In this document: piece after piece, positions 1 through 64,000 of the stretch
Layout of the letters: the number at the start of each line of letters is the position of its first letter
Numbering within the stretch: the first letter of the stretch is position 1
NCBI RefSeq assembly: GCF_009759685.1
Contig: NZ_CP046654.1
Span: 3,472,001-3,536,000, forward strand
Origin: Acinetobacter baumannii
Lineage (GTDB): Bacteria > Pseudomonadota > Gammaproteobacteria > Pseudomonadales > Moraxellaceae
Reading direction: 5' to 3'
Length of the DNA stretch: 64,000 bases
Made by a program: the position numbers and the translations under genes
Notes under the pieces: generated by a model
Databases searched by the model: none
What the model saw: only the letters and a program-made list of their open reading frames with translations
What the model was told of the DNA's origin: nothing

Positions 1-42
1 CCAATGTAATATCAAGAAATAAAGTCATTCTGAAGTTACTGC

Positions 43-86
43 AACAAATGACACATTGATAATAAATTATCGAAGTGTCATTTGTT
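43..86. repeat. 12-bp inverted repeat at the 3' end of the TetR gene
   Basis: AACAAATGACAC at 43-54 is mirrored exactly by GTGTCATTTGTT at 75-86 with a 20-base AT-rich spacer. The right arm covers the last codons and stop of the TetR gene. It could be the gene's hairpin terminator, an operator, or the scar of an insertion. No long T run follows on the minus strand within the window, so terminator is not certain. Confidence 0.5.
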
Positions 87-629
87 AATCCCCCTCAAAA
101 ACACCTCAACCATCCTTTCATCAACTTCATCTGAGCTTAAACGCTGCATAATGGCACCTTCAATTAAATATAAAAATAATTTGGCATCGGTAAAGGAAGC
201 ATCGGGTTTAAGTACTCTAAGCTGACTATAGATTTCATTGATGAGCCATGTTCTATATCTCACGGCGGTTGTATATGCGTTTGGGTAGGTATTTTTGATT
301 TCAAAAATAGCTTTAAATAACAGGTAATACAGCCCGTCTACATCGGTATGTAAGACGTAGAGTTTCTTGAGTTTATCGATTGCGTTTGTGTCGTGGTCGT
401 ATTCGACCATAGCAACCACTTTTTCTTGAAGTCGTTCTTTTTGCACCATTAGGCAGATTTCAATTAACCGTTCTTTAGAGTGAAAGTAGTTATAAAAAGT
501 TGCTTTGGTAATTTCGGATTCTTTTACAAGTCTGTCGACGCCGGCAATATGAAAACCGCGGCGGTGAAATAACTCAATTGATGTATTTACAACTTTTAAT
601 GCACGTGTTGGGAGAACTAAATTTGGCAT
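78..629 (-). CDS. TetR/AcrR-family transcriptional regulator
   Basis: This is a 183-residue one-component repressor. The N-terminal helix-turn-helix spans about residues 10-55, with the family-typical stretch ending in ATFYNYFHSKERLIE. The C-terminal helical region would bind an unknown ligand and form the dimer. The frame is open further upstream to 743, but the extra 38 residues are not TetR-like. The ATG at 629 fits the family length and follows an ACGGTAA stretch. No obvious target gene lies next to it in the window. Its regulon may be off the left edge or be only its own promoter. Confidence 0.85.
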   Translation of the reverse strand: MPNLVLPTRALKVVNTSIELFHRRGFHIAGVDRLVKESEITKATFYNYFHSKERLIEICLMVQKERLQEKVVAMVEYDHDTNAIDKLKKLYVLHTDVDGLYYLLFKAIFEIKNTYPNAYTTAVRYRTWLINEIYSQLRVLKPDASFTDAKLFLYLIEGAIMQRLSSDEVDERMVEVFLRGINK

Positions 630-850
630 ATTTTTACCGTTATAAATTAAATTTTTGTTGTATATAAATGAGATATAAAAAACTGCTGCCTTTTTTGGGA
701 GAAAAAAGGCATAGCAAAGCCCTAAAGACTGTGCCCAGCACATCTCAAGTTTTAGTTGTTCGAAGTTTTAAGTAATAACGAGCTAAAGCCTGAAATAGCC
801 TTACGGCAATCAAGCTGCGTTAAATGTTTTAAGCTGTGTTGTTATAGCTT

Positions 851-1112
851 TTGGCAAGGGTTGCCAAGAAATGATGGATGCGCAAAGCTAACTCCTTATT
901 TATGGAGTTCTGCCAGAGCATAAGATTTATGGTGGCAGAACGAAAGAGGGTTAGCAGACTAGTCACTCAACTAGCACACCCGAAGGTGTCCCTCTCCCGT
1001 CCTACCGCTACGGGAGGGAACTGGGAGTTTGCGCACAAAACTATTCCTCAGAAGGAATAAATTCTGATGCGGAGTGAACGGTCTGCTAAAACCGACTGGC
1101 AATGTAGGCCAG
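851..1112 (+). ncRNA. Strongly folded element, probable structured RNA
   Basis: At least six hairpins follow one another here. They are TTGGCAA/TTGCCAA (851-867, 3-base loop), AACTCC/GGAGTT (890-909), CTGCCA/TGGCAG (910-938), ACACC-CGAA-GGTGT (976-989), CTCCCGT/ACGGGAG (994-1016) and ATTCCT/AGGAAT (1043-1058). A weaker TGGC/GGCCA pair lies near 1097-1111. The stretch is much richer in GC than its flanks. A 60-codon ORF (878-1060) lies inside it, but the folding explains the sequence better than coding does. From memory, C4-like phage-derived small RNAs are repeated in Acinetobacter genomes, and this may be one. The strand is a guess. From 1113 to about 1313 the sequence is AT-rich with nothing I recognise. 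Confidence 0.5.
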
Positions 1113-1313
1113 CCCGCAAATGGTAATCTTCAATATTTGAAGTGTCAATGTGAAATTGGCTAGAAAATATTTAAATAATTATTATTTTTCATTTAATTAC
1201 ATAATTAAGGATATTCTTAAGTAATATTTACAATCTGCTTTTATATCATTAAGTTAAATTTTAAAGTTGCAAAAATTTATATATTAGATTGGTTCAAAAA
1301 TTATCATTTTAGT

Positions 1314-1337
1314 GTTCACAAGCGTATGCTTGTGAAC
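1314..1337 (-). terminator. Hairpin downstream of the XRE gene
   Basis: GTTCACAAGC and GCTTGTGAAC form a perfect 10-bp stem around a 4-base loop. It lies 14 bases beyond the XRE stop codon. The T run after it on the minus strand is poor, so termination may be weak. Confidence 0.5.
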
Positions 1338-1351
1338 GTTTAAGTAGTTAC

Positions 1352-1663
1352 TTACTCGTTTGGCTTTATAATTTTGCTAACAATATGTTCATGCGTAGGT
1401 ACAAGCCCTGCTTTTAAACCAAGTGGCTTAAACACTTTATCTAACACAGACTGAGTGAGTTTACCTTTATCCTGCTCAATGTCCGTTAAAGTCCGACGGC
1501 TTATACCCACCAAATTAGCATATTGTTCTTGAGACAAACCCAACACATTTTTGCGTAAATACGATAGCAATTGCCCCAAAGTAATCTCACTCAACAAATA
1601 TTGTTTATATAAATCTATAAGAATCTGCTGACGGTCTTGGGTTTGTATTGTTAATTTTTTCAT
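1352..1663 (-). CDS. XRE-family (HipB-like) DNA-binding protein
   Basis: A 103-residue regulator with a single XRE helix-turn-helix at about residues 28-85. The core LSQEQYANLVGISRRTL is followed by a short tail. Its length and layout resemble antitoxins of HipBA-type toxin-antitoxin pairs. No HipA kinase or other toxin gene lies beside it: the next gene on this strand is the TetR regulator beyond the structured RNA. It is therefore an orphan antitoxin or a stand-alone regulator. Three TGAGCAA-type half sites upstream suggest autorepression. The ATG at 1663 fits the domain start. Confidence 0.75.
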   Translation of the reverse strand: MKKLTIQTQDRQQILIDLYKQYLLSEITLGQLLSYLRKNVLGLSQEQYANLVGISRRTLTDIEQDKGKLTQSVLDKVFKPLGLKAGLVPTHEHIVSKIIKPNE

Positions 1664-1672
1664 TCGTGTAAA

Positions 1673-1763
1673 TGAGCAATTATTTTCTCAAAAATACTAT
1701 AAAAATAAGTTTTTGTGAATATATTTGCTCAATTTGATTTATTTTAGATAAAAGTGAGCAAAT
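1673..1763. promoter_or_regulatory. TGAGCAA repeat cluster, likely XRE operators
   Basis: TGAGCAAT occurs at 1673-1680, ATTTGCTCA at 1723-1731 and its exact inverse TGAGCAAAT at 1755-1763. The last two form a 9-bp inverted repeat with a 23-base spacer. They lie directly upstream of the XRE start and suit autoregulation. Binding by the XRE protein is inferred. Confidence 0.5.
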
Positions 1764-1958
1764 TTTTGCGCATCTCATATTTATAGATAGCAATAATTTA
1801 TTTATCCGTTTTCATATGTTGAACATTACATTGTGGAGATTCACCAAACAAACGAGAGTATTCACAACAAAATAGCTTATTCAGTATAAAATTATGACTT
1901 AAGCTACCCATCTCGCCCATTAGGCCGTGTCATATACTTAAAGTAATAAGAGCAAAAA

Positions 1959-2399
1959 ATGACTCAAAATAAAGTTGAATTAGCAGAGAAATTGTCAAAA
2001 GAGTCTCATCAAGGCCAAAAGTATGGTTCTCATGATTACTTTGATTACCATATTAAAGGTGTGGTCAACTCATTAATTGAGCATCAATTTTCAGAAGTCT
2101 ATATTATTACAGCCCTTCTCCACGATAGTGTTGAAGACACACCTCTTACCCTAGACAAAATCGAAAGTTTATTCGGAAAAGAAGTCCGTGATGCCGTTGA
2201 TGCATTAACTAAACGGGAAACGGAAACACGCGAAGAATATTTAATTCGTTGTAGTTCGAATCCGATCGCTCGAGTCGTGAAACTTCATGATGCAGCGTTT
2301 AATGCGCACAACTCACATAAAGAAAGTAATCAATCACGAGTAGATTATTATCTTCAAACCATGTTGATTGTTTCAACGGCGCAAGATAGGTTGGAATGA
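1959..2399 (+). CDS. Small HD-domain protein, alarmone-hydrolase (SAH)-like
   Basis: 146 residues with the layout of the RelA/SpoT hydrolase half and of small alarmone hydrolases (Mesh1 type). His31, the HD pair at 55-56 in ALLHDSVEDT, Glu59-Asp60, and a KLHDAAFN segment with Asp111 and Asn115 correspond to the Mn-binding and substrate residues of that family. Those enzymes remove pyrophosphate from (p)ppGpp. There is no synthetase, TGS or ACT domain. The usual KLADRLHN motif is altered here, so the substrate is not assured. It is monocistronic, with an AAGAGC ribosome site and its own terminator. Confidence 0.72.
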   Translation: MTQNKVELAEKLSKESHQGQKYGSHDYFDYHIKGVVNSLIEHQFSEVYIITALLHDSVEDTPLTLDKIESLFGKEVRDAVDALTKRETETREEYLIRCSSNPIARVVKLHDAAFNAHNSHKESNQSRVDYYLQTMLIVSTAQDRLE

Positions 2400-2400
2400 A

Positions 2401-2433
2401 AGACAACGAAATAAATCCGTTGCCTTTTTATTT
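2401..2433 (+). terminator. Rho-independent terminator of the HD gene
   Basis: A stem of GACAACG with CGTTGCC (one mismatch) is followed by TTTTTATTTTT on the plus strand, immediately after the HD-gene stop codon. Confidence 0.7.
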
Positions 2434-3078
2434 TTAAGATTGTGCAAATGCCCAAATGTCTTTTGATGCAATCGTGTCAGATACGAGTCTAAAACTCATA
2501 GGCTCTAAGTCTTCATCTACCACAACATAGCCTTTCGAGTTATTTTTTAGCGCATCACACTGATTATCGGTCAGTTGATAGTTTGCTGTATTGGCTAATG
2601 CACTTTCAGTAATAACACCCGTAAACACACAATTCGGGTCTTTCGAGACAATTTTGCCTTGTGCATTCACCTCGGCATTGACCGTTGTTCCATCAGGAAA
2701 CGATAAATCGTAGGTGCCGACCAATTGATTAAGCAAAAGTTTTTGATCAGCAATTTTTTCATAATGTGCTAATTCAACGGTCATCGCCTGATTAGACTGG
2801 TTGCTTCGCCAAGCTTTGGTTTTTGTATCATAGCTCATCACAATCTTGGCACGGTTTTCGTCATCATCTAAAACCAATAATTTAGTCCCATCTGCACCAG
2901 AATAGTATTTACCCGCCATAGGTAATTCTTGATCGGTTTCGGTACTAATAATATAAGTTCCGACATCTAAGCTCGGTGCTAGTGCAGGTTTTTCAGTCGA
3001 GACTTGGTCATCATGATCATTGTCATTACAAGCCGCCAATCCAAGTCCAAGGAGTAAAACCAATAAACAACGTTTCAT
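2434..3078 (-). CDS. Putative lipoprotein
   Basis: A 214-residue protein with a classical lipoprotein signal: MKRC, a Leu-rich core, then the lipobox LAAC with the acylated Cys at about residue 17. An Asp/His-rich linker follows. The rest looks like extracytoplasmic beta-rich sequence with two conserved-looking cysteines that could pair. I recognise no domain. It follows the exported SurE gene by 11 bases, is probably co-transcribed, and an AGGAAC site precedes the ATG. A periplasmic partner role with SurE is only an inference from position. Confidence 0.75.
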   Translation of the reverse strand: MKRCLLVLLLGLGLAACNDNDHDDQVSTEKPALAPSLDVGTYIISTETDQELPMAGKYYSGADGTKLLVLDDDENRAKIVMSYDTKTKAWRSNQSNQAMTVELAHYEKIADQKLLLNQLVGTYDLSFPDGTTVNAEVNAQGKIVSKDPNCVFTGVITESALANTANYQLTDNQCDALKNNSKGYVVVDEDLEPMSFRLVSDTIASKDIWAFAQS

Positions 3079-3089
3079 GGTCTTGTTCC

Positions 3090-4058
3090 TTACTTGTTAA
3101 ATAAGCTTTTTAAACGGATTTTAAGCCATTCTTGACCTGCTGGTCGTTGGTCATAAGCAACTTGCATTGCAGTCACAGCAATTTTGCTTTGCATTACAGC
3201 GCTTTCATCCGACATTTGAGCGGCAGTTGGTGCTGATGGTGCCGCGTCTATTCCAAGGCCAAATTGATTGTTGCCTTTATTGTCTTTGGTCACTTGGAAC
3301 TTCAGTTTATATAAGTCATAAGTCCCAATTTTTGAAAATGCAAACGGCGTGCTGGTTGTTAAATTTTTAGGGAAATTCACATTTAGCGTAATGCCTTTTG
3401 GCAACAACTGGCCCTTACCTGCCTTAGCTTGTAATTCTTTTAATAACGCTACGGTTTGTTTTGCCACAATTGCAGAGTTAGGGTTGTTTAAAGTTTTGTC
3501 ATCTACCGTGTTCGTATCGGCGCTTAATGCAATAGACGGAATGCCACGTCCTGCCGAAAACTGTACATTGCCAATGGTGCCAGAGTGTACAACGACTTTT
3601 CCGACATTTTGACCTTCATTCGGGCCAGATAAAACTAAGTCTGGTGCTTTACCCCAGCGTTTTGGTGCAACCACATCTAGTCCATAAACTGTTGCCATGA
3701 CTGGTGTGCCATGTGTGTAGTTCCAGTCGCCATTGGTATAACCCGCTTTGGTAAAAGTTCCAGCCGCAGGTGCACCAATTGGTGCTGCGCCATTGTGACA
3801 ACCGTTTTCAGCCGCAATTTGCTTATCATTATCCGCGGTAATCGTTGTTGAGCTGTACATCACAATCGCGCCACCACGACCGCTTTGTGGTGAACACGGT
3901 ACAGACACAACCACGTTATGACCATTTGCTTTTAATTCATCATAGAGTGCTTTGATATTGCTGGTTAGGCCGTCATCGTTAACCAATAAAATATTTAATG
4001 CAAAAGCTGGAGTCGTACACAAAGACAGAATAAGGCCGCCCAATAAACTTTTTTTCAT
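3090..4058 (-). CDS. Exported SurE-family 5'/3'-nucleotidase
   Basis: About 322 residues. A signal peptide (MKKSLLGGLILSL... cut after PAFA) leads straight into the SurE N-terminus NILLVNDDG. Asp28-Asp29 there are the metal ligands. A SGRGGA loop and an SGPNEGQN motif, also metal and phosphate contacts in SurE, follow. SurE enzymes hydrolyse nucleoside monophosphates and are normally cytoplasmic and about 250 residues long. This one is longer and should act in the periplasm, perhaps scavenging phosphate or nucleosides. The GTG at 4061 is one codon upstream of ATG 4058, and I prefer the ATG. A lipoprotein gene follows in the same unit. Confidence 0.88.
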   Translation of the reverse strand: MKKSLLGGLILSLCTTPAFALNILLVNDDGLTSNIKALYDELKANGHNVVVSVPCSPQSGRGGAIVMYSSTTITADNDKQIAAENGCHNGAAPIGAPAAGTFTKAGYTNGDWNYTHGTPVMATVYGLDVVAPKRWGKAPDLVLSGPNEGQNVGKVVVHSGTIGNVQFSAGRGIPSIALSADTNTVDDKTLNNPNSAIVAKQTVALLKELQAKAGKGQLLPKGITLNVNFPKNLTTSTPFAFSKIGTYDLYKLKFQVTKDNKGNNQFGLGIDAAPSAPTAAQMSDESAVMQSKIAVTAMQVAYDQRPAGQEWLKIRLKSLFNK

Positions 4059-4064
4059 CACTTA

Positions 4065-4100
4065 ACTACCATGTTATTAAATTTCGGTTTGTATGGTAGT
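4065..4100 (-). promoter_or_regulatory. Inverted repeat in the surE leader
   Basis: ACTACCAT (4065-4072) pairs with ATGGTAGT (4093-4100). In the minus-strand transcript the second arm ends about six bases before the start codon and contains the only SD-like GGTAG. The hairpin could mask the ribosome site, or be a dyad for a regulator. Confidence 0.35.
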
Positions 4101-4136
4101 GGCGGTATATGTATGTTTAGTGACTAAGCATAAATA

Positions 4137-4160
4137 TAACAAAAACCCACTTTCGTGGGC
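4137..4160 (-). terminator. Terminator of the GH3/efflux operon
   Basis: On the minus strand GCCCAC-GAAA-GTGGG is followed by TTTTTG, just past the last gene of the six-gene operon. Confidence 0.8.
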
Positions 4161-4187
4161 TTCATTAAAATTACTTCAAGTTTTAAG

Positions 4188-5351
4188 TTAAATACGTCCA
4201 ACCTCTAAGTATGGAATCAGCTTTTTATCAAAACTTGGCCGAGGGTCACCTTCAAAGCTAATAAAACCATGCATACCCGTTAAACGTTCACCTTTATAAA
4301 ACTGGTTTAACTGATAGCGCGGATCTTTATGTGAAAGTGTAAAACTCACCACACCAACGCCCTGCTGTTTTGACTTGTTATAGGCATCTTCGAGCATTTT
4401 ATGATGCAAAGCCAAATCTTCAGGATGGCACATAAGCGTATGTAGCACATGGTACTGAATAGAGTCACCGAGTTTAGGCAAACGCATGCCTTTGGTAATT
4501 GGCGTCAATAAGTTATAGACGGGTCTAAGCACAGCTATGGCCGAGCTGTAATTTAGAATCTTGGTTTGTTTAATACTATGCTGATCCCATAAGCCAAACA
4601 TGCCCACTAGTTGTTCACCCTTAAAGTAAAGTGAAAAGTCCGAGAGTTTCATCCCTGAAAAATACTGATGACCTTGGGCAAGTTCTTCAAAGTTATAGGC
4701 TGGAATAAAGTTATAGTGTTCTGCCATGTCGCTAATAAACTGGTTCATGGCTGGTACATGCTGAGCTTCAGCGACACATGTACGTATCTCTTGAAGATGA
4801 CTTTGCTGAGAAGTCTGCTTTAGAAAAGCCGTGATTTTCCGTTTTGCGCCAGTGCTCGTCAGACTGAGTGTCTCTATAAGCCCTTCATCATAATAATCGG
4901 GCATTCCCGTTTTGCCTGTTTGGATGGCAGCACGTGCGGCATGGTTATCATCAAAAATAATCATTTGGCTAAAGTTCGGTTCATGCATGGTATCTTTCAC
5001 ATGCTTGCCTAAGACCTTCACCAGTGATTTACCCCGATAACTGTGATCTACCCGTAAGTCCCCAGCATAGCGTAAGTTTTGAATGTTCCGATTGATATAA
5101 CACGGACGGTAACCATTGCTATAACAGGCAACTTTCTTTTGGCTTTCGGTATCTTCAATCACGACATGCAGTTTATGCCGATAGACGATGTCGGACGCCC
5201 TAAAATAACTCGGTTCGCGCTGAAAGCTGATTTGTATGCCTTTGGTGGTCATGGGTACGGCAATTAACTCTCGTAAAGCCTCGTCATCTGCCAAAGTCGC
5301 TTCACGGGTAATAAGCGTATTATCAGTAAGTGGTGGATTTGTTTTATTCAT
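4188..5351 (-). CDS. GNAT-like N-acyltransferase, last gene of GH3/efflux operon
   Basis: 387 residues with two apparent acyltransferase-like halves. The first half carries the GNAT-like run RYAGDLRVDHSYRGKSL, which resembles the acetyl-CoA pyrophosphate loop (R/Q-x-x-G-x-G/S). The second half holds a similar beta-alpha pattern ending in a TGMHGF segment. No membrane segment or signal is visible. It overlaps the tolC-like gene by 8 bases and so is translationally coupled. In this operon a plausible role is acylating the product of the GH3 enzyme or protecting against it. The substrate is unknown. Confidence 0.7.
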   Translation of the reverse strand: MNKTNPPLTDNTLITREATLADDEALRELIAVPMTTKGIQISFQREPSYFRASDIVYRHKLHVVIEDTESQKKVACYSNGYRPCYINRNIQNLRYAGDLRVDHSYRGKSLVKVLGKHVKDTMHEPNFSQMIIFDDNHAARAAIQTGKTGMPDYYDEGLIETLSLTSTGAKRKITAFLKQTSQQSHLQEIRTCVAEAQHVPAMNQFISDMAEHYNFIPAYNFEELAQGHQYFSGMKLSDFSLYFKGEQLVGMFGLWDQHSIKQTKILNYSSAIAVLRPVYNLLTPITKGMRLPKLGDSIQYHVLHTLMCHPEDLALHHKMLEDAYNKSKQQGVGVVSFTLSHKDPRYQLNQFYKGERLTGMHGFISFEGDPRPSFDKKLIPYLEVGRI

Positions 5352-6672
5352 TATTCACCCGTTGTGCGGTCTGCATAGGAACCAAATTGTTTAAACGTCC
5401 CATTTGGTCGAGTAGCTGATAAACAAACACCACTTCGTCTTGGTCATTTACGGTTTTCTGGGTTTGCGCATCGAGTAACTTCTGCTCGGTATTAAGCAAA
5501 TCAAAGGTAGTTTTGGTGCCCACATCGAACTCTTTACGGGTATAGACAAAAGCAATAGACGCTGCCTCTATGGCATTTGCCAATGCATCTTTATTTTGTC
5601 GAATGGTTTGAAGCTGCGCATATGTGGTACGGGTACGCTTGTTCAAGTCTAGCTCAAGACTTCGAATTTTTTGCGCAGCCAAATCGATATCGGCCTGCGC
5701 TTTTTTAACATTGGCCCGATTTAGTCCATCATCATAAAGCGGTACATTGAGCTGCACCCCAACCATATAGTTATTACTTTCAGAGCCAATATAACTCGCT
5801 TCATCTTGCTTTCCGGCACGGCTGGTCAGCATAACCGTTGGCCAGAGTTCTCGTTTAGTTAAAGCGTATTGTTTTTCGGCAGCCTGCTTTTCATATTTAG
5901 CCCGCATTAACGCCGGATGATTCTTGGTTTGAGCCAATATTTCATCTAGGTTAGCGGGAATAGTAGGTAATTGATTGATTGGAACAAGGTTGTCAGGCGT
6001 TATACCTGTCACTTGATAAAACTGCGCTTCGCTTACAGTCAAGTTAGATTGCGCCTGTGTAATATCGGCTTGACCTTGTGCAACTTGTGCCAACACCTGA
6101 GCCAAGTCTGCACGGGTAATCATACCTACATCAAAACGGCGCTTTGATTCATACAAAGACCGTTGCAGATTTGCCATAGTCTTTTGTCTAAGCTCTAAAA
6201 TGGCTTTCTTTTTTAATACATCGGTATAAACCATCACGGTATTTAAAATGGTTTCCGATCTTTGATCTGATAAGCCTTGGTGTTGGGCAGAAAGCTGACT
6301 TTCGGCAATATCTATCCCTAAACGGTGCCGTCCAGAGGTATAAATCGGATAATCTGCCTGCAATTGCAAACTTCGGCCTTTACGGTTTCCTTCGGTTGGA
6401 AACAAGACGTGTGAAGGCGTATTTATTCTTTCATAGTCAAGTTGCCCGACTAAATTAACTTTGAGTCCATCACGTTGCTTGGCCTGTTCAAGCATAGCGG
6501 TGGACTGGTTCACACTTAAACGGCTCACTTCAAGCTGGCTTTCATGCCTTAAACTAGCTGACAAAGCCTCATCTAAAGTCATGGCATGTGTATTCGACAC
6601 AACCAACACGCCTAGAAACAAGGCGTGTCGAAGTGTTAAAAACCGAGTATTAAATGGCTTCATCCCTTTCAT
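5344..6672 (-). CDS. TolC-family outer-membrane efflux protein
   Basis: 442 residues, the usual length for the family. A signal peptide (ending ...SNTHA) is followed by two repeats of long coiled-coil helices. Each half has the OEP pattern, with LDEALSASLRHESQLEVSRL at the start of the first. It should form the trimeric outer-membrane channel of a tripartite pump. With the EmrA- and EmrB-like genes in the same operon it completes a dedicated type of export system. Its start codon overlaps the GH3 stop (ATGA), so translation is coupled. Confidence 0.92.
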   Translation of the reverse strand: MKGMKPFNTRFLTLRHALFLGVLVVSNTHAMTLDEALSASLRHESQLEVSRLSVNQSTAMLEQAKQRDGLKVNLVGQLDYERINTPSHVLFPTEGNRKGRSLQLQADYPIYTSGRHRLGIDIAESQLSAQHQGLSDQRSETILNTVMVYTDVLKKKAILELRQKTMANLQRSLYESKRRFDVGMITRADLAQVLAQVAQGQADITQAQSNLTVSEAQFYQVTGITPDNLVPINQLPTIPANLDEILAQTKNHPALMRAKYEKQAAEKQYALTKRELWPTVMLTSRAGKQDEASYIGSESNNYMVGVQLNVPLYDDGLNRANVKKAQADIDLAAQKIRSLELDLNKRTRTTYAQLQTIRQNKDALANAIEAASIAFVYTRKEFDVGTKTTFDLLNTEQKLLDAQTQKTVNDQDEVVFVYQLLDQMGRLNNLVPMQTAQRVNNE

Positions 6673-8255
6673 AGTTGTTCCAAACTATTCAGGGTGACTT
6701 TTTTGAGTGGCTCAGGTTTGATATTGCCTTCGATAATGCCATCAAACATGACCAGTTTTTTATAGGCATTCCAGCCATTATTGGCTTGGCGAATTTGAGG
6801 CTGATCGAGCTGCCCCAAGTTTCGTGCAAGTTCATAGTGGAAGTTTTGACGTAAGATACTGTCGATATATTCATTACTAATGCTGTGATGAATTTCACCT
6901 TCAAAAAGCACGCAATAAAATGGTTTAACCTGTTGCTGCGTATCAATTGCGAGTAAAGAAATCGCTTTCGATTCCGTTTCGTTTAACTGAGACAACAATT
7001 GTTGAGCAGTTTCAGGTGCTAACTTCTCACCGACCAGATCGACCCCAAAACGGCGGCCTTGGAACTCAAAACACGGAATTTGCTCTATAAAGCCAGTCAC
7101 TTTTAAGCAATCATCCAAACAGTAACGCAGTAAGCCATTACCCGAAGTAATCAGCGGGCTGACCACGTCACCTTGTTTAAGCTGCCATGAAGGAACGATT
7201 TGACCTTGTTTCTCACCCTCTAAATATTCAAACTCATAGAAGTGACTTTGGTATGCGAGCGGGTATTGATCATTATAGGGAATGGTGACTACACCTTCCG
7301 TCGCCCATAACCCTTTACCTTCAAACTGAACACTGGGTAATTTTTCTTTTAATTTTTCGGCCCAAGCTTTTGAACCAGCGGTGTCCCAACTCGACACTAA
7401 ACTTAACTTTGGCCAGAGCTTTTTAAAGTCGATCTGTTCGCCATTTGAACTTGCAATTAAGGCTTGAGCACTTTCAGGGCTATGCGGTGCAGTGACTTCT
7501 TTTAGTGAAGCCTGACGGTTACTCCATGAACCACTTTGTAAAACCTCAATCACGTCTTTTTGCATAGACTCCAAACGTTCAAGTAATTGCAACGCAAACG
7601 TTGGACTCCACACCGAAATCATGGCTAAGTTACGGTTTGCCACCAAATAACAAATGGTGGCAAACAGTGCATCATCAGCATTGGCCGCAAATGCAACGTT
7701 ACTTGGAACCGCTTGGGTAAACTTGGATAAAATTCGCTTACCTATACCAAGTAGCGCACTGTCATCATTTAAATTTTTATCTTTTAAAACTTCACGCTGA
7801 CTTTCAGGCAACCACGACACCGACCAATAATGCGTACCCGAACTCAACTGTGGGCATTTGCGGTATAAACTTGCCATCCACGGCGCAATCGCATGGTCAA
7901 GTTCACCTAAAAACAGCTTGGTATATGGAATAAACTTGATTTGTTCACTCGAACCACTGGTCGGCTGGAAACGAACCAGTTTACTGCTCGAGAGTGAAAG
8001 CTTTTGTTCACGGTAGCGCTGAATGTCTTCTCGCCAAGCACTATAGCGAGTTGCAGGAAATGCTTTTACAAACTGCTCATAGTTTTGAACCTGTTTATCT
8101 TTGGCCAAAGTAGAGGTCTGTAAAATCGAATGCAAAATTTGACGTTGCGTAGTCTCTAAGGCATTAAACTGTTTTTGGAAATTACGGTCAGATGCATCAC
8201 ACCATTTTTTTAAAATAAGATGCGAGCCGAGAGTCAACCATTGATTAGATTTCAT
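6669..8255 (-). CDS. GH3-family acyl-acid amido synthetase
   Basis: 528 residues matching the GH3 superfamily known from plants, where such enzymes adenylate a carboxylic acid and join it to an amino acid. The ATP/phosphate loop appears as QPTSGSSEQIKFIP (about residues 98-111). A WSVSWLPES segment follows. The C-terminal hinge has the GH3 pattern LLRYCLDDCLKVTGF then PCFEFQGRRFG. No membrane segments are present. It lies between an acyltransferase-like gene and tolC, coupled to both by ATGA overlaps. The acid and amine substrates are not predictable. Bacterial GH3 members are mostly uncharacterised. Confidence 0.88.
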   Translation of the reverse strand: MKSNQWLTLGSHLILKKWCDASDRNFQKQFNALETTQRQILHSILQTSTLAKDKQVQNYEQFVKAFPATRYSAWREDIQRYREQKLSLSSSKLVRFQPTSGSSEQIKFIPYTKLFLGELDHAIAPWMASLYRKCPQLSSGTHYWSVSWLPESQREVLKDKNLNDDSALLGIGKRILSKFTQAVPSNVAFAANADDALFATICYLVANRNLAMISVWSPTFALQLLERLESMQKDVIEVLQSGSWSNRQASLKEVTAPHSPESAQALIASSNGEQIDFKKLWPKLSLVSSWDTAGSKAWAEKLKEKLPSVQFEGKGLWATEGVVTIPYNDQYPLAYQSHFYEFEYLEGEKQGQIVPSWQLKQGDVVSPLITSGNGLLRYCLDDCLKVTGFIEQIPCFEFQGRRFGVDLVGEKLAPETAQQLLSQLNETESKAISLLAIDTQQQVKPFYCVLFEGEIHHSISNEYIDSILRQNFHYELARNLGQLDQPQIRQANNGWNAYKKLVMFDGIIEGNIKPEPLKKVTLNSLEQL

Positions 8256-9073
8256 TGGATAGCCTCTCTACGTTTTGTTTTATGGCTTAACTGCGCTTCA
8301 AATTTTCCTTTGCTTGTCGGTTTAGTCATCAGTTTTACAGGGAAACGGGCAATATCTTTCCAGCCGAGCCGACCAATACATGGCAGTTCTGTACCGGCTC
8401 TCCAAGTTGGATTTTTCTGCTCAAAGAAATGAATATTTGGGTTCTTTTCTCTCATTTCGGCAGTAATCGGTGCGACTTCGCCTTTTAATGGTTGATAATC
8501 ATCGCCAAAGTTGAGTAAGCCGGCTTCTTTGTCGTAGTATTCGCCAAAGAATTTTTCACAGTAATGTTCAACCACTTCCGAAAGATGTTGGTTTTCATCT
8601 TTGATATTTGGGTAATACACATAGTAGTTATTGGCAAGTAAGAGATAAGTCTTATAGCCTTTAGAAATGAGAAGCCAATAAAGTTCATTAAAAGGATATT
8701 TAATTCGAAGCTTGATCATGAGTTTGAGCATGGTACTTTGCAAGGTACGCGTGCCCCAAAACTTTTTCAAAATGACCGTATCACCGCTAAAGAGCACGGT
8801 GTAATCTTTACCGTTTAAGTAGAAATGCTGCACAACTACCGTCGAGAAACCAACAATCTCATCTGTTTCTGAGTCAAAAATTAAGATCGCACCGCTTTTA
8901 TTTTTAAAATCATCTACGAAAATAGAAAATCTGGTATTTTCATAATACTGCTCGTAAATGGAATACATCACTTTCAATCGTTCAGTATCGATTTGCTCTT
9001 TTTCAAAATATTGCCCATAAGTTGCGTTTTTCAGGTTCAATTTTGAAATCAGTTTATATGTTGTATTAATCAT
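8252..9073 (-). CDS. Putative GNAT-like acyltransferase of the GH3 operon
   Basis: 273 residues, cytoplasmic. The N-terminal ~170 residues have a GNAT-like order of strands and helices: GAILIFDSETDEIVGFSTVV, then FSGDTVILKKFWGTRTLQS, which resembles strand 4 and the acetyl-CoA loop. The C-terminal third is basic and Pro-rich and ends in IGRLGWKDIARFPVKLM. I do not recognise a named family. Position directly before the GH3 gene with an ATGA overlap says they act together. A precursor-supplying acyltransferase is the best guess. A 150-base gap separates it from the pump genes and holds a small hairpin, so a secondary promoter is possible. Confidence 0.55.
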   Translation of the reverse strand: MINTTYKLISKLNLKNATYGQYFEKEQIDTERLKVMYSIYEQYYENTRFSIFVDDFKNKSGAILIFDSETDEIVGFSTVVVQHFYLNGKDYTVLFSGDTVILKKFWGTRTLQSTMLKLMIKLRIKYPFNELYWLLISKGYKTYLLLANNYYVYYPNIKDENQHLSEVVEHYCEKFFGEYYDKEAGLLNFGDDYQPLKGEVAPITAEMREKNPNIHFFEQKNPTWRAGTELPCIGRLGWKDIARFPVKLMTKPTSKGKFEAQLSHKTKRREAIQ

Positions 9074-9227
9074 AATACTTTAATCTCCCACATCCAGATC
9101 TGTGAGTTCCCCTATCTCATACAGCGATATTCGAAACTCATATCAATGTTCTTTTTCTATGAAGGGATATGTTTTGATATGCCCTATTGTTTTCATTCTT
9201 TGAAAGCTGCCTTTTATTTTTAAATCG

Positions 9228-10775
9228 CTACATATTCATTTTCTTCCCCCGATCCATAAATATGGTTAAAAAGGCGGTCACAAACATGATGATTGCGAGC
9301 ATGCGTAATAAGTCATTGAAACTCGATGTCAGTGCTTGAAAATGAATGTCACGATAGATCACGCTGAGCGCGATTTGCTGGGCATTTGCACCGATTTCTT
9401 GATATTGCGCCGTAAGCTGGTCGAGTCTTTCTGTAAATATCCAGTTTTGTGGTGTCATCGACTGATTAATCTGGGTAACATGCATGGCGGTTAGCCAATC
9501 TAAGGACGAGTTAATAAGAGCCAGTCCAACCGCGCCGCCAATATTGCGCATCAGGTTATAAATCCCACTGGCATCGGCAACTTTACTGAGTGGCAATGTA
9601 CTCATAGCCAAATGTGACACCACAATCAGGCAAATCATGAGGCCAATACCACGGTAAATTTGCGGCCAAAACATAAAGTCATAATCACTATGAATGCTCA
9701 AATGTGAATTGAGCCAGACACCAAAGCCCGCCAGAATCATTCCGACAAATACGGTTTTGCGGGTATCAAAATTGGGAATGAGCCACGCAAGAAATGGCGC
9801 AAAGCAGAACATGACAATACCTGTCACCATCATGACGTGACCAATTTGGCTACTGTTCATTTCACGGACTTGCCCAAGAAAGACAGGAATCATGTAACCC
9901 AAGCCATATAGCGCCATGCCAATCACAAATGTTGTGATGGCACTTAAGGTAAAGTTTTTATTTTTAAATACGGACAAATCGAGCAAAGGTTTAGGCTGAG
10001 TAAAACTTCGAGAGAAGAAAATCATGCCGCCTACAACACAGACCATAAAAGCAACCCGAACGCCTGTATCAGCAAGCCAGTCATGTCGTGCGCCTTCATC
10101 GAGGAAATATTCAAGCCCACCTAAAAACATCGCCATACCCACTAGACTGAGCCAGTCCATGCTTTTGATGAGTGAATAGTTGGCACGGTCGATATTTGGA
10201 CCTGAGTAAATGACTGTGGCAATGATAATGCCCGGAATAATATTGATCAGGAACATCCAGTGCCATGAGAAATTATTGGTGAGCCAACCGCCAATGGTTG
10301 GGCCAATTGCTGGACCTAAAGTACTGATCATGCCAAACATGACCAAAGGTAATGAGCGTTTTGGTTCTGGAAACAGTAAATACAACGCCATCATGGAAGT
10401 CGGAATCATCCCGCCACCCATAAAGCCTTGAATGCCACGGAACACCAGTAAACTTTCTAAGTTCCATGACAAAGCACAAAGTAAAGAACTCACCGTAAAG
10501 CCGATTGCACACATGGTGTAATACACCCGTGTTGAAAGCACTCGCGAGACAATACTCGACATTGGAATTGCAATAATTTCGGCAATTAAATAAACCGTTT
10601 GTACCCAAGTGACTTCATAACGACTTGCACTCATACCAGCTTGTACTTCGTTTAAAGAACTCGCCACAATCTGAATATCAAGAATCGCCATGAAGTTGCC
10701 AAAAATCATGGCAGCAAAAATTGCCCATGCAGTTTTTGCGGGAAACCTCCACTCGGCTTCAACATGCTTATTCAT
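9228..10775 (-). CDS. DHA2 (EmrB/QacA-type) MFS drug exporter
   Basis: 515 residues with about 14 membrane helices. The antiporter motif C appears as LGPAIGPTIGGWLTNNFSWH, and an MAILDIQIV motif in helix 1 is typical of EmrB. It should use the proton gradient to push an amphipathic molecule through the EmrA-like adaptor and TolC-like channel encoded in the same operon. It starts 25 bases after the adaptor gene. The link to a GH3 enzyme suggests that its cargo is a product made by the operon rather than only foreign drugs; this is inference. Confidence 0.92.
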   Translation of the reverse strand: MNKHVEAEWRFPAKTAWAIFAAMIFGNFMAILDIQIVASSLNEVQAGMSASRYEVTWVQTVYLIAEIIAIPMSSIVSRVLSTRVYYTMCAIGFTVSSLLCALSWNLESLLVFRGIQGFMGGGMIPTSMMALYLLFPEPKRSLPLVMFGMISTLGPAIGPTIGGWLTNNFSWHWMFLINIIPGIIIATVIYSGPNIDRANYSLIKSMDWLSLVGMAMFLGGLEYFLDEGARHDWLADTGVRVAFMVCVVGGMIFFSRSFTQPKPLLDLSVFKNKNFTLSAITTFVIGMALYGLGYMIPVFLGQVREMNSSQIGHVMMVTGIVMFCFAPFLAWLIPNFDTRKTVFVGMILAGFGVWLNSHLSIHSDYDFMFWPQIYRGIGLMICLIVVSHLAMSTLPLSKVADASGIYNLMRNIGGAVGLALINSSLDWLTAMHVTQINQSMTPQNWIFTERLDQLTAQYQEIGANAQQIALSVIYRDIHFQALTSSFNDLLRMLAIIMFVTAFLTIFMDRGKKMNM

Positions 10776-10800
10776 TTATGATTACCCAAAATTTTTATTA

Positions 10801-11862
10801 TTAAGTTCTTAGGTCAACGGTGGCGCTCACCGACATTCCAGGTTTTATCAAATCAATATGTGGGCTTGAATCTATAGCAATACGTACAGGAATACGCTGT
10901 ACAACCTTGTTAAAGTTGCCTGTGGCATTGTCTGGTGGCATAAGTGAGAAAGTCGCACCTGAAGCTGGTGAAAAGCTTTCAATTTTTCCGGTAAAGTTGA
11001 GGCTCGGATAGGCATCAAGTTTTAATTTAACTTTCTGACCAATATGCATTTTTTCAATTTGAGTTTCTTTGAAGTTCGCCTGTACATACAAACTATTTTC
11101 AGGAATGATCGCCATTAAGCGGGTTTGCGGAGAAACACGTGAGCCTTTTTGAATTGCCAGACTACCGATTTTACCGCTTACAGGACTAACCACTTTTGAT
11201 GAAGCCAAATCGACTTGATACAGGTTTAAGTTTGCATTGGCACTTTGAATATCTGCTAAAAGCTGCGCTCGACTCGCTTGTAAACTCCCCAACTGAGCTT
11301 CTGCTGCATTTACGGCGGCTTGCGCTTTGCTGAGCTGTGCCTGAGCCGTTAAATATTGAGACTGAATCCCTTCAAAATTTTGTCGGGTAATTACGCCATC
11401 TTTTAATAAATCTTGATAACGCTCGAACTCTTTTTTCAAACGCGCTAGGTCTGCTTGCGCTGCCACTACACCACTATTTGCTTCAATAATTGAAGACTTG
11501 GCAGACTTTTCATTTTGTTGTTGTACACCAAGCGCTGCTTCTTTTAAGCTGACCACAGAACGGGCTTGGTCATAACGAGCTTGGTAGTCACGATGGTCTA
11601 ATACCGCTAAAGTTTCCCCTTTTTTTACAAACTGGTTATCGTTAATTAATAACTCCATCACTTCGCCTGAAATCTTTGGCATCACCCAAGTGACATCGGC
11701 TTGTACATAAGCATTATCAGTAGATTGATAGAATCGGTATACAAAAAAATAATATAAGATGCCAGCAACTAAAAATAACAGCAGGACACTAAAAACACCC
11801 CAAGTTATTTTCTTTCGGCTTTGGAAATTAGTATCAGTTTCTAGCTGAGCTACGTTATCCAT
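10801..11862 (-). CDS. EmrA/HlyD-family membrane fusion protein
   Basis: About 353 residues. One N-terminal membrane anchor at about residues 20-42 is followed by the biotinyl-lipoyl half (STDNAYVQADVTWVMPKISG), a long coiled-coil hairpin, the second lipoyl half (SPVSGKIGSLAIQKGSRV) and a beta-barrel ending in PGMSVSATVDLRT. It bridges the inner-membrane EmrB-like pump to the TolC-like channel. An ATG at 11868 exists, but the AAGCGGA ribosome site abuts it. The ATG at 11862 has proper spacing. It is the first gene of the six-gene operon. Confidence 0.92.
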   Translation of the reverse strand: MDNVAQLETDTNFQSRKKITWGVFSVLLLFLVAGILYYFFVYRFYQSTDNAYVQADVTWVMPKISGEVMELLINDNQFVKKGETLAVLDHRDYQARYDQARSVVSLKEAALGVQQQNEKSAKSSIIEANSGVVAAQADLARLKKEFERYQDLLKDGVITRQNFEGIQSQYLTAQAQLSKAQAAVNAAEAQLGSLQASRAQLLADIQSANANLNLYQVDLASSKVVSPVSGKIGSLAIQKGSRVSPQTRLMAIIPENSLYVQANFKETQIEKMHIGQKVKLKLDAYPSLNFTGKIESFSPASGATFSLMPPDNATGNFNKVVQRIPVRIAIDSSPHIDLIKPGMSVSATVDLRT

Positions 11863-12550
11863 AATCATTCCGCTTATTTGTAATATTCGATTTTTTATTT
11901 AAGCCAATAAAATTATTGGTTTCTTTTTTACGTAACTTTTCACTTGGTTTTATTCAATGAATCGTGACAGCGTAAAATTTGGTGCAAATTATGGTTCTTA
12001 AGTGAATTAAATATCATTGACCTCTTTGACATATATTTTTTCTATTTATGTCAATTAATCATATTATATAAACTATGTTTAAAAATTATGTAATTCGAAT
12101 TTGTCTAAATTTTCTATATAAATTTATTTTAAAGAATCGAATATAAATAATTGTTTTACAAATAAATTACCACTTGGTAGACATGGTTTTTTAAATTTAC
12201 TAAATAACCTTTTATTGCAGTATTATTAAATATAAGTTTAATTATGTAATATTTAAGTATTATTAATTAAAATAATATGTAATTTCAAAATTGGTTAACA
12301 ATCTAAATTGTTATAGTTATACGAATAAGATATATAAGTTATAAATATTATATTTCTTTAAATTAACAACAGTAAAGCTGACAGAATGTATAAATCTTAT
12401 AAGTAATGATTGTTTAATAAATAAGCTATTACAATAAGTAAAATAGCTTATTATTTTTAGATAAAACAATCTTACAAATAAGTTTAAACCTACTATTAAA
12501 AGGTGAACAAACCTTTAAAAATAGTGATTTAAGTGGTGTTGTTTATTGAT
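11863..12550. other. Gene-free AT-rich region upstream of the GH3/efflux operon
   Basis: About 690 bases, extremely AT-rich, with no ORF I can support. It must hold the operon promoter near its left end. A perfect 11-bp inverted repeat AATAAGCTATT / AATAGCTTATT sits at 12420-12452. A second hairpin with AAAGGT / ACCTTT near 12498-12516 probably ends the amidase transcript on the minus strand. Such composition is often bound by H-NS. Confidence 0.6.
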
Positions 12551-13954
12551 TTAAATCCTTAAAAATTTCTTCAAAGCTATTCCAATCGCAGGCAATACAC
12601 TATCTTGATGAGCTAAGCCATCTATTTCAAATCCAATTGGCAGTTTTGATTTCGCACCCTTTCCAATAGGTAAACTCAGGCCCGGTATTCCAATATTACT
12701 GCCGGGGTCTGTATTTCGCATGAGTGTCTGGAAAGTTTCAATTGAATAGACTTGTTCGTTTGCTAGTGGTGCAACAATCGGTGACGTCGGAAATAATAAA
12801 GCATGCAAGTTATGCGTCTTAAATGTGTTTTGGTAGAGTTCAAGCAATTGTGGCCGAGCTTCACTAATCGCTTTTTCATACAAAGGTAAAACTGGAACAA
12901 GTTGACCAGTTTGATCTAGAGTTAACTCAGGAAGAATATTCAGTTTAAAAATTGCCTGTACATCTGGGCTTGAGATCTGATCAACTACAGTCTCTATGGT
13001 CAAATTTACATGATGATCTTTCAAATATTGAATCAGGTCATATTTGCCTTCATAGATGGCCACAGGAAATGAAATAACATGATTAAGTTCTTCTAAATTC
13101 GGCATCTCGACAGGAATAATTTCGACTCCCGCATCTTTTAACAGTCCAAGTGCAATATGTGCCTGCTCATGAACCTCTTCGTTTAAATGATTCCAAAAAT
13201 ATGGATTGATACCGAGTCTAATTTGATGAGGCTGTAATGGTTCTTTCTTTGGCTCTTGAGTAATAAGCTGATCAATTAAGATAATGTCAGATACTGTGTG
13301 TGCAATAGGGCCAGCAGTATCGCGAGTATGTGAAATTGGGGTAATACCTTCTTGTGAATATCGTCCTACCGTTGGACGAAAACCCACACAACCATTTAAG
13401 GCACTTGGCAGTCGAATAGAAGCACCAGTATCTGTACCAATCGCAATTGGAATCATGCCCGCTGCAACAGCCGCAGCACTACCTGAAGAAGACCCGCCAG
13501 CAATGTGCAATGGGTTTACAGCATTTCGTGTACCCACAACACCTTCAATATGCATGGCAGTATTATAGCCTGTGACCCCAAAGGCTAATTCATGCATATT
13601 GGTTTTACCAACAATGATCGCGCCGTGGTCAATAAGCTTTTGAATAATCGGTGCGGAACTTTGAGGCTTAAAATCAGCTAAAGCTGGTGTGCCTGCACTA
13701 TTTGTGAAACCTACAACATGAATTTTATCTTTAACCGCAATTAAAATGCCCATTAAAGCTGGACATGGTTTTCCACTAAGTAGATATTCATCCCAATATT
13801 GAGCTTGTTGAATGGCTGAAGCTTTACACGCGGATGAAGCCCATGTACAGGCTAGGAACTCTTCATTGTCGTGAAGTAGCTCAGCAATATGATCATGATC
13901 AGGGTTATATAGTGGTCCACCAATAGTTAAAAAGTTTGTGCTCCCCCAGTTCAT
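12551..13954 (-). CDS. Amidase-signature-family hydrolase, 5' end probably frameshifted
   Basis: 467 residues of the amidase signature family, which uses a Ser-cisSer-Lys triad to hydrolyse amides. Lys75 lies in LIAVKDKIHV, the Gly/Ser-rich motif GGSSSGSAAAVAAG starts at 153, and the acylated Ser is probably Ser179 in GTDTGASIRLPS. The nearest relatives are glutamyl-tRNA-amidotransferase-like and indoleacetamide-hydrolase-like enzymes; the substrate is unknown. The ATG at 13954 has no good ribosome site. The same frame continues upstream with plausible protein (EEAIRLISAPDL) until a TAG. A second frame starting at 14043 supplies a fitting N-terminus. One lost base near 13989-13993 would explain this. 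Confidence 0.85.
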   Translation of the reverse strand: MNWGSTNFLTIGGPLYNPDHDHIAELLHDNEEFLACTWASSACKASAIQQAQYWDEYLLSGKPCPALMGILIAVKDKIHVVGFTNSAGTPALADFKPQSSAPIIQKLIDHGAIIVGKTNMHELAFGVTGYNTAMHIEGVVGTRNAVNPLHIAGGSSSGSAAAVAAGMIPIAIGTDTGASIRLPSALNGCVGFRPTVGRYSQEGITPISHTRDTAGPIAHTVSDIILIDQLITQEPKKEPLQPHQIRLGINPYFWNHLNEEVHEQAHIALGLLKDAGVEIIPVEMPNLEELNHVISFPVAIYEGKYDLIQYLKDHHVNLTIETVVDQISSPDVQAIFKLNILPELTLDQTGQLVPVLPLYEKAISEARPQLLELYQNTFKTHNLHALLFPTSPIVAPLANEQVYSIETFQTLMRNTDPGSNIGIPGLSLPIGKGAKSKLPIGFEIDGLAHQDSVLPAIGIALKKFLRI

Positions 13955-14043
13955 TAGGTCTGGTGCTGATATTAATCGGATTGCTTCCTCTTGCTCAGCT
14001 CGGACAATAAAGTCCTAGGTGGAAATAGTCTAAATTGTTTCAT
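13955..14043 (-). pseudogene. Out-of-frame 5' segment of the amidase gene
   Basis: ATG at 14043 follows an AGAGG ribosome site and reads MKQFRLFPPRTLLSELSK. A -1 shift there continues as EEAIRLISAPDLMNWG, straight into the amidase. Without the shift the frame ends at a TAA after 23 codons. The coherent joined sequence argues for a single-base deletion or a sequence error rather than a real internal start. Confidence 0.5.
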
Positions 14044-14269
14044 TGTGAATATTTGCCTCTTTAAACTCTTAAGCCATTGATGTGCAAAGTAAGCCTAGAT
14101 TTCTAATAGACGTAATTCATAAATAATGTATGTACTAGTTGCCCCAACTTCTTCAATAATCACTTAAAAATTTTAATTTGCTTAGAAAAGGTATAATGTA
14201 AATTTAATAACCATAAATATATCTATTAAAATAAAAAAATTAGTTATTAATTAAATTCATTTAAACAAT

Positions 14270-14296
14270 AAAAAACCACTAATTGGTGGTTTTTTA
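14270..14296. terminator. Bidirectional-looking terminator at the defence-island edge
   Basis: AAAACCAC and GTGGTTTTTT form a stem with a 6-base loop and have A/T tracts on both sides. It lies between the amidase promoter and the end of the three-gene DUF262 module. Confidence 0.65.
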
Positions 14297-14365
14297 TAAT
14301 CTTTTAGATAAATACCCAAACCTCACAAAAAAATATATTTTTGAAATTAAATAGATAAATTATAA

Positions 14366-15250
14366 TTAAGGTTTTATCCTAGAAAATATATCAGCAGCTT
14401 GTATTTTAGCTGTTTTATAACCTTCTGAATCACTTTTTTTAATAAATCCAACTAATAATGCATGACTATTATCTTTAATATTTTTGAATAAGATTCTAAT
14501 AGCCCCACCATTATGTGCATCAAATCTAATTTCTCTAAAACCATCTTCTAAAGATTTAAATAAAGGCTCTCCACCCTGAAAATTCCTTTCGCAAGCTAAC
14601 TTAAGCTTTTCTAACACCCTATGTTTATTCTCTCTACTAAGATCATTGTTATACCAATTTTTTAAGATTTCAGAAAGTATATTCGGTTGAACCAGCTCAT
14701 CAATATCTTGCACATTCATTAAATTAAAATGTTCAATACCATGATCTAATGTAGAAATATTTTTTAAAGAAAGTGTGTCCTCTACTGGAACACCAGTTTG
14801 TTCATCTAACCTACGAATGATTACTTCACTGTTGCTCCAACACTTATCTGTATTAATACTTAATAGAATACCTGATATAACCCATGCTAAACCAAATACA
14901 TCAGGTTGTTCGTGGTAGGGTTCATTGTCAACAAAAAACTTATATTCTACAATTTTATCCAATTGCTCTTCGTTTAGATAATCTAATGCCGGACTTTTAT
15001 CTTCTATTTCATATAAAAAAGTTTGTAAATCATTATCACCACATTTTTCAATAAATTGTTCATAAGTTAAGTCTTCAGATATTTTAAAATCAAAAAGTCC
15101 CCCATTATTAGAATCTAAGAAAAAGAAGAATCTATCTTTATCTCTATATAATTGAAGTACACCTTGAATAGCATCCTCAAAAAGAATCATACCTTGGTCT
15201 AAACAACTAGCCGGAAAACTATTAGAATTTATACATATTGTATGATCCAT
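14366..15250 (-). CDS. Unknown protein with RelE/HigB-like C-terminus, third gene of DUF262 module
   Basis: 294 residues, soluble, acidic N-terminal part. I recognise no family over residues 1-220. The last ~65 residues (FREIRFDAHNGGAIRILF...ALLVGFIKK) resemble the RelE/HigB toxin fold, in which R-I-L-F and F-x-K-K segments form the sheet. If so, it could be a ribosome-dependent or other RNase effector guarded by the two upstream proteins. It starts one base after the ATPase stop codon, so the three genes form one transcript. The toxin reading is inference from short motifs. Confidence 0.6.
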   Translation of the reverse strand: MDHTICINSNSFPASCLDQGMILFEDAIQGVLQLYRDKDRFFFFLDSNNGGLFDFKISEDLTYEQFIEKCGDNDLQTFLYEIEDKSPALDYLNEEQLDKIVEYKFFVDNEPYHEQPDVFGLAWVISGILLSINTDKCWSNSEVIIRRLDEQTGVPVEDTLSLKNISTLDHGIEHFNLMNVQDIDELVQPNILSEILKNWYNNDLSRENKHRVLEKLKLACERNFQGGEPLFKSLEDGFREIRFDAHNGGAIRILFKNIKDNSHALLVGFIKKSDSEGYKTAKIQAADIFSRIKP

Positions 15251-15251
15251 G

Positions 15252-16327
15252 TTAGCGACTCCTTTTCGCTAATTTAGATCTATTTTTTAATGTTTGATCG
15301 AAGAATCCATCGGGCCAGAAGTTTATCTTACCTTCTTCATCCATCGTAGGAGTTTCAAGTTTCGTTAGTCCTTCATTTGTTTTTGATAGATAATGAAATT
15401 TAACTTTATTATTATTTAGAATCTGGTCCTTGACAGCAATACGAATACCATCCATCACATGTTCACTATGAGTTTCAACTATAACTTGTACACCGCAAGA
15501 AGCTGCATAGGCTAATAATATCCCCATTGCCGTTTGACCTTGTGGGTGAAGATGGCCTCAGGATTTTCAAGAACTAATAACACTCCGTTTTCTTTTTTAT
15601 GCTTTTCCCATTGTACAAGCCAATCATCCAAAAGATAACTAGGTGCTAATGCAGTTGCTCCCAATGTAGCTGCAATAATTGGTAGAGTATAACTAAGACC
15701 AAATCCCACATTGGCTGGCCGAAAATTATCTATCTCAGCATGGGAAATGTCAGCCTTTCTATTGGTAGAAAAAGAAAACTGAACTCCTGGTGAAATTTCA
15801 TTAAGCCAGCCCTGCAGAACAAACTCAAATGTTTTACCCTGTGCTAGAGAATGAATCATTTGCTCAGGTAATAAATATCCACTCTCCTCCAGTTTTTTAA
15901 TAAAATCAAAAACATACTCACCTCTATCTCCAACCTTAGGTTTGGCATCAAGAGCAACATTTAATGGTAGGAATGGTTGAGGCCCCAAACGATCAGCACC
16001 TACATAAAAAAACTCAGGACATTTTATTGGTGATTCTAGTATTTCATGATCACCTAGACATAATGAGCTAATAATATTTTCTTCAAAAGATAATTTTATA
16101 TCAATAGAATCATTGGCATTAACAAAGTCTGAACGAAGATCCGATATATTTCCATGTCCGCCAAGTAAAGGAGAGCTTCCATTATAGGCTGCAGAATACA
16201 TTCTCAATGACTGAATAATCGAACTTTTACCACTATTATTTAATCCTGCAAGTAAAGTTAAATTAGAAAAATCGATTTTCTGATTAACTATTGACTTATA
16301 TCCTTTGATTTCTAATTGCTTAATCAA
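15252..16327 (-). pseudogene. AAA ATPase with DUF3696, split by a one-base deletion
   Basis: The intact protein would be about 358 residues. It starts at a TTG (16327) that overlaps the DUF262 stop and follows GGGGAAGAAAG. Walker A is LAGLNNSGKSSIIQS at about residues 26-40. The frame runs to LLVLENPEA and then goes wrong. One base added between 15554 and 15555 restores HLHPQGQTAMGILL, the expected D-loop/His motif, followed by VIVETHSEHVMDGIR and the DUF3696 tail to 15252. As written there are two ORFs (15512-16327 and 15252-15527). Proteins of this type sense or signal in phage-defence pairs. It is either a real inactivating mutation or an assembly error. Confidence 0.85.
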
Positions 16328-17556
16328 CTTTCTTCCCCATTAATAATTTTTTCAACCAAAACTTTTATACGGCTAAAGCCATCCATTACCCCTTTAGATG
16401 ACGAGGAATGTCTACTAATTGCATTATTAAACTCCAAATCTTTAAATAGTAATGCATATTCTTTAAGCAACAATTCTTTATTTATTTCTAATTTTACAAA
16501 ACTTTCATTTGAAAGTTCTGAAAGTATATTTCCCCAAATTTCGAATAGAGATTTATTTATAGGGCTTTTTCTAGTATCGCCTGGTAAAGATTTTCGGAAA
16601 GCATGACCATCGAAAATAATTGCACTACGAAGCATTGCAAGTTCGAATTTAGACTTTATTTCATCAATTGTTTGCAATTTTAGAATAGGCATCTCGGTGT
16701 TTTGAAAGATTTTAATTAACTGTATATCCTTTGGGTTTGGAAATAAGTTAATTATTCTCATCGTGTCACTAAGCCAGTTATCCATTCCTGATTTATAAAA
16801 ACTTCGATCAATTAGCATAAAAGATAATAATCTTAATATTAATTCACTAGCACCCATCCGACTATCATCTATTTTACTACCAACTGTTTTTAAGAATTCT
16901 TTAGAATTAGTTAACTCTTGGAGTAATTGAGATGATTTCCCTTCATATAATGCATGTCGAATTTCTTGCGAAGTTAAGGGCATTCCTCCTGTATTAATTC
17001 TTTTAAAGATATTTCTCTTTACAGCTTCAGGAGTCCCAGGATTAATCACGGTGAAACGCATTTCGGTTTCATAAATATCATTAACCAATTTTTGTTCATT
17101 AATATCATTTTCAATAGCTGCAAAAGTTTTTCCATCATATTTTGAGCCTAAAAATTCTAGGTTTTTGAGCTGAAGTCTAACTCCATCTTTGTTACCAATA
17201 ATAAAATCTCGTATGGTTGATAAACGTTGTAAACCATCTACAACTTCCCAATTCCCTTCTTCATCTGCTGCCACATAGAACATTGGAAGAGGAATTTTTA
17301 ACATTAATGATTCAATTAACCTGCACTTTCTGGTGCTATTCCAAACTTCTTTTCTTTGAAAAGAAGGGGCTAGTTGAATCGAACCTTGTCTTAAACGGCG
17401 TATAATTACATCCATTGCAACATTACGTTGTTGGATTGAAATCTCTTGAGGATCAAATGGTTGAATAGTATCTTCTTCTAATTCCGCTTCGATACCAATT
17501 TTCTCACCAGATTCAGATAATTCTTCTTTTAGATCTAACGGAAAACTTTCTTCCAT
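16324..17556 (-). CDS. DUF262 (ParB/GmrS-like) protein, putative defence nucleotidase
   Basis: 410 residues. The DUF262 core lies at about residues 35-170: FQRKEVWNSTRKCRLIESLM, then IPLPMFYV, then VVDGLQRLSTIRDF. The DGxQR motif is the nucleotide-binding signature shared with GmrSD type IV restriction and ParB-like NTPases. There is no DUF1524 HNH nuclease domain at the C-terminus, so it is not a complete GmrSD. It heads a transcript with the DUF3696 ATPase and the unknown protein, coupled by a 2-base overlap. The combination is plausibly an anti-phage module, but I cannot name a characterised one. Confidence 0.8.
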   Translation of the reverse strand: MEESFPLDLKEELSESGEKIGIEAELEEDTIQPFDPQEISIQQRNVAMDVIIRRLRQGSIQLAPSFQRKEVWNSTRKCRLIESLMLKIPLPMFYVAADEEGNWEVVDGLQRLSTIRDFIIGNKDGVRLQLKNLEFLGSKYDGKTFAAIENDINEQKLVNDIYETEMRFTVINPGTPEAVKRNIFKRINTGGMPLTSQEIRHALYEGKSSQLLQELTNSKEFLKTVGSKIDDSRMGASELILRLLSFMLIDRSFYKSGMDNWLSDTMRIINLFPNPKDIQLIKIFQNTEMPILKLQTIDEIKSKFELAMLRSAIIFDGHAFRKSLPGDTRKSPINKSLFEIWGNILSELSNESFVKLEINKELLLKEYALLFKDLEFNNAISRHSSSSKGVMDGFSRIKVLVEKIINGEES

Positions 17557-17850
17557 ACCTTGAATCCTAACTCTTTAAATAATAAATATTAATTACTCTA
17601 CAGTATAACCAGTATAAGAAATTTTTCCAATTAAAAACAAAATTATAAGTAATTTTTCTTAACTAATACTCAAACTAATAGTGGCTTGATTTAAATTTGA
17701 TAATTTGCTAAAAATAAATCTTATTTTTTTCGTATTAAATATTCCTCTTAAATAAAAATATTCTAAAAAAAACTATTTTATAATGAGCTTTCAAGTATCT
17801 TGAGCGATCTGCATTTAAACTCCGACTACTATAACTCAGACGTAGCATTT

Positions 17851-17864
17851 ACCCTGTACAGGGT
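17851..17864. promoter_or_regulatory. ACCCTGTACAGGGT palindrome upstream of vsr
   Basis: A perfect 14-bp palindrome sits 46 bases before the vsr start, in the 354-base gap between the divergent DUF262 and vsr genes. Its core CCTGTACAGG followed by TCAA recurs at 61212. It may be an operator. The rest of the gap is AT-rich promoter-like sequence with no gene. Confidence 0.4.
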
Positions 17865-17910
17865 CAAGTGCTAGTAAACTGACAGCTAGTGATGAAAAGG
17901 ATAAATACTA

Positions 17911-18435
17911 ATGGTAGATATCGTCGATAGCGCAACTCGTAGCCGTATGATGTCAAATATTAAAGGACGGAATACAAAACCAGAATTGCTCATCCGTAGC
18001 CTTCTTCATGCACAGGGTTTCCGCTTCCGTATCCACCGCAAGGACCTGCCAGGTAAACCTGATATTGTATTGCCAAAATATAAGGCTATCATTTTTATAC
18101 ATGGCTGTTTCTGGCATGGGCATCAGAACTGCCGGTTGTTCAAGTTACCGGGTAGCCGTACTGAATTCTGGGAAGCAAAAATTTCCAAGAATCAGGACAA
18201 TGACCTGAAAACCAAGGAACTTCTTTTAAATAGCGGCTGGAGAATATGCACTATCTGGGAGTGTGCGGTACGTCGTTCTAAAAAAGACCCCGTAGCACTT
18301 ATGAATATTCTGACAAAATGGTTATCTTGTTCTGAACAATTGCTTGAGATTGATGAACCAATGATTAACAAAAAAAGGGAGATAACCCTCCCTTCTTCCT
18401 GTGAAATCGGACTTTCTTCTACAGATAGCAACTAA
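17911..18435 (+). CDS. vsr: Very short patch repair endonuclease (Vsr)
   Basis: 174 residues. Vsr nicks 5' to the T of T:G mismatches left by deamination of 5-methylcytosine. Asp51 (PGKPDIVL), His64 (FIHGCFWHGH) and His69 fall at the positions of the catalytic residues in E. coli Vsr. The N-terminal ATRSRMMSNIKGRNTKPE is the family opening. It is preceded by an AAAAGGAT site. The gene ends back to back with the cytosine methyltransferase gene with no base between the stop codons, as expected for a repair partner of that methylase. It is about 20 residues longer than typical at the C-terminus. Confidence 0.95.
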   Translation: MVDIVDSATRSRMMSNIKGRNTKPELLIRSLLHAQGFRFRIHRKDLPGKPDIVLPKYKAIIFIHGCFWHGHQNCRLFKLPGSRTEFWEAKISKNQDNDLKTKELLLNSGWRICTIWECAVRRSKKDPVALMNILTKWLSCSEQLLEIDEPMINKKREITLPSSCEIGLSSTDSN

Positions 18436-19728
18436 CTAGAATAATTTCAGCTGCTTCTCTGCGACAATCTTTTCAGCCTTATCAAGACAACTAACCATTT
18501 GTCCTGCTACAGCTTCAATAACCTTGACGCATACAGAGTTGCCGAACTGTTTATAGATCTGGCCATGGGAAACAGCATCAACTATATAGTTCTCAGGAAA
18601 TCCCTGTAAACGTGCACACTCGCGTGGAGTCAGTTTACGCGGATTCTTGCCATGCTCAGCCTGCGAAATAAGGATCTCCGAGCCGTCCTTGTAATACCGG
18701 GCACTTAAGGTATTGGTATATGGACTATCACCGGTATAAAGCGTATATCCAAATCCGTTACCCTTTATCCCATGTTCTTCCTTACGGCGCTGGTGTCCTT
18801 GCCAGAGGCGATCCGAAATCGTGTAGACATCTTCACTCTTTTTGAGTTTTGACACATCTTCAAGAATATCACCAAGTCGGGTCTGCTTTTTAGGAGGAAC
18901 AGGCCAGCTGAAGAGCTGATCAAAGTTACACTCTTCACCAAAGTAATTCTTGTCAAAACCCACAAGGAAAATACGCTCACGGTTCTGTGGTACACCAAAA
19001 TCTGCTGCACGAAGAACCTTCACATCAACCCAGTAATTCAGTTTTTCCGAAAGCGCCTTTTTGCTTTCATCAGAAAGCTCAACTTCAAGATCAAGTTCTT
19101 GGTCAAACTCGCCACGCAAAATCTCGAGAATTGTTTTGAGTGTACGTCCCTTGTCATGACCCTGTAGCTGCTTCACGTTTTCAAGCAGGAATGCTTTCGG
19201 GCGCTTCTCTACAAGAATACGCTGGATCTCAAAGAACATGGTACCGCGAGTATCCTGAAAGCCCTGACGCTTACCTGCCTGTGAAAACGCCTGACACGGG
19301 AAACCACCCAAAAGAATATCATGATCAGGAATATCAGCTGCCCTGATCTGTGTGATGTCACCTGAAGGTAGTTCACCAAAATTCGCAGCATAGGTCTTCT
19401 GCGCAAACTTGTCCCACTCGGAACTGAATACGCACTTCCCTTTTAATTGCTGGAAAGGTAAACGGATTCCGCCAATACCGGCGAAAAGGTCAATAAACGT
19501 GAATTTATGCTTCTGGTCAGGACGTTCCCTGTATGGAGCTTTATCTGGCAAGGCAATGATCTGTTCCCATTTTGCTTTTGTAGGAACATGCTCGCCACTT
19601 TCCCAGCCCCTGACTGTTCTTTCACCATTCTCTTTCATATCAAGCAGCAAAGCGAACTCTTTGAGGGATAACCCCATGTTATTTCTTTTTTGTCTGATAT
19701 AAGATGAATCAAGATCAACGTACTTCAC
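18436..19728 (-). CDS. C5-cytosine DNA methyltransferase with N-terminal HTH
   Basis: 430 residues. Residues ~8-60 are an XRE-like helix-turn-helix (LSLKEFALLLDMKENGERTV), as in M.EcoRII and M.SsoII, where this part represses its own promoter. The catalytic domain follows: motif I FIDLFAGIGGIRL, motif IV GGFPCQAFSQAG with nucleophile Cys145, motif VI ENV at 183-185, motif VIII QNRERIFLVGF, and motifs IX-X ending near GNSVCVKVIEAV. It protects the host from the restriction genes transcribed divergently. The target sequence cannot be read off. An inverted repeat in the 73-base gap is a likely self-operator. Confidence 0.95.
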   Translation of the reverse strand: MKYVDLDSSYIRQKRNNMGLSLKEFALLLDMKENGERTVRGWESGEHVPTKAKWEQIIALPDKAPYRERPDQKHKFTFIDLFAGIGGIRLPFQQLKGKCVFSSEWDKFAQKTYAANFGELPSGDITQIRAADIPDHDILLGGFPCQAFSQAGKRQGFQDTRGTMFFEIQRILVEKRPKAFLLENVKQLQGHDKGRTLKTILEILRGEFDQELDLEVELSDESKKALSEKLNYWVDVKVLRAADFGVPQNRERIFLVGFDKNYFGEECNFDQLFSWPVPPKKQTRLGDILEDVSKLKKSEDVYTISDRLWQGHQRRKEEHGIKGNGFGYTLYTGDSPYTNTLSARYYKDGSEILISQAEHGKNPRKLTPRECARLQGFPENYIVDAVSHGQIYKQFGNSVCVKVIEAVAGQMVSCLDKAEKIVAEKQLKLF

Positions 19729-19743
19729 AATAACTTATCCGCT

Positions 19744-19776
19744 TTTTGACCCGGTTAAATATATCATATGTCAAAA
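19744..19776. promoter_or_regulatory. Inverted repeat between methylase and restriction genes
   Basis: TTTTGAC (19744-19750) and GTCAAAA (19770-19776) flank a TATA-rich spacer in the divergent promoter. The symmetry suits binding by the methylase's HTH domain and would let the methylase hold back both genes until DNA is protected. Both arms also supply TTGAC-type -35 elements. Confidence 0.5.
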
Positions 19777-19801
19777 GGATGTTCCATATATAGGGGCTTA
19801 T

Positions 19802-21475
19802 ATGTCTAATTTTATTTTAGAGGATTTAGACCAGTTAACTAAGCAATGTAGAATTGATTATAAAAATTTACCAACTAAAATTGATATTCCTATCACACCC
19901 GAACTGAAAAACCTATTAATTAAAAAATTAGGTAACGGTGTGGAGATTTCAGAATATTCTATTGAATACACAAATGATAAAAATCAGTATGGAATATTTC
20001 CTTCTAAATGGTTTTGGGTAGCTTCCGTTTTTTACAAACTGGCGCAGGCTTATGAGCCATATAGTGAGATTCTTGCACACCTAAAAAAAATACCAGAATT
20101 TAATAATGAAGATTTTCTGAAACAATATCCTTTTGAACATGAACCCTCATCTAAAACTCAAGAGCAATTAGATTTTGAAAAAGAAGCTCTTTCATTTATA
20201 ACCTCTAAAGATCCATTAACTGCCATTCAAAATTTTGATTTATTTAAAAAATTTATTTATGAACGGTCTTGGTGGAATCAAGGTGAAGTATCTACGAAAA
20301 AAGATAAATCATCTGGAAAGAATTTTTGGCGGACAAACAAGGATTTGTTTAAAAGTACGCTATTAACAGCGACTCAGTTTATTGTCTCAACTTCAGACAA
20401 GCTAACTACAATTATTTATGCCGTTGCAGAAGAGCCATTAATTCTTAATAAGCTACAAAATATTATTAATAATATAAATGCCGTAAATTCAGTTAAAGCT
20501 AGTTCGGGAAAACCAGTAGAAAATATCATTTTCTACGGTGCTCCTGGCACAGGGAAAAGCTTTGCAATTGAAGAAAAAGTCAAAGGGCATATTTCAATAC
20601 GTACCGTTTTTCATCCTGAAACTCAGTATAGTGATTTTGTAGGATGTCTAAGACCTTCTATGGATGACAATGGTATTGAGTACAGCTTCAAAAAAGGTCC
20701 TTTTATTGAAGCACTTCTTAAGGCACTTAAAGACCCTGAACATCACTATTATCTAATTATTGAGGAAATCAACCGCGCACCTGCAGCAGCCGTTTTCGGA
20801 GAGCTGTTTCAGTTACTTGATAGAGATAGTAATGGGGAAAGTGAATACCGGATCGATATTAATGACAAGGATCTTCTGAATTTATTAAATAAAGAACATC
20901 CGGGAGGTTTCCCTGATAATAAACTTTATATCCCAAATAACCTTAGCCTCTACGCGACCATGAACAGTAGTGATCAGGCTGTTATGCCCCTTGATACAGC
21001 ATTTAAACGACGCTGGAAGTTTGAATACATGCCACTTGATTTCTCAACCTCACCATCAGGTTACTTTAAAATCAATACAGAAAGTGGAGAAAAGACTGTT
21101 AGCTGGTCACAATTTGCCCAAGTAGTAAACTTAATATTATCTACCCTATCAATTCCGGAAGATCGACATCTAGGTCCATGGTTTGTAAATGAAAATGAAA
21201 TTTTTGATCAAAAAAATGCCAAGAAAACCCTGACTGGCAAAGTCCTTATGTATATCTGGGATGATGTACTTCGACATAGTGAGCGATCAGCTCTCTTCAA
21301 TACAGATATTAAAACCTTTGGGTCTCTCGTTAAAAAAATTGAGAATAATGAAATTATTTTTTCTGAAAACTTTTTAAAGGTTTTAGAAAAAGAAATCGAA
21401 AAAACTAATGCTGAAACTCAAAATGAGAACTTAAAGCCGGAAATTACTGAGGAAGAGGATACTGGTGAAAACTAG
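19802..21475 (+). CDS. McrB-like AAA+ NTPase restriction subunit
   Basis: 557 residues. The N-terminal ~235 residues are a family-specific region with no named domain that I can see. The AAA+ motor follows: P-loop GAPGTGKS at 246-253, Walker B YYLIIEEINRA with Glu321-Glu322, the McrB-type sensor MNSSDQAVMPLD near 387-398 and arginine fingers in KRRW at 402-405. Such subunits use NTP hydrolysis to translocate DNA for a partner nuclease. The nuclease gene overlaps its 3' end by 11 bases. With the methylase and Vsr it forms a LlaJI-like system. GGGG lies before the ATG. Confidence 0.92.
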   Translation: MSNFILEDLDQLTKQCRIDYKNLPTKIDIPITPELKNLLIKKLGNGVEISEYSIEYTNDKNQYGIFPSKWFWVASVFYKLAQAYEPYSEILAHLKKIPEFNNEDFLKQYPFEHEPSSKTQEQLDFEKEALSFITSKDPLTAIQNFDLFKKFIYERSWWNQGEVSTKKDKSSGKNFWRTNKDLFKSTLLTATQFIVSTSDKLTTIIYAVAEEPLILNKLQNIINNINAVNSVKASSGKPVENIIFYGAPGTGKSFAIEEKVKGHISIRTVFHPETQYSDFVGCLRPSMDDNGIEYSFKKGPFIEALLKALKDPEHHYYLIIEEINRAPAAAVFGELFQLLDRDSNGESEYRIDINDKDLLNLLNKEHPGGFPDNKLYIPNNLSLYATMNSSDQAVMPLDTAFKRRWKFEYMPLDFSTSPSGYFKINTESGEKTVSWSQFAQVVNLILSTLSIPEDRHLGPWFVNENEIFDQKNAKKTLTGKVLMYIWDDVLRHSERSALFNTDIKTFGSLVKKIENNEIIFSENFLKVLEKEIEKTNAETQNENLKPEITEEEDTGEN

Positions 21476-22727
21476 TTTAAAAAAGAATCATTTTCTTCTG
21501 GATAGAAGTTTAATAAATGAATTACCCTCTTCAATAGCAAACTATATTCAGGGTCAGGGCTTACTAAGCTCATTCAATGGATTTGGGATCTCATTTTGTG
21601 GCTTGGTTTGCTATCAGGGAGAGAATTATTTCTTTTTCCCACGGCAGTCAGATATAGAAAAAATCAAAACTGATCCGGAACAGTACACAGCTCTTCTAAT
21701 GCAGGCACTTTTTAAATTTGCCCAAGATTCAAAAACACAGGTCACCAGCCCTGAAGATGGAGCTGACGAAACCGGTTTTGAAAAACTGGAGATGTTCAAA
21801 TATCTAATTAATGATTTCCAGCAACACGGCATTTTCAAGAATGAAGAAGTTCTTCTACGGAAGAATTCCGGAAAAACAGACTGGAAAAAAACCATTAACC
21901 GGTTGGTTTCTTTCCCTGACAGCTCTGGCCGTCCTGTTTATCTGGATGTGTACGGGAAACAGAGAACTTCTACCAATTCAGAAATTACACGTATTCATGC
22001 CGGAATCCTTAAACAGGTATATAAAAACTACGGGTTTATTTTTACAGGCAAGAACAAGGTCCCATATTCATTAAAACAGTATGGTGAAACGTCCCTGTCT
22101 ACTGATGCCCAGATCTCTGTATTAAAGAATGAAATAAGAAATCACTTTGCCGATCGCCAGACCCTTCTTCTAAAAACACTTATCGAGTATCTTGAAGCCT
22201 ATAAAGGTAACGAGCAGAAGAACCAGATTATTGGCGTTACGCGCTTTCATGTCGCTTGGGAACACATGCTTTCCAGATGTCTTGATAATGTCATTGATAT
22301 TAATAGCCGGTTACCTAAACCAGTATTTATAAAGCCGGATGGAACGGCAATACCGGCGAAAAAATCAGGTATGCGAACTGATATCGTGATTGAAGATAAA
22401 GCAGCTAAAAAACTGACTATTCTGGATGCCAAATATTATGAAGCAACTACTGTAGAGAATGCTCCGGGCTGGGCAGATCTCGTCAAACAGTTCTTCTATG
22501 AAAAAGCAATTTCAATAATGCCGGAATTTTCAGGCTATCAATTTGAAAATGCCCTGATCTTTCCAGGGCAAAAAAGCGCATTTGATAAGATTCATATGCA
22601 AAATCAAAAAAATGGTAATTATCTGGATACCGACTTCCCTATCATCAAATGTATATATATTGATCCAGTTGATGTAATGGAAAGCTATAAAAACTCGGGA
22701 AAACTAAAAGACTTATTTCGCTCATAA
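21465..22727 (+). CDS. LlaJI-family restriction endonuclease subunit (McrC-like)
   Basis: 420 residues beginning with GTG inside the end of the McrB-like gene, after a strong GAGGAAGAGGA site. The C-terminal PD-(D/E)XK nuclease core is visible: Asp306 in GMRTDIVIED, then ILDAKYYE with Asp321 and Lys323. In LlaJI both the McrB-like and this type of subunit are needed for cutting. LlaJI has two methylases for its asymmetric site, while here only one is encoded. The recognition site may therefore be symmetric, or a second methylase lies elsewhere. It ends 4 bases from the convergent membrane-protein gene. Confidence 0.9.
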   Translation: MKTSLKKNHFLLDRSLINELPSSIANYIQGQGLLSSFNGFGISFCGLVCYQGENYFFFPRQSDIEKIKTDPEQYTALLMQALFKFAQDSKTQVTSPEDGADETGFEKLEMFKYLINDFQQHGIFKNEEVLLRKNSGKTDWKKTINRLVSFPDSSGRPVYLDVYGKQRTSTNSEITRIHAGILKQVYKNYGFIFTGKNKVPYSLKQYGETSLSTDAQISVLKNEIRNHFADRQTLLLKTLIEYLEAYKGNEQKNQIIGVTRFHVAWEHMLSRCLDNVIDINSRLPKPVFIKPDGTAIPAKKSGMRTDIVIEDKAAKKLTILDAKYYEATTVENAPGWADLVKQFFYEKAISIMPEFSGYQFENALIFPGQKSAFDKIHMQNQKNGNYLDTDFPIIKCIYIDPVDVMESYKNSGKLKDLFRS

Positions 22728-22731
22728 ACTG

Positions 22732-23343
22732 TCATATGTATGGCAAATTTTTGATGACGCCATGGGATAATAAATATTGGTAATTAAGGAGAGTTCTCAC
22801 TTTGATAAAGAATATGTATCCAAAAAAAGTACCTATAATAAAGGATAAAAAGGGAATGTAATACATTAAAACCTCTTTATTTAATGTTATTACTTTATGA
22901 AAAAACAAGTTCACAAAAATAGGTGTAAACCAAAAAGCGCCTCCCATTAACAGAAAAACCAATGCATTAAAATTTCTTTTTTTCAATTCTTGTGGAGTTA
23001 TTCTTCCAATAATCATATCTACATGATTATTTTCATCATAGGTAATAAGAACACTTTTTTTATCCTGATCTGATAGAAATTTAAAATGATACATTCCTAA
23101 TTTTGCAGCTTGATAATTTTCATTAAATTTAAGAATTGATTCATAATCGAATTTATTACTTTGTGTTGCTTCCTGCACGATCAAGTCTTTAGTCTTATTT
23201 TCAATATTTTTCTTTTTTGAAGGTTCTACTTCAACGCTATAAAGTTCTTTATATACATTTATGTCCTGTCGGGTCTTCAGAAAAAAAGGTGCAATTATTT
23301 TAATGATCTCAATCAAGATTTTACTTTCAGAAAATATAGACAT
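22732..23343 (-). CDS. Unknown membrane protein of the island
   Basis: 203 residues. Residues 1-125 are charged and cytoplasmic-looking. Two strong hydrophobic helices lie at about 126-150 and 158-182, and a short polar tail follows. I recognise no family. The ATG at 23343 has an AGGAC site. It is AT-rich like its neighbours and unlike core genes. Position between the restriction genes and phage scraps suggests acquired cargo. A role in defence is possible only by association. Confidence 0.6.
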   Translation of the reverse strand: MSIFSESKILIEIIKIIAPFFLKTRQDINVYKELYSVEVEPSKKKNIENKTKDLIVQEATQSNKFDYESILKFNENYQAAKLGMYHFKFLSDQDKKSVLITYDENNHVDMIIGRITPQELKKRNFNALVFLLMGGAFWFTPIFVNLFFHKVITLNKEVLMYYIPFLSFIIGTFFGYIFFIKVRTLLNYQYLLSHGVIKNLPYI

Positions 23344-23469
23344 AAAGCTTGTCCTTTAAAAATCTAGATAAACATAATATATTTTCTATAACTATTAAAT
23401 TTATTTATAATTCCAAGAAAGCCCGATTAAATTTTGAGCTTTCTTCATGCAATATTTTTTATAATTAAA

Positions 23470-23862
23470 TCATTTTATTAAATTTTCAAATAAATCATCT
23501 GGAAACGAATAATCATAATCTTTACTAAAAACAGCATAATCATCTGTAACTTTAATATCATTTAAGAGTGAACAAATTACATTAAAGTCAGATTGATATA
23601 AAGCCAACTTAAGCGCTGACTGTGCCGTTTTCACCTGAGATGATTTCGTTTTATATGCACTTACAATATGCTCCAAAATTTGCTCTAGATCTTTTATAGA
23701 TTGAACATCACAATCTAAATCCACGGATGATAGATACACCAATGTTCTCTCATCATTAAAACATGTAGGTATTGCTCTTATCGTTGAAAGATACGGCGTC
23801 TTTTCCCATATCTTGTTGAAACTATTCTTTCCAACCCAACGATCCCAATCAAAATTTTTCAT
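23470..23862 (-). CDS. Unknown small soluble protein
   Basis: 130 residues from the ATG at 23862, which has AAGGT six bases upstream. The frame is open to 23904, but that extension lacks a ribosome site. The sequence begins MKNFDWDRWVGKNSF and contains no membrane segment or motif I know. The pattern of helices with a conserved-looking DWD and a final SFPDDLFENLI could suit an immunity or antitoxin protein. That is speculation. It lies 60 bases downstream of another small gene on the same strand. Confidence 0.5.
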   Translation of the reverse strand: MKNFDWDRWVGKNSFNKIWEKTPYLSTIRAIPTCFNDERTLVYLSSVDLDCDVQSIKDLEQILEHIVSAYKTKSSQVKTAQSALKLALYQSDFNVICSLLNDIKVTDDYAVFSKDYDYSFPDDLFENLIK

Positions 23863-23922
23863 AAAAGACCTTAGAATTAGTGATTTATAATAAACCAAAA
23901 TCAAGTAGAATTAAAATTCCAC

Positions 23923-24270
23923 CTAATACTTAGCATTTACATGTATTTGAAATTTATATAAAATATATAAAATTAATACATAATAAAATAAAAGAACTAT
24001 CTGTACCATCCAAATTTTTTTATTTATCCCTAAGTCTTTTGGTATAGGGAAATATACAAAAGTACCAGCAATAAAATTTATTATAGAAACTATAATTAAT
24101 CCGCAACCAATATATTCCAAACTCGGAGCACTACTTGGGAGAGTACCTGTTCTCTCAACATATCCTGCAGCAATTAGTACACTAATCGAGATACCAAGAT
24201 TTCGTAAACTGTCAAAGAAAAATTTAATTCTTTCATTGAAAAACGACCAAGTTTTGTCTTTATTTTCCAT
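23923..24270 (-). CDS. Unknown small membrane protein
   Basis: 115 residues from the ATG at 24270, chosen because GGGGAT lies five bases upstream. The longer frame to 24390 would run into the phage-like gene. After a short amphipathic start (MENKDKTWSFFNERIKFF) there are three likely membrane helices, near residues 18-36, 48-68 and 80-102. No family is recognised. It is probably cargo of the island. Confidence 0.5.
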   Translation of the reverse strand: MENKDKTWSFFNERIKFFFDSLRNLGISISVLIAAGYVERTGTLPSSAPSLEYIGCGLIIVSIINFIAGTFVYFPIPKDLGINKKIWMVQIVLLFYYVLILYILYKFQIHVNAKY

Positions 24271-24370
24271 TACTATCCCCATAACAAAACTTACAATAAT
24301 TATATACTGAATAACTTTAATTCCTAACATAAATAATAGAAATTTTATGTACTTAATTCCCTTTATTAAA

Positions 24371-24643
24371 TTAATACCCAATAAACCCATATCGACAATG
24401 CAACACCGCTAACCCACACTTAACATCGCTACGTGCATCTGACTGTGAACGGTCTTCTCTCACCATCTCAGGCCATGACTGCCCACGAAAGTAACGATCA
24501 ATAATCGCATCCATCCATTCATCCATCACTTCACTCTGCCCCATTAAGTCCAATATTAAACGTTGTACTGCGCGTGCTTCATTGTCATCAATCTGGCACT
24601 GGGTTTTAGATTTAGTTTTACGAAACGGATCTGATTCACTCAC
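24371..24643 (-). CDS. Phage-like small protein, possibly 3'-truncated
   Basis: 90 residues starting with GTG. Helical and acidic, with DDNEARAVQRLILDLMGQ and a late RYFRGQSWPEMVREDRSQSDARSDVKCGLAVLHCRYGF. This recalls short proteins near the antiterminator position of Acinetobacter prophages. I cannot name a function. The C-terminus runs into AT-rich island DNA, and the last residues (GFIGY) may not be native, so a truncation at the island junction is likely. Confidence 0.55.
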   Translation of the reverse strand: MSESDPFRKTKSKTQCQIDDNEARAVQRLILDLMGQSEVMDEWMDAIIDRYFRGQSWPEMVREDRSQSDARSDVKCGLAVLHCRYGFIGY

Positions 24644-24667
24644 AAAGTAATTGGCGATGATTTCTCT

Positions 24668-24790
24668 TTATTTCTTCTTACCCAACCGTTTTAAACGGCG
24701 CTGCTTTTCAATCTGAACCATCGCTGAGGCAATTGGGTGGCAAACTCTAGATGTTATTAGAGTTTTTGTTAGAAAATATGGATCTGTTTG
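24668..24790 (-). pseudogene. C-terminal remnant of a phage-type gene
   Basis: An open stretch after a TGA encodes 40 residues. They end in the basic tail SAMVQIEKQRRLKRLGKKK just before the GTG of the preceding phage-like gene. It has no credible start and looks like the tail of a truncated gene. The left part of a former prophage or island junction probably lies here. Confidence 0.4.
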
Positions 24791-24824
24791 TCACTCAAAT
24801 GGCGCAGTGCGCTTTTTAAACACT

Positions 24825-24855
24825 AAAACCCACTCATTGAGTGGGCTTTTTTATT
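24825..24855. terminator. Terminator beside the small lipoprotein gene
   Basis: CCCACTC-ATT-GAGTGGG with A and T tracts on both sides (ACTAAAA, CTTTTTTATT). It can act in either direction: for the minus-strand lipoprotein gene and for anything reading out of the island. Confidence 0.8.
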
Positions 24856-24856
24856 G

Positions 24857-24979
24857 CTAACCGTTTTGCCTGAGGTGATCTTGGAACTCTTGGTCGTGTA
24901 TTTTGTCGTAATTAACAGGGTCATAAACACATCCAGTTAAAACAACAATTACAGTAAGTACAGCAACCAATTTTTTCAT
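24857..24979 (-). CDS. Very small lipoprotein
   Basis: A 40-residue precursor: MKKLVAVLTVIVVLTGC gives a full lipoprotein signal with the acylated Cys at 17. The mature peptide is only 24 residues (CVYDPVNYDKIHDQEFQDHL...). The ATG at 24979 has AAGGAAAGG eight bases upstream; the longer frame to 25051 is not needed. Small entericidin-like or structural lipoproteins of this size occur in many gamma-proteobacteria. The function is unknown. Confidence 0.75.
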   Translation of the reverse strand: MKKLVAVLTVIVVLTGCVYDPVNYDKIHDQEFQDHLRQNG

Positions 24980-25146
24980 TGAGACAGCCTTTCCTTTAAC
25001 GCAAAAGATTTGCTTTAAGTATACTCCTAGGTGATCACTTTGACTGGACATAATTAAGGCAACTAATTGTTATTTTTAAATTATTGCTGTTCTTTAGCCT
25101 ATCATTTGATTGTTTAACAAGTTGAAATCAAGGGTTAATACAAAAC

Positions 25147-26541
25147 TTAAGCCTCAGTCGCTAAATACCAGTTTTTCCAAGAACTGGTTCCTCTCGTTTC
25201 AAGAGGCACCGTTGGAATCAGTTTCTCTTTTAATATTTCAGTTTGTTTAACCGCTTTGGCTAGTCTTGCTTTGACAGAATGAATACATTCACGATCACCA
25301 AATTCACAGCGGTCTAAATTTGTTCCACCACAAGGACCATTGGCTAAGCCTTTTGGACATGTTTCAGGGCAAATATATAAAGTGTCACCTAAACGGCACT
25401 GACCACAGCTTTCACAGCCGACTAGGCTATGTTTACTCAATACTTCTGTTTTGAGTAATGCTTTAGCGACCACAGAATTTTCCCAAAAAGATGCTTTAAA
25501 AATAAAACGTCCAACGCCTTTGGCAATTTTAGATCCGAACAGGGCCTCATGCATCACATGTAGTTGGCGATATTTAATGATTTGTTTAGATGTTGGCTGA
25601 CGTGAAAAACGAGCAATTTCAGGGGTAAACTCTTTGCCTGTCTTGACTTGCCAAAGTGAACTCCAAAGCTCTTCTAAGGCCTTAAGGTTAAGATGTCTGT
25701 ATTGCTCGATGTAACTTTCAAGCAGCATTTGCTCTTCTGGCTTATGACAAGCAGATAAATGAATACCCGCAAATCCTAAGTGTTTACATATTAAAATCTG
25801 TAAAGCGCAGCGCAAATAAACACGGTCTGTATGCCCTGCCTGTTTTTCCCCTGCCAAGACTTTTAGCATGTGTGGAGTAATCACAATACCCGCAACTTTA
25901 TGCTTTACCATGAAGTTGGCACGGCCTAAAGTCAGTGGCATGACGCAAGCTAGTATTTGCTGCGAATAATCATGCTTGGTTAAAAATGATTTGGTTTGTT
26001 TTAAGGCTTCAATGTCATAGCCCAATTGGGTAATGATAAAGTCGGCACCTGCTTTAATCTTCTTATGCAGTTTTAAGTACTGTGCATCACGCTCAGCTTC
26101 AACATATTTAAATGGGTTAAAAGCAACCCCAATACGAAATCCGCCGTGTTGCTTGGCAGCCATTACGGCGTTTACTGACTCTAAGTAACGACTACGAGGC
26201 TGCCCATCTCGACCATTATGATGTTCTTTGAGTTTATCGCCTGTAAGCAATAACAAGTTTTGAATATTGGCTGCTTGAGCTTGTTCTAAAAATTGCTCAA
26301 AGTCTTGTATGTCTCGCGCCTTACCTGAAAAGTGTAAGACTTTATCGATTGAGTCTGGGTAACTTTTGCTGGCTTCAAGCGGCGCAATATCATGATCTGA
26401 ATGTACTCGATCTGCCAATGTCATTGCAGCCGGATATCCTGCAAACTCATGTCTTACAGGATAAATTTCATGTAGTGAAGTGAGGTACTCCACCAACACA
26501 AAAAACTGGTTTTGCTGGAAGCAGGGAGAAACGTGTGACAT
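25147..26541 (-). CDS. Methylenetetrahydrofolate reductase with fused MetV-type C-terminal domain
   Basis: About 464 residues. Residues ~60-320 are a MetF-like TIM barrel that would bind FAD and 5,10-methylene-THF (for example FQIGVAFNPFKY-like HGGFRIGVAFNPFKY and DFIITQLGYD). The C-terminal ~100 residues are the Cys-rich MTHFR_C/MetV domain: CESCGQCRLGDTLYICPETC, then CPKGLANGPCGG and CEFGDREC. MetV is a separate metal-binding subunit in acetogens; here it is fused. The start is uncertain: TTG 26559 or ATG 26541, neither with a clear ribosome site. It is monocistronic. Confidence 0.88.
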   Translation of the reverse strand: MSHVSPCFQQNQFFVLVEYLTSLHEIYPVRHEFAGYPAAMTLADRVHSDHDIAPLEASKSYPDSIDKVLHFSGKARDIQDFEQFLEQAQAANIQNLLLLTGDKLKEHHNGRDGQPRSRYLESVNAVMAAKQHGGFRIGVAFNPFKYVEAERDAQYLKLHKKIKAGADFIITQLGYDIEALKQTKSFLTKHDYSQQILACVMPLTLGRANFMVKHKVAGIVITPHMLKVLAGEKQAGHTDRVYLRCALQILICKHLGFAGIHLSACHKPEEQMLLESYIEQYRHLNLKALEELWSSLWQVKTGKEFTPEIARFSRQPTSKQIIKYRQLHVMHEALFGSKIAKGVGRFIFKASFWENSVVAKALLKTEVLSKHSLVGCESCGQCRLGDTLYICPETCPKGLANGPCGGTNLDRCEFGDRECIHSVKARLAKAVKQTEILKEKLIPTVPLETRGTSSWKNWYLATEA

Positions 26542-26614
26542 AGGCAAAGTGCTGATCAAAACATGACATCAATCATAAGCGCGGCATTATAAATCAAAAG
26601 TGCATCAAGATGCG

Positions 26615-27382
26615 CTAGTCAGAAAGCTCATTGTTTTGCTTATCTTCACCCTCTTTATTTCTAGGTAATTCGAGTGAACGAGGAAATATAAAATCAAAAG
26701 AATCGAGTGCATAGCGGTAAAGCTGAGCTGGCCGTTTGCCTACAATTTTACTGTGGTTGGTTTCTTCAACTGCGCCCGCTTCTATCATACGGCGTCTAAA
26801 CGCTTTTTTATCTAAAGATTGCCCAAGAATAATTTCATAAATAGTCTGTAGCTCGGTCAATGTAAATAACTCGGGCATGAGACTAGCTGGCAAAGCGGTA
26901 TAGCGAGTTTTATTGGTTAAACGCTCTAAAGCTAAGCTGAGCAATTCATTATGATCAAACGCCAATGCTAAATCTTGTGCTTTTGCTACAGGCACCCATT
27001 CGCTGTACTCAGCCAAAGCTTGGTGTTGATAGGCATTAAAATCGATTAATGCAAAATACAAAATGGTTACTGCCCAGCCACGCGGGTCACGTTTGGCATT
27101 ACCCACAGAGGCAACTTGTTCCAAGTAAGGTGAACTAATTCCTGTTTTTTCGACCAGCTTACGATAAGCTGTGGCCATCAAATCTTGATCGTGCTTTAAA
27201 TCGGCAAAACCACCCGGTAAAGCCCATTGGCCTTTAGCTGGAAAGTTGGGTCGCTTAATGAGTAATACCTGCAACTGACCATTAAATACCGAGAAAATAG
27301 CCATATCGACCGTGAGTAAAGGTGCGTCATAATCTCGGCGATCATAACTGGCAAGGAATTCTTGTTCAGTTTGAATAGTCAC
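26615..27382 (-). CDS. nrtR: NrtR-type Nudix-related regulator of NAD metabolism
   Basis: 255 residues from a GTG at 27382 with a GAGAGAC site. The upstream ATG at 27424 has none and lies in a hairpin. The Nudix domain covers about residues 25-150, with ALPGGFADL intact. The catalytic box is degenerate: RKLVEKTG instead of REUxEExG, so it should bind an NAD-derived ligand rather than cleave it, as known for NrtR. The C-terminal winged helix (about 165-240) includes KKAFRRRMIEAGAVEE and KRPAQLYRY. It follows nadV and prs, and a strong palindrome before prs is its probable operator. Confidence 0.88.
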   Translation of the reverse strand: MTIQTEQEFLASYDRRDYDAPLLTVDMAIFSVFNGQLQVLLIKRPNFPAKGQWALPGGFADLKHDQDLMATAYRKLVEKTGISSPYLEQVASVGNAKRDPRGWAVTILYFALIDFNAYQHQALAEYSEWVPVAKAQDLALAFDHNELLSLALERLTNKTRYTALPASLMPELFTLTELQTIYEIILGQSLDKKAFRRRMIEAGAVEETNHSKIVGKRPAQLYRYALDSFDFIFPRSLELPRNKEGEDKQNNELSD

Positions 27383-27403
27383 GTTCAGTCTCTCAATGAA
27401 AAT

Positions 27404-27433
27404 GATGAGCCGATACTCATGCAACGGCTCATC
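27404..27433 (-). terminator. Hairpin between nadV and nrtR
   Basis: GATGAGCCG (27404-27412) and CGGCTCATC (27425-27433) form a 9-bp stem with a 12-base loop. On the minus strand CATTTTCATT follows. It may partly end the prs-nadV message and so lower nrtR output, or be a processing site. Confidence 0.5.
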
Positions 27434-27442
27434 TAAACTCAG

Positions 27443-28936
27443 TTATGCGATGGATAAACGCTCACGTATTTGATCCAAAGTACACTCATATTGAAGTTTA
27501 CCATTTTCAAAGACTGTTTTTAGTGCTCCACCTTGTTCTTGTTCGGCTGTTTGCTCATCAAACAAGGTAAAACCATTTTCACTTTCTTCAATGCGTAATA
27601 GACCTTTCGCAGATTTTTTAACGCCTGAGTCAGTAATCGGGTCTTTGAACAACTCACGGCCTACCCCATTTACTTGCCCCCAAGTCGCTTTCACAGCAAA
27701 CCCAAAGGTGTCGCGAGTTAAGTAGTTATAGGTAAAGCTGCCTATACCAAACACCAAATTGTTTGAAGCAAAACCTTTGGCTTCTAACCCTTCTAAAATG
27801 CGCTGCGCACGGTCTAGTGTAATCGAGTCACCATAAATTAAACCGACACGTTCATTAAGCACTTTATAGCCTTGGTCCGTGGTTGTACCACCAAACACTT
27901 CCCATAAACATTCAACTGCGCCTTTATATGCTGGGCTGCCGACTTCGGCGTCTGGGTCACCACAAATAATTTTAACTGGGTCACCAGAGTCTGGACGGAA
28001 AACCAATTTAGCCAAACCTAAAGCATTGGGTTGTCTTGCCAGAATTTCAGGTTTTAACGCTACTGTAAACTCGGTAATCACTCGCCAAAAGTCCCAAGTA
28101 TCAGACACAATACTGACAACACCCGACGGATAAAGCTCACAGATTAAACGCTTAAATGTTTCTAGCTCACTGTCTTCTGTACCCATACACATCACACTGT
28201 GTTCGGTCGCTGGTACAGATACCCCAATCACACCTGTGGCATTGTAATATTCTTCTGCGTAGTCAATAGAAGCAACCGAGTCTGTTCCAATAAAACTGAT
28301 TAAGTGGCCTACTCCTGATTGTGCAGCATCATAAATTCCACTCATACCACGGCTACTAAAATCATGTCCTTGCACAGGTACAAAATCGAGTGGTGCGCCA
28401 GTTTTTACGGCATATTGAGTTAACAAGCGTTTGTACTCATAGGCAATTGTAGCCGTAGTACAGCTTTTCCAAAGTTCAGCACTTAACACAGTTTCAATAT
28501 AGTTGGTTAGCCAAAAGAAACGCGGGTCGGTATTAATTACGGTAAGCACGGGTACACGCATATTGACGCGACTGCCTTCTGGCAAAGCTTTAATGCGTAA
28601 TGGTAAATAGCCCAAGTCATGTAATGCTTCAATGTGATCAACCGGCACAGCACCTTCACCTAATGAACTATCCATACGGCGTTTATAAGCAGCTACCACT
28701 TTGTCTTTAGGTTGCTTAAAAAAGCCTTCATTCCATGTATCAATTAAAAAATGTTTGATAAAACCCTGAAGACCAAAGAACACAACTTTATCATCGAAGT
28801 CAGGCAACATTTTAGCAAGTCGAGATGAACGCGGCGTAAAATTTGCGTACACGTACTCTGTACCTGCTGGATACTGACGTCTGTGATCCGCTTTATAAAA
28901 ATCGATAGCGTTTAATGGATTAAGTTTAATCGTCAT
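27443..28936 (-). CDS. nadV: Nicotinamide phosphoribosyltransferase NadV
   Basis: 497 residues, the size of the bacterial NadV/NAMPT family. It joins nicotinamide and PRPP to make NMN for NAD salvage. Family segments are visible: DFYKADHRRQYPAGTEYVYANFTPR at the start (quoted in part), then PVQGHDFSSRGM with the catalytic-loop His, FIGTDSV, and SVPATEHSVM. RPDSGDP and GIGSFTYNYLTRDTFGFAVK are in the C-terminal half. It is cytoplasmic. It lies 11 bases after the PRPP synthetase gene, which supplies its second substrate, and upstream of nrtR. Confidence 0.95.
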   Translation of the reverse strand: MTIKLNPLNAIDFYKADHRRQYPAGTEYVYANFTPRSSRLAKMLPDFDDKVVFFGLQGFIKHFLIDTWNEGFFKQPKDKVVAAYKRRMDSSLGEGAVPVDHIEALHDLGYLPLRIKALPEGSRVNMRVPVLTVINTDPRFFWLTNYIETVLSAELWKSCTTATIAYEYKRLLTQYAVKTGAPLDFVPVQGHDFSSRGMSGIYDAAQSGVGHLISFIGTDSVASIDYAEEYYNATGVIGVSVPATEHSVMCMGTEDSELETFKRLICELYPSGVVSIVSDTWDFWRVITEFTVALKPEILARQPNALGLAKLVFRPDSGDPVKIICGDPDAEVGSPAYKGAVECLWEVFGGTTTDQGYKVLNERVGLIYGDSITLDRAQRILEGLEAKGFASNNLVFGIGSFTYNYLTRDTFGFAVKATWGQVNGVGRELFKDPITDSGVKKSAKGLLRIEESENGFTLFDEQTAEQEQGGALKTVFENGKLQYECTLDQIRERLSIA

Positions 28937-28947
28937 CTTTGTTCTCT

Positions 28948-29832
28948 TTATTCTGCTGCAAAAGCAATTACTGAAATTTTGTCTGATGGTTGTTGTGGAA
29001 AGCTGTCTGAGGTAAATAGCTGGTCAAGCAGCCCATCAAAAACCTCTATTCCTTTACTGAAAATACCGTGGGTCACATATAGAACGACCTTATGGCAATT
29101 GAGGCGACGCAGTTCTTTGGCAATACCAATAAAGGTTGCACCGCCGTCGCAAATGTCATCGGTAATGACCGCTGTGAGGCCTGATAAATCAGTCGCATGT
29201 ACATATGTACCTAAAATTTTGCCAGTTATTGGATCACGTTTTTTATCGCAGTGAACAATAGTGATTGGTTGTTTGCGCTCAGAATTAAAAGCATCTGCGA
29301 CCATTTGTGTGCGTGCTTTTGCGCCCTTGTCTGGGCAAACCAGTACTGTTTTTTCATCTTTTAACAATGTACTTAGCGCTTCACTCTTTGCGATGATGTC
29401 TACTGAACTAATGTTTACAACTTCGCTAAAAGAAGTATTGGCGGCGAGTAAGGCTGCCGTTACTTCACTATGACAGTCCCAAACAGTGATCTTGCCTTGT
29501 TTGCCCGCTTTTTTGTCAGCATTGATGTTGAGTAACCTGGTCATCACATCAAGCGAGAACGCTTGGCCTACTGCACAAATACGGTCCTGACGTGCATATG
29601 GAAAATACGGAACTTCTAGGTCAATGGTTAAACCCTGAGTCAGCAATATATTTTCAAGTAGTAAATAGTCCATCACATCGTGACTTGAGGCCATCTTTGC
29701 ACGGACCAATACCTTGCCAGATAGTGAACCTAAGGTTGTCTCATCAATTTGAACATGACGCTCGCCACCAGAAAACTGCGTAAATTTCACTGGAATCTCA
29801 TTTCTTGCCGCATCTAAAAGCTGGATAGCCAT
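28948..29832 (-). CDS. prs: Ribose-phosphate pyrophosphokinase (PRPP synthetase), NAD-salvage type
   Basis: 294 residues, about 20 shorter than the housekeeping Prs. It forms PRPP from ribose-5-phosphate and ATP. The ATP-flanking segment PYFPYARQDRICAVGQAFS and the PRPP loop AVITDDICDGGATFIG are clear. A genome-wide essential prs normally sits elsewhere, so this is most likely a second copy dedicated to NadV. AGGAT precedes the ATG. The 13-bp palindrome 33 bases upstream should place the operon under NrtR. Confidence 0.92.
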   Translation of the reverse strand: MAIQLLDAARNEIPVKFTQFSGGERHVQIDETTLGSLSGKVLVRAKMASSHDVMDYLLLENILLTQGLTIDLEVPYFPYARQDRICAVGQAFSLDVMTRLLNINADKKAGKQGKITVWDCHSEVTAALLAANTSFSEVVNISSVDIIAKSEALSTLLKDEKTVLVCPDKGAKARTQMVADAFNSERKQPITIVHCDKKRDPITGKILGTYVHATDLSGLTAVITDDICDGGATFIGIAKELRRLNCHKVVLYVTHGIFSKGIEVFDGLLDQLFTSDSFPQQPSDKISVIAFAAE

Positions 29833-29864
29833 ATCATCCTCTTTTTGTTTGATGACCTTCGATG

Positions 29865-29895
29865 AATATATAGTGGCACAAAGCCACTATATATT
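29865..29895. promoter_or_regulatory. Probable NrtR operator
   Basis: AATATATAGTGGC and GCCACTATATATT are exact inverses, 13 bp each with a 5-base spacer, upstream of prs-nadV-nrtR. NrtR regulators are known to bind palindromes before NAD genes. Assigning this one to NrtR rests on position and symmetry. Confidence 0.7.
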
Positions 29896-30013
29896 TCAAG
29901 TCTAATTTTTAAACTTTTTTCAAAGCCCTTTAAGACATAAAATTTGCAGTTTTAGAGCATTTAGAAATTCGATATTTAAGAGAGATGATTCTTCAATTAA
30001 TTGAAATAAAAAT

Positions 30014-30817
30014 TTAATTTACAAAAAGCATGACGAGTAGAACTATTATTAAAAGTAGCGGATATAACTTTGCCCGCCATAAATCAGGTAGTTTTGAAAT
30101 AAATTTTTCTGAAAAATATAGCCCAATCCATGTTCCAGCAACCAAGAATAAAGCAGCTTCAAACCAGATGAGACCGATAAATCCGTTGGGTGTAGATTGC
30201 CAAATTGACAATACACAATAGGTCAGTGTTGCAGTTAAAGACAAAGGCAGCGTGAGAATATTTGCAATAGCCGCAGCCTCTGCCATAGAACTACCCCGCC
30301 GCCGTAATAAAGGAACCGTCATTACACTGCCACCCACACCTAAAAGTGCTGCAACCCAACCAATAATTCCCCCTTTAATGAGTTCACTGTTTTGTCCATA
30401 GTGTTGCTTTTGCCTTAAGGTCACTATAAACCCTGGTCGGTAATAACAATCTAGAATGGTTATGAATACATAGCCCATAAATATCCAGCGAAGCCAATTT
30501 CCATTAAACAATGAGGCCATTACCGCACCGACAATTCCACCAAGTGCAATACCACCCCACAAAAAGCGGATTTTTTGCCAATCTATATGTCCAGACCGAT
30601 AGTGCCGAAAGACTGCAAAACTTGCCGAACACAGCATGACAAAAGCTGATGTAGCTACGGCGATTTGCATGGCATGTATGCCGATATTACTTTCATTACT
30701 CCACTTTTGAATAATGACTGTATAAAGCAAAGGTACAGCCACAAATCCGCCACCAAAGCCAAATAACCAAGTCGTTATGCCTGAAAGTAGTCCAAATAAA
30801 AATAGCTCATATAGCAT
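30014..30817 (-). CDS. TauE/SafE (TSUP) family membrane exporter
   Basis: 267 residues with about eight membrane helices in two similar halves. Each half carries a G-rich motif: FGFGGGFVAVPLLY near residue 18 and LLGVGGSVMTVPLLR in the second. TSUP proteins move sulfite, sulfoacetate and other organosulfur or acid anions. The substrate here is unknown. ATG 30817 follows GAGGAAG by seven bases, which decides it over the GTG at 30832. It is divergent from an AraC regulator across an 98-base gap holding TATGGC...GCCATA, so that regulator probably controls it. Confidence 0.88.
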   Translation of the reverse strand: MLYELFLFGLLSGITTWLFGFGGGFVAVPLLYTVIIQKWSNESNIGIHAMQIAVATSAFVMLCSASFAVFRHYRSGHIDWQKIRFLWGGIALGGIVGAVMASLFNGNWLRWIFMGYVFITILDCYYRPGFIVTLRQKQHYGQNSELIKGGIIGWVAALLGVGGSVMTVPLLRRRGSSMAEAAAIANILTLPLSLTATLTYCVLSIWQSTPNGFIGLIWFEAALFLVAGTWIGLYFSEKFISKLPDLWRAKLYPLLLIIVLLVMLFVN

Positions 30818-30915
30818 GATTATCTTCCTCACGTTTATAGAGGCATGATATAAAATAGCTCTATGGCAAACTAACGTAGAAAAGCCATATTTTTATTTGT
30901 TTCAGCCAAAAATAT

Positions 30916-31704
30916 ATGCGTAATATTCCAATTAACGAGGTAGACCATCTACCTCAAGCGGTTCTAGCATTAGGGTCAGATTATCCTGCTGATACCTTGT
31001 TAGATACGCATAGCCATCGCCGTGCACAGTTCTTATATGCACCCGAAGGCCTCATGAAAGTTGAAACTGAAGATGGACAATGGCTCGTATTACCGTACAG
31101 CGGTGTATGGATACCGGCAGGCAAACCACATCAGGTATGGTTATCTAAAGTCAGTACTTATAGTTTGTATATAGAAGTGAGTAATGCCCCAAGACAAGCA
31201 AATTATTGCGAGGTTATACAAGTCTCGCCTTTGTTACATCAATTGCTCATTCAGGCAAATAAGTTATCCATTGATTACTCGCGCTCAGGCCGTGACAGCG
31301 CTCTTATCGATTTATTGTTATATGAATTAGAAGCTGCACCAGCCCTGCCTCTGTTTATTCCGCTGCCTAACAACACATTATTATCTAAACAGTGTGCTGA
31401 GTTTATGGAGCGTCCCGATATTCATAGCAGCCCTAAAGATTGGGCAAATGACCACAATAAAAGTGAACGAACTTTTCATCGTTGGTTTAAGTCTGAAACT
31501 GGCATGTCCTTTCAAGCTTGGCGTAATCGAGTCTGCATTATTTATGCTTTAAATGCCTTAAAAGAAAATATCTCGATTACGGAAATTGCTTTTAGTTTGG
31601 GCTATGAACACTCGGCAGCTTTTACCGCAATGTTCAGTAAAATTATGGGTTATCCACCTACCCATTTTCAAAAAAGATTCCATGCGTATGATAAAACGCT
31701 ATAA
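30916..31704 (+). CDS. AraC-family regulator with cupin sensor domain
   Basis: 262 residues. The N-terminal cupin (about 25-100: DTHSHRRAQFLYAPEG, WIPAGKPHQVW) is followed by an AraC DNA-binding domain (about 160-258: SERTFHRWFKSETGMSF, then ISITEIAFSLGYEHSAAFTAMFSKIMG). The arrangement is that of NimR-like regulators, which control a neighbouring exporter. The divergent TauE-type gene is the likely target. No clear ribosome site precedes the ATG. Its 3' end overlaps the convergent GNAT gene by 6 bases. Confidence 0.9.
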   Translation: MRNIPINEVDHLPQAVLALGSDYPADTLLDTHSHRRAQFLYAPEGLMKVETEDGQWLVLPYSGVWIPAGKPHQVWLSKVSTYSLYIEVSNAPRQANYCEVIQVSPLLHQLLIQANKLSIDYSRSGRDSALIDLLLYELEAAPALPLFIPLPNNTLLSKQCAEFMERPDIHSSPKDWANDHNKSERTFHRWFKSETGMSFQAWRNRVCIIYALNALKENISITEIAFSLGYEHSAAFTAMFSKIMGYPPTHFQKRFHAYDKTL

Positions 31705-32190
31705 AGATTTACTCATATGAATGGTGTCATAGGTCTCGATCCATTCGCGTTGAATAACCTCAAAACCTTGTAGAGTCCAAAACTCTTCAGCCGCCGGTAA
31801 AAATGGATGGGTATGCAAATACAAAGTCGTAATTTCACTGTTTTTGGCATGGCTAAACAACATGTCACATAGCTGGGTCGCGATGCCCTTACGGCGGTAT
31901 TCAGGCAATACAAATAACTTAACCACCTCAACCGTATTGGACGGCAAATTTAAATCAAAACGATGGTCATACGCTCGATATGCAATCGTGCCAATAATGC
32001 GGTTTTGGTCTTTTACTGTAATGAAGCAGCCCAGTGGATCATGGACATAATGCTGCTCAAAATTTTGTAAATCTTTGGGGACTTGCCCATGATAAATTTC
32101 TGGGAATAAGAGCTGTCTTGTATAAAGCGCAAATTCTACCGCAGACACATAGTCTGATTTGTCTATTAACTGATAATTCAACATATTCAT
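31699..32190 (-). CDS. GNAT-family N-acetyltransferase
   Basis: 163 residues, a single GNAT domain. The acetyl-CoA loop is clear in VVKLFVLPEYRRKGIATQLCD (quoted in part: LPEYRRKGIATQL), with a following helix and TLYLHTHPFLPAAEEFWTLQGF as motif B. The ATG at 32190 overlaps the TGA of the ABC ATPase gene (ATGA), so it is coupled to the ABC importer. That link is unusual; it could modify the imported ligand or simply travel with the operon. Confidence 0.88.
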   Translation of the reverse strand: MNMLNYQLIDKSDYVSAVEFALYTRQLLFPEIYHGQVPKDLQNFEQHYVHDPLGCFITVKDQNRIIGTIAYRAYDHRFDLNLPSNTVEVVKLFVLPEYRRKGIATQLCDMLFSHAKNSEITTLYLHTHPFLPAAEEFWTLQGFEVIQREWIETYDTIHMSKSL

Positions 32191-32951
32191 AGCCAAGAAT
32201 GATCAGGTATCACAATGGTTTTGTCTTGAATCATGGCTTCATGAAACTCAACATCATAGACACTTTTTAAAAACTTAGGATCGGTTATTCGTGTTTTAGA
32301 CTCAGGCTTAACCACTTCGTGTTGGCGCATAAAAAACAAATGGTCTGCAAATAAAAAAGCTAAATTGGGATCATGCATAATTGCAATCACCGTAAAATTT
32401 TGCCGCGACAACTGACGCAACTTTTTCATTAAATAAGACTGGTAATAAACATCGAGATGATTGGTTGGCTCATCGAGCAAAATGACTTTCGGTGCTTGCA
32501 CTAAAATACGCGCAATCATAACCAATTGCCGTTCGCCACCCGATAGCTCGGTATAAGGACGGTCACGCAAATGCTCGATGTCTAAATCAAACAAAGCTTG
32601 GTCTACACGTTCCCAGTCTGACTTTGAAGGACGATATCGACTAAAAGCAGCACGCCCCGTAATCACCACATCTTTAACCAAAAATGGAAATACGGTTTTA
32701 TGAAACTGCGGTAAAAAACCGAGTAATGCAGCACGATCTTTCCCTTTAAAGTCCGATAGTGGTTTTCCAGAGTAACGAATCAAGCCATCTTTTACAGGTT
32801 CTAGGCCAGCCATCAATTTAAACAGTGTCGATTTTCCGCAGCCATTACGCCCTAAAATCACTGAAAACTGATTTTCGGGAAACTCCAGATGAATATTTTT
32901 AAGAACCTGTTTGTGCCCATAGGCATAATTTAACTGATCAATTTGAATCAT
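32187..32951 (-). CDS. ABC importer ATPase, FecE/BtuD type
   Basis: 254 residues. Walker A GRNGCGKSTLF, Q-loop FLPQFHKTVFP, signature LSGGERQLVMIARI, Walker B VILLDEPTNHLD and the switch His in AIMHDPNLAF are all present. It powers uptake of an iron chelate or cobalamin-like ligand through the FecCD-type permease just upstream. The ATG at 32951 overlaps the permease stop by ATGA; an in-frame TTG six bases earlier is less likely. Confidence 0.93.
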   Translation of the reverse strand: MIQIDQLNYAYGHKQVLKNIHLEFPENQFSVILGRNGCGKSTLFKLMAGLEPVKDGLIRYSGKPLSDFKGKDRAALLGFLPQFHKTVFPFLVKDVVITGRAAFSRYRPSKSDWERVDQALFDLDIEHLRDRPYTELSGGERQLVMIARILVQAPKVILLDEPTNHLDVYYQSYLMKKLRQLSRQNFTVIAIMHDPNLAFLFADHLFFMRQHEVVKPESKTRITDPKFLKSVYDVEFHEAMIQDKTIVIPDHSWL

Positions 32952-33958
32952 GCCCAATGAGTCCTCTGTGTTTTCATTAATAATAAGAAAAATGGCGCGC
33001 CAAGTAGCATGGTAAAAATACCAATTGGTATTTCAAATGTCAGTAAAACCCGAGAAAAGTTATCAATCAACAGTAGAAAACTGCCGCCCAACACCATATT
33101 GGCAGGAATACTGTAGCGATGATCTGGTCCAACCAACATTCTCACAATATGTGGCATAAACAGCCCATATAAACTAATAATGCCTGCCGCAGCCACAGAA
33201 GTTGACGTACATACAGTCACCAGAGCAATTAAAAGAAGTTGTTCCCACCTTGGATTAACACCAACTGCCTGCGCTTCTTCAGCACCAAGTGCCATTAAGT
33301 TTAAGCGCCAACGCATCGCAAACAATCCGGCAAGGCCAATACAAATCGGCAGCACGGCATATTGAACCTTTTGCCAAGACGCCTGATGTAAGTTGCCCAT
33401 CGTCCATTGCACAATCGCTTGTAATTTAAATGGATCGCTTAGGTATTGAATAACCGTAAGCCCTGCTAAAAACAGTCCCGAAACAATCATGCCCGATAAA
33501 ATTACCATCACTAAAGACGTCTGGCTTTCATGTTTTTGATGTGCAAATAAATACGTTAAGCCAACAGCACAAACGCCAAAAATAAAGGCTGATAGATTGG
33601 GTGAAAGCCAACTTAAAGAAAGTGCCAAGGCTGCACCGAACGCAGCGCCAGATGAAATACCAAGTACATAAGAATCAACCAATGGATTACGAAACAAGGC
33701 CTGCAAGCCATTACCTGCGGTTGCCAATGCAGCTCCCACCATAAAGGTCAGTAAAATTCTAGGCAGCCTGACATTTACTAAAATGTTTTGCATCAGCCTA
33801 AATTGTTCAGCGTCAAAATATGGTGTACCAAAGATCGCTTGTACACCCCACCGCAAATAATCCCATGCACTCAATGTTTGCGTAGGCCCAATGAGCAAAG
33901 AGATAAAAATCATGACGAAAGGTAATGGGTAAAACCAGTAATATTTCAGCTTTTCCAT
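32948..33958 (-). CDS. FecCD/BtuC-family ABC permease
   Basis: 336 residues with about ten membrane helices. Family hallmarks are RLPRILLTFMVGAALATAGN (quoted in part: RLPRILLTFMVGAAL), QALFRNPLVDSYVLGISSGA, and the cytoplasmic coupling region LGAEEAQAVGV. It forms the homodimeric channel for a siderophore or cobamide importer. It starts two bases after the binding-protein gene and overlaps the ATPase gene, so the three are one operon. Confidence 0.93.
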   Translation of the reverse strand: MEKLKYYWFYPLPFVMIFISLLIGPTQTLSAWDYLRWGVQAIFGTPYFDAEQFRLMQNILVNVRLPRILLTFMVGAALATAGNGLQALFRNPLVDSYVLGISSGAAFGAALALSLSWLSPNLSAFIFGVCAVGLTYLFAHQKHESQTSLVMVILSGMIVSGLFLAGLTVIQYLSDPFKLQAIVQWTMGNLHQASWQKVQYAVLPICIGLAGLFAMRWRLNLMALGAEEAQAVGVNPRWEQLLLIALVTVCTSTSVAAAGIISLYGLFMPHIVRMLVGPDHRYSIPANMVLGGSFLLLIDNFSRVLLTFEIPIGIFTMLLGAPFFLLLMKTQRTHWA

Positions 33959-33960
33959 AT

Positions 33961-34980
33961 TTATTGCACCAACGCTTCGGCAAGTTGCTCACCATACAAC
34001 TTAGTTAAAATACGCTGTTGTAAAGCACTTACAGGTAAATCAGACTGTTCAGGATAAATACTGTGATTTAGATAAATCGCCGTAATAATGATTTTGATGG
34101 TGTGCGGGTTATATATAAATGCAGGACTCAAATTAAATACCTTTCGGTCTTGTACAGCGCTTAAACCTTGTAATTCTTTTCGTTCATAAATCAATTTAGG
34201 ATTGGTATTCCAAAGCACAATATTGTCAGGGTTCCATTCAATGAGAGTCTCGGGATTTACATTAGGCTGGTTAGCAGCGGTCTGAACAATGTTGTACGCA
34301 CCAGCGAGTTCAATAAAGTCATTGGTAATCGACTCTCGTCCAGAGGTAGAAAAAATTCGTCCACCAGACCAAGCATAGTAAATCGATTGTTTATTTGGCT
34401 GACGGGCCGTTTTGGCTGCGACTTCTGCCACCATTTCATCAGAGAAATTTAAAATTTCCTGAGCTCGCTTTTGGGCACCGCTCAGAATAGCAATTTCAGA
34501 CAGCTCTTCTTTCACTTGTTTATAGGTGCCTGACTCCATCACATATACAGCAATGCCAAACTGCCGTAACAGTTCAATCGTTTGAGTCTGCCCGCTTCCT
34601 ACAATTACCAGATCAGGCTTTAACAGCACCAGACTTTCAATTTTGGTTGCATTGGCTCCTTGCGAAGGTGCTGCAAGCTGTTTATTAGCAATGCGTTTAT
34701 CTATTTTTGAATAGGCATTAAATAATAAAGGTTGAATGTATACTTCGGCAGGTATACCAATTACTTTGTCGCCTTGCCCTAGCATATAGAGGCTATCTAA
34801 ACCCGACTCAAACAAAGAGACAATTCTTTGGGCAGGTTTGGCTACACAGACTTTTATATTTGTACTATCAAAGACACATATTGAATGAGAGGTTGAGTTT
34901 TCTTGAGTTTTTCTATTTTGCTCAGATGAGGAACATGCACATAGAATGAGTAAAGTGAGTAATGAAGCCAATAACTTCAT
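33961..34980 (-). CDS. Periplasmic binding lipoprotein of the ABC importer
   Basis: 339 residues. The lipoprotein signal MKLLASLLTLLILCAC places the acylated Cys at about 16. The fold is the BtuF/FhuD clamp: RIVSLFESGLDSLYMLGQ, LLKPDLVIVGSGQT and IEWNPDNIVLWN. The ligand may be a siderophore, cobalamin or corrinoid. I found no cobalamin riboswitch upstream, which slightly favours iron. The ATG at 34980 with GGGGTG upstream is preferred to the GTG/ATG starts further out. No TonB receptor lies in the window. Confidence 0.88.
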   Translation of the reverse strand: MKLLASLLTLLILCACSSSEQNRKTQENSTSHSICVFDSTNIKVCVAKPAQRIVSLFESGLDSLYMLGQGDKVIGIPAEVYIQPLLFNAYSKIDKRIANKQLAAPSQGANATKIESLVLLKPDLVIVGSGQTQTIELLRQFGIAVYVMESGTYKQVKEELSEIAILSGAQKRAQEILNFSDEMVAEVAAKTARQPNKQSIYYAWSGGRIFSTSGRESITNDFIELAGAYNIVQTAANQPNVNPETLIEWNPDNIVLWNTNPKLIYERKELQGLSAVQDRKVFNLSPAFIYNPHTIKIIITAIYLNHSIYPEQSDLPVSALQQRILTKLYGEQLAEALVQ

Positions 34981-35179
34981 TATGGCACCCCGTGCACAAA
35001 TAGAGTGCAAAATAAAAAGATGTGTTTATTTAGTGCATTTTTCATGTGAAAAAAACACCATAAGAGAGCAAGACGTTTTGAATCATCATTTATACAGCAA
35101 TCAAATTAAGTATGTTAGATAAGACCTTAGATAGTAAGCAAAAAAAACGCCAAATTTACCAACTAATAAAAACTATTTA

Positions 35180-35338
35180 ATGATTGGGCAAAAAGTCTAT
35201 AAAAGCGAGTCAAATAATTTAATCATGTTTATAGCGGTGAGCCTCGTGTTAGGACTCAGCTTACCTGTTTTTGGATTTAGTATTTTATTTAAGCTATTTA
35301 TCTTTGCTATGCGTAAATATATACCTTCTAAATCATAG
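35180..35338 (+). CDS. Possible 52-residue membrane protein
   Basis: An ORF of 52 codons in the 400-base gap between the importer and the alcohol dehydrogenase. It encodes a polar start (MIGQKVYKSESNNL), one hydrophobic helix MFIAVSLVLGLSLPVFGFS and a basic tail RKYIPSKS, as in small membrane proteins. No good ribosome site precedes either ATG (35180 or 35225). The rest of this gap is AT-rich with no other feature. Confidence 0.35.
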   Translation: MIGQKVYKSESNNLIMFIAVSLVLGLSLPVFGFSILFKLFIFAMRKYIPSKS

Positions 35339-35409
35339 CGCTCGCATCAATTAACCTGATGGGCTGTGCACACATAGCTATAGTATGCACAGCTCAAATA
35401 ATGTCTGAA

Positions 35410-36462
35410 TTAATCTTCAGACAGTGTTTTCATATCAATCACAAAACGATACTTCACGTCGCTCTTTAGCATACGTTCAAAAGCTTCATTAATGTTTTGC
35501 ATATTAATCATCTCTACTTCAGAAACGATATTATGCTCACCACAAAAATCGAGTAGTTCTTGTGTTTCTTTAATTCCACCAATAACCGAGCCTGCAATTG
35601 ATTTTCTACCTAAAATCATAGGTACTGAATTTGCGCTAATTTCACCTAAATATCCAACTAATACAATGGTTCCATTTAAAGCTAAAGTTGGAATATAAGG
35701 CTTCAAATCATGGTTATAAGGCACAGTATCAACAATTAAATCAAATTGATTTAATACCGACTTCATTTGATTCTCATCTGTTGATAACACTACATGATGT
35801 GCGCCAAGTTGTTTTGCATCTTGTTCTTTGTTTGCTGAGCGAGTAAATAATGTCACTTCAGCGCCTAGAGCATTGGCAAGTTTAATTGCCATGTGTCCTA
35901 AACCACCTAAACCAACGACAGCAACTTTACTGCCCTTTCCAACATTCCAGTGACGTAGCGGTGACCATGTGGTAATACCCGCACAAAGTAGTGGTGGTAC
36001 AGCTTGAGCATCCAGATTTTCAGGTACTTTTAATACAAAATCTTGACTACAGGTAATGCTTTGTGAATATCCACCATAAGTTGGGCGTTGGTCATGGCGA
36101 TCTACGCCGCCATAAGTCTGGATGTTACCTTCTTCACAATATTGCTCGAGTCCCGAATGACAAGCAGAACAAGTACGGCATGAATCGACCATACAGCCAA
36201 TGCCCACTAAATCACCAACTTTATACTTTGTGACTTTAGGACCAATTGAAGTAACACGTCCAACAATTTCATGGCCCGGAACTAATGGATAAGCACTAAA
36301 TCCCCAATCGTTTTTAGCTTGATGTAGATCAGAGTGACAAACACCACAATACTCAATTTGAATGACAACATCATCTTCACGGGGGGTTCTACGTTCAAAT
36401 TTAAACGGAACTAAAGGAGTTTCTGATGACAGCGCGGCATAACCTAAAACTTCAGTTGTCAT
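35410..36462 (-). CDS. Zinc-dependent NAD(P) alcohol dehydrogenase (YahK/CAD type)
   Basis: 350 residues of the cinnamyl-alcohol-dehydrogenase-like MDR group, usually NADPH-dependent aldehyde reductases. Catalytic zinc ligands are Cys39 (CGVCHSD), His64-Glu65 (GHE) and a Cys in LLCAGITTW. Structural zinc ligands are Cys95, 98, 101 and 109. The nucleotide loop is VVGLGGLGHMA. Downstream of the exported cupin and CMD-like genes and opposite a YqhC-like regulator, it is probably induced by reactive aldehydes, by analogy to E. coli yqhC-yqhD. Confidence 0.93.
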   Translation of the reverse strand: MTTEVLGYAALSSETPLVPFKFERRTPREDDVVIQIEYCGVCHSDLHQAKNDWGFSAYPLVPGHEIVGRVTSIGPKVTKYKVGDLVGIGCMVDSCRTCSACHSGLEQYCEEGNIQTYGGVDRHDQRPTYGGYSQSITCSQDFVLKVPENLDAQAVPPLLCAGITTWSPLRHWNVGKGSKVAVVGLGGLGHMAIKLANALGAEVTLFTRSANKEQDAKQLGAHHVVLSTDENQMKSVLNQFDLIVDTVPYNHDLKPYIPTLALNGTIVLVGYLGEISANSVPMILGRKSIAGSVIGGIKETQELLDFCGEHNIVSEVEMINMQNINEAFERMLKSDVKYRFVIDMKTLSED

Positions 36463-36517
36463 ATTTTTTCTCTCATGCTTAATGTAAATGAAGACGATTT
36501 TTTCGCTGGGAGCTCAT

Positions 36518-37297
36518 TTAGAGCGATTGATTGTGAAAACTGGTCAATACATTTTGGAACCTTTGACCCACTTGCAGACTTACTTTTTCAGCAAGTATTT
36601 TCTGTATATTTTCAAATTGATGAGAACTAACACCTTGAGTCTTTGCAATATTAAGATGGGATTGAAGTTGGCTATCTACACCTTCTAGAGCCGAAAGCAT
36701 GCTCAAAGTAGCAATCTCACGATCTTGCCAATTCAGCACATCCCTTGAAAAAATATCGCCAAAAAGATGAGCCTTTAAATACTCATCTATAGCTGGAGCA
36801 AACTCAAAAAGTGCACCTTTTACAGGTTGACCCACCAACTGAGTTTGATTCTGAGTACCTTGTAAAAGTGCCTGATAATCTTTCGGTAGAGTGCTGTTAG
36901 TCTTACCCTCTATGTCACGAATACCGCTTTCTTTACGCTGCTCTAGCACCTGCATAAATGTTGTAAGGGCATTCAAACTTCGAGGAAAACCTGCATAGGC
37001 ATAGGTTTGAACTAAAACTTCCTTAATTTCTGCAATGGTTAACCCTAAATCTAAACCATCTTTTAATGATTGACTGAGTTTAGCTAGGTCACCATTTGCA
37101 GCATAGGCAGCAATCGGTATGATTGCCTGTTGCTGTTCGGATAAAGAATTTTGCATTTGTGTTATTTCCTTCTTTTGAGATAAAGGAAGCTGGACCATAT
37201 GGGTAGCTGCATAAATCTGTTGATTCAGCGCCAACAAACTGATGGCTAGAAATAGGAACTTTATAATTTCAGTGGCCCGCCTCTTTATATTGCTCAT
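36518..37297 (-). CDS. Exported carboxymuconolactone-decarboxylase-like protein
   Basis: 259 residues. An N-terminal signal (IIKFLFLAISLLALNQQIYA) precedes two CMD/AhpD-like repeats: a first with NGDLAKLSQSLKDGLDLGLT and YAYAGFPRSLNALTTFM, and a second with WQDREIATLSMLSALEGVDSQL. The AhpD CxxC pair is absent, so peroxidase activity is not expected. The ORF overlaps the cupin gene by 29 bases; a later start without the signal is possible but leaves the hydrophobic segment unexplained. It probably acts with the exported cupin in the periplasm. Confidence 0.8.
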   Translation of the reverse strand: MSNIKRRATEIIKFLFLAISLLALNQQIYAATHMVQLPLSQKKEITQMQNSLSEQQQAIIPIAAYAANGDLAKLSQSLKDGLDLGLTIAEIKEVLVQTYAYAGFPRSLNALTTFMQVLEQRKESGIRDIEGKTNSTLPKDYQALLQGTQNQTQLVGQPVKGALFEFAPAIDEYLKAHLFGDIFSRDVLNWQDREIATLSMLSALEGVDSQLQSHLNIAKTQGVSSHQFENIQKILAEKVSLQVGQRFQNVLTSFHNQSL

Positions 37298-37763
37298 CTG
37301 ATACAGGCTCTAACCAGTCCACATTTTTGCCATGTTCATCAGTTGCAGTTAAAGCAAGATGTGTCATCGCAGAATTTCCACTTGCACCATGCCAATGTTT
37401 CACTCCAGGTGGACAATAAATCACATCTCCTACAGAAATTTTTTCCGCAGGTTTACCCCATTCTTGCACCAGTCCCTCTCCTTCTGTAACAATGAGATAT
37501 TGCCCTTTAGGATGGGTATGCCAAAATGAACGGGCATTGGCATTAAAACTTACATAAGCACTGGAAGCATTTATACTGTCAGTAACATCAGTTAATGGTT
37601 TAATTGCAACTTGACCCGTGAAAATATTATCTAGGCCGGTAATTACCTGTTGTTGGTTGGCTTTTTTAACGGTTTGAAATGCTGTGACTGATTTTTTATC
37701 CATTGCGGGTACTCCCATTGAGATAAATAAACTGGTCACAAACGTGACTGCCTTAACATTCAT
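37269..37763 (-). CDS. Exported cupin-domain protein
   Basis: 164 residues with a signal peptide (MNVKAVTFVTSLFISMGVPA) followed by one cupin barrel. The metal-type motif is RSFWHTHPKGQYLIVTEGEG then CPPGVKHWHG, giving His, His, Glu and His ligands. The AGGAAAAAAG site supports the ATG at 37763. It is the first gene of a unit with the CMD-like gene and probably the alcohol dehydrogenase. The pairing cupin plus CMD is common in bacteria, but its chemistry is not known. Confidence 0.85.
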   Translation of the reverse strand: MNVKAVTFVTSLFISMGVPAMDKKSVTAFQTVKKANQQQVITGLDNIFTGQVAIKPLTDVTDSINASSAYVSFNANARSFWHTHPKGQYLIVTEGEGLVQEWGKPAEKISVGDVIYCPPGVKHWHGASGNSAMTHLALTATDEHGKNVDWLEPVSDEQYKEAGH

Positions 37764-37971
37764 CTTTTTTCCTAGATTGATACCAATGCCCTCAATTTAA
37801 TGAGGGATGCAGGATTAAGCGTTGTTCAAACAGTATAAAAATGAAAGTTGTAAGGTGTTGTTCTATTCCTCTCACAGATTTGCCTAATCCTCCGAATTGT
37901 TGCACTTCTCACTATTTTTCTTATTTGAAATGCCTACAATAAAAATACAGAGGGTAATCGGTAGAATCTGA

Positions 37972-38856
37972 ATGGCGAATAGGTCTAACCATAATCAAGA
38001 ATTGGCTCAACTTGTCGATCAATGGACACGAGAAAAAGGCACATTCGAAACAGCTATTACGGGACTGACTTTATATCGTGCAGAGACATTGACCAAACCA
38101 AGTAGCAGCATGATGGATGCGAGTCTATGTATGATTGCTCAAGGCAAAAAACAGGTGATTCTTAGCGAAGAAACTTATACTTATGACTCTAACCATTTTC
38201 TTTTTACTGCAATTGACCTACCTGTAATTGCTCAAGTGCTTGAAGCTTCTGTTGAACAACCCTATCTCTCAATTGTGCTAAGGCTAGACCCATATTTACT
38301 TGCTCAAATCATGCTTGAGGCCCATATTCCCTTTAAAGATGTAAATACTGAGAAAAAAGGAATGGCTGTTGGAGTAGTCAATTCAGAGCTGAATGATGCT
38401 TTTATACGGTTAATAAAACTACTAGATACGCCACAAGACATTCCCATCTTGTCTCCTCTTATTATTAAGGAAATTTTTTATCGTTTATTGATGAGCCCGC
38501 AAGGCGATCGACTTAAACGTATTGTAGCGGCAGGCACTACAGGTCATCGAATTGTGAAGGCGATTGAATGGCTGAAAACAAATTTTGCGAAACCATTTAG
38601 TATTGAAGAACTGGCAAGCACAATGGGGATGAGTGCATCAAGTTTTCATCAACATTTTAGAGATATAACCTCAATGAGTCCCTTACAATATCAAAAGAGA
38701 ATGAGATTGACCGAAGCACGGCGTTTATTAATGACCGAAGAATACGATATTTCATCTACCAGCATGCAAGTCGGTTATGAAAGCTTGTCCCAATTTTCCA
38801 GAGAATATAAACGCTTTTTTGGGGTTTCTCCGTCAGTAGATATTAAGAATATATAA
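37972..38856 (+). CDS. AraC-family regulator (YqhC-like)
   Basis: 294 residues. The N-terminal AraC_N/cupin_6 region (about 15-170, with SLCMIAQGKKQVIL and YLSIVLRLDPYLLAQIM) is joined to a C-terminal AraC domain (about 190-285: FSIEELASTMGMSASSFHQH, then MQVGYESLSQFSREYKRFFGV). The same architecture is found in YqhC, which activates aldehyde reductases. It is divergent from the cupin-CMD-dehydrogenase unit across 208 bases, which makes these its likely targets. Confidence 0.9.
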   Translation: MANRSNHNQELAQLVDQWTREKGTFETAITGLTLYRAETLTKPSSSMMDASLCMIAQGKKQVILSEETYTYDSNHFLFTAIDLPVIAQVLEASVEQPYLSIVLRLDPYLLAQIMLEAHIPFKDVNTEKKGMAVGVVNSELNDAFIRLIKLLDTPQDIPILSPLIIKEIFYRLLMSPQGDRLKRIVAAGTTGHRIVKAIEWLKTNFAKPFSIEELASTMGMSASSFHQHFRDITSMSPLQYQKRMRLTEARRLLMTEEYDISSTSMQVGYESLSQFSREYKRFFGVSPSVDIKNI

Positions 38857-38892
38857 AAGCAATAAACGTGGACTATTAAAAAATTAGTACCA

Positions 38893-38935
38893 GAAAAAAA
38901 GCGGTACTTGATTATGTCTATTCATCAAGTACCAC
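38893..38935 (-). terminator. Terminator of the denD-MFS-garR unit
   Basis: GGTACTTGAT and ATCAAGTACC make a 10-bp stem with an 11-base loop. On the minus strand GCTTTTTTT follows, so it ends transcripts arriving from the reductase gene. Confidence 0.85.
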
Positions 38936-38951
38936 TAAAATTAAAGCAATA

Positions 38952-39824
38952 TTACACATGATTCATTCGTTCAAGCTCACGAATTAAACCAGAATGATCA
39001 AGCTCACCATCTCCGGCAGCAAGCATATTTTCAAATAATTGACTGACTTTTTGGGCTATAGGTAAATTCAACTCAAGCGATTTAGCATAGCTAACGGCTG
39101 TATGAATATCTTTATGCTGGTTTCGAGCTGTACCTCCCGGTTTAAAATCTCGATTTAACATACGTTCGCCATGCTGTTGCAAAATCGGAGAATCTGCAAA
39201 ACCGCCTGTTAATGCTTGTTTGAGTTTTATCGGGTCTGCTCCTGCTTTACTGGCAAGCAATAAACCTTCACTCACGGTTGCAATGGTGGATGCGACTATC
39301 ATTTGATTGACGAGTTTTGCCAGCATTCCACAGCCAGCATCTCCAACTAAAATTGGCCGCCCCATGGCAGATAGCACATATTCAGCATGTGAAAATGTTT
39401 GAGCATCGCCGCCAACCATAATCGCCAGACTTGCATTTTGAGCACCTTTTTCACCGCCAGAAACAGGTGCATCTAAATATCTAAGTCCTCTTTCTTTACA
39501 TTTTTCACTTTGTGTCTTTGCAAATTCAACAGGTATCGAACTCATCACTATGACCGTGCTTTCGGGTTTTAGCTGTGAAATTGCACCACGTTCTTGAAAT
39601 AAAATTTCATTACAGGTTTTTCCATCACTGAGCATACAAATCAGAAACTCTACATCTTTTCCGACTTGTTCAAGTTCACTACAAACATGAGCACCCGCCT
39701 CTTTTAAACTTTCTGCTTTAGATGAAGTTCGATTCCAGACCTTAACTTGATGACCAGCTTTTAATAAGTTCATGGCCATTGGCATTCCCATAATGCCAGT
39801 TCCAACAAAACCAATCCGAGCCAT
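38952..39824 (-). CDS. GarR-like 2-hydroxy-3-oxopropionate/3-hydroxyisobutyrate dehydrogenase
   Basis: 290 residues of the beta-hydroxyacid dehydrogenase family. Rossmann motif GFVGTGIMGMPMAMNLLKAG at the start, substrate-loop DAPVSGGEKGAQ, and the catalytic Lys in GCGMLAKLVNQ (about residue 170). It would reduce tartronate semialdehyde to glycerate or act on a similar C3/C4 acid. It overlaps the MFS stop by one base (TAATG). Its place in the sugar-acid cluster suggests a side branch giving glycerate. Confidence 0.88.
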   Translation of the reverse strand: MARIGFVGTGIMGMPMAMNLLKAGHQVKVWNRTSSKAESLKEAGAHVCSELEQVGKDVEFLICMLSDGKTCNEILFQERGAISQLKPESTVIVMSSIPVEFAKTQSEKCKERGLRYLDAPVSGGEKGAQNASLAIMVGGDAQTFSHAEYVLSAMGRPILVGDAGCGMLAKLVNQMIVASTIATVSEGLLLASKAGADPIKLKQALTGGFADSPILQQHGERMLNRDFKPGGTARNQHKDIHTAVSYAKSLELNLPIAQKVSQLFENMLAAGDGELDHSGLIRELERMNHV

Positions 39825-41200
39825 TATTTCATCTCCGTAGCAGTCCGCACTTTAAGTCGCTGTTGTTCTACTTTTAGGCTATCAGACTTTAACTTTGCCA
39901 AAAGCAGTAACCCTAAACCGCCCATGGCGACAAATCCTGCAATAGCAAGGAACGCTACTGTATAGGTGCCCGTGCTGGTATATAAATAGCCTGTTAAATA
40001 TGGACCAGTAAAACCACTTAAATTACCTACAGAATTAATTAAGCCAATACCGGCTGCGGCACCCACTCCTGTTAAAGTTTGCCCAGGAATAGTCCAGAAG
40101 ATGTTAATCGCACTAAATACACCAATTGCGAGCAAAATAAAGCCCACAATAATTGCCCACGGTTGATTCACAATTAAAGCAATCGCAATGGCTAACGCCG
40201 CCATAAGTGCTGCACAAGCACCGTGTTTATAACGCTCTTGTTTACGGTCAGAACGGCGGCTCCATAAAACCATACCAACCGCCGCAAATGCATATGGAAT
40301 AGCGGTGAGTAAGCCATTTTGGATAAGGCTAATTTGCATACCAAAGGTGTTACGGAACGACTCTAAAACACTTGGTAAGAAGAAGAACATCGCATTTGAA
40401 CCAGACGTAATTCCAAAATAAACAATTGCCATAATCCACACTAAAGGATTTTTAAACACTTGTTTAATGAGTTCACCTTTTGTTAAAGCAGCATCGGCAG
40501 ATTGCTCTTTTTCTCTTTCTTCACGTTCTAGCGTATTCATGAGCCATTGGCGCTGCTCAGCTGTTAACCACTGTGCTTCTTTCGGGTTATTGGTTAAATA
40601 TTTTAGACAGATTAATCCTAAAATAATGGAAGGAATCCCTTCTAAAACATACATCAAACGCCAGCCTTCATAGCCAATGGTATTGCCCCATTGCATAAGG
40701 CCGACCGAAATTGGCGCTCCAATAATTTGAGCAATTGGTAACCCTAAATAAAAGGTTGCAAAGACACGTGCACGATATTTAGCAGGAAACCATAAGGTTA
40801 AATAAAAAATAACCCCCGGAAAGAAACCCGCTTCTGCAATACCCAGTAAAAACCGTAAAATAATAAATTGAGTCCCACTATGGATAAATCCCATAAGCCC
40901 GGCAATAATTCCCCAAGTAATCATGATTCGGGCAATCCAGATCCGTGCACCAAACCGATGAAGTAAAACGTTACTCGGTACTTCTGCAATAAAGTAACCC
41001 AAGAAAAATACACCCGCCCCTAAACCAAAAATAGTTTGGGTGATTCCAATCGCATCATTCATATGTAGCGCAGCAAAACCAATATTGGTTCTGTCTAGAA
41101 AAGCCATAATGAATAAAATAATAAGAAACGGGATAATGCGACTCGAAATACGTTTAATTGTCTGCTCTTCGAGAGCAGTGACATTTTTGATATCTTCCAT
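39824..41200 (-). CDS. MFS transporter, anion:cation symporter (sugar-acid) type
   Basis: 458 residues with 12 helices. The ACS-family signatures are FLDRTNIGFAALHMN in helix 1, FFLGYFIAEVPSNVLLHRFG, and GIAEAGFFPGVIFYLTLWFP. Relatives carry galactonate, glucarate, tartrate or phthalate with protons. Being in the same unit as the DenD- and GarR-like genes, it probably imports an aldonic or aldaric acid. ATG 41200 follows TGAGAG at good spacing. Confidence 0.9.
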   Translation of the reverse strand: MEDIKNVTALEEQTIKRISSRIIPFLIILFIMAFLDRTNIGFAALHMNDAIGITQTIFGLGAGVFFLGYFIAEVPSNVLLHRFGARIWIARIMITWGIIAGLMGFIHSGTQFIILRFLLGIAEAGFFPGVIFYLTLWFPAKYRARVFATFYLGLPIAQIIGAPISVGLMQWGNTIGYEGWRLMYVLEGIPSIILGLICLKYLTNNPKEAQWLTAEQRQWLMNTLEREEREKEQSADAALTKGELIKQVFKNPLVWIMAIVYFGITSGSNAMFFFLPSVLESFRNTFGMQISLIQNGLLTAIPYAFAAVGMVLWSRRSDRKQERYKHGACAALMAALAIAIALIVNQPWAIIVGFILLAIGVFSAINIFWTIPGQTLTGVGAAAGIGLINSVGNLSGFTGPYLTGYLYTSTGTYTVAFLAIAGFVAMGGLGLLLLAKLKSDSLKVEQQRLKVRTATEMK

Positions 41201-41233
41201 AATAACTCTCACATAAATTGGCGATCACTGCCA

Positions 41234-42205
41234 TTAATTTTGGGTATCTTCTATATGTGCCTGAATGATGCTTTCAAAATTCTCGTCTGCTTGGAAACCT
41301 AAAGATTCGGCATATTCAGCTTTCACTTGAACCGGCCAACTTTGAACAATCCTTTGAATCGTTTTATCTTCTTGCCACTGCACTAAATCAGTTGCTTGTT
41401 TACCGGCAACTTTTTCAAGAGCCTCAAGCATTTGTTTAACGGTAACGGTCAATCCCGGTAAGGGAATAATTCGGTTATCTTGGAGTGCTTCTGAAGAAAT
41501 TGACGCAGCCTTAATCATTGACTCAACACAGCGTCGTGGTGAAGTAATAAAAACCGGAGTATCTGGCGGGACTGGACAAACTGCCGTTTCACCTTTTAAA
41601 GGCTCGCGGATAATTGAGCTAAAAAATGTAGATGCGGCTTTATTAGGCTTACCCGGACGAACCACAATAGTCGGTAATCTTAAAACACGGCCATCAATAA
41701 AGCCTTTACGTGAATAATCTGAAACGAGCAATTCTCCTACTGCTTTTTGCATACCGTAAGAGGACTTTGGTGTAACCACCGTATCATCTGTTACAACTTC
41801 CGGTAATTGACCACCAAATACAGCGCAGCCACTCGCAAAAATGACTCGAGGCATTGTTTGTTTTTTTCTTAATTCTTCTAATAAATTTAAAAGGCCATAA
41901 AGGTTTACATCCATTCCCAAGTCAAAATCGGCCTCTGCTGCCGAACTCACCACGGCGGCTAAATGCCAAACAACATCAATTTTTTCTGTAATATTTGCCA
42001 CTGTGGTTTTGTCGGTAATATCGCCAATCACCACTTCAATTTTTGGGTCTTGCGGCAAATCATCACCAACAAACGCATCAAACAAAATAATTTTATCGAT
42101 GGGCTTAGCTTGTTTACCGTCTAAAGTCAGGCTTCCGGTTTTTAAAATCTCTTTGGCGATTTGCTTTCCAATAAAACCCGTGCCACCAGTAATTAACACA
42201 TTCAT
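41234..42205 (-). CDS. NAD-dependent epimerase/dehydratase-type dehydrogenase (DenD-like)
   Basis: 323 residues, extended SDR. NAD loop ITGGTGFIGKQ at 5-15, Ser125 in FASGCAVFGG and the YxxxK pair Tyr150/Lys154. The overall pattern (DVVWHLAAVVSSAAEADFD, RLPTIVVRPGKPNKAAS, SPRRCVESM) fits D-erythronate dehydrogenase DenD, which makes 2-oxo-erythronate. The isomerase and kinase partners of the erythronate route are not here, so it may instead oxidise another sugar acid of this cluster. AGGAT precedes the ATG. Confidence 0.82.
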   Translation of the reverse strand: MNVLITGGTGFIGKQIAKEILKTGSLTLDGKQAKPIDKIILFDAFVGDDLPQDPKIEVVIGDITDKTTVANITEKIDVVWHLAAVVSSAAEADFDLGMDVNLYGLLNLLEELRKKQTMPRVIFASGCAVFGGQLPEVVTDDTVVTPKSSYGMQKAVGELLVSDYSRKGFIDGRVLRLPTIVVRPGKPNKAASTFFSSIIREPLKGETAVCPVPPDTPVFITSPRRCVESMIKAASISSEALQDNRIIPLPGLTVTVKQMLEALEKVAGKQATDLVQWQEDKTIQRIVQSWPVQVKAEYAESLGFQADENFESIIQAHIEDTQN

Positions 42206-42380
42206 ACAGGGATCCTTTCCTAATTCTTATTCACTTAAAGATTTTTAATCATCATGAATTAAACGATAAGGAGTCCCTGCAATAATTTCCAATGAATAAT
42301 TTCTAAATATTGATAACTTTTTAATATCAGTTTTATGATGAAACTTTGACTAAATTAAATAGGCTTTCTTTTAATTTAAA

Positions 42381-42407
42381 AGCCCCAAGTCTTCTATGAC
42401 TTGAGGC
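42381..42407 (-). terminator. Terminator of the LysR gene
   Basis: GCCCCAAGTC and GACTTGAGGC form a stem with one mismatch and a 6-base loop. On the minus strand GGGGCTTTTAAATT follows. It isolates denD from LysR transcription. Confidence 0.7.
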
Positions 42408-42415
42408 TGAGGACT

Positions 42416-43351
42416 TTACTTACGTTTTGCATTTTTAAGTAAAATATTAATAAATGCTGCGGCTATATCAGACACTGGTTCATCTTTACGTGTCAAAATT
42501 CCATAATCTTGGGCATCTAAAATCAGGTCTGTTTCTAAAATCTGTAGTTGTCCTTCTTTCACCTGATCAATCACCATTGCTTCTGGCAACATACCCACCA
42601 TAGGTGCGCCTTTTAAGATCTGTAAAAAGGTCTGCATCGACATGGTATTTACCGTATTTAAAGGAATTTTGACTTTAGCTCGGGCAAATGCACCTTCCAT
42701 ACGCTCCCGAATGGGTGTGCCTTTAGGATAAAGTACCCACGGCCATTTTAATAATTCTTCTAATGTACAAAACTTTTTCTGGGCACATGGGTGCGCATTA
42801 TTGACAACAATGCAGAACGGTTCAGGGCCTAACGGCTGGAAATCGAAAAACTGACTTTGCGTCACATCGGTAAAGCGACCTATAGCTAAATCTAGAGTAT
42901 GTTCACTCAACATTTCCATTAAATGGTCACTGGTCTGTTCAACAACATCGATAGAAAGTAGAGGCCATTGTTTCTTAATTTCGATAATTGAGTTTGGAAT
43001 TACCACGGCGGTTGCTGCAAATATTCCTCCTACTTTTAAAAACCCATGTCCACCCAACCGTAAAATCTCGATGTCTTCGACAAAATGCTTTGCGTCATTC
43101 AAAACCCGCTGGGCATAACGAATGACGTGTTCACCCAATGCCGTTACAGGCATATTTCGGGGCAGTCGCTCAAAGACCTGAAACCCAAGAAGGCCCTCAA
43201 TTTCCTTTAGCATTTTACTTACGGCAGGTTGACTTAAATTCATCTGCTCGGCAGCTAAATGCATGTTATTGGTTCGAGCTAACGTCTCTAACAAAACCAA
43301 GTGCTTGAATTTAAGCCAGTTATTTAAACTTGAGTAAGTCAAATCTGCCAT
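42416..43351 (-). CDS. LysR-family regulator of the sugar-acid cluster
   Basis: 311 residues. The N-terminal winged HTH (about 14-75: FKHLVLLETLARTNNMHLAAEQMNLSQPAVSK, quoted only to show the HTH at 24-45) is followed by a periplasmic-binding-like effector domain. It resembles the GbpR-type group that controls sugar use. It is divergent from the dehydratase operon and lies upstream of denD, and so is placed to control both sets. A 15-bp dyad in the divergent gap is its likely site. Confidence 0.9.
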   Translation of the reverse strand: MADLTYSSLNNWLKFKHLVLLETLARTNNMHLAAEQMNLSQPAVSKMLKEIEGLLGFQVFERLPRNMPVTALGEHVIRYAQRVLNDAKHFVEDIEILRLGGHGFLKVGGIFAATAVVIPNSIIEIKKQWPLLSIDVVEQTSDHLMEMLSEHTLDLAIGRFTDVTQSQFFDFQPLGPEPFCIVVNNAHPCAQKKFCTLEELLKWPWVLYPKGTPIRERMEGAFARAKVKIPLNTVNTMSMQTFLQILKGAPMVGMLPEAMVIDQVKEGQLQILETDLILDAQDYGILTRKDEPVSDIAAAFINILLKNAKRK

Positions 43352-43369
43352 TTTTAAAATTCCTTTTTG

Positions 43370-43384
43370 ATAACCACTGGTTAT
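43370..43384. promoter_or_regulatory. Probable LysR binding dyad
   Basis: ATAACCACTGGTTAT is a perfect 7-1-7 dyad between the LysR gene and the first dehydratase gene, 19 bases from the LysR start. It has the T-N11-A form expected of LysR sites. Confidence 0.55.
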
Positions 43385-43462
43385 TAATAATTAAATTATT
43401 ACGATTGGTGTTTATTAAATAAGAAACATATCATGATTTCAAATAAAAGAAGGAAGCTTTAA

Positions 43463-44638
43463 ATGAACTTTACGTTAAATTCCCAGAACTCATTACCAGA
43501 TGATGCAACTCAAGGATGCTTAATTGGCCGTGCGTGGATTCCAAATCAAATTTCGGGTCCATCCCCTATTATTTTAAGAGGCAATCAAGTTTTTGATATC
43601 TCGGAAAAATTTCATACTATTTCCGAGTTACTTGAAAGTGCCGATCCTTTAAAAGCTTTATCTGAAATTGAAGGAAGACCAGTTGGTTCAATTGATGAAT
43701 TATTTGCCAATACTATCGCCGAGCCAGATACCAACAAGGCATACTTTTTAGCTCCAATTGATTTACAAGTAATTAAAGCTGCAGGTGTTACCTTTGCTGC
43801 AAGCATGTTAGAACGCGTGATTGAAGAACAAGCCGGTGGCGATGCACAAAAAGCTCAATCGATTCGTGAAGTTGTACAAGGCGTAATCGGTGATAATTTA
43901 AAAACAATTGAACCCGGTTCTGAAAAAGCGCTACAACTCAAAGAATATTTAATCGAACAAAAAATGTGGTCTCAATATCTTGAGGTGGGTATTGGTACAG
44001 ATGCCGAGATTTTTACTAAAGCCCCTGTTTTAGCAGCTGTAGGCACAGGACAAAATATTGGTATTCACCCAAAGTCTGAGTGGAATAATCCAGAGCCGGA
44101 AGTCGTATTAGTTGCCAACAGCCAAGGTAAAATTTTAGGCGCGACTTTAGGTAACGATGTGAATTTACGGGACTTTGAAGGACGTAGTGCTCTCTTGTTA
44201 AGCAAAGCGAAAGATAACAACGCATCTTGTGCGATTGGCCCATTTATTCGCCTTTTTGACCATACTTTTACTTTAAATGATATTCGTACTTGCGATGTTG
44301 AACTGCAAATTCAAGGCACCGATAACTTTGTGTTAAATGGGGTGAGTTCTATGTCGCAAATTAGCCGAGATCCTGAAGATTTAATTCAACAAACTTTTAA
44401 TGAAAACCATCAATATCCAGACGGTTTTGTTTTGTTCTTGGGTACTTTATTTGCACCGACTCAAGATCGAGAACAAGCTGGGGCTGGCTTTACCCATAAA
44501 GTTGGAGATGTCGTCCGTATTCATTCGCCTAAACTTGGTACTTTGTACAACACGGTTATGACCAGTGATAAAGCAACACCGTGGAATTTTGGAATAAATG
44601 CTTTGATGCGTAATTTGAAGCAGCGTGAATTACTATAA
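43463..44638 (+). CDS. FAH-family 2-keto-3-deoxy-pentonate dehydratase (XylX-like)
   Basis: 391 residues, matching the long FAH-superfamily members such as Caulobacter XylX rather than true fumarylacetoacetase. These convert 2-keto-3-deoxy-xylonate or -arabinonate to 2-oxoglutarate semialdehyde. The metal-site acids lie in EPEVVLVANSQGKI and in the preceding GTDAEIFTK; LGNDVNLRDFEGR is the family active-site segment. AAGGAAGC precedes the ATG. It is first in an operon with the matching upstream and downstream enzymes. Confidence 0.85.
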   Translation: MNFTLNSQNSLPDDATQGCLIGRAWIPNQISGPSPIILRGNQVFDISEKFHTISELLESADPLKALSEIEGRPVGSIDELFANTIAEPDTNKAYFLAPIDLQVIKAAGVTFAASMLERVIEEQAGGDAQKAQSIREVVQGVIGDNLKTIEPGSEKALQLKEYLIEQKMWSQYLEVGIGTDAEIFTKAPVLAAVGTGQNIGIHPKSEWNNPEPEVVLVANSQGKILGATLGNDVNLRDFEGRSALLLSKAKDNNASCAIGPFIRLFDHTFTLNDIRTCDVELQIQGTDNFVLNGVSSMSQISRDPEDLIQQTFNENHQYPDGFVLFLGTLFAPTQDREQAGAGFTHKVGDVVRIHSPKLGTLYNTVMTSDKATPWNFGINALMRNLKQRELL

Positions 44639-44726
44639 TTTTCACGTATTATCGATCGGTTGAATTGCAAGATTCATCTCGTAAGTAAACTAAATTTCAA
44701 AAAAGTATGAGTGAAAGGATCAAAAA

Positions 44727-46514
44727 ATGAATGATCAAAATAAACGGATTTTTTTACGTAGCCAAGAATGGTTTGATGATCCTGAACATGCCGACATGAC
44801 CGCTTTATATGTTGAGCGCTACATGAACTATGGTTTAACCCGTGCCGAGTTACAATCAGGTCGCCCGATTATTGGAATTGCACAAACCGGTAGTGATTTG
44901 ACCCCATGTAACCGTCATCACAAAGAACTTGCTGAACGCGTTAAAGCGGGTATTCGAGACGCGGGTGGTATTCCAATGGAATTCCCCGTCCACCCGATTG
45001 CAGAACAAACCCGTCGTCCAACTGCTGCACTTGACCGCAACTTGGCCTATTTAGGTTTGGTTGAAATCTTGCATGGTTATCCGCTTGATGGTGTAGTGCT
45101 GACCACTGGCTGTGACAAAACTACCCCTGCATGTTTAATGGCAGCAGCCACAACAGATATACCTGCAATTGTTTTGTCTGGTGGGCCAATGCTAGATGGT
45201 CATTTTAAAGGTGAGTTAATTGGTTCCGGCACTGTGCTTTGGCATGCAAGAAACTTACTTGCCACTGGTGAAATTGACTATGAAGGGTTCATGGAAATGA
45301 CCACTTCTGCTTCACCTTCAGTCGGGCATTGCAACACCATGGGCACTGCACTTTCCATGAATGCTTTGGCAGAAGCGTTGGGTATGTCTTTACCGACATG
45401 TGCAAGTATTCCGGCACCATATCGTGAACGTGGGCAAATGGCCTATATGACCGGCAAAAGAATATGTGAAATGGTTTTAGAAGATTTACGTCCTTCTAAA
45501 ATTATGACCAAACAATCTTTTGAAAATGCAATCGCAGTAGCCTCAGCTTTAGGCGCATCGAGTAACTGCCCTCCTCACCTCATTGCGATTGCCCGTCATA
45601 TGGGTATTGAGCTGAGTTTAGAAGACTGGCAACGTGTGGGTGAAAACATTCCGCTTATTGTGAACTGTATGCCGGCGGGTAAATATTTGGGTGAAGGTTT
45701 TCACCGTGCGGGTGGTGTTCCTGCCGTTCTACACGAATTACAAAAAGCTGGTGTATTACACGAAGATTGTGCATCGGTTAGCGGTAAAACAATTGGGGAA
45801 ATTGCCAAAAATGCAAAAACCTCAAATGCGGATGTCATTTTCCCTTATGAACAACCTCTTAAACATGGTGCCGGTTTTATTGTGCTCAGTGGCAACTTCT
45901 TTGACAGTGCCATTATGAAAATGTCTGTAGTGGGCGAAGCATTTAAAAAAACCTATTTATCAGATCCAAACAATGAAAATAGCTTCGAAGCACGCGCAAT
46001 CGTTTTTGAAGGTCCCGAAGACTATCACGCACGTATCAATGACCCTGCCTTAAACATTGATGAACATTGTATTTTAGTCATTCGTGGCGCAGGTACAGTG
46101 GGTTATCCGGGCAGTGCTGAAGTCGTCAATATGGCTCCACCAGCAGAGTTAATTAAAAAAGGGATTGATTCACTGCCTTGCTTAGGAGATGGCCGCCAAA
46201 GTGGAACTTCTGCCAGCCCATCTATTCTCAATATGTCACCCGAAGCGGCTGTAGGCGGTGGAATTGCCTTACTTAAAACTAATGACCGTTTACGTATTGA
46301 TTTAAATAAACGTTCTGTCAACGTGCTCATTTCTGACGAAGAGTTAGAACAACGCCGCCGTGAATGGAAACCGACGGTATCTCCATCTCAAACACCTTGG
46401 CAAGAAATGTATCGCAACATGGTAGGTCAATTATCTACTGGTGGTTGTTTGGAACCCGCAACTTTATATATGCGAGTCGTAAACCAAGACAACCTTCCAA
46501 GACACTCTCATTAA
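44727..46514 (+). CDS. IlvD/Edd-family pentonate dehydratase (XylD/arabinonate type)
   Basis: 595 residues. Iron-sulfur ligands are Cys61 (TPCNRHH), Cys129 (TGCDKTTPAC) and Cys202 (GHCNTMGTA), in the same spacing as in L-arabinonate and D-xylonate dehydratases. The Mg site and base are in the C-terminal domain (GDGRQSGTSASPSILNMSPE, with the catalytic Ser). It removes water from a pentonate to give 2-keto-3-deoxy-pentonate, the substrate of the XylX-like enzyme. AAAGGAT precedes the ATG. It also resembles dihydroxy-acid dehydratase, but the context decides. Confidence 0.92.
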   Translation: MNDQNKRIFLRSQEWFDDPEHADMTALYVERYMNYGLTRAELQSGRPIIGIAQTGSDLTPCNRHHKELAERVKAGIRDAGGIPMEFPVHPIAEQTRRPTAALDRNLAYLGLVEILHGYPLDGVVLTTGCDKTTPACLMAAATTDIPAIVLSGGPMLDGHFKGELIGSGTVLWHARNLLATGEIDYEGFMEMTTSASPSVGHCNTMGTALSMNALAEALGMSLPTCASIPAPYRERGQMAYMTGKRICEMVLEDLRPSKIMTKQSFENAIAVASALGASSNCPPHLIAIARHMGIELSLEDWQRVGENIPLIVNCMPAGKYLGEGFHRAGGVPAVLHELQKAGVLHEDCASVSGKTIGEIAKNAKTSNADVIFPYEQPLKHGAGFIVLSGNFFDSAIMKMSVVGEAFKKTYLSDPNNENSFEARAIVFEGPEDYHARINDPALNIDEHCILVIRGAGTVGYPGSAEVVNMAPPAELIKKGIDSLPCLGDGRQSGTSASPSILNMSPEAAVGGGIALLKTNDRLRIDLNKRSVNVLISDEELEQRRREWKPTVSPSQTPWQEMYRNMVGQLSTGGCLEPATLYMRVVNQDNLPRHSH

Positions 46515-46530
46515 TTTCAGGATATTTGTT

Positions 46531-48108
46531 ATGACCATTATCGGACACAACTTTATTGGTGGTTCACGTAGTGCACAAAGTTCCACTTTACTAAAAAGTA
46601 TTAATGCAACCACTGGCGAAGCTCTGCCTTATGAGTTTCACCATGCAACCGAGCAAGAGGTTAATCAGGCCTGTGAAGCTGCCAGTCAAGCCTTTAAGAC
46701 TTACCGCCATACCTCACCTGAACAGCGCGCTGTTTTTCTAGAAAATATTGCAGATGAACTCGATGCTTTGGGTACAGATTTCCTAGAAATTGTCTCACAG
46801 GAAACTGCTTTGCCATTTGCACGTTTACAAGGTGAACGTGCCCGTACCAGTGGACAAATGCGTTTATTTGCCAAAGTGCTGCGCCGTGGTGATTTCTTAG
46901 GTGCCCGTATTGATACTGCTTTACCTGAGCGCCAGCCTTTACCTCGCCCAGACCTGCGCCAGATTAAAATCGGTGTTGGCCCTGTGGCAGTTTTTGGGGC
47001 AAGTAACTTTCCTTTAGCATTCTCAACTGCGGGTGGTGACACTGCTTCGGCACTGGCAGCAGGTTGCTCTGTAGTGGTGAAAGCCCATAGTGGACATATG
47101 GCGACAGCAGACTTTGTAGCGCAGGCAATTGAACGTGCCGTAGAAAAATCAAATATGCCAAAAGGTGTATTTAACATGATCTACGGTAATGGCGTGGGTG
47201 AACCTTTAGTGAAACATCCTTTAATTCAGGCTGTGGGTTTTACCGGTTCACTACGTGGTGGTCGTGCTCTATGTGATATGGCCGCAGCCCGTCCACAACC
47301 GATTCCGGTGTTTGCAGAAATGAGTAGTATTAACCCGATGTTGATGTTGCCTGATGCCTTAAAAAACCGTGGAGAAAAAATTGCACAGGACTTGGCAGAT
47401 TCAGTAGTTTTAGGCTGTGGTCAGTTCTGTACTAATCCGGGTTTAATTTTAGGTATTAAATCAGCTGAATTTAGTCAGCTCATTAGCAACCTGACCGACA
47501 TTATGGGGGCTAAGCCTGCGCAGACTATGCTGAATGCCGGCACCTTAAAAAGTTACACCGCTGGTCTTGAGCACTTGACCCAGCATCAAGGCATTAAGCA
47601 TTTGGCTGGCAATACTCAACAAGGTAATCAGGCGCAGCCACAACTGTTTAAAGCTGATGTTGAGCTTTTACTGGCGGGTGACCAGCTTTTACAAGAAGAA
47701 ATCTTTGGGCCAACCACAGTCATCATTGAAGTTGAAGATAAAGCCCAACTCATTCAGGCACTACAAAGCATGAATGGGCAACTGACTGCAACTTTAATTG
47801 CCGATGAAGCTGACTTAACCGAGTTTGCAGATGTGGTTCCTGTATTAGAAGAAAAAGCTGGGCGATTACTCATAAATGGCTACCCAACAGGTGTTGAGGT
47901 CTGTGATGCGATGGTACACGGCGGGCCATACCCAGCCACTTCAGATGCACGAGGCACCTCAGTCGGAACCTTGGCCATTGACCGTTACTTAAGACCTGTG
48001 TGTTACCAGAACTATCCGCAAAGTTTATTGCCGGAAGCCTTAAAAGACAGCAATCCGTTGCAAATTTTAAGATTGGTGAATGGTGAGATGACTAAAGAAG
48101 CGATCTAA
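46531..48108 (+). CDS. 2-oxoglutarate semialdehyde dehydrogenase (NADP+ ALDH)
   Basis: 525 residues of the aldehyde dehydrogenase superfamily. Asn159 (FGASNFPLAF), Lys184, Glu263 (VFAEMSSINP) and nucleophile Cys300 (CGQFCTNPG) form the active site. The length and the FGASNFPLAFS motif fit the KGSADH group, which makes 2-oxoglutarate in the last step of non-phosphorylative pentose pathways. It starts 16 bases after the dehydratase. A terminator follows immediately. Confidence 0.93.
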   Translation: MTIIGHNFIGGSRSAQSSTLLKSINATTGEALPYEFHHATEQEVNQACEAASQAFKTYRHTSPEQRAVFLENIADELDALGTDFLEIVSQETALPFARLQGERARTSGQMRLFAKVLRRGDFLGARIDTALPERQPLPRPDLRQIKIGVGPVAVFGASNFPLAFSTAGGDTASALAAGCSVVVKAHSGHMATADFVAQAIERAVEKSNMPKGVFNMIYGNGVGEPLVKHPLIQAVGFTGSLRGGRALCDMAAARPQPIPVFAEMSSINPMLMLPDALKNRGEKIAQDLADSVVLGCGQFCTNPGLILGIKSAEFSQLISNLTDIMGAKPAQTMLNAGTLKSYTAGLEHLTQHQGIKHLAGNTQQGNQAQPQLFKADVELLLAGDQLLQEEIFGPTTVIIEVEDKAQLIQALQSMNGQLTATLIADEADLTEFADVVPVLEEKAGRLLINGYPTGVEVCDAMVHGGPYPATSDARGTSVGTLAIDRYLRPVCYQNYPQSLLPEALKDSNPLQILRLVNGEMTKEAI

Positions 48109-48113
48109 GAATA

Positions 48114-48141
48114 AAAAGAGACCACAAGTTGGTCTCTTTTT
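48114..48141 (+). terminator. Terminator of the pentonate operon
   Basis: AAAAGAGACCA-CAAG-TTGGTCTCTTTTT: a 9-bp stem with flanking A and T tracts just after the ALDH stop. A second 10-bp hairpin, TTTTAAGGAG / CTCCTTAAAA at 48159-48185, abuts the convergent TetR gene. Confidence 0.88.
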
Positions 48142-48185
48142 ACTTCTACATTTAGGGTTTTTAAGGAGGTATAAACTCCTTAAAA

Positions 48186-48806
48186 TCAATTTAGTTTGTA
48201 ATTAATATTTTTTAAAAATAAATCAACAGCGTATTCAACCCAAGTACTAATTTCATCAGCTGAGATTAAATAATCAGGATGAGTCAAACATTTTAGGTGG
48301 GCATCACTTCTTAAAAGCGATAAAAATATATGTGCTGCGACTTCCGAAGAAGACGTTAATTCAATTTCTCCTTGTTTAACCGACTTTTCAAGATAACCTG
48401 CAATAATATTTGCTAGACGTTGTGGTCCCACTTCAAAGAACTTTCCGGATAATTCCGGGAACCTTACAGCTTCTGCAATACAGACTCTAAAAAAAGCCAA
48501 ACCTGAATGCGATAAGATAAAGCACAGATAAGTTTTCCCAATTTCGGTTAAGGCTGAACGTAAATTTTTGGCTTTTGTCTCGACCGACATAATTTGTTTT
48601 TGCATGTTGGTACATTGACGTTCAATGACCGCAGCAAACATCGCTTCTTTATTTTTAAAACAACCATACATAGTCGCTTTTGAAACGCCGGCTTCTTTTT
48701 GAATCATATCTGTGGTTGTTCCACTAAAACCATGGATCAGAAAAAACTTTGTTGCTGCATCCAGAATTTTTTGATCTTTCTCATTCGTTTTAGTGCAATC
48801 AGACAT
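48186..48806 (-). CDS. TetR-family repressor of the adjacent EmrAB pump
   Basis: 206 residues. TetR HTH at about 12-58 (FFLIHGFSGTTTDMIQKEAGVSKATMYGCFKNKEAMF in part: GVSKATMYGCFKNKE). The C-terminal domain is of the AcrR_C type (AGYLEKSVKQGEIELTSSSEVAAHIF). It is divergent from the DHA2 pump, and a perfect 14-bp palindrome overlaps that pump's promoter. Repression released by pump substrates is the likely mechanism. Confidence 0.92.
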   Translation of the reverse strand: MSDCTKTNEKDQKILDAATKFFLIHGFSGTTTDMIQKEAGVSKATMYGCFKNKEAMFAAVIERQCTNMQKQIMSVETKAKNLRSALTEIGKTYLCFILSHSGLAFFRVCIAEAVRFPELSGKFFEVGPQRLANIIAGYLEKSVKQGEIELTSSSEVAAHIFLSLLRSDAHLKCLTHPDYLISADEISTWVEYAVDLFLKNINYKLN

Positions 48807-48874
48807 ACGACCCTACAAACATATTTAGCAATTTCATTCTTAGTGTAACTCATCGAAAAGTTCAAAATCGAGAA

Positions 48875-48915
48875 TTGACGTAAATTTAATAAGATAGTAG
48901 AGTACCGATCGGTAC
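48875..48915 (+). promoter_or_regulatory. Promoter and TetR operator of the second EmrAB pump
   Basis: TTGACG (48875-48880), a 17-base spacer and TAGAGT (48898-48903) make a plausible sigma-70 promoter. The palindrome GTACCGATCGGTAC (48902-48915) overlaps its -10 and start point, which suits repression. The sequence matches the common TetR/AcrR operator type. Confidence 0.7.
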
Positions 48916-48972
48916 AGTTGAGCTTAATCACCGCTATAAGCATTAAGCTCATTTTAAAATTTAAGGTAAAAG

Positions 48973-50550
48973 ATGAATATACGACCACTCATCGGTTTGG
49001 CAGGTGCAATTTTTGCAGCCATGACTGTCGAATTTAATAACCGAATTAGCAGCATTACCTTGGTCGATATTCGCGGTGAGATGGGTATTAGTGTCGACTC
49101 TGGTTATTGGGTCAGCAGTATTTATGCCAGTGCCATGATTATTGGGATGATCCTGTCCACCAGTTGGGCCGTTATTTTTTCTATGCGTCGGGTTCTTCTT
49201 TTTGCGATAGGACTTTGCCTCTTCTCTAGCGTTTTAATTCCTTTTAGCCCAAATATCGAAATATTTTATTTATTACGGGGCTTACAAGGACTCGCCAATG
49301 GCTTAACTATTCCTTTATTAATGGCATGTGCACTTAGATTCCTAGGACCTGAAATTCGTCTATGGGGCTTGGCCTGCTATGCATTGACAGCAACTTTTTT
49401 CCCAAACTTAAGCGCTGCGCTTGCTGCCTTTTATTTGGATGTGATTGGTTGGAAGATGATATTTTTCCAAACCATTCCTTTTTGTGCTTTAAGTGCTGCG
49501 TTAGTTTACTTCGGTATTCCGCAAGATCCGTTAAATTACTCAAGAATAAAAACTTACGATTGGACTGGCGCGATTCTAGCCATTATTGGTTTGGCAAGCC
49601 TTAGTACCATGCTTTTGCATGGCAATCATTTGGACTGGTTCCATTCAAAATTGATTTGTGTTTTGGCTTTAATGAGTGCCATTACCCTCCCTTTATTTTT
49701 AATACATGAATGGCGCTATCCAACACCATTAATTAAACCGCAAATGCTCGAAATACGAAATTTTGGTTATGCTGTTATTGCGTTGTTCTGCTTTGTGGTT
49801 ATTGGTATGTCAACCAGTACATTACCCCTTAATTACTTAAGCGCCGTGCATGGTTATAAGCCTACTCAAACCATGTGGATTGGCTTACAAATTGCCGCAT
49901 TACAATTTATCTATATCCCGATTGTTATTAAAGTTTTGAACCAAGCTTGGGTTGATAGCCGATATGTACATGGATTTGGTTTGCTTTTGGTTATGGTTGG
50001 CTGCTTAGGTGCAAGTCAACTTGATACGACTTGGAACCAAGACCAATTCTATTTTTGGCATGCAATCTCATGTTTAGGTCAAACCTGTGTAGTGCTTTCA
50101 CTCCTCATGATGGGTACAAATAGTGTCCACCCAACTATGGCAATCTATGCTTCACCTATGATTAACACCCCGCGTGCTATTAGCGGCGTACTTGGTGTGT
50201 GCCTTTTGGACTGGGTCAATCGAGTACGTGGTGAATACCATTCAACACGGCTGATTGAAAATACCGCACAACATGTTTTTCAAAATATTCAAGGTCCTGT
50301 TATTAATCCTCTTACCCCGCCTGTGCTGAGTGCAGATGGTACCGAACGTGTTTCCGGTGGTTTATCTGCCTTAAATTCTGCGATTCAGGCACAGCAATCA
50401 GTGTTAGTCATTAGTGATCAATATCTGATTTTAGCGGGACTTACTGCAATTTTATTTATCGTTATGCTGATTTTGCCAGTTAGAACTTATCCACCACGCA
50501 TTGCTCTCATTAAGTTAATGAATAGTCATAACTCAGGAAAATCTTTATGA
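48973..50550 (+). CDS. DHA2-family MFS efflux pump
   Basis: 525 residues with about 14 membrane helices. It has the general EmrB-like order (TLVDIRGEMGISVDSGYWVSS in helix 1-2 loop, LRGLQGLANGLTIPLLMA). The classical motif C glycines are less regular than in the first EmrB of the window, so it belongs to a different subgroup. The adaptor gene overlaps its stop by ATGA. No outer-membrane channel gene accompanies it; it would borrow one. It is under the divergent TetR. Confidence 0.88.
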   Translation: MNIRPLIGLAGAIFAAMTVEFNNRISSITLVDIRGEMGISVDSGYWVSSIYASAMIIGMILSTSWAVIFSMRRVLLFAIGLCLFSSVLIPFSPNIEIFYLLRGLQGLANGLTIPLLMACALRFLGPEIRLWGLACYALTATFFPNLSAALAAFYLDVIGWKMIFFQTIPFCALSAALVYFGIPQDPLNYSRIKTYDWTGAILAIIGLASLSTMLLHGNHLDWFHSKLICVLALMSAITLPLFLIHEWRYPTPLIKPQMLEIRNFGYAVIALFCFVVIGMSTSTLPLNYLSAVHGYKPTQTMWIGLQIAALQFIYIPIVIKVLNQAWVDSRYVHGFGLLLVMVGCLGASQLDTTWNQDQFYFWHAISCLGQTCVVLSLLMMGTNSVHPTMAIYASPMINTPRAISGVLGVCLLDWVNRVRGEYHSTRLIENTAQHVFQNIQGPVINPLTPPVLSADGTERVSGGLSALNSAIQAQQSVLVISDQYLILAGLTAILFIVMLILPVRTYPPRIALIKLMNSHNSGKSL

Positions 50551-51632
50551 GTACTCTCGAAGCCCAAGATCACTCCATGACCGAGCCACCCAAGTTAACA
50601 AAGATGCAATATCTTAAGAAACACTGGGTTATGGTTATTGCATTTATAGTCGTTCTAGTTTCCATTTTATGGATTTTAAAAGTTATATTTTTACCTTCTT
50701 CCATTGTTAAAACTGACGATGCGCGGGTAGATGTCGAGTACTCAACCATTGCTCCCAAAGTGTCAGGTAATATTGAAGAAATTTATATTAAAGATCACCA
50801 GACCGTAAAAAAAGGCCAGCTTTTGGCACGGATTGATGCACGTGATTATCAGGCGGCTTTAGCTGAAGCTGAATCTAATTATGCCAAAGCACAAGCTGAC
50901 TTAAATGAAGCAATGCTGGCAGTAGAAAGACAACCAACTGTTATTCGAGAAACAGAGGCCCAGCTTAGAAAAGTAGAAGCCGGCATTAAACTCACTAAAG
51001 ATAATACCGCACGCTATGAGCAATTACAGGCACTTGGTGCTGAGTCTAGATTGATTACACAACAGTCAAAAACCACATTGACCGAGCAATATGCCGACTT
51101 GGACAGCAGTAAAGAAAAAGTCATTGATGCGCAGTATCAGCTCAACCAATATAAGATTCAGGTTCAAGCTAAACAAGCCGCTTTAAAACAAGCCCAAGCT
51201 GCGCTTGATAAAGCAAAACTGAATCTGAGCTATACAGAAATTCGAGCACCTATTGATGGCATGATTGGGCAAAAGTCTGCAAATGTGGGCAACTTTGTTG
51301 GCGCAGGTAATCCACTCATGGTGGTTGTGCCTTTAGATCAAGTGTATGTAGAAGCAAACTTCCGTGAAATTGAGCTAAAACAAATTAAAATCGGCCAGCC
51401 TGTCACTGTTTATGTCGACGCTTACAATGTTGAGTTAAAAGGTGTGGTAGATAGTTTCTCACCATCGACTGGTGCATTCTTCTCGCCAATTTCAGCAACA
51501 AATGCGACGGGTAACTTTACTAAAATTGTTCAGCGTTTACCTTTACGCATCAAACTCCTTGAGAACCAACCTGATATTAAATTGTTGCGTCCTGGTCTAT
51601 CTGTTGTGGTTTCTGTAGATACGACCAAATAA
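50547..51632 (+). CDS. EmrA/HlyD-family membrane fusion protein
   Basis: 361 residues. One membrane helix at about 30-50, lipoyl half KTDDARVDVEYSTIAPKVSG, a coiled-coil hairpin from about 100 to 215, second lipoyl half APIDGMIGQKSANVGNFV, and a beta-barrel ending RPGLSVVVSVDTTK. It links the preceding pump to an outer-membrane channel. Translation is coupled to the pump gene. Probably exports a toxic small molecule. Confidence 0.92.
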   Translation: MSTLEAQDHSMTEPPKLTKMQYLKKHWVMVIAFIVVLVSILWILKVIFLPSSIVKTDDARVDVEYSTIAPKVSGNIEEIYIKDHQTVKKGQLLARIDARDYQAALAEAESNYAKAQADLNEAMLAVERQPTVIRETEAQLRKVEAGIKLTKDNTARYEQLQALGAESRLITQQSKTTLTEQYADLDSSKEKVIDAQYQLNQYKIQVQAKQAALKQAQAALDKAKLNLSYTEIRAPIDGMIGQKSANVGNFVGAGNPLMVVVPLDQVYVEANFREIELKQIKIGQPVTVYVDAYNVELKGVVDSFSPSTGAFFSPISATNATGNFTKIVQRLPLRIKLLENQPDIKLLRPGLSVVVSVDTTK

Positions 51633-51667
51633 ACGGAATCAACTGAGCACTTCAAACTTTAAATGAG

Positions 51668-51696
51668 CCTCATTGTTAGTCTTACTCCTAATGAGG
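51668..51696. terminator. Hairpin between convergent EmrA and DUF606 genes
   Basis: CCTCATT and AATGAGG form a 7-bp stem with a 15-base loop in the 99-base gap. Only a weak terminator is implied. Confidence 0.4.
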
Positions 51697-51731
51697 CCTC
51701 ATCAAATTCAATATTAAATTAAGCCCGTATT

Positions 51732-52190
51732 TTACCCTTCTACCTTTTTATCCTTACTACTTGAATAGATAAAATATAAAGCAATTCCTAAGCAAATTAG
51801 CGCCCCTAATCGATACGGTGAGAAAGGAAGCGTTTCATTGCCGAACCAACCAAAGTTATCAATCAAGATACTCATCAAAAGTTGCCCAAAAATCACAGCC
51901 ACCGTAGCAACTGCAGCCCCAATTCTTTGTACAGCCAGTACCATAATGACAATATAAGGTACGCCACACATGGCACCTAATAACTGCCATTTAGGAACAT
52001 CTAATAGTGTTAAGGCTTGTTTAGGTTCAAAATAAAAAATAAGGAGAGCCGTAATTAGAGCACCGACTGAGAAAGTCAAAAAAGCACTACGAAATACACC
52101 AACTTTCGCTCCAAGTTGACCATTAATTGCAGCCTGTACACTCAGCAAAGCACCGCCAATGACGGCGAGAAGAATCATTAAAATTATCAT
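51732..52190 (-). CDS. DUF606 (YdcZ-like) DMT-family transporter half
   Basis: 152 residues with five membrane helices. The start GGALLSVQAAINGQLGAKVG is typical of DUF606, a five-helix relative of EamA drug/metabolite transporters that works as a pair. A GGAGACAGCC site precedes the ATG. It follows its paralogue by 9 bases; the two probably form a heterodimer. The substrate is unknown. Confidence 0.88.
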   Translation of the reverse strand: MIILMILLAVIGGALLSVQAAINGQLGAKVGVFRSAFLTFSVGALITALLIFYFEPKQALTLLDVPKWQLLGAMCGVPYIVIMVLAVQRIGAAVATVAVIFGQLLMSILIDNFGWFGNETLPFSPYRLGALICLGIALYFIYSSSKDKKVEG

Positions 52191-52199
52191 GGCTGTCTC

Positions 52200-52634
52200 C
52201 TACGCTTTTGCCACAAGTATAAGTGCAGCAACAATAAAGATGAGTGCGACTACTCGTTTACGGTCTACTTTCCTATGTGGAGTTCCTAGTAAACCATAGT
52301 GGTCGATAATCAGACTTTTTGATACCTGTCCCGCTAAAATCCCAATCATGGTCATTGCAATGCCAATAATTGGAGTGGTAATGGTCAAAATAATGACGTA
52401 AGCCGGACCTAAAACGCCACCGAGTAATTGCCAAGATGGAAGTGTAAAAAATGAAGGGCTATTACGTGGGCTAAAAAACAACATGAGTAAAAAAGTAAGT
52501 GCTGCACCCACGCCAAAAATACTAAACGTGGCCCACAACTCACCTACTTCCTTTCCTAACGGCCCTAAAAGCCCAGCTTCGACCGATAGCCCCATTCCCC
52601 CTAAAATGGTTAGGAGTAGTAATAGAATTTGCAT
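52200..52634 (-). CDS. DUF606 (YdcZ-like) DMT-family transporter half
   Basis: 144 residues, five helices, opening GGMGLSVEAGLLGPLGKEVG in parallel with its neighbour. The two share the layout but are clearly diverged, as expected for two halves with opposite membrane topology. GAGG lies eight bases before the ATG. It is divergent from a LysR gene across 99 bases, which probably regulates the pair. Confidence 0.88.
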   Translation of the reverse strand: MQILLLLLTILGGMGLSVEAGLLGPLGKEVGELWATFSIFGVGAALTFLLMLFFSPRNSPSFFTLPSWQLLGGVLGPAYVIILTITTPIIGIAMTMIGILAGQVSKSLIIDHYGLLGTPHRKVDRKRVVALIFIVAALILVAKA

Positions 52635-52733
52635 CTACATTGCCTCATCTGTATCTAGGCAACGAATACTAAGGTAGCTAATTCATCAGAAAAACAGCAT
52701 AATTCATGAATCACTTTTGCAGAAATTGCACAA

Positions 52734-53666
52734 ATGGATTTAACAAATTCGATTGATATCCGCACGCTTCGCTTCTTTATTAGTGTTTACAATGCTCAAA
52801 ACTTCTCGAATGTAGCACGTAAAGAAGATGTGTCTGCCTCCATGATTTCTCGAACCATTCAACAACTTGAAGATGCGTTGGGGCAGCAACTTTTCTACCG
52901 AAATACACGAGCTATCACACCGACCGAATCGGGCAAATTATTTTTTGAATATGCAAAAAGAATTACCGAACAATTTGATGAAGCTCAAAAGGCTTTACAA
53001 GATAAAACCATAGAACCATCTGGACTCGTCCGAATTAATGCCCCTGTATTTTTTGGGCAACGACATATTGCGCCGTGGTTGGCGGGTTTATCAGAGCGTT
53101 ATCCAAGGCTTCTAATAGAACTAATTCAAACCGATGAATTTATAGACCCATTACGCGAAAGCACAGATTTAATATTTCGTATTGGAGCACTGACTGATTC
53201 ATCATTTCATGCCCGTATTTTTGGTACACAAAAATATCATTTAGCCGCCTCTCCTCAGTATGTTGCCAAATACGGTACGCTCGACCACCCAACAGAACTT
53301 AATCAACACAAGTGCCTAGTCTATAAAGGTTTTGAAGGTCCTAACCGCTGGTTAGTGAGAAAGCCCAATGAAGAATGGGTACATTATCCAATTACCCCGT
53401 TACTTTCTTCAAACAATGCCGAGAGTTTAATGACAGCCGCGCTTCATGGCATGGGGATTGTTTTATTTCCTGATTGGCTGATTGGCGAAGCTTTAAAAAA
53501 AGGTGACTTAATAAAGCTTTTACCTGAATATGAAGTCGCGATTAAATCACACCCCCAGCATATCGCAGCCATTTATCCCAATGTCCGCCATCCACCGCTC
53601 AACATTAGAGCAGTGATCGATTATTTTGCAGAAATCTATGGTGACACACCGTATTGGCAGAATTAG
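52734..53666 (+). CDS. LysR-family regulator
   Basis: 310 residues of the CrgA-like LysR group. The HTH covers about 10-68 (FSNVARKEDVSASMISRTIQ, then LGQQLFYRNTRAITPTESG). The effector-binding domain follows with APWLAGLSERYPRLLIEL. Likely target: the divergent DUF606 pair. It ends at a hairpin shared with the convergent MFS gene. Confidence 0.9.
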   Translation: MDLTNSIDIRTLRFFISVYNAQNFSNVARKEDVSASMISRTIQQLEDALGQQLFYRNTRAITPTESGKLFFEYAKRITEQFDEAQKALQDKTIEPSGLVRINAPVFFGQRHIAPWLAGLSERYPRLLIELIQTDEFIDPLRESTDLIFRIGALTDSSFHARIFGTQKYHLAASPQYVAKYGTLDHPTELNQHKCLVYKGFEGPNRWLVRKPNEEWVHYPITPLLSSNNAESLMTAALHGMGIVLFPDWLIGEALKKGDLIKLLPEYEVAIKSHPQHIAAIYPNVRHPPLNIRAVIDYFAEIYGDTPYWQN

Positions 53667-53681
53667 TTTTCTTTTCAAGGT

Positions 53682-53715
53682 CAGCAAAGTATTCAAATAT
53701 CGACATACTTTGCTG
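53682..53715. terminator. Hairpin between convergent LysR and MFS genes
   Basis: CAGCAAAGTAT and ATACTTTGCTG make a perfect 11-bp stem with a 12-base loop in the gap between the two stops. It lacks a strong T run but is well placed for both genes. Confidence 0.6.
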
Positions 53716-53766
53716 GTGTCTCACCAGAGATGAAAATAAGACTAAAAACTTGAAATAGATAAGAAT

Positions 53767-55110
53767 TTAATTTGCACTCAAACTTAAATTATCAACTTGT
53801 TCTGATTTTTCTTTTTTAATGAGATAACCCAATATGATTTGCAAAATCACGCCAATAAACGCACAACATGACATTAAGAGAAAACACCAGATATACCCCT
53901 GATGACTATGCCAGCCACCAAAGCTCGTAAGCAAATATCCCATAATAATCGGTGCGACTGCCCCACCTACATACTGAGCAACTGTAATTAAACTATTTGC
54001 AGTTCCAATTGCTCCGGCTGGCGCATAATCTGATGCTGTCGCATAGAAAATAGGCCAAATTGCGTTGGCAGATAGACCAAAAAACAGTTGTATTGCAATG
54101 ACGGAAACCACGCCTGAGGTTAAACAAAAACTTGCAATGCTGACCGCCATCCAACAACCACATAAAATCAATGTGAGTCGTCTGCCAATCTTATCGGACA
54201 AAGTCGGCCAAATAATTTGCCCCATCATGCCGGTAATTGTAAATACAGCGCTCAAGCCAGCCGATTTCGCCAGATCTAACCCGACAATATTGTATAAAAA
54301 TGCAGGAAAGATAGTTAAAAAACCAATATACACCACATGGGTAATTAAAGTACTGGCTGCGGTAAACACAATTCCTCGAGAACTTAGAGTTTGTTTTAAA
54401 CGTTCCCATGTACTATGCGTACTTGTTTTTTCTTCTCCTTCATCGTGCACAAAATCTGTTGGTGGTGTGAATTGATTATCTACACAAGATTGGTGAAACT
54501 CTGAATAACGTTTACGAGTGGAATAAATCGCCCAAAATGTTAATGCCGGTACAGCAAATATAATTCCAAGAAAAAAGGCATAGCGCCAATTTTGCGGGCC
54601 AAAATAGGTAATGATGGTGGCCATTGCAACACCGCTAAGTAGCGCTCCAACCGGATAACCTGAGTGATGAGCACCTATGGCAAAACCACGGTGTTCCTTG
54701 GGCCACCATTCAGCAGTATTACTCACCCCAACTGGCTCTGCCACCCCACAACCCAAAGAAACCATAATACGTAAGGTTACGAACTTATAAAAACTTGAAC
54801 TTAAAGATGTAATGCCTGAAAGCAACGAAATAAAAGTAAATCCGATTACTAAGGGCCACTGAAAAATTCCTCGCTTCCAACCGGACGCATGTTTATCACT
54901 TAAAGCAGCAACCGGAATACTAAGAACGGCCAAAGAAAGTGTAATTGCAGCAATGGTGTATCCCCATTGCGTCGGAGATAAATTAAATTCATTACAAATC
55001 ATATTGGCTGCGCGGAAAATCAACTCTCGGTCGTATGCAACAACCACCCAAATAATCCAGCAAATCACTAATGATACCCAAGAGTGGCGATGAACTTTTT
55101 TTAGGCTCAT
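53767..55110 (-). CDS. MFS transporter
   Basis: 447 residues with 12 helices and a long central loop (about 205-235, charged). MFS motif A appears as LSDKHASG in loop 2-3 and LSDKIGRRLTL in loop 8-9. NTAEWWPKEHRGFAIGAHHSGYPVG in helices 4-5 (quoted in part: GFAIGAHHSGYPVG) is typical of organic-acid/sugar carriers. Next to the SMP-30 lactonase gene and divergent from it, it may bring in that enzyme's substrate. The exact cargo is unknown. Confidence 0.85.
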   Translation of the reverse strand: MSLKKVHRHSWVSLVICWIIWVVVAYDRELIFRAANMICNEFNLSPTQWGYTIAAITLSLAVLSIPVAALSDKHASGWKRGIFQWPLVIGFTFISLLSGITSLSSSFYKFVTLRIMVSLGCGVAEPVGVSNTAEWWPKEHRGFAIGAHHSGYPVGALLSGVAMATIITYFGPQNWRYAFFLGIIFAVPALTFWAIYSTRKRYSEFHQSCVDNQFTPPTDFVHDEGEEKTSTHSTWERLKQTLSSRGIVFTAASTLITHVVYIGFLTIFPAFLYNIVGLDLAKSAGLSAVFTITGMMGQIIWPTLSDKIGRRLTLILCGCWMAVSIASFCLTSGVVSVIAIQLFFGLSANAIWPIFYATASDYAPAGAIGTANSLITVAQYVGGAVAPIIMGYLLTSFGGWHSHQGYIWCFLLMSCCAFIGVILQIILGYLIKKEKSEQVDNLSLSAN

Positions 55111-55406
55111 TTCTAATTCCTTTTTAATTAAAATGCATCCACATGCTTTTACGTATAACGCTATGTCATTTGTCCACTCTTAAACTATCAAGTCGATTTA
55201 GAATTACTAATGATATTTCTACACCACGTAATAACTTATATTTATCAATTTAGTTCTTAGCTATTTATTTCCCTACATTTTTAATCCACTGGACCAATAA
55301 CAATCCCTTATTAGGTAAAGAAAAATTTTCATTGGTTTTTATATTTGGCTTTCATTAATTTAGTTTCTTCGATGAATGACTGAATAAAAGGACTAAAAAA
55401 GGAATT

Positions 55407-56285
55407 ATGGAAATTAAAGTACTGGTAGATGTAAAAACAAAACTTGGAGAATGCCCAACTTGGGATGCTGTTCGCCAACGCCTATTTTGGGTAGATATTG
55501 TTGATGGACGATTATTCTGTTGTGATGAATTCGGTGGGAATATACGGGCGTGGGAAGTTCATAAAAAAATAGGTTCTTTTGCTTTACAAGAAAATTATAA
55601 CGGCGCAATTGTTGCGCTCGAAGATGGGTTATATCAACTCGACTTTGACACAGGCAACTTAAAATTTATTTGCAACCCTGAACCAGACCTACCTCAAAAT
55701 AGATTAAATGATGGTCGTGTTGATCGGCAAGGTCGATTCGTTTTTGGCTCTATGAACCGCCTCGAGGATGGGAATACCGCATCTCTTTATCGATTAGATG
55801 CAGACTATAAAATAGAAAAATTAGAAAATAATATTAATACTTCAAATAGTATTTGCTGGAGTCCTGATGGTACTAAGCTCTATTTTGCAGACACATGGCA
55901 AGGTGAAATCTGGTCTTATGATTATGATCTTGAAACAGGCCAAATCTCAAATAAAACCATTTTTTGTAAGATAGATACCTCAGACGGTGGTTCAGCAGAC
56001 GGCTCGACAGTAGATCGTGAAGGTTATTTATGGAATGCAAAAGTATATTCGGGTCAGTTAGTACGTTATCGACCTGATGGAAAAATCGATCGTATTATTG
56101 AAATGCCTGTAAAAAAAATTACCAGTGCAGTTTTTGGCGGAAAAAATCTTGATGTCTTGTTTGTTACATCTATGTCACAACCGCCTCTTCCGAGGTTCCC
56201 TGATGACAACCAATTGCGGGGCAGTGTTTTTGCCATTTATGGGCTAGGCATCCAAGGAATAGCCGATGCTCGATTTATGGGGTAA
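55407..56285 (+). CDS. SMP-30/gluconolactonase-family lactonase
   Basis: 292 residues, six-bladed beta-propeller. The metal ligands of the family are visible: Glu15 in LGECPTWD, an Asn in NTSNSICWSPDG and an Asp in GGSADGSTVDREG. These enzymes hydrolyse sugar lactones to aldonic acids. AAAAAGGAATT precedes the ATG. It sits between transporters and a GntR-controlled catabolic operon, which suggests use of a sugar lactone or related compound. The 296-base gap upstream shows no other gene. Confidence 0.9.
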   Translation: MEIKVLVDVKTKLGECPTWDAVRQRLFWVDIVDGRLFCCDEFGGNIRAWEVHKKIGSFALQENYNGAIVALEDGLYQLDFDTGNLKFICNPEPDLPQNRLNDGRVDRQGRFVFGSMNRLEDGNTASLYRLDADYKIEKLENNINTSNSICWSPDGTKLYFADTWQGEIWSYDYDLETGQISNKTIFCKIDTSDGGSADGSTVDREGYLWNAKVYSGQLVRYRPDGKIDRIIEMPVKKITSAVFGGKNLDVLFVTSMSQPPLPRFPDDNQLRGSVFAIYGLGIQGIADARFMG

Positions 56286-56338
56286 TGACTCACTTCCTAC
56301 AAGAAATACTTAACTATAAAAGATAGTAAACCAGCTCT

Positions 56339-56370
56339 GCAGCTCAATAAGGAAATCTTTATTAAGCTGC
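56339..56370. terminator. Hairpin between convergent SMP-30 and GntR genes
   Basis: GCAGCT-AATAA and TTATT-AGCTGC form an 11-bp stem with one mismatch and an 8-base loop. It lies between the two stop codons. T tracts are weak. Confidence 0.5.
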
Positions 56371-56378
56371 ATCAAGAA

Positions 56379-57110
56379 TTAATTAATTGTTATTTCATAA
56401 TGAAAATTATCGGCCAAACCATAAGACTCACGGTATTCGACCGCTACACCTTCAAGATTTTTTGCAATACGGCATACCTTCACTAAAGGGTCTTCAAGGT
56501 GATTATTTAAATAGCTATCTTTAATATTTTTCTCAAAAGTTAACCGTTCTGTTGCAGAAGAAATAAATTGGCCACAGTGCTGATAATAAAAAGGATAAAG
56601 TAAGTTACCAAACTCAGCGATTGGAATTTCTTCCAGATTTTTAAATAAGCGTTCAGGTAGCCAGATTCTCTCGCTTAAAACAACGACATCTTCATGCTTA
56701 CGGACACGCTCGATATAAAGCAACTTTTCGATGTGCTCAAGCCCTAACTCGGCGTTTACTTCCGGTATTGCATCACACACTTCTACTTTTTTGATTTGTC
56801 CTTGTGGCTGAATGAACTCGCCCTTTTTATTACGTAATCTAAAAAAACGAATGAGCGAATTTTCAAAATTAGGTTGTTTAAGGAAAGTTCCTTTTCCTTG
56901 CTGTTTAACCAATAAGCCTTCTTCAACCAGTCCTTCAACCGCCTTTCTAACGGTTCCTACCGATACGCTATACATTTGCGCAAGTTCTTGTTCACTTGGA
57001 ATAGGCTCTTCGACTGTCCATTTTGACTGGATCAGTAGTTTTTGAAGTTCCCAACGGACCTTTTCATATCTTGGCAATTTAAAATTTTTAAATGCAGTCT
57101 CATCAAGCAT
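56379..57110 (-). CDS. GntR-family (HutC subgroup) regulator
   Basis: 243 residues. The winged HTH lies at about 12-78 (PSEQELAQMYSVSVGTVRKA, then EEGLLVKQQGKGTF). A UTRA ligand domain follows at about 95-235. HutC-type proteins usually repress the operon beside them until its substrate appears. The divergent transporter-hydrolase operon carries a 16-bp palindrome right after its promoter. Confidence 0.92.
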   Translation of the reverse strand: MLDETAFKNFKLPRYEKVRWELQKLLIQSKWTVEEPIPSEQELAQMYSVSVGTVRKAVEGLVEEGLLVKQQGKGTFLKQPNFENSLIRFFRLRNKKGEFIQPQGQIKKVEVCDAIPEVNAELGLEHIEKLLYIERVRKHEDVVVLSERIWLPERLFKNLEEIPIAEFGNLLYPFYYQHCGQFISSATERLTFEKNIKDSYLNNHLEDPLVKVCRIAKNLEGVAVEYRESYGLADNFHYEITIN

Positions 57111-57135
57111 TTGCGTTAAACATTATGAAATCGAT

Positions 57136-57190
57136 TTGACAATATTAGCATAGTTCTGTGTAATACAAAAAACCAAACATATATATGTTT
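57136..57190 (+). promoter_or_regulatory. Promoter and GntR-type operator of the matC-like operon
   Basis: TTGACA (57136-57141), 17 bases, TGTAAT (57159-57164) is a near-consensus promoter. Palindrome AAACATATATATGTTT (57175-57190) starts about where transcription would, and a related GTTTATATAT follows. Repression by the divergent GntR protein is inferred. Confidence 0.7.
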
Positions 57191-57221
57191 AGATGTTTAT
57201 ATATTTATCAAGGAAGATAAT

Positions 57222-58511
57222 ATGACTGCATTGATGCTGATGGCTTTAGCCGTATCGATAGGTTTAGGTTATAAAACGAAAATTAATATCGGATTTTTTA
57301 CGATAGCGTTTGCCTACCTGATTGGTTGCTTTGGCATGGGTCTTAAACCTTCCGAAGTTATTGAATTATGGCCTGTCAAAATTTTCTTTATTATTTTATC
57401 TGTCACTCTGTTTTATAACTTTGCTTTGGCAAATGGTGCTTTAGAGAAACTTGCCAGCCATCTTCTATATAAATGCCGTAAGTTTCCTCAGTTTTTACCT
57501 TTAGCGATTTTTTTCGCAGCAACCATTATTGCTGGCCTAGGTGCTGGTTTTTATACAGTACTTGCCTTTATGGCACCCATTACACTGCTGCTGTGTAAAA
57601 AAACCAATATGAATATGATTATTGGTGGGATGGCTGCAAATTACGGCGCTTTAGCTGGCGCAAATTTTATGACATCGCAAAGTGGCATTATTTTCCGAAG
57701 CTTAATGGAAAATACTGGCATTAGCTCGCAAACAGCTTTTTCATATAGCAGTGGAATTTTTGTCTTGACTTTAATTATTCCAATTGCGGTGTTGGGAATT
57801 TATACCCTCTGGAATAGAAAAAGTAATTCAATTGTGATTGAAGATCAAAAGCCTGAACCATTCGACAAAAAACAGAAACAATCCATCTTCCTTATTATTT
57901 TAATGATGTCGATTGTTTTAGTTTTTCCAATCTTGCATCTTGTTTTTCCCGATGTAAAAACAATTAGCTTTTTAAACTCCAAAATTGATATTGCCTTCCT
58001 TGCGATTACCTTCTCGCTCATTAGTTTACTTATGAAACTTGCGGATGAGAAAAAGGTCATTGCACTTGTGCCTTGGGGAACACTGATCATGATTTGCGGT
58101 GTCGGTATGCTCATCGCATTAGGTGTGAAACTTGGCATTATTACTACCCTATCTGAATGGTTAGCAAACAATGTTCCTGTGTGGGTCATTCCAGTACTTT
58201 TATGTCTGATCAGTGCCATTATGTCTGTATTTTCAAGCACTCTAGGGGTGGTTGCTCCTACCTTATTTCCAATTGTTCCTGCGCTTGCACTTACCTCTGG
58301 CCTAAACCCACTAGTGCTGTTTATTTGTATTGTGGTTGGCGCTCAGTCTACAGCGATTTCTCCTTTCTCGTCTGGCGGTAGCCTCATTATGGCTTCAGCA
58401 CCAGCAGACATCGACAAAACCAAATTCTTTAATCAACTGTTATTTAAAGCAATTCCTGTAGGAGTCATTGCCGCTTTAATCGCTATTTTTGCTTTAAAAT
58501 TTGTAATGTGA
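57222..58511 (+). CDS. MatC/SLC13-type dicarboxylate carrier
   Basis: 429 residues, about 11-12 membrane helices in two inverted halves. The N-terminal part matches the MatC_N region (GFFTIAFAYLIGCFGMGLKPSE). Half-repeat motifs with Gly/Ala/Ser loops include GGMAANYGALAGANFMTSQS and GAQSTAISPFSSGGSLIM, the ion/substrate hairpins of the ion-transporter superfamily. Substrate is probably a carboxylate. AAGGAAG precedes the ATG. First gene of a three-gene operon under GntR. Confidence 0.85.
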   Translation: MTALMLMALAVSIGLGYKTKINIGFFTIAFAYLIGCFGMGLKPSEVIELWPVKIFFIILSVTLFYNFALANGALEKLASHLLYKCRKFPQFLPLAIFFAATIIAGLGAGFYTVLAFMAPITLLLCKKTNMNMIIGGMAANYGALAGANFMTSQSGIIFRSLMENTGISSQTAFSYSSGIFVLTLIIPIAVLGIYTLWNRKSNSIVIEDQKPEPFDKKQKQSIFLIILMMSIVLVFPILHLVFPDVKTISFLNSKIDIAFLAITFSLISLLMKLADEKKVIALVPWGTLIMICGVGMLIALGVKLGIITTLSEWLANNVPVWVIPVLLCLISAIMSVFSSTLGVVAPTLFPIVPALALTSGLNPLVLFICIVVGAQSTAISPFSSGGSLIMASAPADIDKTKFFNQLLFKAIPVGVIAALIAIFALKFVM

Positions 58512-58512
58512 G

Positions 58513-59331
58513 ATGAAAATGAACTGTATAGATACACATGCACATGTTTTTTCGACACAGGACCACAGTATCGAAACAGCACGTTATGCACCTGATTATG
58601 AGGCAACTGTACAAAGTTTTATCTCTCATCTTGATGAACACAATTTCACGCATGGTGTTTTGGTTCAACCCAGCTTTTTGGGCACCAACAACCAAGCGAT
58701 GTTAAACGCAATTCAGCAATACCCTGAGCGTTTAAAAGGGATCGCCGTTGTTCAACATACGACGACGTTTGATGAGCTAGTCAATCTCAAGGCACAAGGC
58801 ATCGTTGGTGTTCGCTTAAATCTATTCGGTCTTAACCCTCCTGCGCTAAATACGCCTGACTGGCAAAAATTTTTACGAAATGTAGAAAGCCTCAACTGGC
58901 AAATTGAGATACACGCACCGCCGAAATATCTGGTTCAGCTTTTGCCACAATTGGATGAATACAGCTTTGATGTCGTAATTGATCATTTTGGCCGAGTTGA
59001 CCCTGTTAAAGGGATTGAAGATCCAGATTATCAGAAGTTTTTAAGCTTACTTAACGTAAAACAGCACTGGATTAAAGTGTCCGGTTTCTACCGTTTGGGC
59101 ACTACTCCAAACAACATAAATACGGCACGACAGGCCTATAACATTGTTAAAGAAAAAGGTTTTTTACACAAACTTATTTGGGGAAGTGATTGGCCGCATA
59201 CCCAACATGAATCTTTAATAACTTATGAAGATGCGATTAAAGCTTTTAAACATATTGTGTTTGATAAACACGAGCAATGTTTAATTTTAAATCAGAACCC
59301 TACCGAGCTGTTTGGTTTCTCACGTACATAA
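58513..59331 (+). CDS. Amidohydrolase-superfamily lactonase (LigI-like)
   Basis: 272 residues. The opening IDTHAHVF (HxH at 9 and 11), EIHAPPKY, VIDHFGRVDP and WGSDWPHT provide the His and Asp residues of the amidohydrolase barrel. The closest pattern is 2-pyrone-4,6-dicarboxylate lactonase and related hydrolases of sugar or muconic lactones. It starts one base after the carrier's stop (ATG 58513, or 58519), and so is coupled to it. With an SMP-30 lactonase nearby, a lactone or cyclic acid is the likely nutrient. Confidence 0.87.
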   Translation: MKMNCIDTHAHVFSTQDHSIETARYAPDYEATVQSFISHLDEHNFTHGVLVQPSFLGTNNQAMLNAIQQYPERLKGIAVVQHTTTFDELVNLKAQGIVGVRLNLFGLNPPALNTPDWQKFLRNVESLNWQIEIHAPPKYLVQLLPQLDEYSFDVVIDHFGRVDPVKGIEDPDYQKFLSLLNVKQHWIKVSGFYRLGTTPNNINTARQAYNIVKEKGFLHKLIWGSDWPHTQHESLITYEDAIKAFKHIVFDKHEQCLILNQNPTELFGFSRT

Positions 59332-59340
59332 GGAGTATGT

Positions 59341-60681
59341 ATGAAAAATGATATATCTATATCGGAAGTAGAAAAGTCAACGATCCGTAAACTTTCTTTT
59401 CGTATTCTTCCTTTCCTCATTCTTTGTTATTTCATCGCATATATTGATCGGGTGAATATTGGTTTTGCCGCTTTAACCATGAACCAAGAAATTGGTTTAA
59501 CTGCTACTGCCTTTGGTTTTGGTGCGACATTATTTTTTATTGCATATGTCATATTTGAAATTCCAAGTAACATGGCTATGGAAAAGCTAGGTGCACGTAT
59601 CTGGATTGCCAGAATCATGATTACTTGGGGCATTGTCGGTTGCTGTACTGCCTTCATTACTGGCCCTATTTCATATGCAATTTCACGCTTTTTACTTGGT
59701 GCTGCCGAAGCCGGATTTTTCCCAGGCGTATTACTGTATTTAACACTATGGTTCCCTAAACGATATATGGCTCGAATTGTTGCCGTATTTATGGTTGCGA
59801 TTCCTTTATCTAACTTTATTGGTTCACCATTATCTGCCTTATTGTTAGGCTTGCATGGTTTACTGGGCTTAAGTGGATGGCAAGTGCTTTTAATACTTGA
59901 AGCATTACCTGCAATCCTTCTTGGTTTGTTATGCCTTGTATGGCTGCCAAATACCGCAAATAATGTTAAATGGTTAAATCAAGAAGAAAAGGACTGGTTA
60001 TCAAGCACTTTAACTTTTGAAAAAAATCAATTGTTGAACTCTGAAAAACAAGACAGTGCCGAACAGAAAAAGAGTAAGTTCAAGCTGCTGATTACCAATA
60101 AATATCTATGGTTCTTTGCAATTATTTATGCAGGAAGTTCAGCAACCAGCAATATTTTATCGTTATGGATGCCTCAGATTTTAAAAGCCTTTCATCTAAC
60201 TGCCATGCAGACAGGTCTTTTAAATATGATTCCGTTTGGTTTAGCTGCCGCTTTCATGATTGTTTGGGGCGTACATGCCGATAAAAGTGGTAATAAGAGT
60301 CTCAACACAGCTATTCCGTTATTTGTGACCAGTTTTGGTTTGCTCCTTACTATTTTTACCTCGTCTTTAACTTTGAGCTTACTTTTATTCTCACTCGTTT
60401 TGATGGGTAACTATGCCATTAAAGGTCCTTTCTGGGCATTGGTTTCTGAGCGCTTACCACCTACTTTAGTGGCTGTAGGTATTGCAGCGGTGAATACGAT
60501 TGCGCATATTGGTACTGGGCTTATGAACTCTATTATGGGTATTGTAAAAGATTATTCGGGAAGCTTCCCTATTTCTCTTTTACCGTTATGTATGCTTACA
60601 TTTACGGGTGCCATGATTGCGTTGTATTTGGGAAGAAAACCGACATTGCCAAAAGCGCAAAAGGTTCAAAAGTTGGTTTAG
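59341..60681 (+). CDS. MFS transporter, anion:cation symporter family
   Basis: 446 residues, 12 helices. ACS signatures YIDRVNIGFAALTMNQEIG, FEIPSNMAMEKLGARIWIA and GAAEAGFFPGVLLYLTLWFP closely parallel the other ACS transporter of the window (39824-41200). AAGGAG lies six bases before the ATG. It is the last gene of the GntR-controlled operon and offers a second uptake route for an organic acid. A degraded copy of its 3' end lies about 840 bases downstream. Confidence 0.9.
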   Translation: MKNDISISEVEKSTIRKLSFRILPFLILCYFIAYIDRVNIGFAALTMNQEIGLTATAFGFGATLFFIAYVIFEIPSNMAMEKLGARIWIARIMITWGIVGCCTAFITGPISYAISRFLLGAAEAGFFPGVLLYLTLWFPKRYMARIVAVFMVAIPLSNFIGSPLSALLLGLHGLLGLSGWQVLLILEALPAILLGLLCLVWLPNTANNVKWLNQEEKDWLSSTLTFEKNQLLNSEKQDSAEQKKSKFKLLITNKYLWFFAIIYAGSSATSNILSLWMPQILKAFHLTAMQTGLLNMIPFGLAAAFMIVWGVHADKSGNKSLNTAIPLFVTSFGLLLTIFTSSLTLSLLLFSLVLMGNYAIKGPFWALVSERLPPTLVAVGIAAVNTIAHIGTGLMNSIMGIVKDYSGSFPISLLPLCMLTFTGAMIALYLGRKPTLPKAQKVQKLV

Positions 60682-60704
60682 GTTTTAGAAATAAAAGATT
60701 TAAT

Positions 60705-60732
60705 TAAAAGAGACCATTAATGGTCTCTTTTT
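60705..60732 (+). terminator. Terminator of the matC-like operon
   Basis: AAAAGAGACCATTAATGGTCTCTTTTTT is a perfect palindrome with T tract after the MFS stop. A near copy follows the duplicated fragment at 61527-61553. Confidence 0.9.
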
Positions 60733-60823
60733 TATTCATAACAAATATATAGAAGCTAAGATGGGTCAATATTTTCTTATTTTTATATGAAAACTATAAG
60801 CTTGTCTGTTTTTACTCCAACAA

Positions 60824-60853
60824 AAAAGCCCATCTTCCGATGAGCTTTTTATT
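60824..60853 (-). terminator. Terminator of the small gene at 60876
   Basis: On the minus strand AAAAAGCTCATC-GGAA-GATGGGCTTTTTT forms a stem with one G-T-type mismatch and a T tract, 23 bases past the stop codon of the 46-residue gene. Confidence 0.8.
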
Positions 60854-60875
60854 TAACTAAATTTCATAATATGTA

Positions 60876-61016
60876 TTAGACTTTAAATTCTGCTATTACA
60901 AAGTTTTTTACGATTTCATCAAAATTTGGTTTCAGAAGAGTTGGCTTGCTATCTTTTATAGTTTTATACCAATAACTCGCTGCAACTCCCATACTAACCA
61001 AAGCTAACAATTTCAT
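60876..61016 (-). CDS. 46-residue small protein with N-terminal hydrophobic segment
   Basis: ATG at 61016 follows TGAGGTGAGCT, a strong ribosome site. The product starts MKLLALVSMGVAASYWYKTI, a short hydrophobic segment that could be a membrane anchor, then a polar tail with KDSKPTLLKPNFDEIVKNF. Its own terminator supports a real gene. No family is recognised. It lies between the MFS gene and its decayed duplicate. Confidence 0.7.
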   Translation of the reverse strand: MKLLALVSMGVAASYWYKTIKDSKPTLLKPNFDEIVKNFVIAEFKV

Positions 61017-61211
61017 AGCTCACCTCACTTATTGGGAAGAGTGGAGTTTAAAGTATCATTCGCGTTTGTAGCGTTCTAACTCGTTTTAAAGAGATTTCTG
61101 TATATTTTTTAAGCAATGTGTAATAAAAAAGCCTATATCTTTGTAAACTTCTTTAAGGACAATAGTGCAGTTTACTTACACTTTTTTCAATATAACTTAT
61201 ATTTAGTATTT

Positions 61212-61223
61212 TCCTGTACAGGA
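61212..61223. promoter_or_regulatory. TCCTGTACAGGA palindrome
   Basis: A perfect 12-bp palindrome followed by TCAA, similar to the one upstream of vsr (17851). About 40 bases downstream AAAGGA and ATGATG open a 17-codon frame (61264-61317), too short to call. The surrounding 61017-61351 region is otherwise AT-rich and without a supported gene. Confidence 0.35.
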
Positions 61224-61351
61224 TCAATATTTCAATAAAAGATAAAGAAAGGAATCTTCTAGAATGATGAAATATTTGATTATTCTTGCCTATAAAAAGT
61301 ATAAAAACTTATTTTAAATATTACAATTAAAGGAGCACTTTTACTTGCTAA

Positions 61352-61556
61352 TGGGCTTAGAACTGTATTACGGGTATTGTAAAAGATTATTCGGGGAGCT
61401 TCCCTATTTCTCTTTTACCGTTATGTATACTTTACATCTACGAACTCCATGATTATGTTGCATTAAGGAAGAAAACCAACTTTACCGAAAGTTTCAAAAC
61501 TTAGTTTATTTTTTGATACAAAAATTGAAAAGAGACCAATTAATGGTCTCTTTTCA
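61352..61556 (+). pseudogene. Decayed duplicate of the 3' end of the MFS gene plus its terminator
   Basis: This stretch matches 60516-60732 from TGGGCTTA through the end of the MFS gene and its terminator. A core of about 55 bases (61372-61427) is almost identical, including TATTGTAAAAGATTATTCGG. The rest carries substitutions and small indels that break the frame. The terminator copy AAAAGAGACCAATTAATGGT... is at 61527-61553 and may still work. It is a remnant, not a gene. Confidence 0.88.
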
Positions 61557-61673
61557 CTATACTTGATTCATTGTAGACAAGAATAAAACATATGAATTCT
61601 TATTTAAGAATAGAATCAAGTAACTAGTTTTCTAGAAGTACGACATAAAACTTTCTTCTATTTAGACTTACTT

Positions 61674-62090
61674 TTATTCTGCCCACCACAATTTTTCATT
61701 ACCGTTTTCATCTATATCCACCCAAACTGGCCAAAAAGGGCAATATTCTTCACTGTTGAGCATAAACCATACATGTACACCACCAAGATCCTCTCAAGAC
61801 TCTTCGGATATAGGAAAAATTAAGCTAAATTCAGATAAAACCCCTGAAATTTCATCATCTAGTATTTTATTGTTTCTAGCTAATTTTAGTTTATTTTCTA
61901 AAATTAACTTCCTCAACATATTGAAAAAAAATTCTTTTTTCAAAGCAAAATTATTTATTAAACTTACTGGCAAACCGATATTTCGTTCTAAGCTGTCAAT
62001 TGCATCCCACAGCCATCCTAAATGATGATATTTGGCTTCTTGAAAATTTAACATATAGTCAATTTGATCAACATTAAACTTATTAATCAT
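61674..62090 (-). pseudogene. CdiI-like immunity paralogue with in-frame TGA
   Basis: ATG at 62090 overlaps the stop of the upstream immunity gene by one base. The frame encodes 100-odd... residues up to FPISEES, meets TGA at 61794-61796, and then continues in the same frame as EDLGGVHVWFMLNSEEYC and CPFWPVWVDIDENGNEK to a TAA at 61674. The whole aligns with the 139-residue neighbour, including the PVWV and final WWAE/LEWA ends. So the gene is full length apart from one nonsense codon, which removes the last ~40 residues. It may be a dead or truncated orphan immunity gene of the CDI locus. Confidence 0.75.
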
Positions 62091-62509
62091 TATGCCCACT
62101 CTAAATGTTTTTCACCATTTTTAAGTGTATAGACCCAGACAGGTCTTAATGGACAAAAATCTTTATCATAAACAACAAGCCAAGTTCCGACATCAACAAC
62201 ACCTAATTCCTCCGCATGTCGTTCTGATTGAGGGAATGATAGTTTGAACCATTCCAATTGCTCAGAGATAGGCATGTCATATAAAATTTCATCATTTTCG
62301 CTTTTAGCAAGTAATAAATCACCATTTTTCATTAACTTTTCTAAAATATAGAAAAATATTGTTTTTTTTAAATCAAAGTTATTGTCCACAATTTCATAAA
62401 ATTCTAAATCATTACCTAATCGACTAATTGATAGCCAAATACCATCTAATGCCTGAAACTTAGGCGATTTCATTAATTCATTAAAATGTTTATCAATTAA
62501 ATTAAACAT
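62090..62509 (-). CDS. CdiI-like immunity protein
   Basis: 139 residues, small, acidic, soluble, beginning MFNLIDKHFNELMKSPKF. It starts 11 bases after the CdiA stop, with GGAG before the ATG. Position directly behind cdiA is where the cognate immunity gene lies in CDI systems, so it should bind and neutralise the CdiA C-terminal toxin. I know no domain name for it. A paralogue follows at once. Pairing with this toxin is inferred from position. Confidence 0.72.
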   Translation of the reverse strand: MFNLIDKHFNELMKSPKFQALDGIWLSISRLGNDLEFYEIVDNNFDLKKTIFFYILEKLMKNGDLLLAKSENDEILYDMPISEQLEWFKLSFPQSERHAEELGVVDVGTWLVVYDKDFCPLRPVWVYTLKNGEKHLEWA

Positions 62510-62520
62510 TATCTACTCCA

Positions 62521-64000
62521 TTATCTAAACTTAATTTCTATTTTTTCTTTAGGAGATAACCCTAACGAATTATTAATACCTGGATTACCCTGAATATCAA
62601 TTGTCCATCTAGCTCTAGTCTGACTTGCTGAGCTTGAAACACTTCGTAAGCGGATTTGTTGCCCATTACCCAAAGTTGCCACATAAATTTGTTTATCACC
62701 ATTACCTACCGCTTTAAGAGGAACCGTACCAGCTAATTGCTGCGCATACTCTTTAATATTATTAGATGTTAATTTTTGGCTATCCAATATAACAGTTGTC
62801 TGACTATTTACAGGATTGTAGCCTTTTTTAATGTCTAACCCTGCAATTGTTAACGTATTTCTTGAGTTGGTCTTTGTAAAAAGCTCTGCAATTTCTTTTT
62901 CAGGGGCAATATACGTCACACGTTTAATAACTTTTTTGCCACCTTCTGAAACTATTCCTAGACCTTTACTGGTTAAATTTCCAAGAATGGCACGCTCAAC
63001 ATAAGCCGTACCTTTTTCAATAGCTAATTGCTCTAAAGATTTTTTACCATCAACAACATCTTGTACATCTCTATAAATTTGGTAAGCACTATAAGCTCTA
63101 TCTGCAATCATTACTGCAGCAATTAATGGCACCCAAAAAGCATTATTAGTAACAGCTGTTTCTGAGGCTTGCTGTGCAATAGCAGTATCATATCCTGTTG
63201 CTGCCGCTATCGTAACAGCCATTGCATTACTAATATTAGTTATTAATTTTTGATCACTAGAATATTGTTTCATATATTCTGCAACACTTTCACCAACAGC
63301 AGCACCAATTGCACCAGCGATACATTCACCACCTCCTATCGCAGCCCCAGTACAACCTGCTGTAGCATGAGCAACTTGGCTTAAAATATTTTTCATTAAT
63401 CCATCAGAAATAATTTCTTTATTCAAATGAATCTGATTCGCCATCGTTCCTTGAATAGCTGTCCCCAATGACTGATAAAGTAAATCCTCTAAACCATCTG
63501 AGAAGCTTTCTCCTGTAATAGTTGAATTTATTCCTGTCCTGATTGTTGTTTCAATAATTGCCGTTGCTGTTTTTGCTGCGAGATTCATTAATACGTCAGG
63601 TGTATTACCCAAGGCTTTCAAAGATTGCATTGTGGCTGTACCACCAACTTTATCTAACAATCCAGCTGTCACCACGGCTGTTGCTAAATTCCTAACTGTA
63701 TCTTTAGAACCCAAATCTTTTAGCGTCTGTGTAACATTTCCCTGATTATTTACTAAGCCGATAGAGGCTTGAGTTGCTATAGAAGTTAAAGCCGCATTAA
63801 CCATTATTCCTGTGGTGGTATAAGTCGTTACTCCTGCTGCTGTAGTAGTTGCTAAAGTCATTCCACCAAATGTTGTAATTGTTCCTCCTCCAGCTGCAGC
63901 TACAGTAGTTGTCCCCACTGCTGCTGTGGTCGTTCCTGCACCAGCTGCGGCAGTAGTCCCAATCAATGCTGTTCCTGCTCCATAAGTTAAAACGGCAACA
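62521..64000 (-). CDS. CdiA-like contact-dependent toxin, C-terminal part (5' end beyond window)
   Basis: The frame is open to the right edge, so about 492 C-terminal residues are seen. An Ala/Gly/Thr-rich low-complexity run is followed by a DUF637-type pretoxin region (LGNTPDVLMNLAAKTATAII, FSDGLEDLLYQSLGTAIQG). An AIGAAVGESVAEYM segment with hydrophobic helices comes next, then the variable toxin (about the last 120 residues). The end KQIYVATLGNGQQIRLRS ... ARWTIDIQGN ... EKIEIKFR recalls BECR-fold RNases (colicin E5/RelE-like). The full protein should be a very large two-partner-secreted exoprotein with cdiB upstream, outside the window. Confidence 0.82.
   Translation of the reverse strand, partial: VAVLTYGAGTALIGTTAAAGAGTTTAAVGTTTVAAAGGGTITTFGGMTLATTTAAGVTTYTTTGIMVNAALTSIATQASIGLVNNQGNVTQTLKDLGSKDTVRNLATAVVTAGLLDKVGGTATMQSLKALGNTPDVLMNLAAKTATAIIETTIRTGINSTITGESFSDGLEDLLYQSLGTAIQGTMANQIHLNKEIISDGLMKNILSQVAHATAGCTGAAIGGGECIAGAIGAAVGESVAEYMKQYSSDQKLITNISNAMAVTIAAATGYDTAIAQQASETAVTNNAFWVPLIAAVMIADRAYSAYQIYRDVQDVVDGKKSLEQLAIEKGTAYVERAILGNLTSKGLGIVSEGGKKVIKRVTYIAPEKEIAELFTKTNSRNTLTIAGLDIKKGYNPVNSQTTVILDSQKLTSNNIKEYAQQLAGTVPLKAVGNGDKQIYVATLGNGQQIRLRSVSSSASQTRARWTIDIQGNPGINNSLGLSPKEKIEIKFR

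What the first reader, a model, noticed from the sequence alone, without database searches (positions are those of the whole stretch)
4188..11862. GH3 amido synthetase wired into a complete EmrA-EmrB-TolC operon with two acyltransferase-like genes
Six minus-strand genes run with gaps or overlaps of a few bases: EmrA, EmrB, a GNAT-like protein, GH3, TolC and a second GNAT-like protein. ATGA overlaps couple the last four. GH3 enzymes join acids to amino acids in plants; bacterial roles are poorly known. A dedicated tripartite pump in the same transcript implies that the cell makes and exports an acyl-amide conjugate, perhaps a signal, toxin or chelator. I know of no described system with this set.
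Basis: partly seen in the sequence, partly recalled or inferred. Interest (0 to 1): 0.8.

Follow-up and report, generated by a model that had tools for sequence, protein, structure and literature searches.

The report
Exported acyl-amide operon with interchangeable pumps
Many Acinetobacter and related bacteria carry a conserved three-enzyme set (one amide-bond maker and two acyl-transfer-type enzymes), often paired with an exporter whose type differs between lineages; it probably makes and ships out a still unknown fatty amide.

Summary
The six genes are real, in the stated order and strand, but the spacing is partly misdescribed: 154 nt separate EmrB from the first GNAT gene. The conserved unit is a three-gene core, GNAT1-GH3-GNAT2. 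Of 71 Acinetobacter loci, 46 carry the whole EmrA-EmrB-core-TolC order; 20 carry the core alone, 19 of them beside clpB. In 173 Acinetobacter genomes this EmrB (75% identity or more) was found only in the operon, so the pump looks dedicated. Outside the genus, 29 of 43 complete cores lie near another exporter: adaptor plus RND (26), an independent EmrAB (1) or MMPL (2). Different exporters beside one enzyme core argue that its product leaves the cytoplasm. GNAT2 is predicted as a tandem GNAT whose 50 listed solved matches are all N-myristoyltransferases, without sequence support. Neighbours elsewhere include a PapA-like acyltransferase and fatty-acid desaturases. Best reading: GH3 makes an N-acyl amide, the GNATs transfer further acyl groups, and the amphiphile is exported. 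Substrates and product are inferred, not shown. The one bacterial GH3 with a shown function that I found in print is OlsH (ornithine lipid synthesis); no description of this cluster turned up in capped searches of open-licence papers.

The parts
12017..12054 (-). Conserved inverted repeat TTGAC-N28-GTCAA upstream of EmrA; a weak promoter-like pair (12017 to 11988) abuts it
   Evidence: pattern in 42 of 47 EmrA upstream regions against a mean of 0.46 (highest 2) of 47 in 100 resamplings, relatedness not corrected; 0 of 19 upstream regions of GNAT1 in the pump-less block; promoter-like pair 9 of 12, where such pairs were no commoner than in shuffles
10801..11868 (-). EmrA-type periplasmic adaptor (the start may be the inner ATG at 11862)
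   Evidence: present in 46 of 71 loci
9228..10775 (-). EmrB-type DHA2 MFS exporter, dedicated to this operon in the genus
   Evidence: TIGR00711 372 bits; genus search
9074..9227 (-). 154-nt gap between EmrB and the biosynthetic core
   Evidence: no Rfam match up to E 0.1
8252..9073 (-). GNAT1: single GNAT fold plus an extra C-terminal part, function unknown
   Evidence: pLDDT 84; AAC(2') and other GNATs, best E 5e-6, about 140 columns aligned; relatives in 464 stretches of GTDB r220
6669..8255 (-). GH3-family acyl-adenylating amido synthetase
   Evidence: nucleotide-motif residues invariant across 26 diverse members
5344..6672 (-). TolC-family outer-membrane channel; in Acinetobacter found only with this operon or its remnant
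4188..5351 (-). GNAT2: tandem GNAT, most like N-myristoyltransferase in predicted fold, with a fixed C-terminus (...GRI)
   Evidence: pLDDT 90.8; 50 of 50 listed hits are N-myristoyltransferase
4142..4163 (-). Terminator-like hairpin after the last gene
   Evidence: pattern only

Best explanation
A biosynthesis-and-export operon for an acylated amide (a lipoamino-acid-like amphiphile). GH3 activates a fatty or similar carboxylic acid with ATP and joins it to an amine or amino acid (inferred from the family and from OlsH). GNAT1 and the N-myristoyltransferase-like GNAT2 add or transfer further acyl groups from CoA or ACP donors (inferred from fold). The EmrA-EmrB-TolC pump moves the product across both membranes (inferred from dedicated linkage and from exporter swapping). 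The core is more widespread than this pump; other lineages pair it with RND-type, other MFS or MMPL exporters. The pump-less form may act in the envelope or use a general exporter.
For: Core: profile hits to all three of GNAT1, GH3 and GNAT2 in 67 of 71 Acinetobacter loci and in 43 of 56 loci outside the genus (loci were fetched through GH3, GNAT2 or GNAT1 hits, and broken copies count as present). Dedicated pump. Exporter swapping, of the 43 outside: 24 with adaptor+RND on the core's strand, 2 more with that pair on the other strand, 1 with EmrAB, 2 with MMPL right after GNAT2 (a search with the L133 MMPL found only these two loci). On a GH3 tree of 77 rows the exporter label needs 9 changes against a shuffled mean of 37.2; the Acinetobacter EmrAB form is one clade (SH-aLRT 99), while the other EmrAB case sits among RND forms. 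Acyl chemistry: OlsH, a GH3-like enzyme, makes N-acyl ornithine from free fatty acid, ATP and ornithine (PMC12493201). GNAT2 resembles N-myristoyltransferase in predicted fold and has a fixed C-terminal end (104 of 105). A PapA-like acyltransferase lies in 17 of the 43 (PapA_C in 7 of 11 members, best E 2.7e-7). Desaturase families occur in several distant clusters (Pfam run on one member of each), an acyl-CoA dehydrogenase family in 5 order-level loci (one member scanned).
Against: No substrate or product is shown. GNAT2 aligns to N-myristoyltransferase only by predicted fold (TM about 0.5, rmsd about 7-9 A, 10-13% identity); sequence profiles do not find that family. A fixed C-terminal end is not special in itself: EmrB has it in 46 of 46 and GH3 in 61 of 69. 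20 of 71 Acinetobacter loci show no exporter, and 14 of the 43 outside show no complete one; of these 14, five are on contigs under 10 kb and two of the five show an adaptor gene. The fatty-acid evidence comes from neighbours in other taxa, not from the window. GNAT1's role is open.
Confidence: 0.5

Rival explanations
1. A structural envelope lipid rather than a secreted metabolite: the core makes an aminolipid that stays in the membranes, and the exporter places it in the outer membrane.
For: 20 of 71 Acinetobacter loci lack a pump at the locus; the known bacterial GH3, OlsH, makes a membrane lipid precursor (PMC12493201); MMPL and PapA-like neighbours elsewhere.
Against: A full EmrA-EmrB-TolC with its own TolC fits release into the medium better. 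A. baumannii makes its ornithine and lysine lipids with OlsB and OlsA (PMC11828411, passages), and the window's genome has three PF13444 (OlsB-type family) matches elsewhere, so an ornithine lipid as product is unlikely.
Confidence: 0.2
2. Detoxification: GH3 conjugates a toxic or hormone-like acid (for example indole-3-acetic acid) to an amino acid and the pump expels the conjugate.
For: Plant GH3 enzymes conjugate auxin, jasmonate and benzoates (names); an indoleacetamide-hydrolase-like amidase lies upstream at 12551-13954 (500 bits, cut-off 532).
Against: The amidase matches in only 9 of the 15 closest loci (L078-L092; two of the other six end at a contig edge) and in none of the other 56. 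Two conserved GNAT-fold proteins and the neighbours in other taxa are not explained.
Confidence: 0.12
3. A chelator (siderophore-like) pathway.
For: A dedicated exporter and acyl-transfer enzymes also occur in siderophore loci (general knowledge, recalled).
Against: No siderophore synthetase or receptor was among the ten window proteins scanned around the operon; neither was searched for in the relatives, and no iron-box search was done.
Confidence: 0.06
4. The pump is a general drug pump that happened to join the operon and has no role for the core's product.
For: EmrAB-type pumps are known drug pumps (recalled); the core persists without it.
Against: The pump was not found away from the core in 173 genomes at the thresholds used, and exporters of other families are linked to the core elsewhere.
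Confidence: 0.1

Closest known systems
OlsH/OlsI ornithine-lipid pathway of Singulisphaera acidiphila (PMC12493201)
   Same: A bacterial GH3-like enzyme of similar length (526 against 528 aa) forming the first amide bond, with an acyltransferase encoded nearby
   Different: There the partners are an alpha/beta-hydrolase (OlsI) and a methyltransferase; here two GNAT-fold proteins and an exporter. The words GNAT and Acinetobacter do not occur in the paper's main text
Plant GH3 acyl acid amido synthetases (GH3.12, GH3.15, JAR1)
   Same: Same family; profile match to GH3.12 over positions 184-415 and the nucleotide motifs
   Different: Low similarity, plant hormone-type substrates (molecule names)
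EmrA-EmrB-TolC multidrug efflux
   Same: EmrB-subfamily permease over its cut-off, EmrA-like adaptor, TolC-family channel
   Different: The channel is encoded inside the operon and the pump was found only with the core in this genus
N-myristoyltransferase
   Same: Predicted tandem-GNAT architecture and an invariant C-terminal end
   Different: No detected sequence relationship; bacterial; substrate unknown
N-acyl amino acid synthases (FeeM) and OlsB (PF13444)
   Same: GNAT-type enzymes that make N-acyl amino acids (PMC11631085, passages)
   Different: PF13444 was not among the families matched by the 26 GNAT2 or 31 GNAT1 members scanned

Membership tests
GH3 amido synthetases | Family profile over cut-off | tested here: met
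   PF03321 118 bits and PF23571 61 bits (cut-offs 23.6); PF23572 19 bits, below its cut-off of 23.6
GH3 amido synthetases | Three nucleotide-binding motifs | tested here: met
   T99, G101, K107 (TSGSS..K), T319, E320 (WATE) and R377, Y378, D382 (LLRYCLDD) invariant in 26 diverse members; motif definitions from PMC12493201 section 6. The glycine just before the last D of motif 3 is D in the window protein
GH3 amido synthetases | ATP-dependent amide bond formation | not testable with these tools
   needs an assay
OlsH-type ornithine-lipid pathway | Linked OlsI (alpha/beta-hydrolase) | tested here: not met
   None among the ten window proteins scanned around the operon
OlsH-type ornithine-lipid pathway | Closest relationship to OlsH among GH3 proteins | not tested
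   the OlsH sequence was not fetched
EmrAB-TolC tripartite pump | EmrB permease, EmrA adaptor and TolC-family channel together | tested here: met
   TIGR00711 over cut-off; TIGR00998 272 bits, below its cut-off; PF02321 over cut-off
EmrAB-TolC tripartite pump | Drug export | not testable with these tools
   needs transport or susceptibility data
GNAT superfamily | GNAT fold in GNAT1 | tested here: met
   Foldseek to AAC(2') and others, best E 5e-6, prob 1.00; no confident Pfam GNAT match (best 0.042)
GNAT superfamily | GNAT fold, tandem, in GNAT2 | tested here: met
   PF13527 in 10 of 26 members, best E 1.2e-6
N-myristoyltransferase | Sequence-profile membership | tested here: not met
   No NMT family or chain among the matches
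N-myristoyltransferase | Overall fold | tested here: inconclusive
   50 of 50 listed hits are NMT, best E 1.9e-12, but TM about 0.5 and rmsd about 7-9 A
N-myristoyltransferase | C-terminal carboxylate in catalysis (recalled) | tested here: inconclusive
   Fixed C-terminal end in 104 of 105 homologues is consistent, but EmrB is as fixed; the active site was not examined

The most novel reading that the evidence does not exclude
A new class of exported bacterial lipid-amide made by a GH3 ligase together with a bacterial N-myristoyltransferase-like enzyme that uses its own C-terminal carboxylate in catalysis, delivered by whichever tripartite or MMPL exporter a lineage recruited. In Alcanivoracaceae it might be the unassigned pathway to lipoamino-acid surfactants such as proline lipid.
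Probability: 0.3. Interest if true: 0.78.

Novelty: new variant of a known kind. Interest (0 to 1): 0.56.

Why it matters
Bacterial GH3 enzymes are widespread (PMC12493201 reports more than 7500 hits; passage) but, in the literature I found, only OlsH has a shown function. Here a GH3 sits in a conserved core carried by many Acinetobacter species (among the named loci A. nosocomialis, A. pittii, A. baylyi and A. venetianus) and by Alkanindiges, Agitococcus and Alcanivorax, with a linked exporter in most complete loci. That gives a direct way to find the product: delete the core or the pump and look for what disappears from the medium. It would also test whether bacteria have a myristoyltransferase-like enzyme that acts on small molecules, and may supply the missing genes for lipoamino-acid surfactants, whose biosynthesis in marine bacteria a 2019 review called not described (PMC6669457, passage).

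Tried and rejected
Ornithine lipid as product: A. baumannii uses OlsBA (PMC11828411, passages), and PF13444 matches are present elsewhere in the window's genome. Auxin conjugation through the upstream amidase: synteny restricted to 9 of the 15 closest loci. GNAT1 as LuxI, FeeM or OlsB-like: no PF13444 match, and Foldseek ranks AAC(2') first. Sequence proof that GNAT2 is an N-myristoyltransferase: none. RNA element in the operon: none up to E 0.1.

Literature. Searches for a description of the operon gave none among the papers listed (1 of 1; 11: 20 of 303; 24: 20 of 30; 25: 5 of 5; 56: 3 of 3; 71: 15 of 102; 97: 15 of 322); only titles and abstract beginnings were seen there, and unlisted papers were not. 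A search for a bacterial NMT-like enzyme found 0 papers with narrow terms. [quoted passage not shown]

GNAT1-GH3 fusion in L117: kept only as a note, because the genome is 88% complete in about 280 contigs and its GNAT2 lies in two pieces. PDB search with the PapA-like family: the best-scoring hit (4p99, E 1.2e-6) is an unrelated chain with no single stretch passing; PapA5 came second at E 0.027.

Rows left out before counts: the GH3 tree used 77 rows after dropping partial and near-identical sequences; its label 'none' includes contig-edge cases (L047, L109, L120) and the MMPL locus L133, which adds changes. The 43-of-56 count is over loci fetched through GNAT1 hits, so it is biased toward GNAT1; 9 of the 56 show GNAT1 alone and 4 GNAT1 plus GH3 (in L151 a GNAT2 lies on the other strand). 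Presence means a profile hit, intact or not. The named loci L159-L238 largely repeat the unnamed ones and were not added to the counts.
Full report
What is there. Six minus-strand genes lie between 4188 and 11868: EmrA, EmrB, a 273-aa protein (GNAT1), GH3, TolC and a 387-aa protein (GNAT2). Families: PF03321/PF23571 for GH3, PF02321 for TolC, TIGR00711 for EmrB, EmrA-like for the adaptor. A terminator-like hairpin follows at 4163-4142 (weak). The window lies in an unnamed Acinetobacter genome. The nearest named loci include A. nosocomialis, A. pittii and A. seifertii (97% in GNAT1). A. baumannii is absent from that list, which may leave out near relatives of the window, so A. baumannii itself is possible (inference).

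How conserved. GH3 matches in 70 of 175 Acinetobacter genomes, GNAT2 in 69 of 173, GNAT1 in 72 of 173 including some weak paralogues. I fetched 71 loci around them. Of these 71, 46 hold all six genes in order, 20 hold GNAT1, GH3 and GNAT2 without a pump, one has the core plus TolC at a contig edge, and four are partial. Some of the counted genes are broken. In the block of 22 loci L022-L043 (18 pump-less with the core in the usual order, one rearranged, three partial) a ClpB-like gene (c7) lies within two open frames upstream in 22 of 22 and an RlmL-like gene (c12) within five downstream in 21 of 22 (the names ClpB and RlmL are mine from the sequences, not from a family search). The 20th pump-less locus, L045, is elsewhere. 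Orthologues of both flanking genes also lie about the core in L104, L105, L107 (genus g10; Alkanindiges and kin) and in L110. So the core can stand alone, and this slot is shared beyond the genus.

Is the pump dedicated? At 75% identity or more, EmrB has 46 copies in 45 of 173 genomes, all in genomes whose copy is in the operon; one other genome has a 39% match (matches up to E 1e-100, at most 8 candidates scored per genome). TolC: 47 matches up to E 1e-60 in 46 of 173 genomes, all with the core by position. In the 20 pump-less loci (16 to 20 kb each) none of the exporter profiles gave a kept hit.

Outside the genus. The GNAT1 profile finds relatives in 40 of 149 family-level genomes (21 of them Acinetobacter), 24 of 293 order-level, 9 of 369 class-level and 6 of 299 phylum-level genomes, the window's own included each time and some genomes counted twice, and in 464 stretches of GTDB r220 (80 kept). 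Of 56 loci fetched outside the genus, 43 have the whole core. Of these 43: 24 have an adaptor plus an RND permease on the core's strand in the fetched stretch, 2 have that pair on the other strand, 1 has an EmrAB pair (L135), and 2 (L133, L148) have an MMPL protein directly after GNAT2, in two open frames in L148. A search with the L133 MMPL protein over the loci L022-L092 and L103-L238 found only these two. Of the 14 that remain, five sit on contigs under 10 kb, and two of those five show an adaptor gene. A PapA-like acyltransferase (invariant H-x3-D-G) lies in 17 of 43; PapA_C matches 7 of 11 members scanned, best E 2.7e-7. An AraC-type regulator gene matches in 20 of 43, on the opposite strand in 19. 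Several distant class-level clusters carry members of fatty-acid desaturase, Rieske oxygenase and radical SAM families and an AurF-like gene below its cut-off (one representative of each was scanned).

Tree. On a GH3 tree of 77 rows (quick method, SH-aLRT only) the four exporter labels need 9 changes; shuffled labels need 37.2 on average and none of 200 was as low. The Acinetobacter EmrAB form is one clade (SH-aLRT 99) with two rows lacking a pump inside it (L045, and L047 at a contig edge). The EmrAB case L135 branches among RND forms (its group of ten rows 99, the inner fork 88). Long branches (L146, L147, L151, L153 and others) make the deep order unsure.

The two GNAT proteins. GNAT1: AlphaFold2 pLDDT 84; Foldseek best hit AAC(2')-Ia at E 5e-6, about 140 alignment columns for 273 residues, so a GNAT core with an extra C-terminal part. 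GNAT2: pLDDT 90.8; all 50 listed Foldseek hits (of 198 with E up to 0.001) are N-myristoyltransferases, best E 1.9e-12, TM about 0.5, 10-13% identity, rmsd about 7-9 A. Sequence profiles do not reach that family. GNAT2 ends at the same position in 104 of 105 homologues that reach the profile end, in R-I or R-L in 101 of 105; the exception (L120) has ambiguous letters near its end. As yardsticks, EmrB ends are fixed in 46 of 46 and GH3 in 61 of 69, GNAT1 in 42 of 67, so a fixed end alone proves nothing. That N-myristoyltransferase uses its C-terminal carboxylate is recalled, not from a call.

GH3. Nucleotide-motif residues are invariant across 26 diverse members. Profile search finds plant GH3.12 and GH3.15 at 2e-13 to 4e-13. 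The functional bacterial GH3 that I found, OlsH, makes N-acyl ornithine from free fatty acid (PMC12493201; abstract, section 6, first part of section 9 and found passages seen). Its authors expect other amino acids as substrates for other bacterial GH3 proteins.

Reading. The linkage, the dedication of the pump and the presence of different exporters by the same core are shown here by comparison. That the product is exported follows with fair strength. That it is a fatty-acyl amide is inferred from OlsH, the N-myristoyltransferase-like fold and the PapA-like, MMPL and desaturase neighbours in other taxa. The identity of acid and amine, the order of steps and the biological role are unknown.

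Regulation. An inverted repeat TTGAC-N(24-40)-GTCAA lies upstream of EmrA in 42 of 47 regions, against a mean of 0.46 (highest 2) of 47 in resampled sequence. In the seven hits printed it lies 175 to 192 bases before the open frame's start in six and 242 in one (L050). It is absent before GNAT1 in the pump-less block (0 of 19). Close relatedness of many rows inflates this count. In the window it is 12017-12054, next to a weak promoter-like pair.

Limits. No expression, substrate or metabolite data were available. The library is open-licence papers only. Alcanivorax dieselolei, the proline-lipid producer (PMC6669457 and PMC5174103, passages), was not itself checked for the core.

Noticed in passing
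window 12551-13954: Amidase close to the indoleacetamide hydrolase model (500 bits, cut-off 532), upstream of the operon in 9 of the 15 closest loci only.
   Followed up: partly
window 12017-12054: Conserved inverted repeat upstream of EmrA, possibly an operator; not found before GNAT1 in the pump-less block.
   Followed up: partly
window 2434-4061: SurE-family protein with a signal-like N-terminus followed by a small lipoprotein-like gene, downstream of the operon in 8 of the 15 closest loci.
   Followed up: no
window 14366-16327: Three neighbouring minus-strand open frames beginning with what looks like an AAA-type ATPase, seemingly split into two frames (my reading of the sequence, no family search).
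   Followed up: no
L048 and L049 (one genome): Two diverged copies of the six-gene operon in the same genome.
   Followed up: no
L039, L042, L043, L054, L061, L078, L087: Broken, interrupted or remnant copies of core genes.
   Followed up: no
L117:440-2812: GNAT1 and GH3 in one 790-aa open frame; the assembly is fragmented, so the fusion is unsure.
   Followed up: no
L041:6346-11291: Rearranged core: GNAT2, a membrane-transporter-like gene, GNAT1, GH3.
   Followed up: no
L152-L158: Distant GNAT1 homologues, five of seven loci with GH3, in clusters with desaturase, Rieske and radical SAM families and an AurF-like gene; may be a separate metabolite pathway.
   Followed up: partly
L140-L143: GNAT1 homologues without a GH3 or GNAT2 hit, in a different shared neighbourhood.
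   Followed up: no
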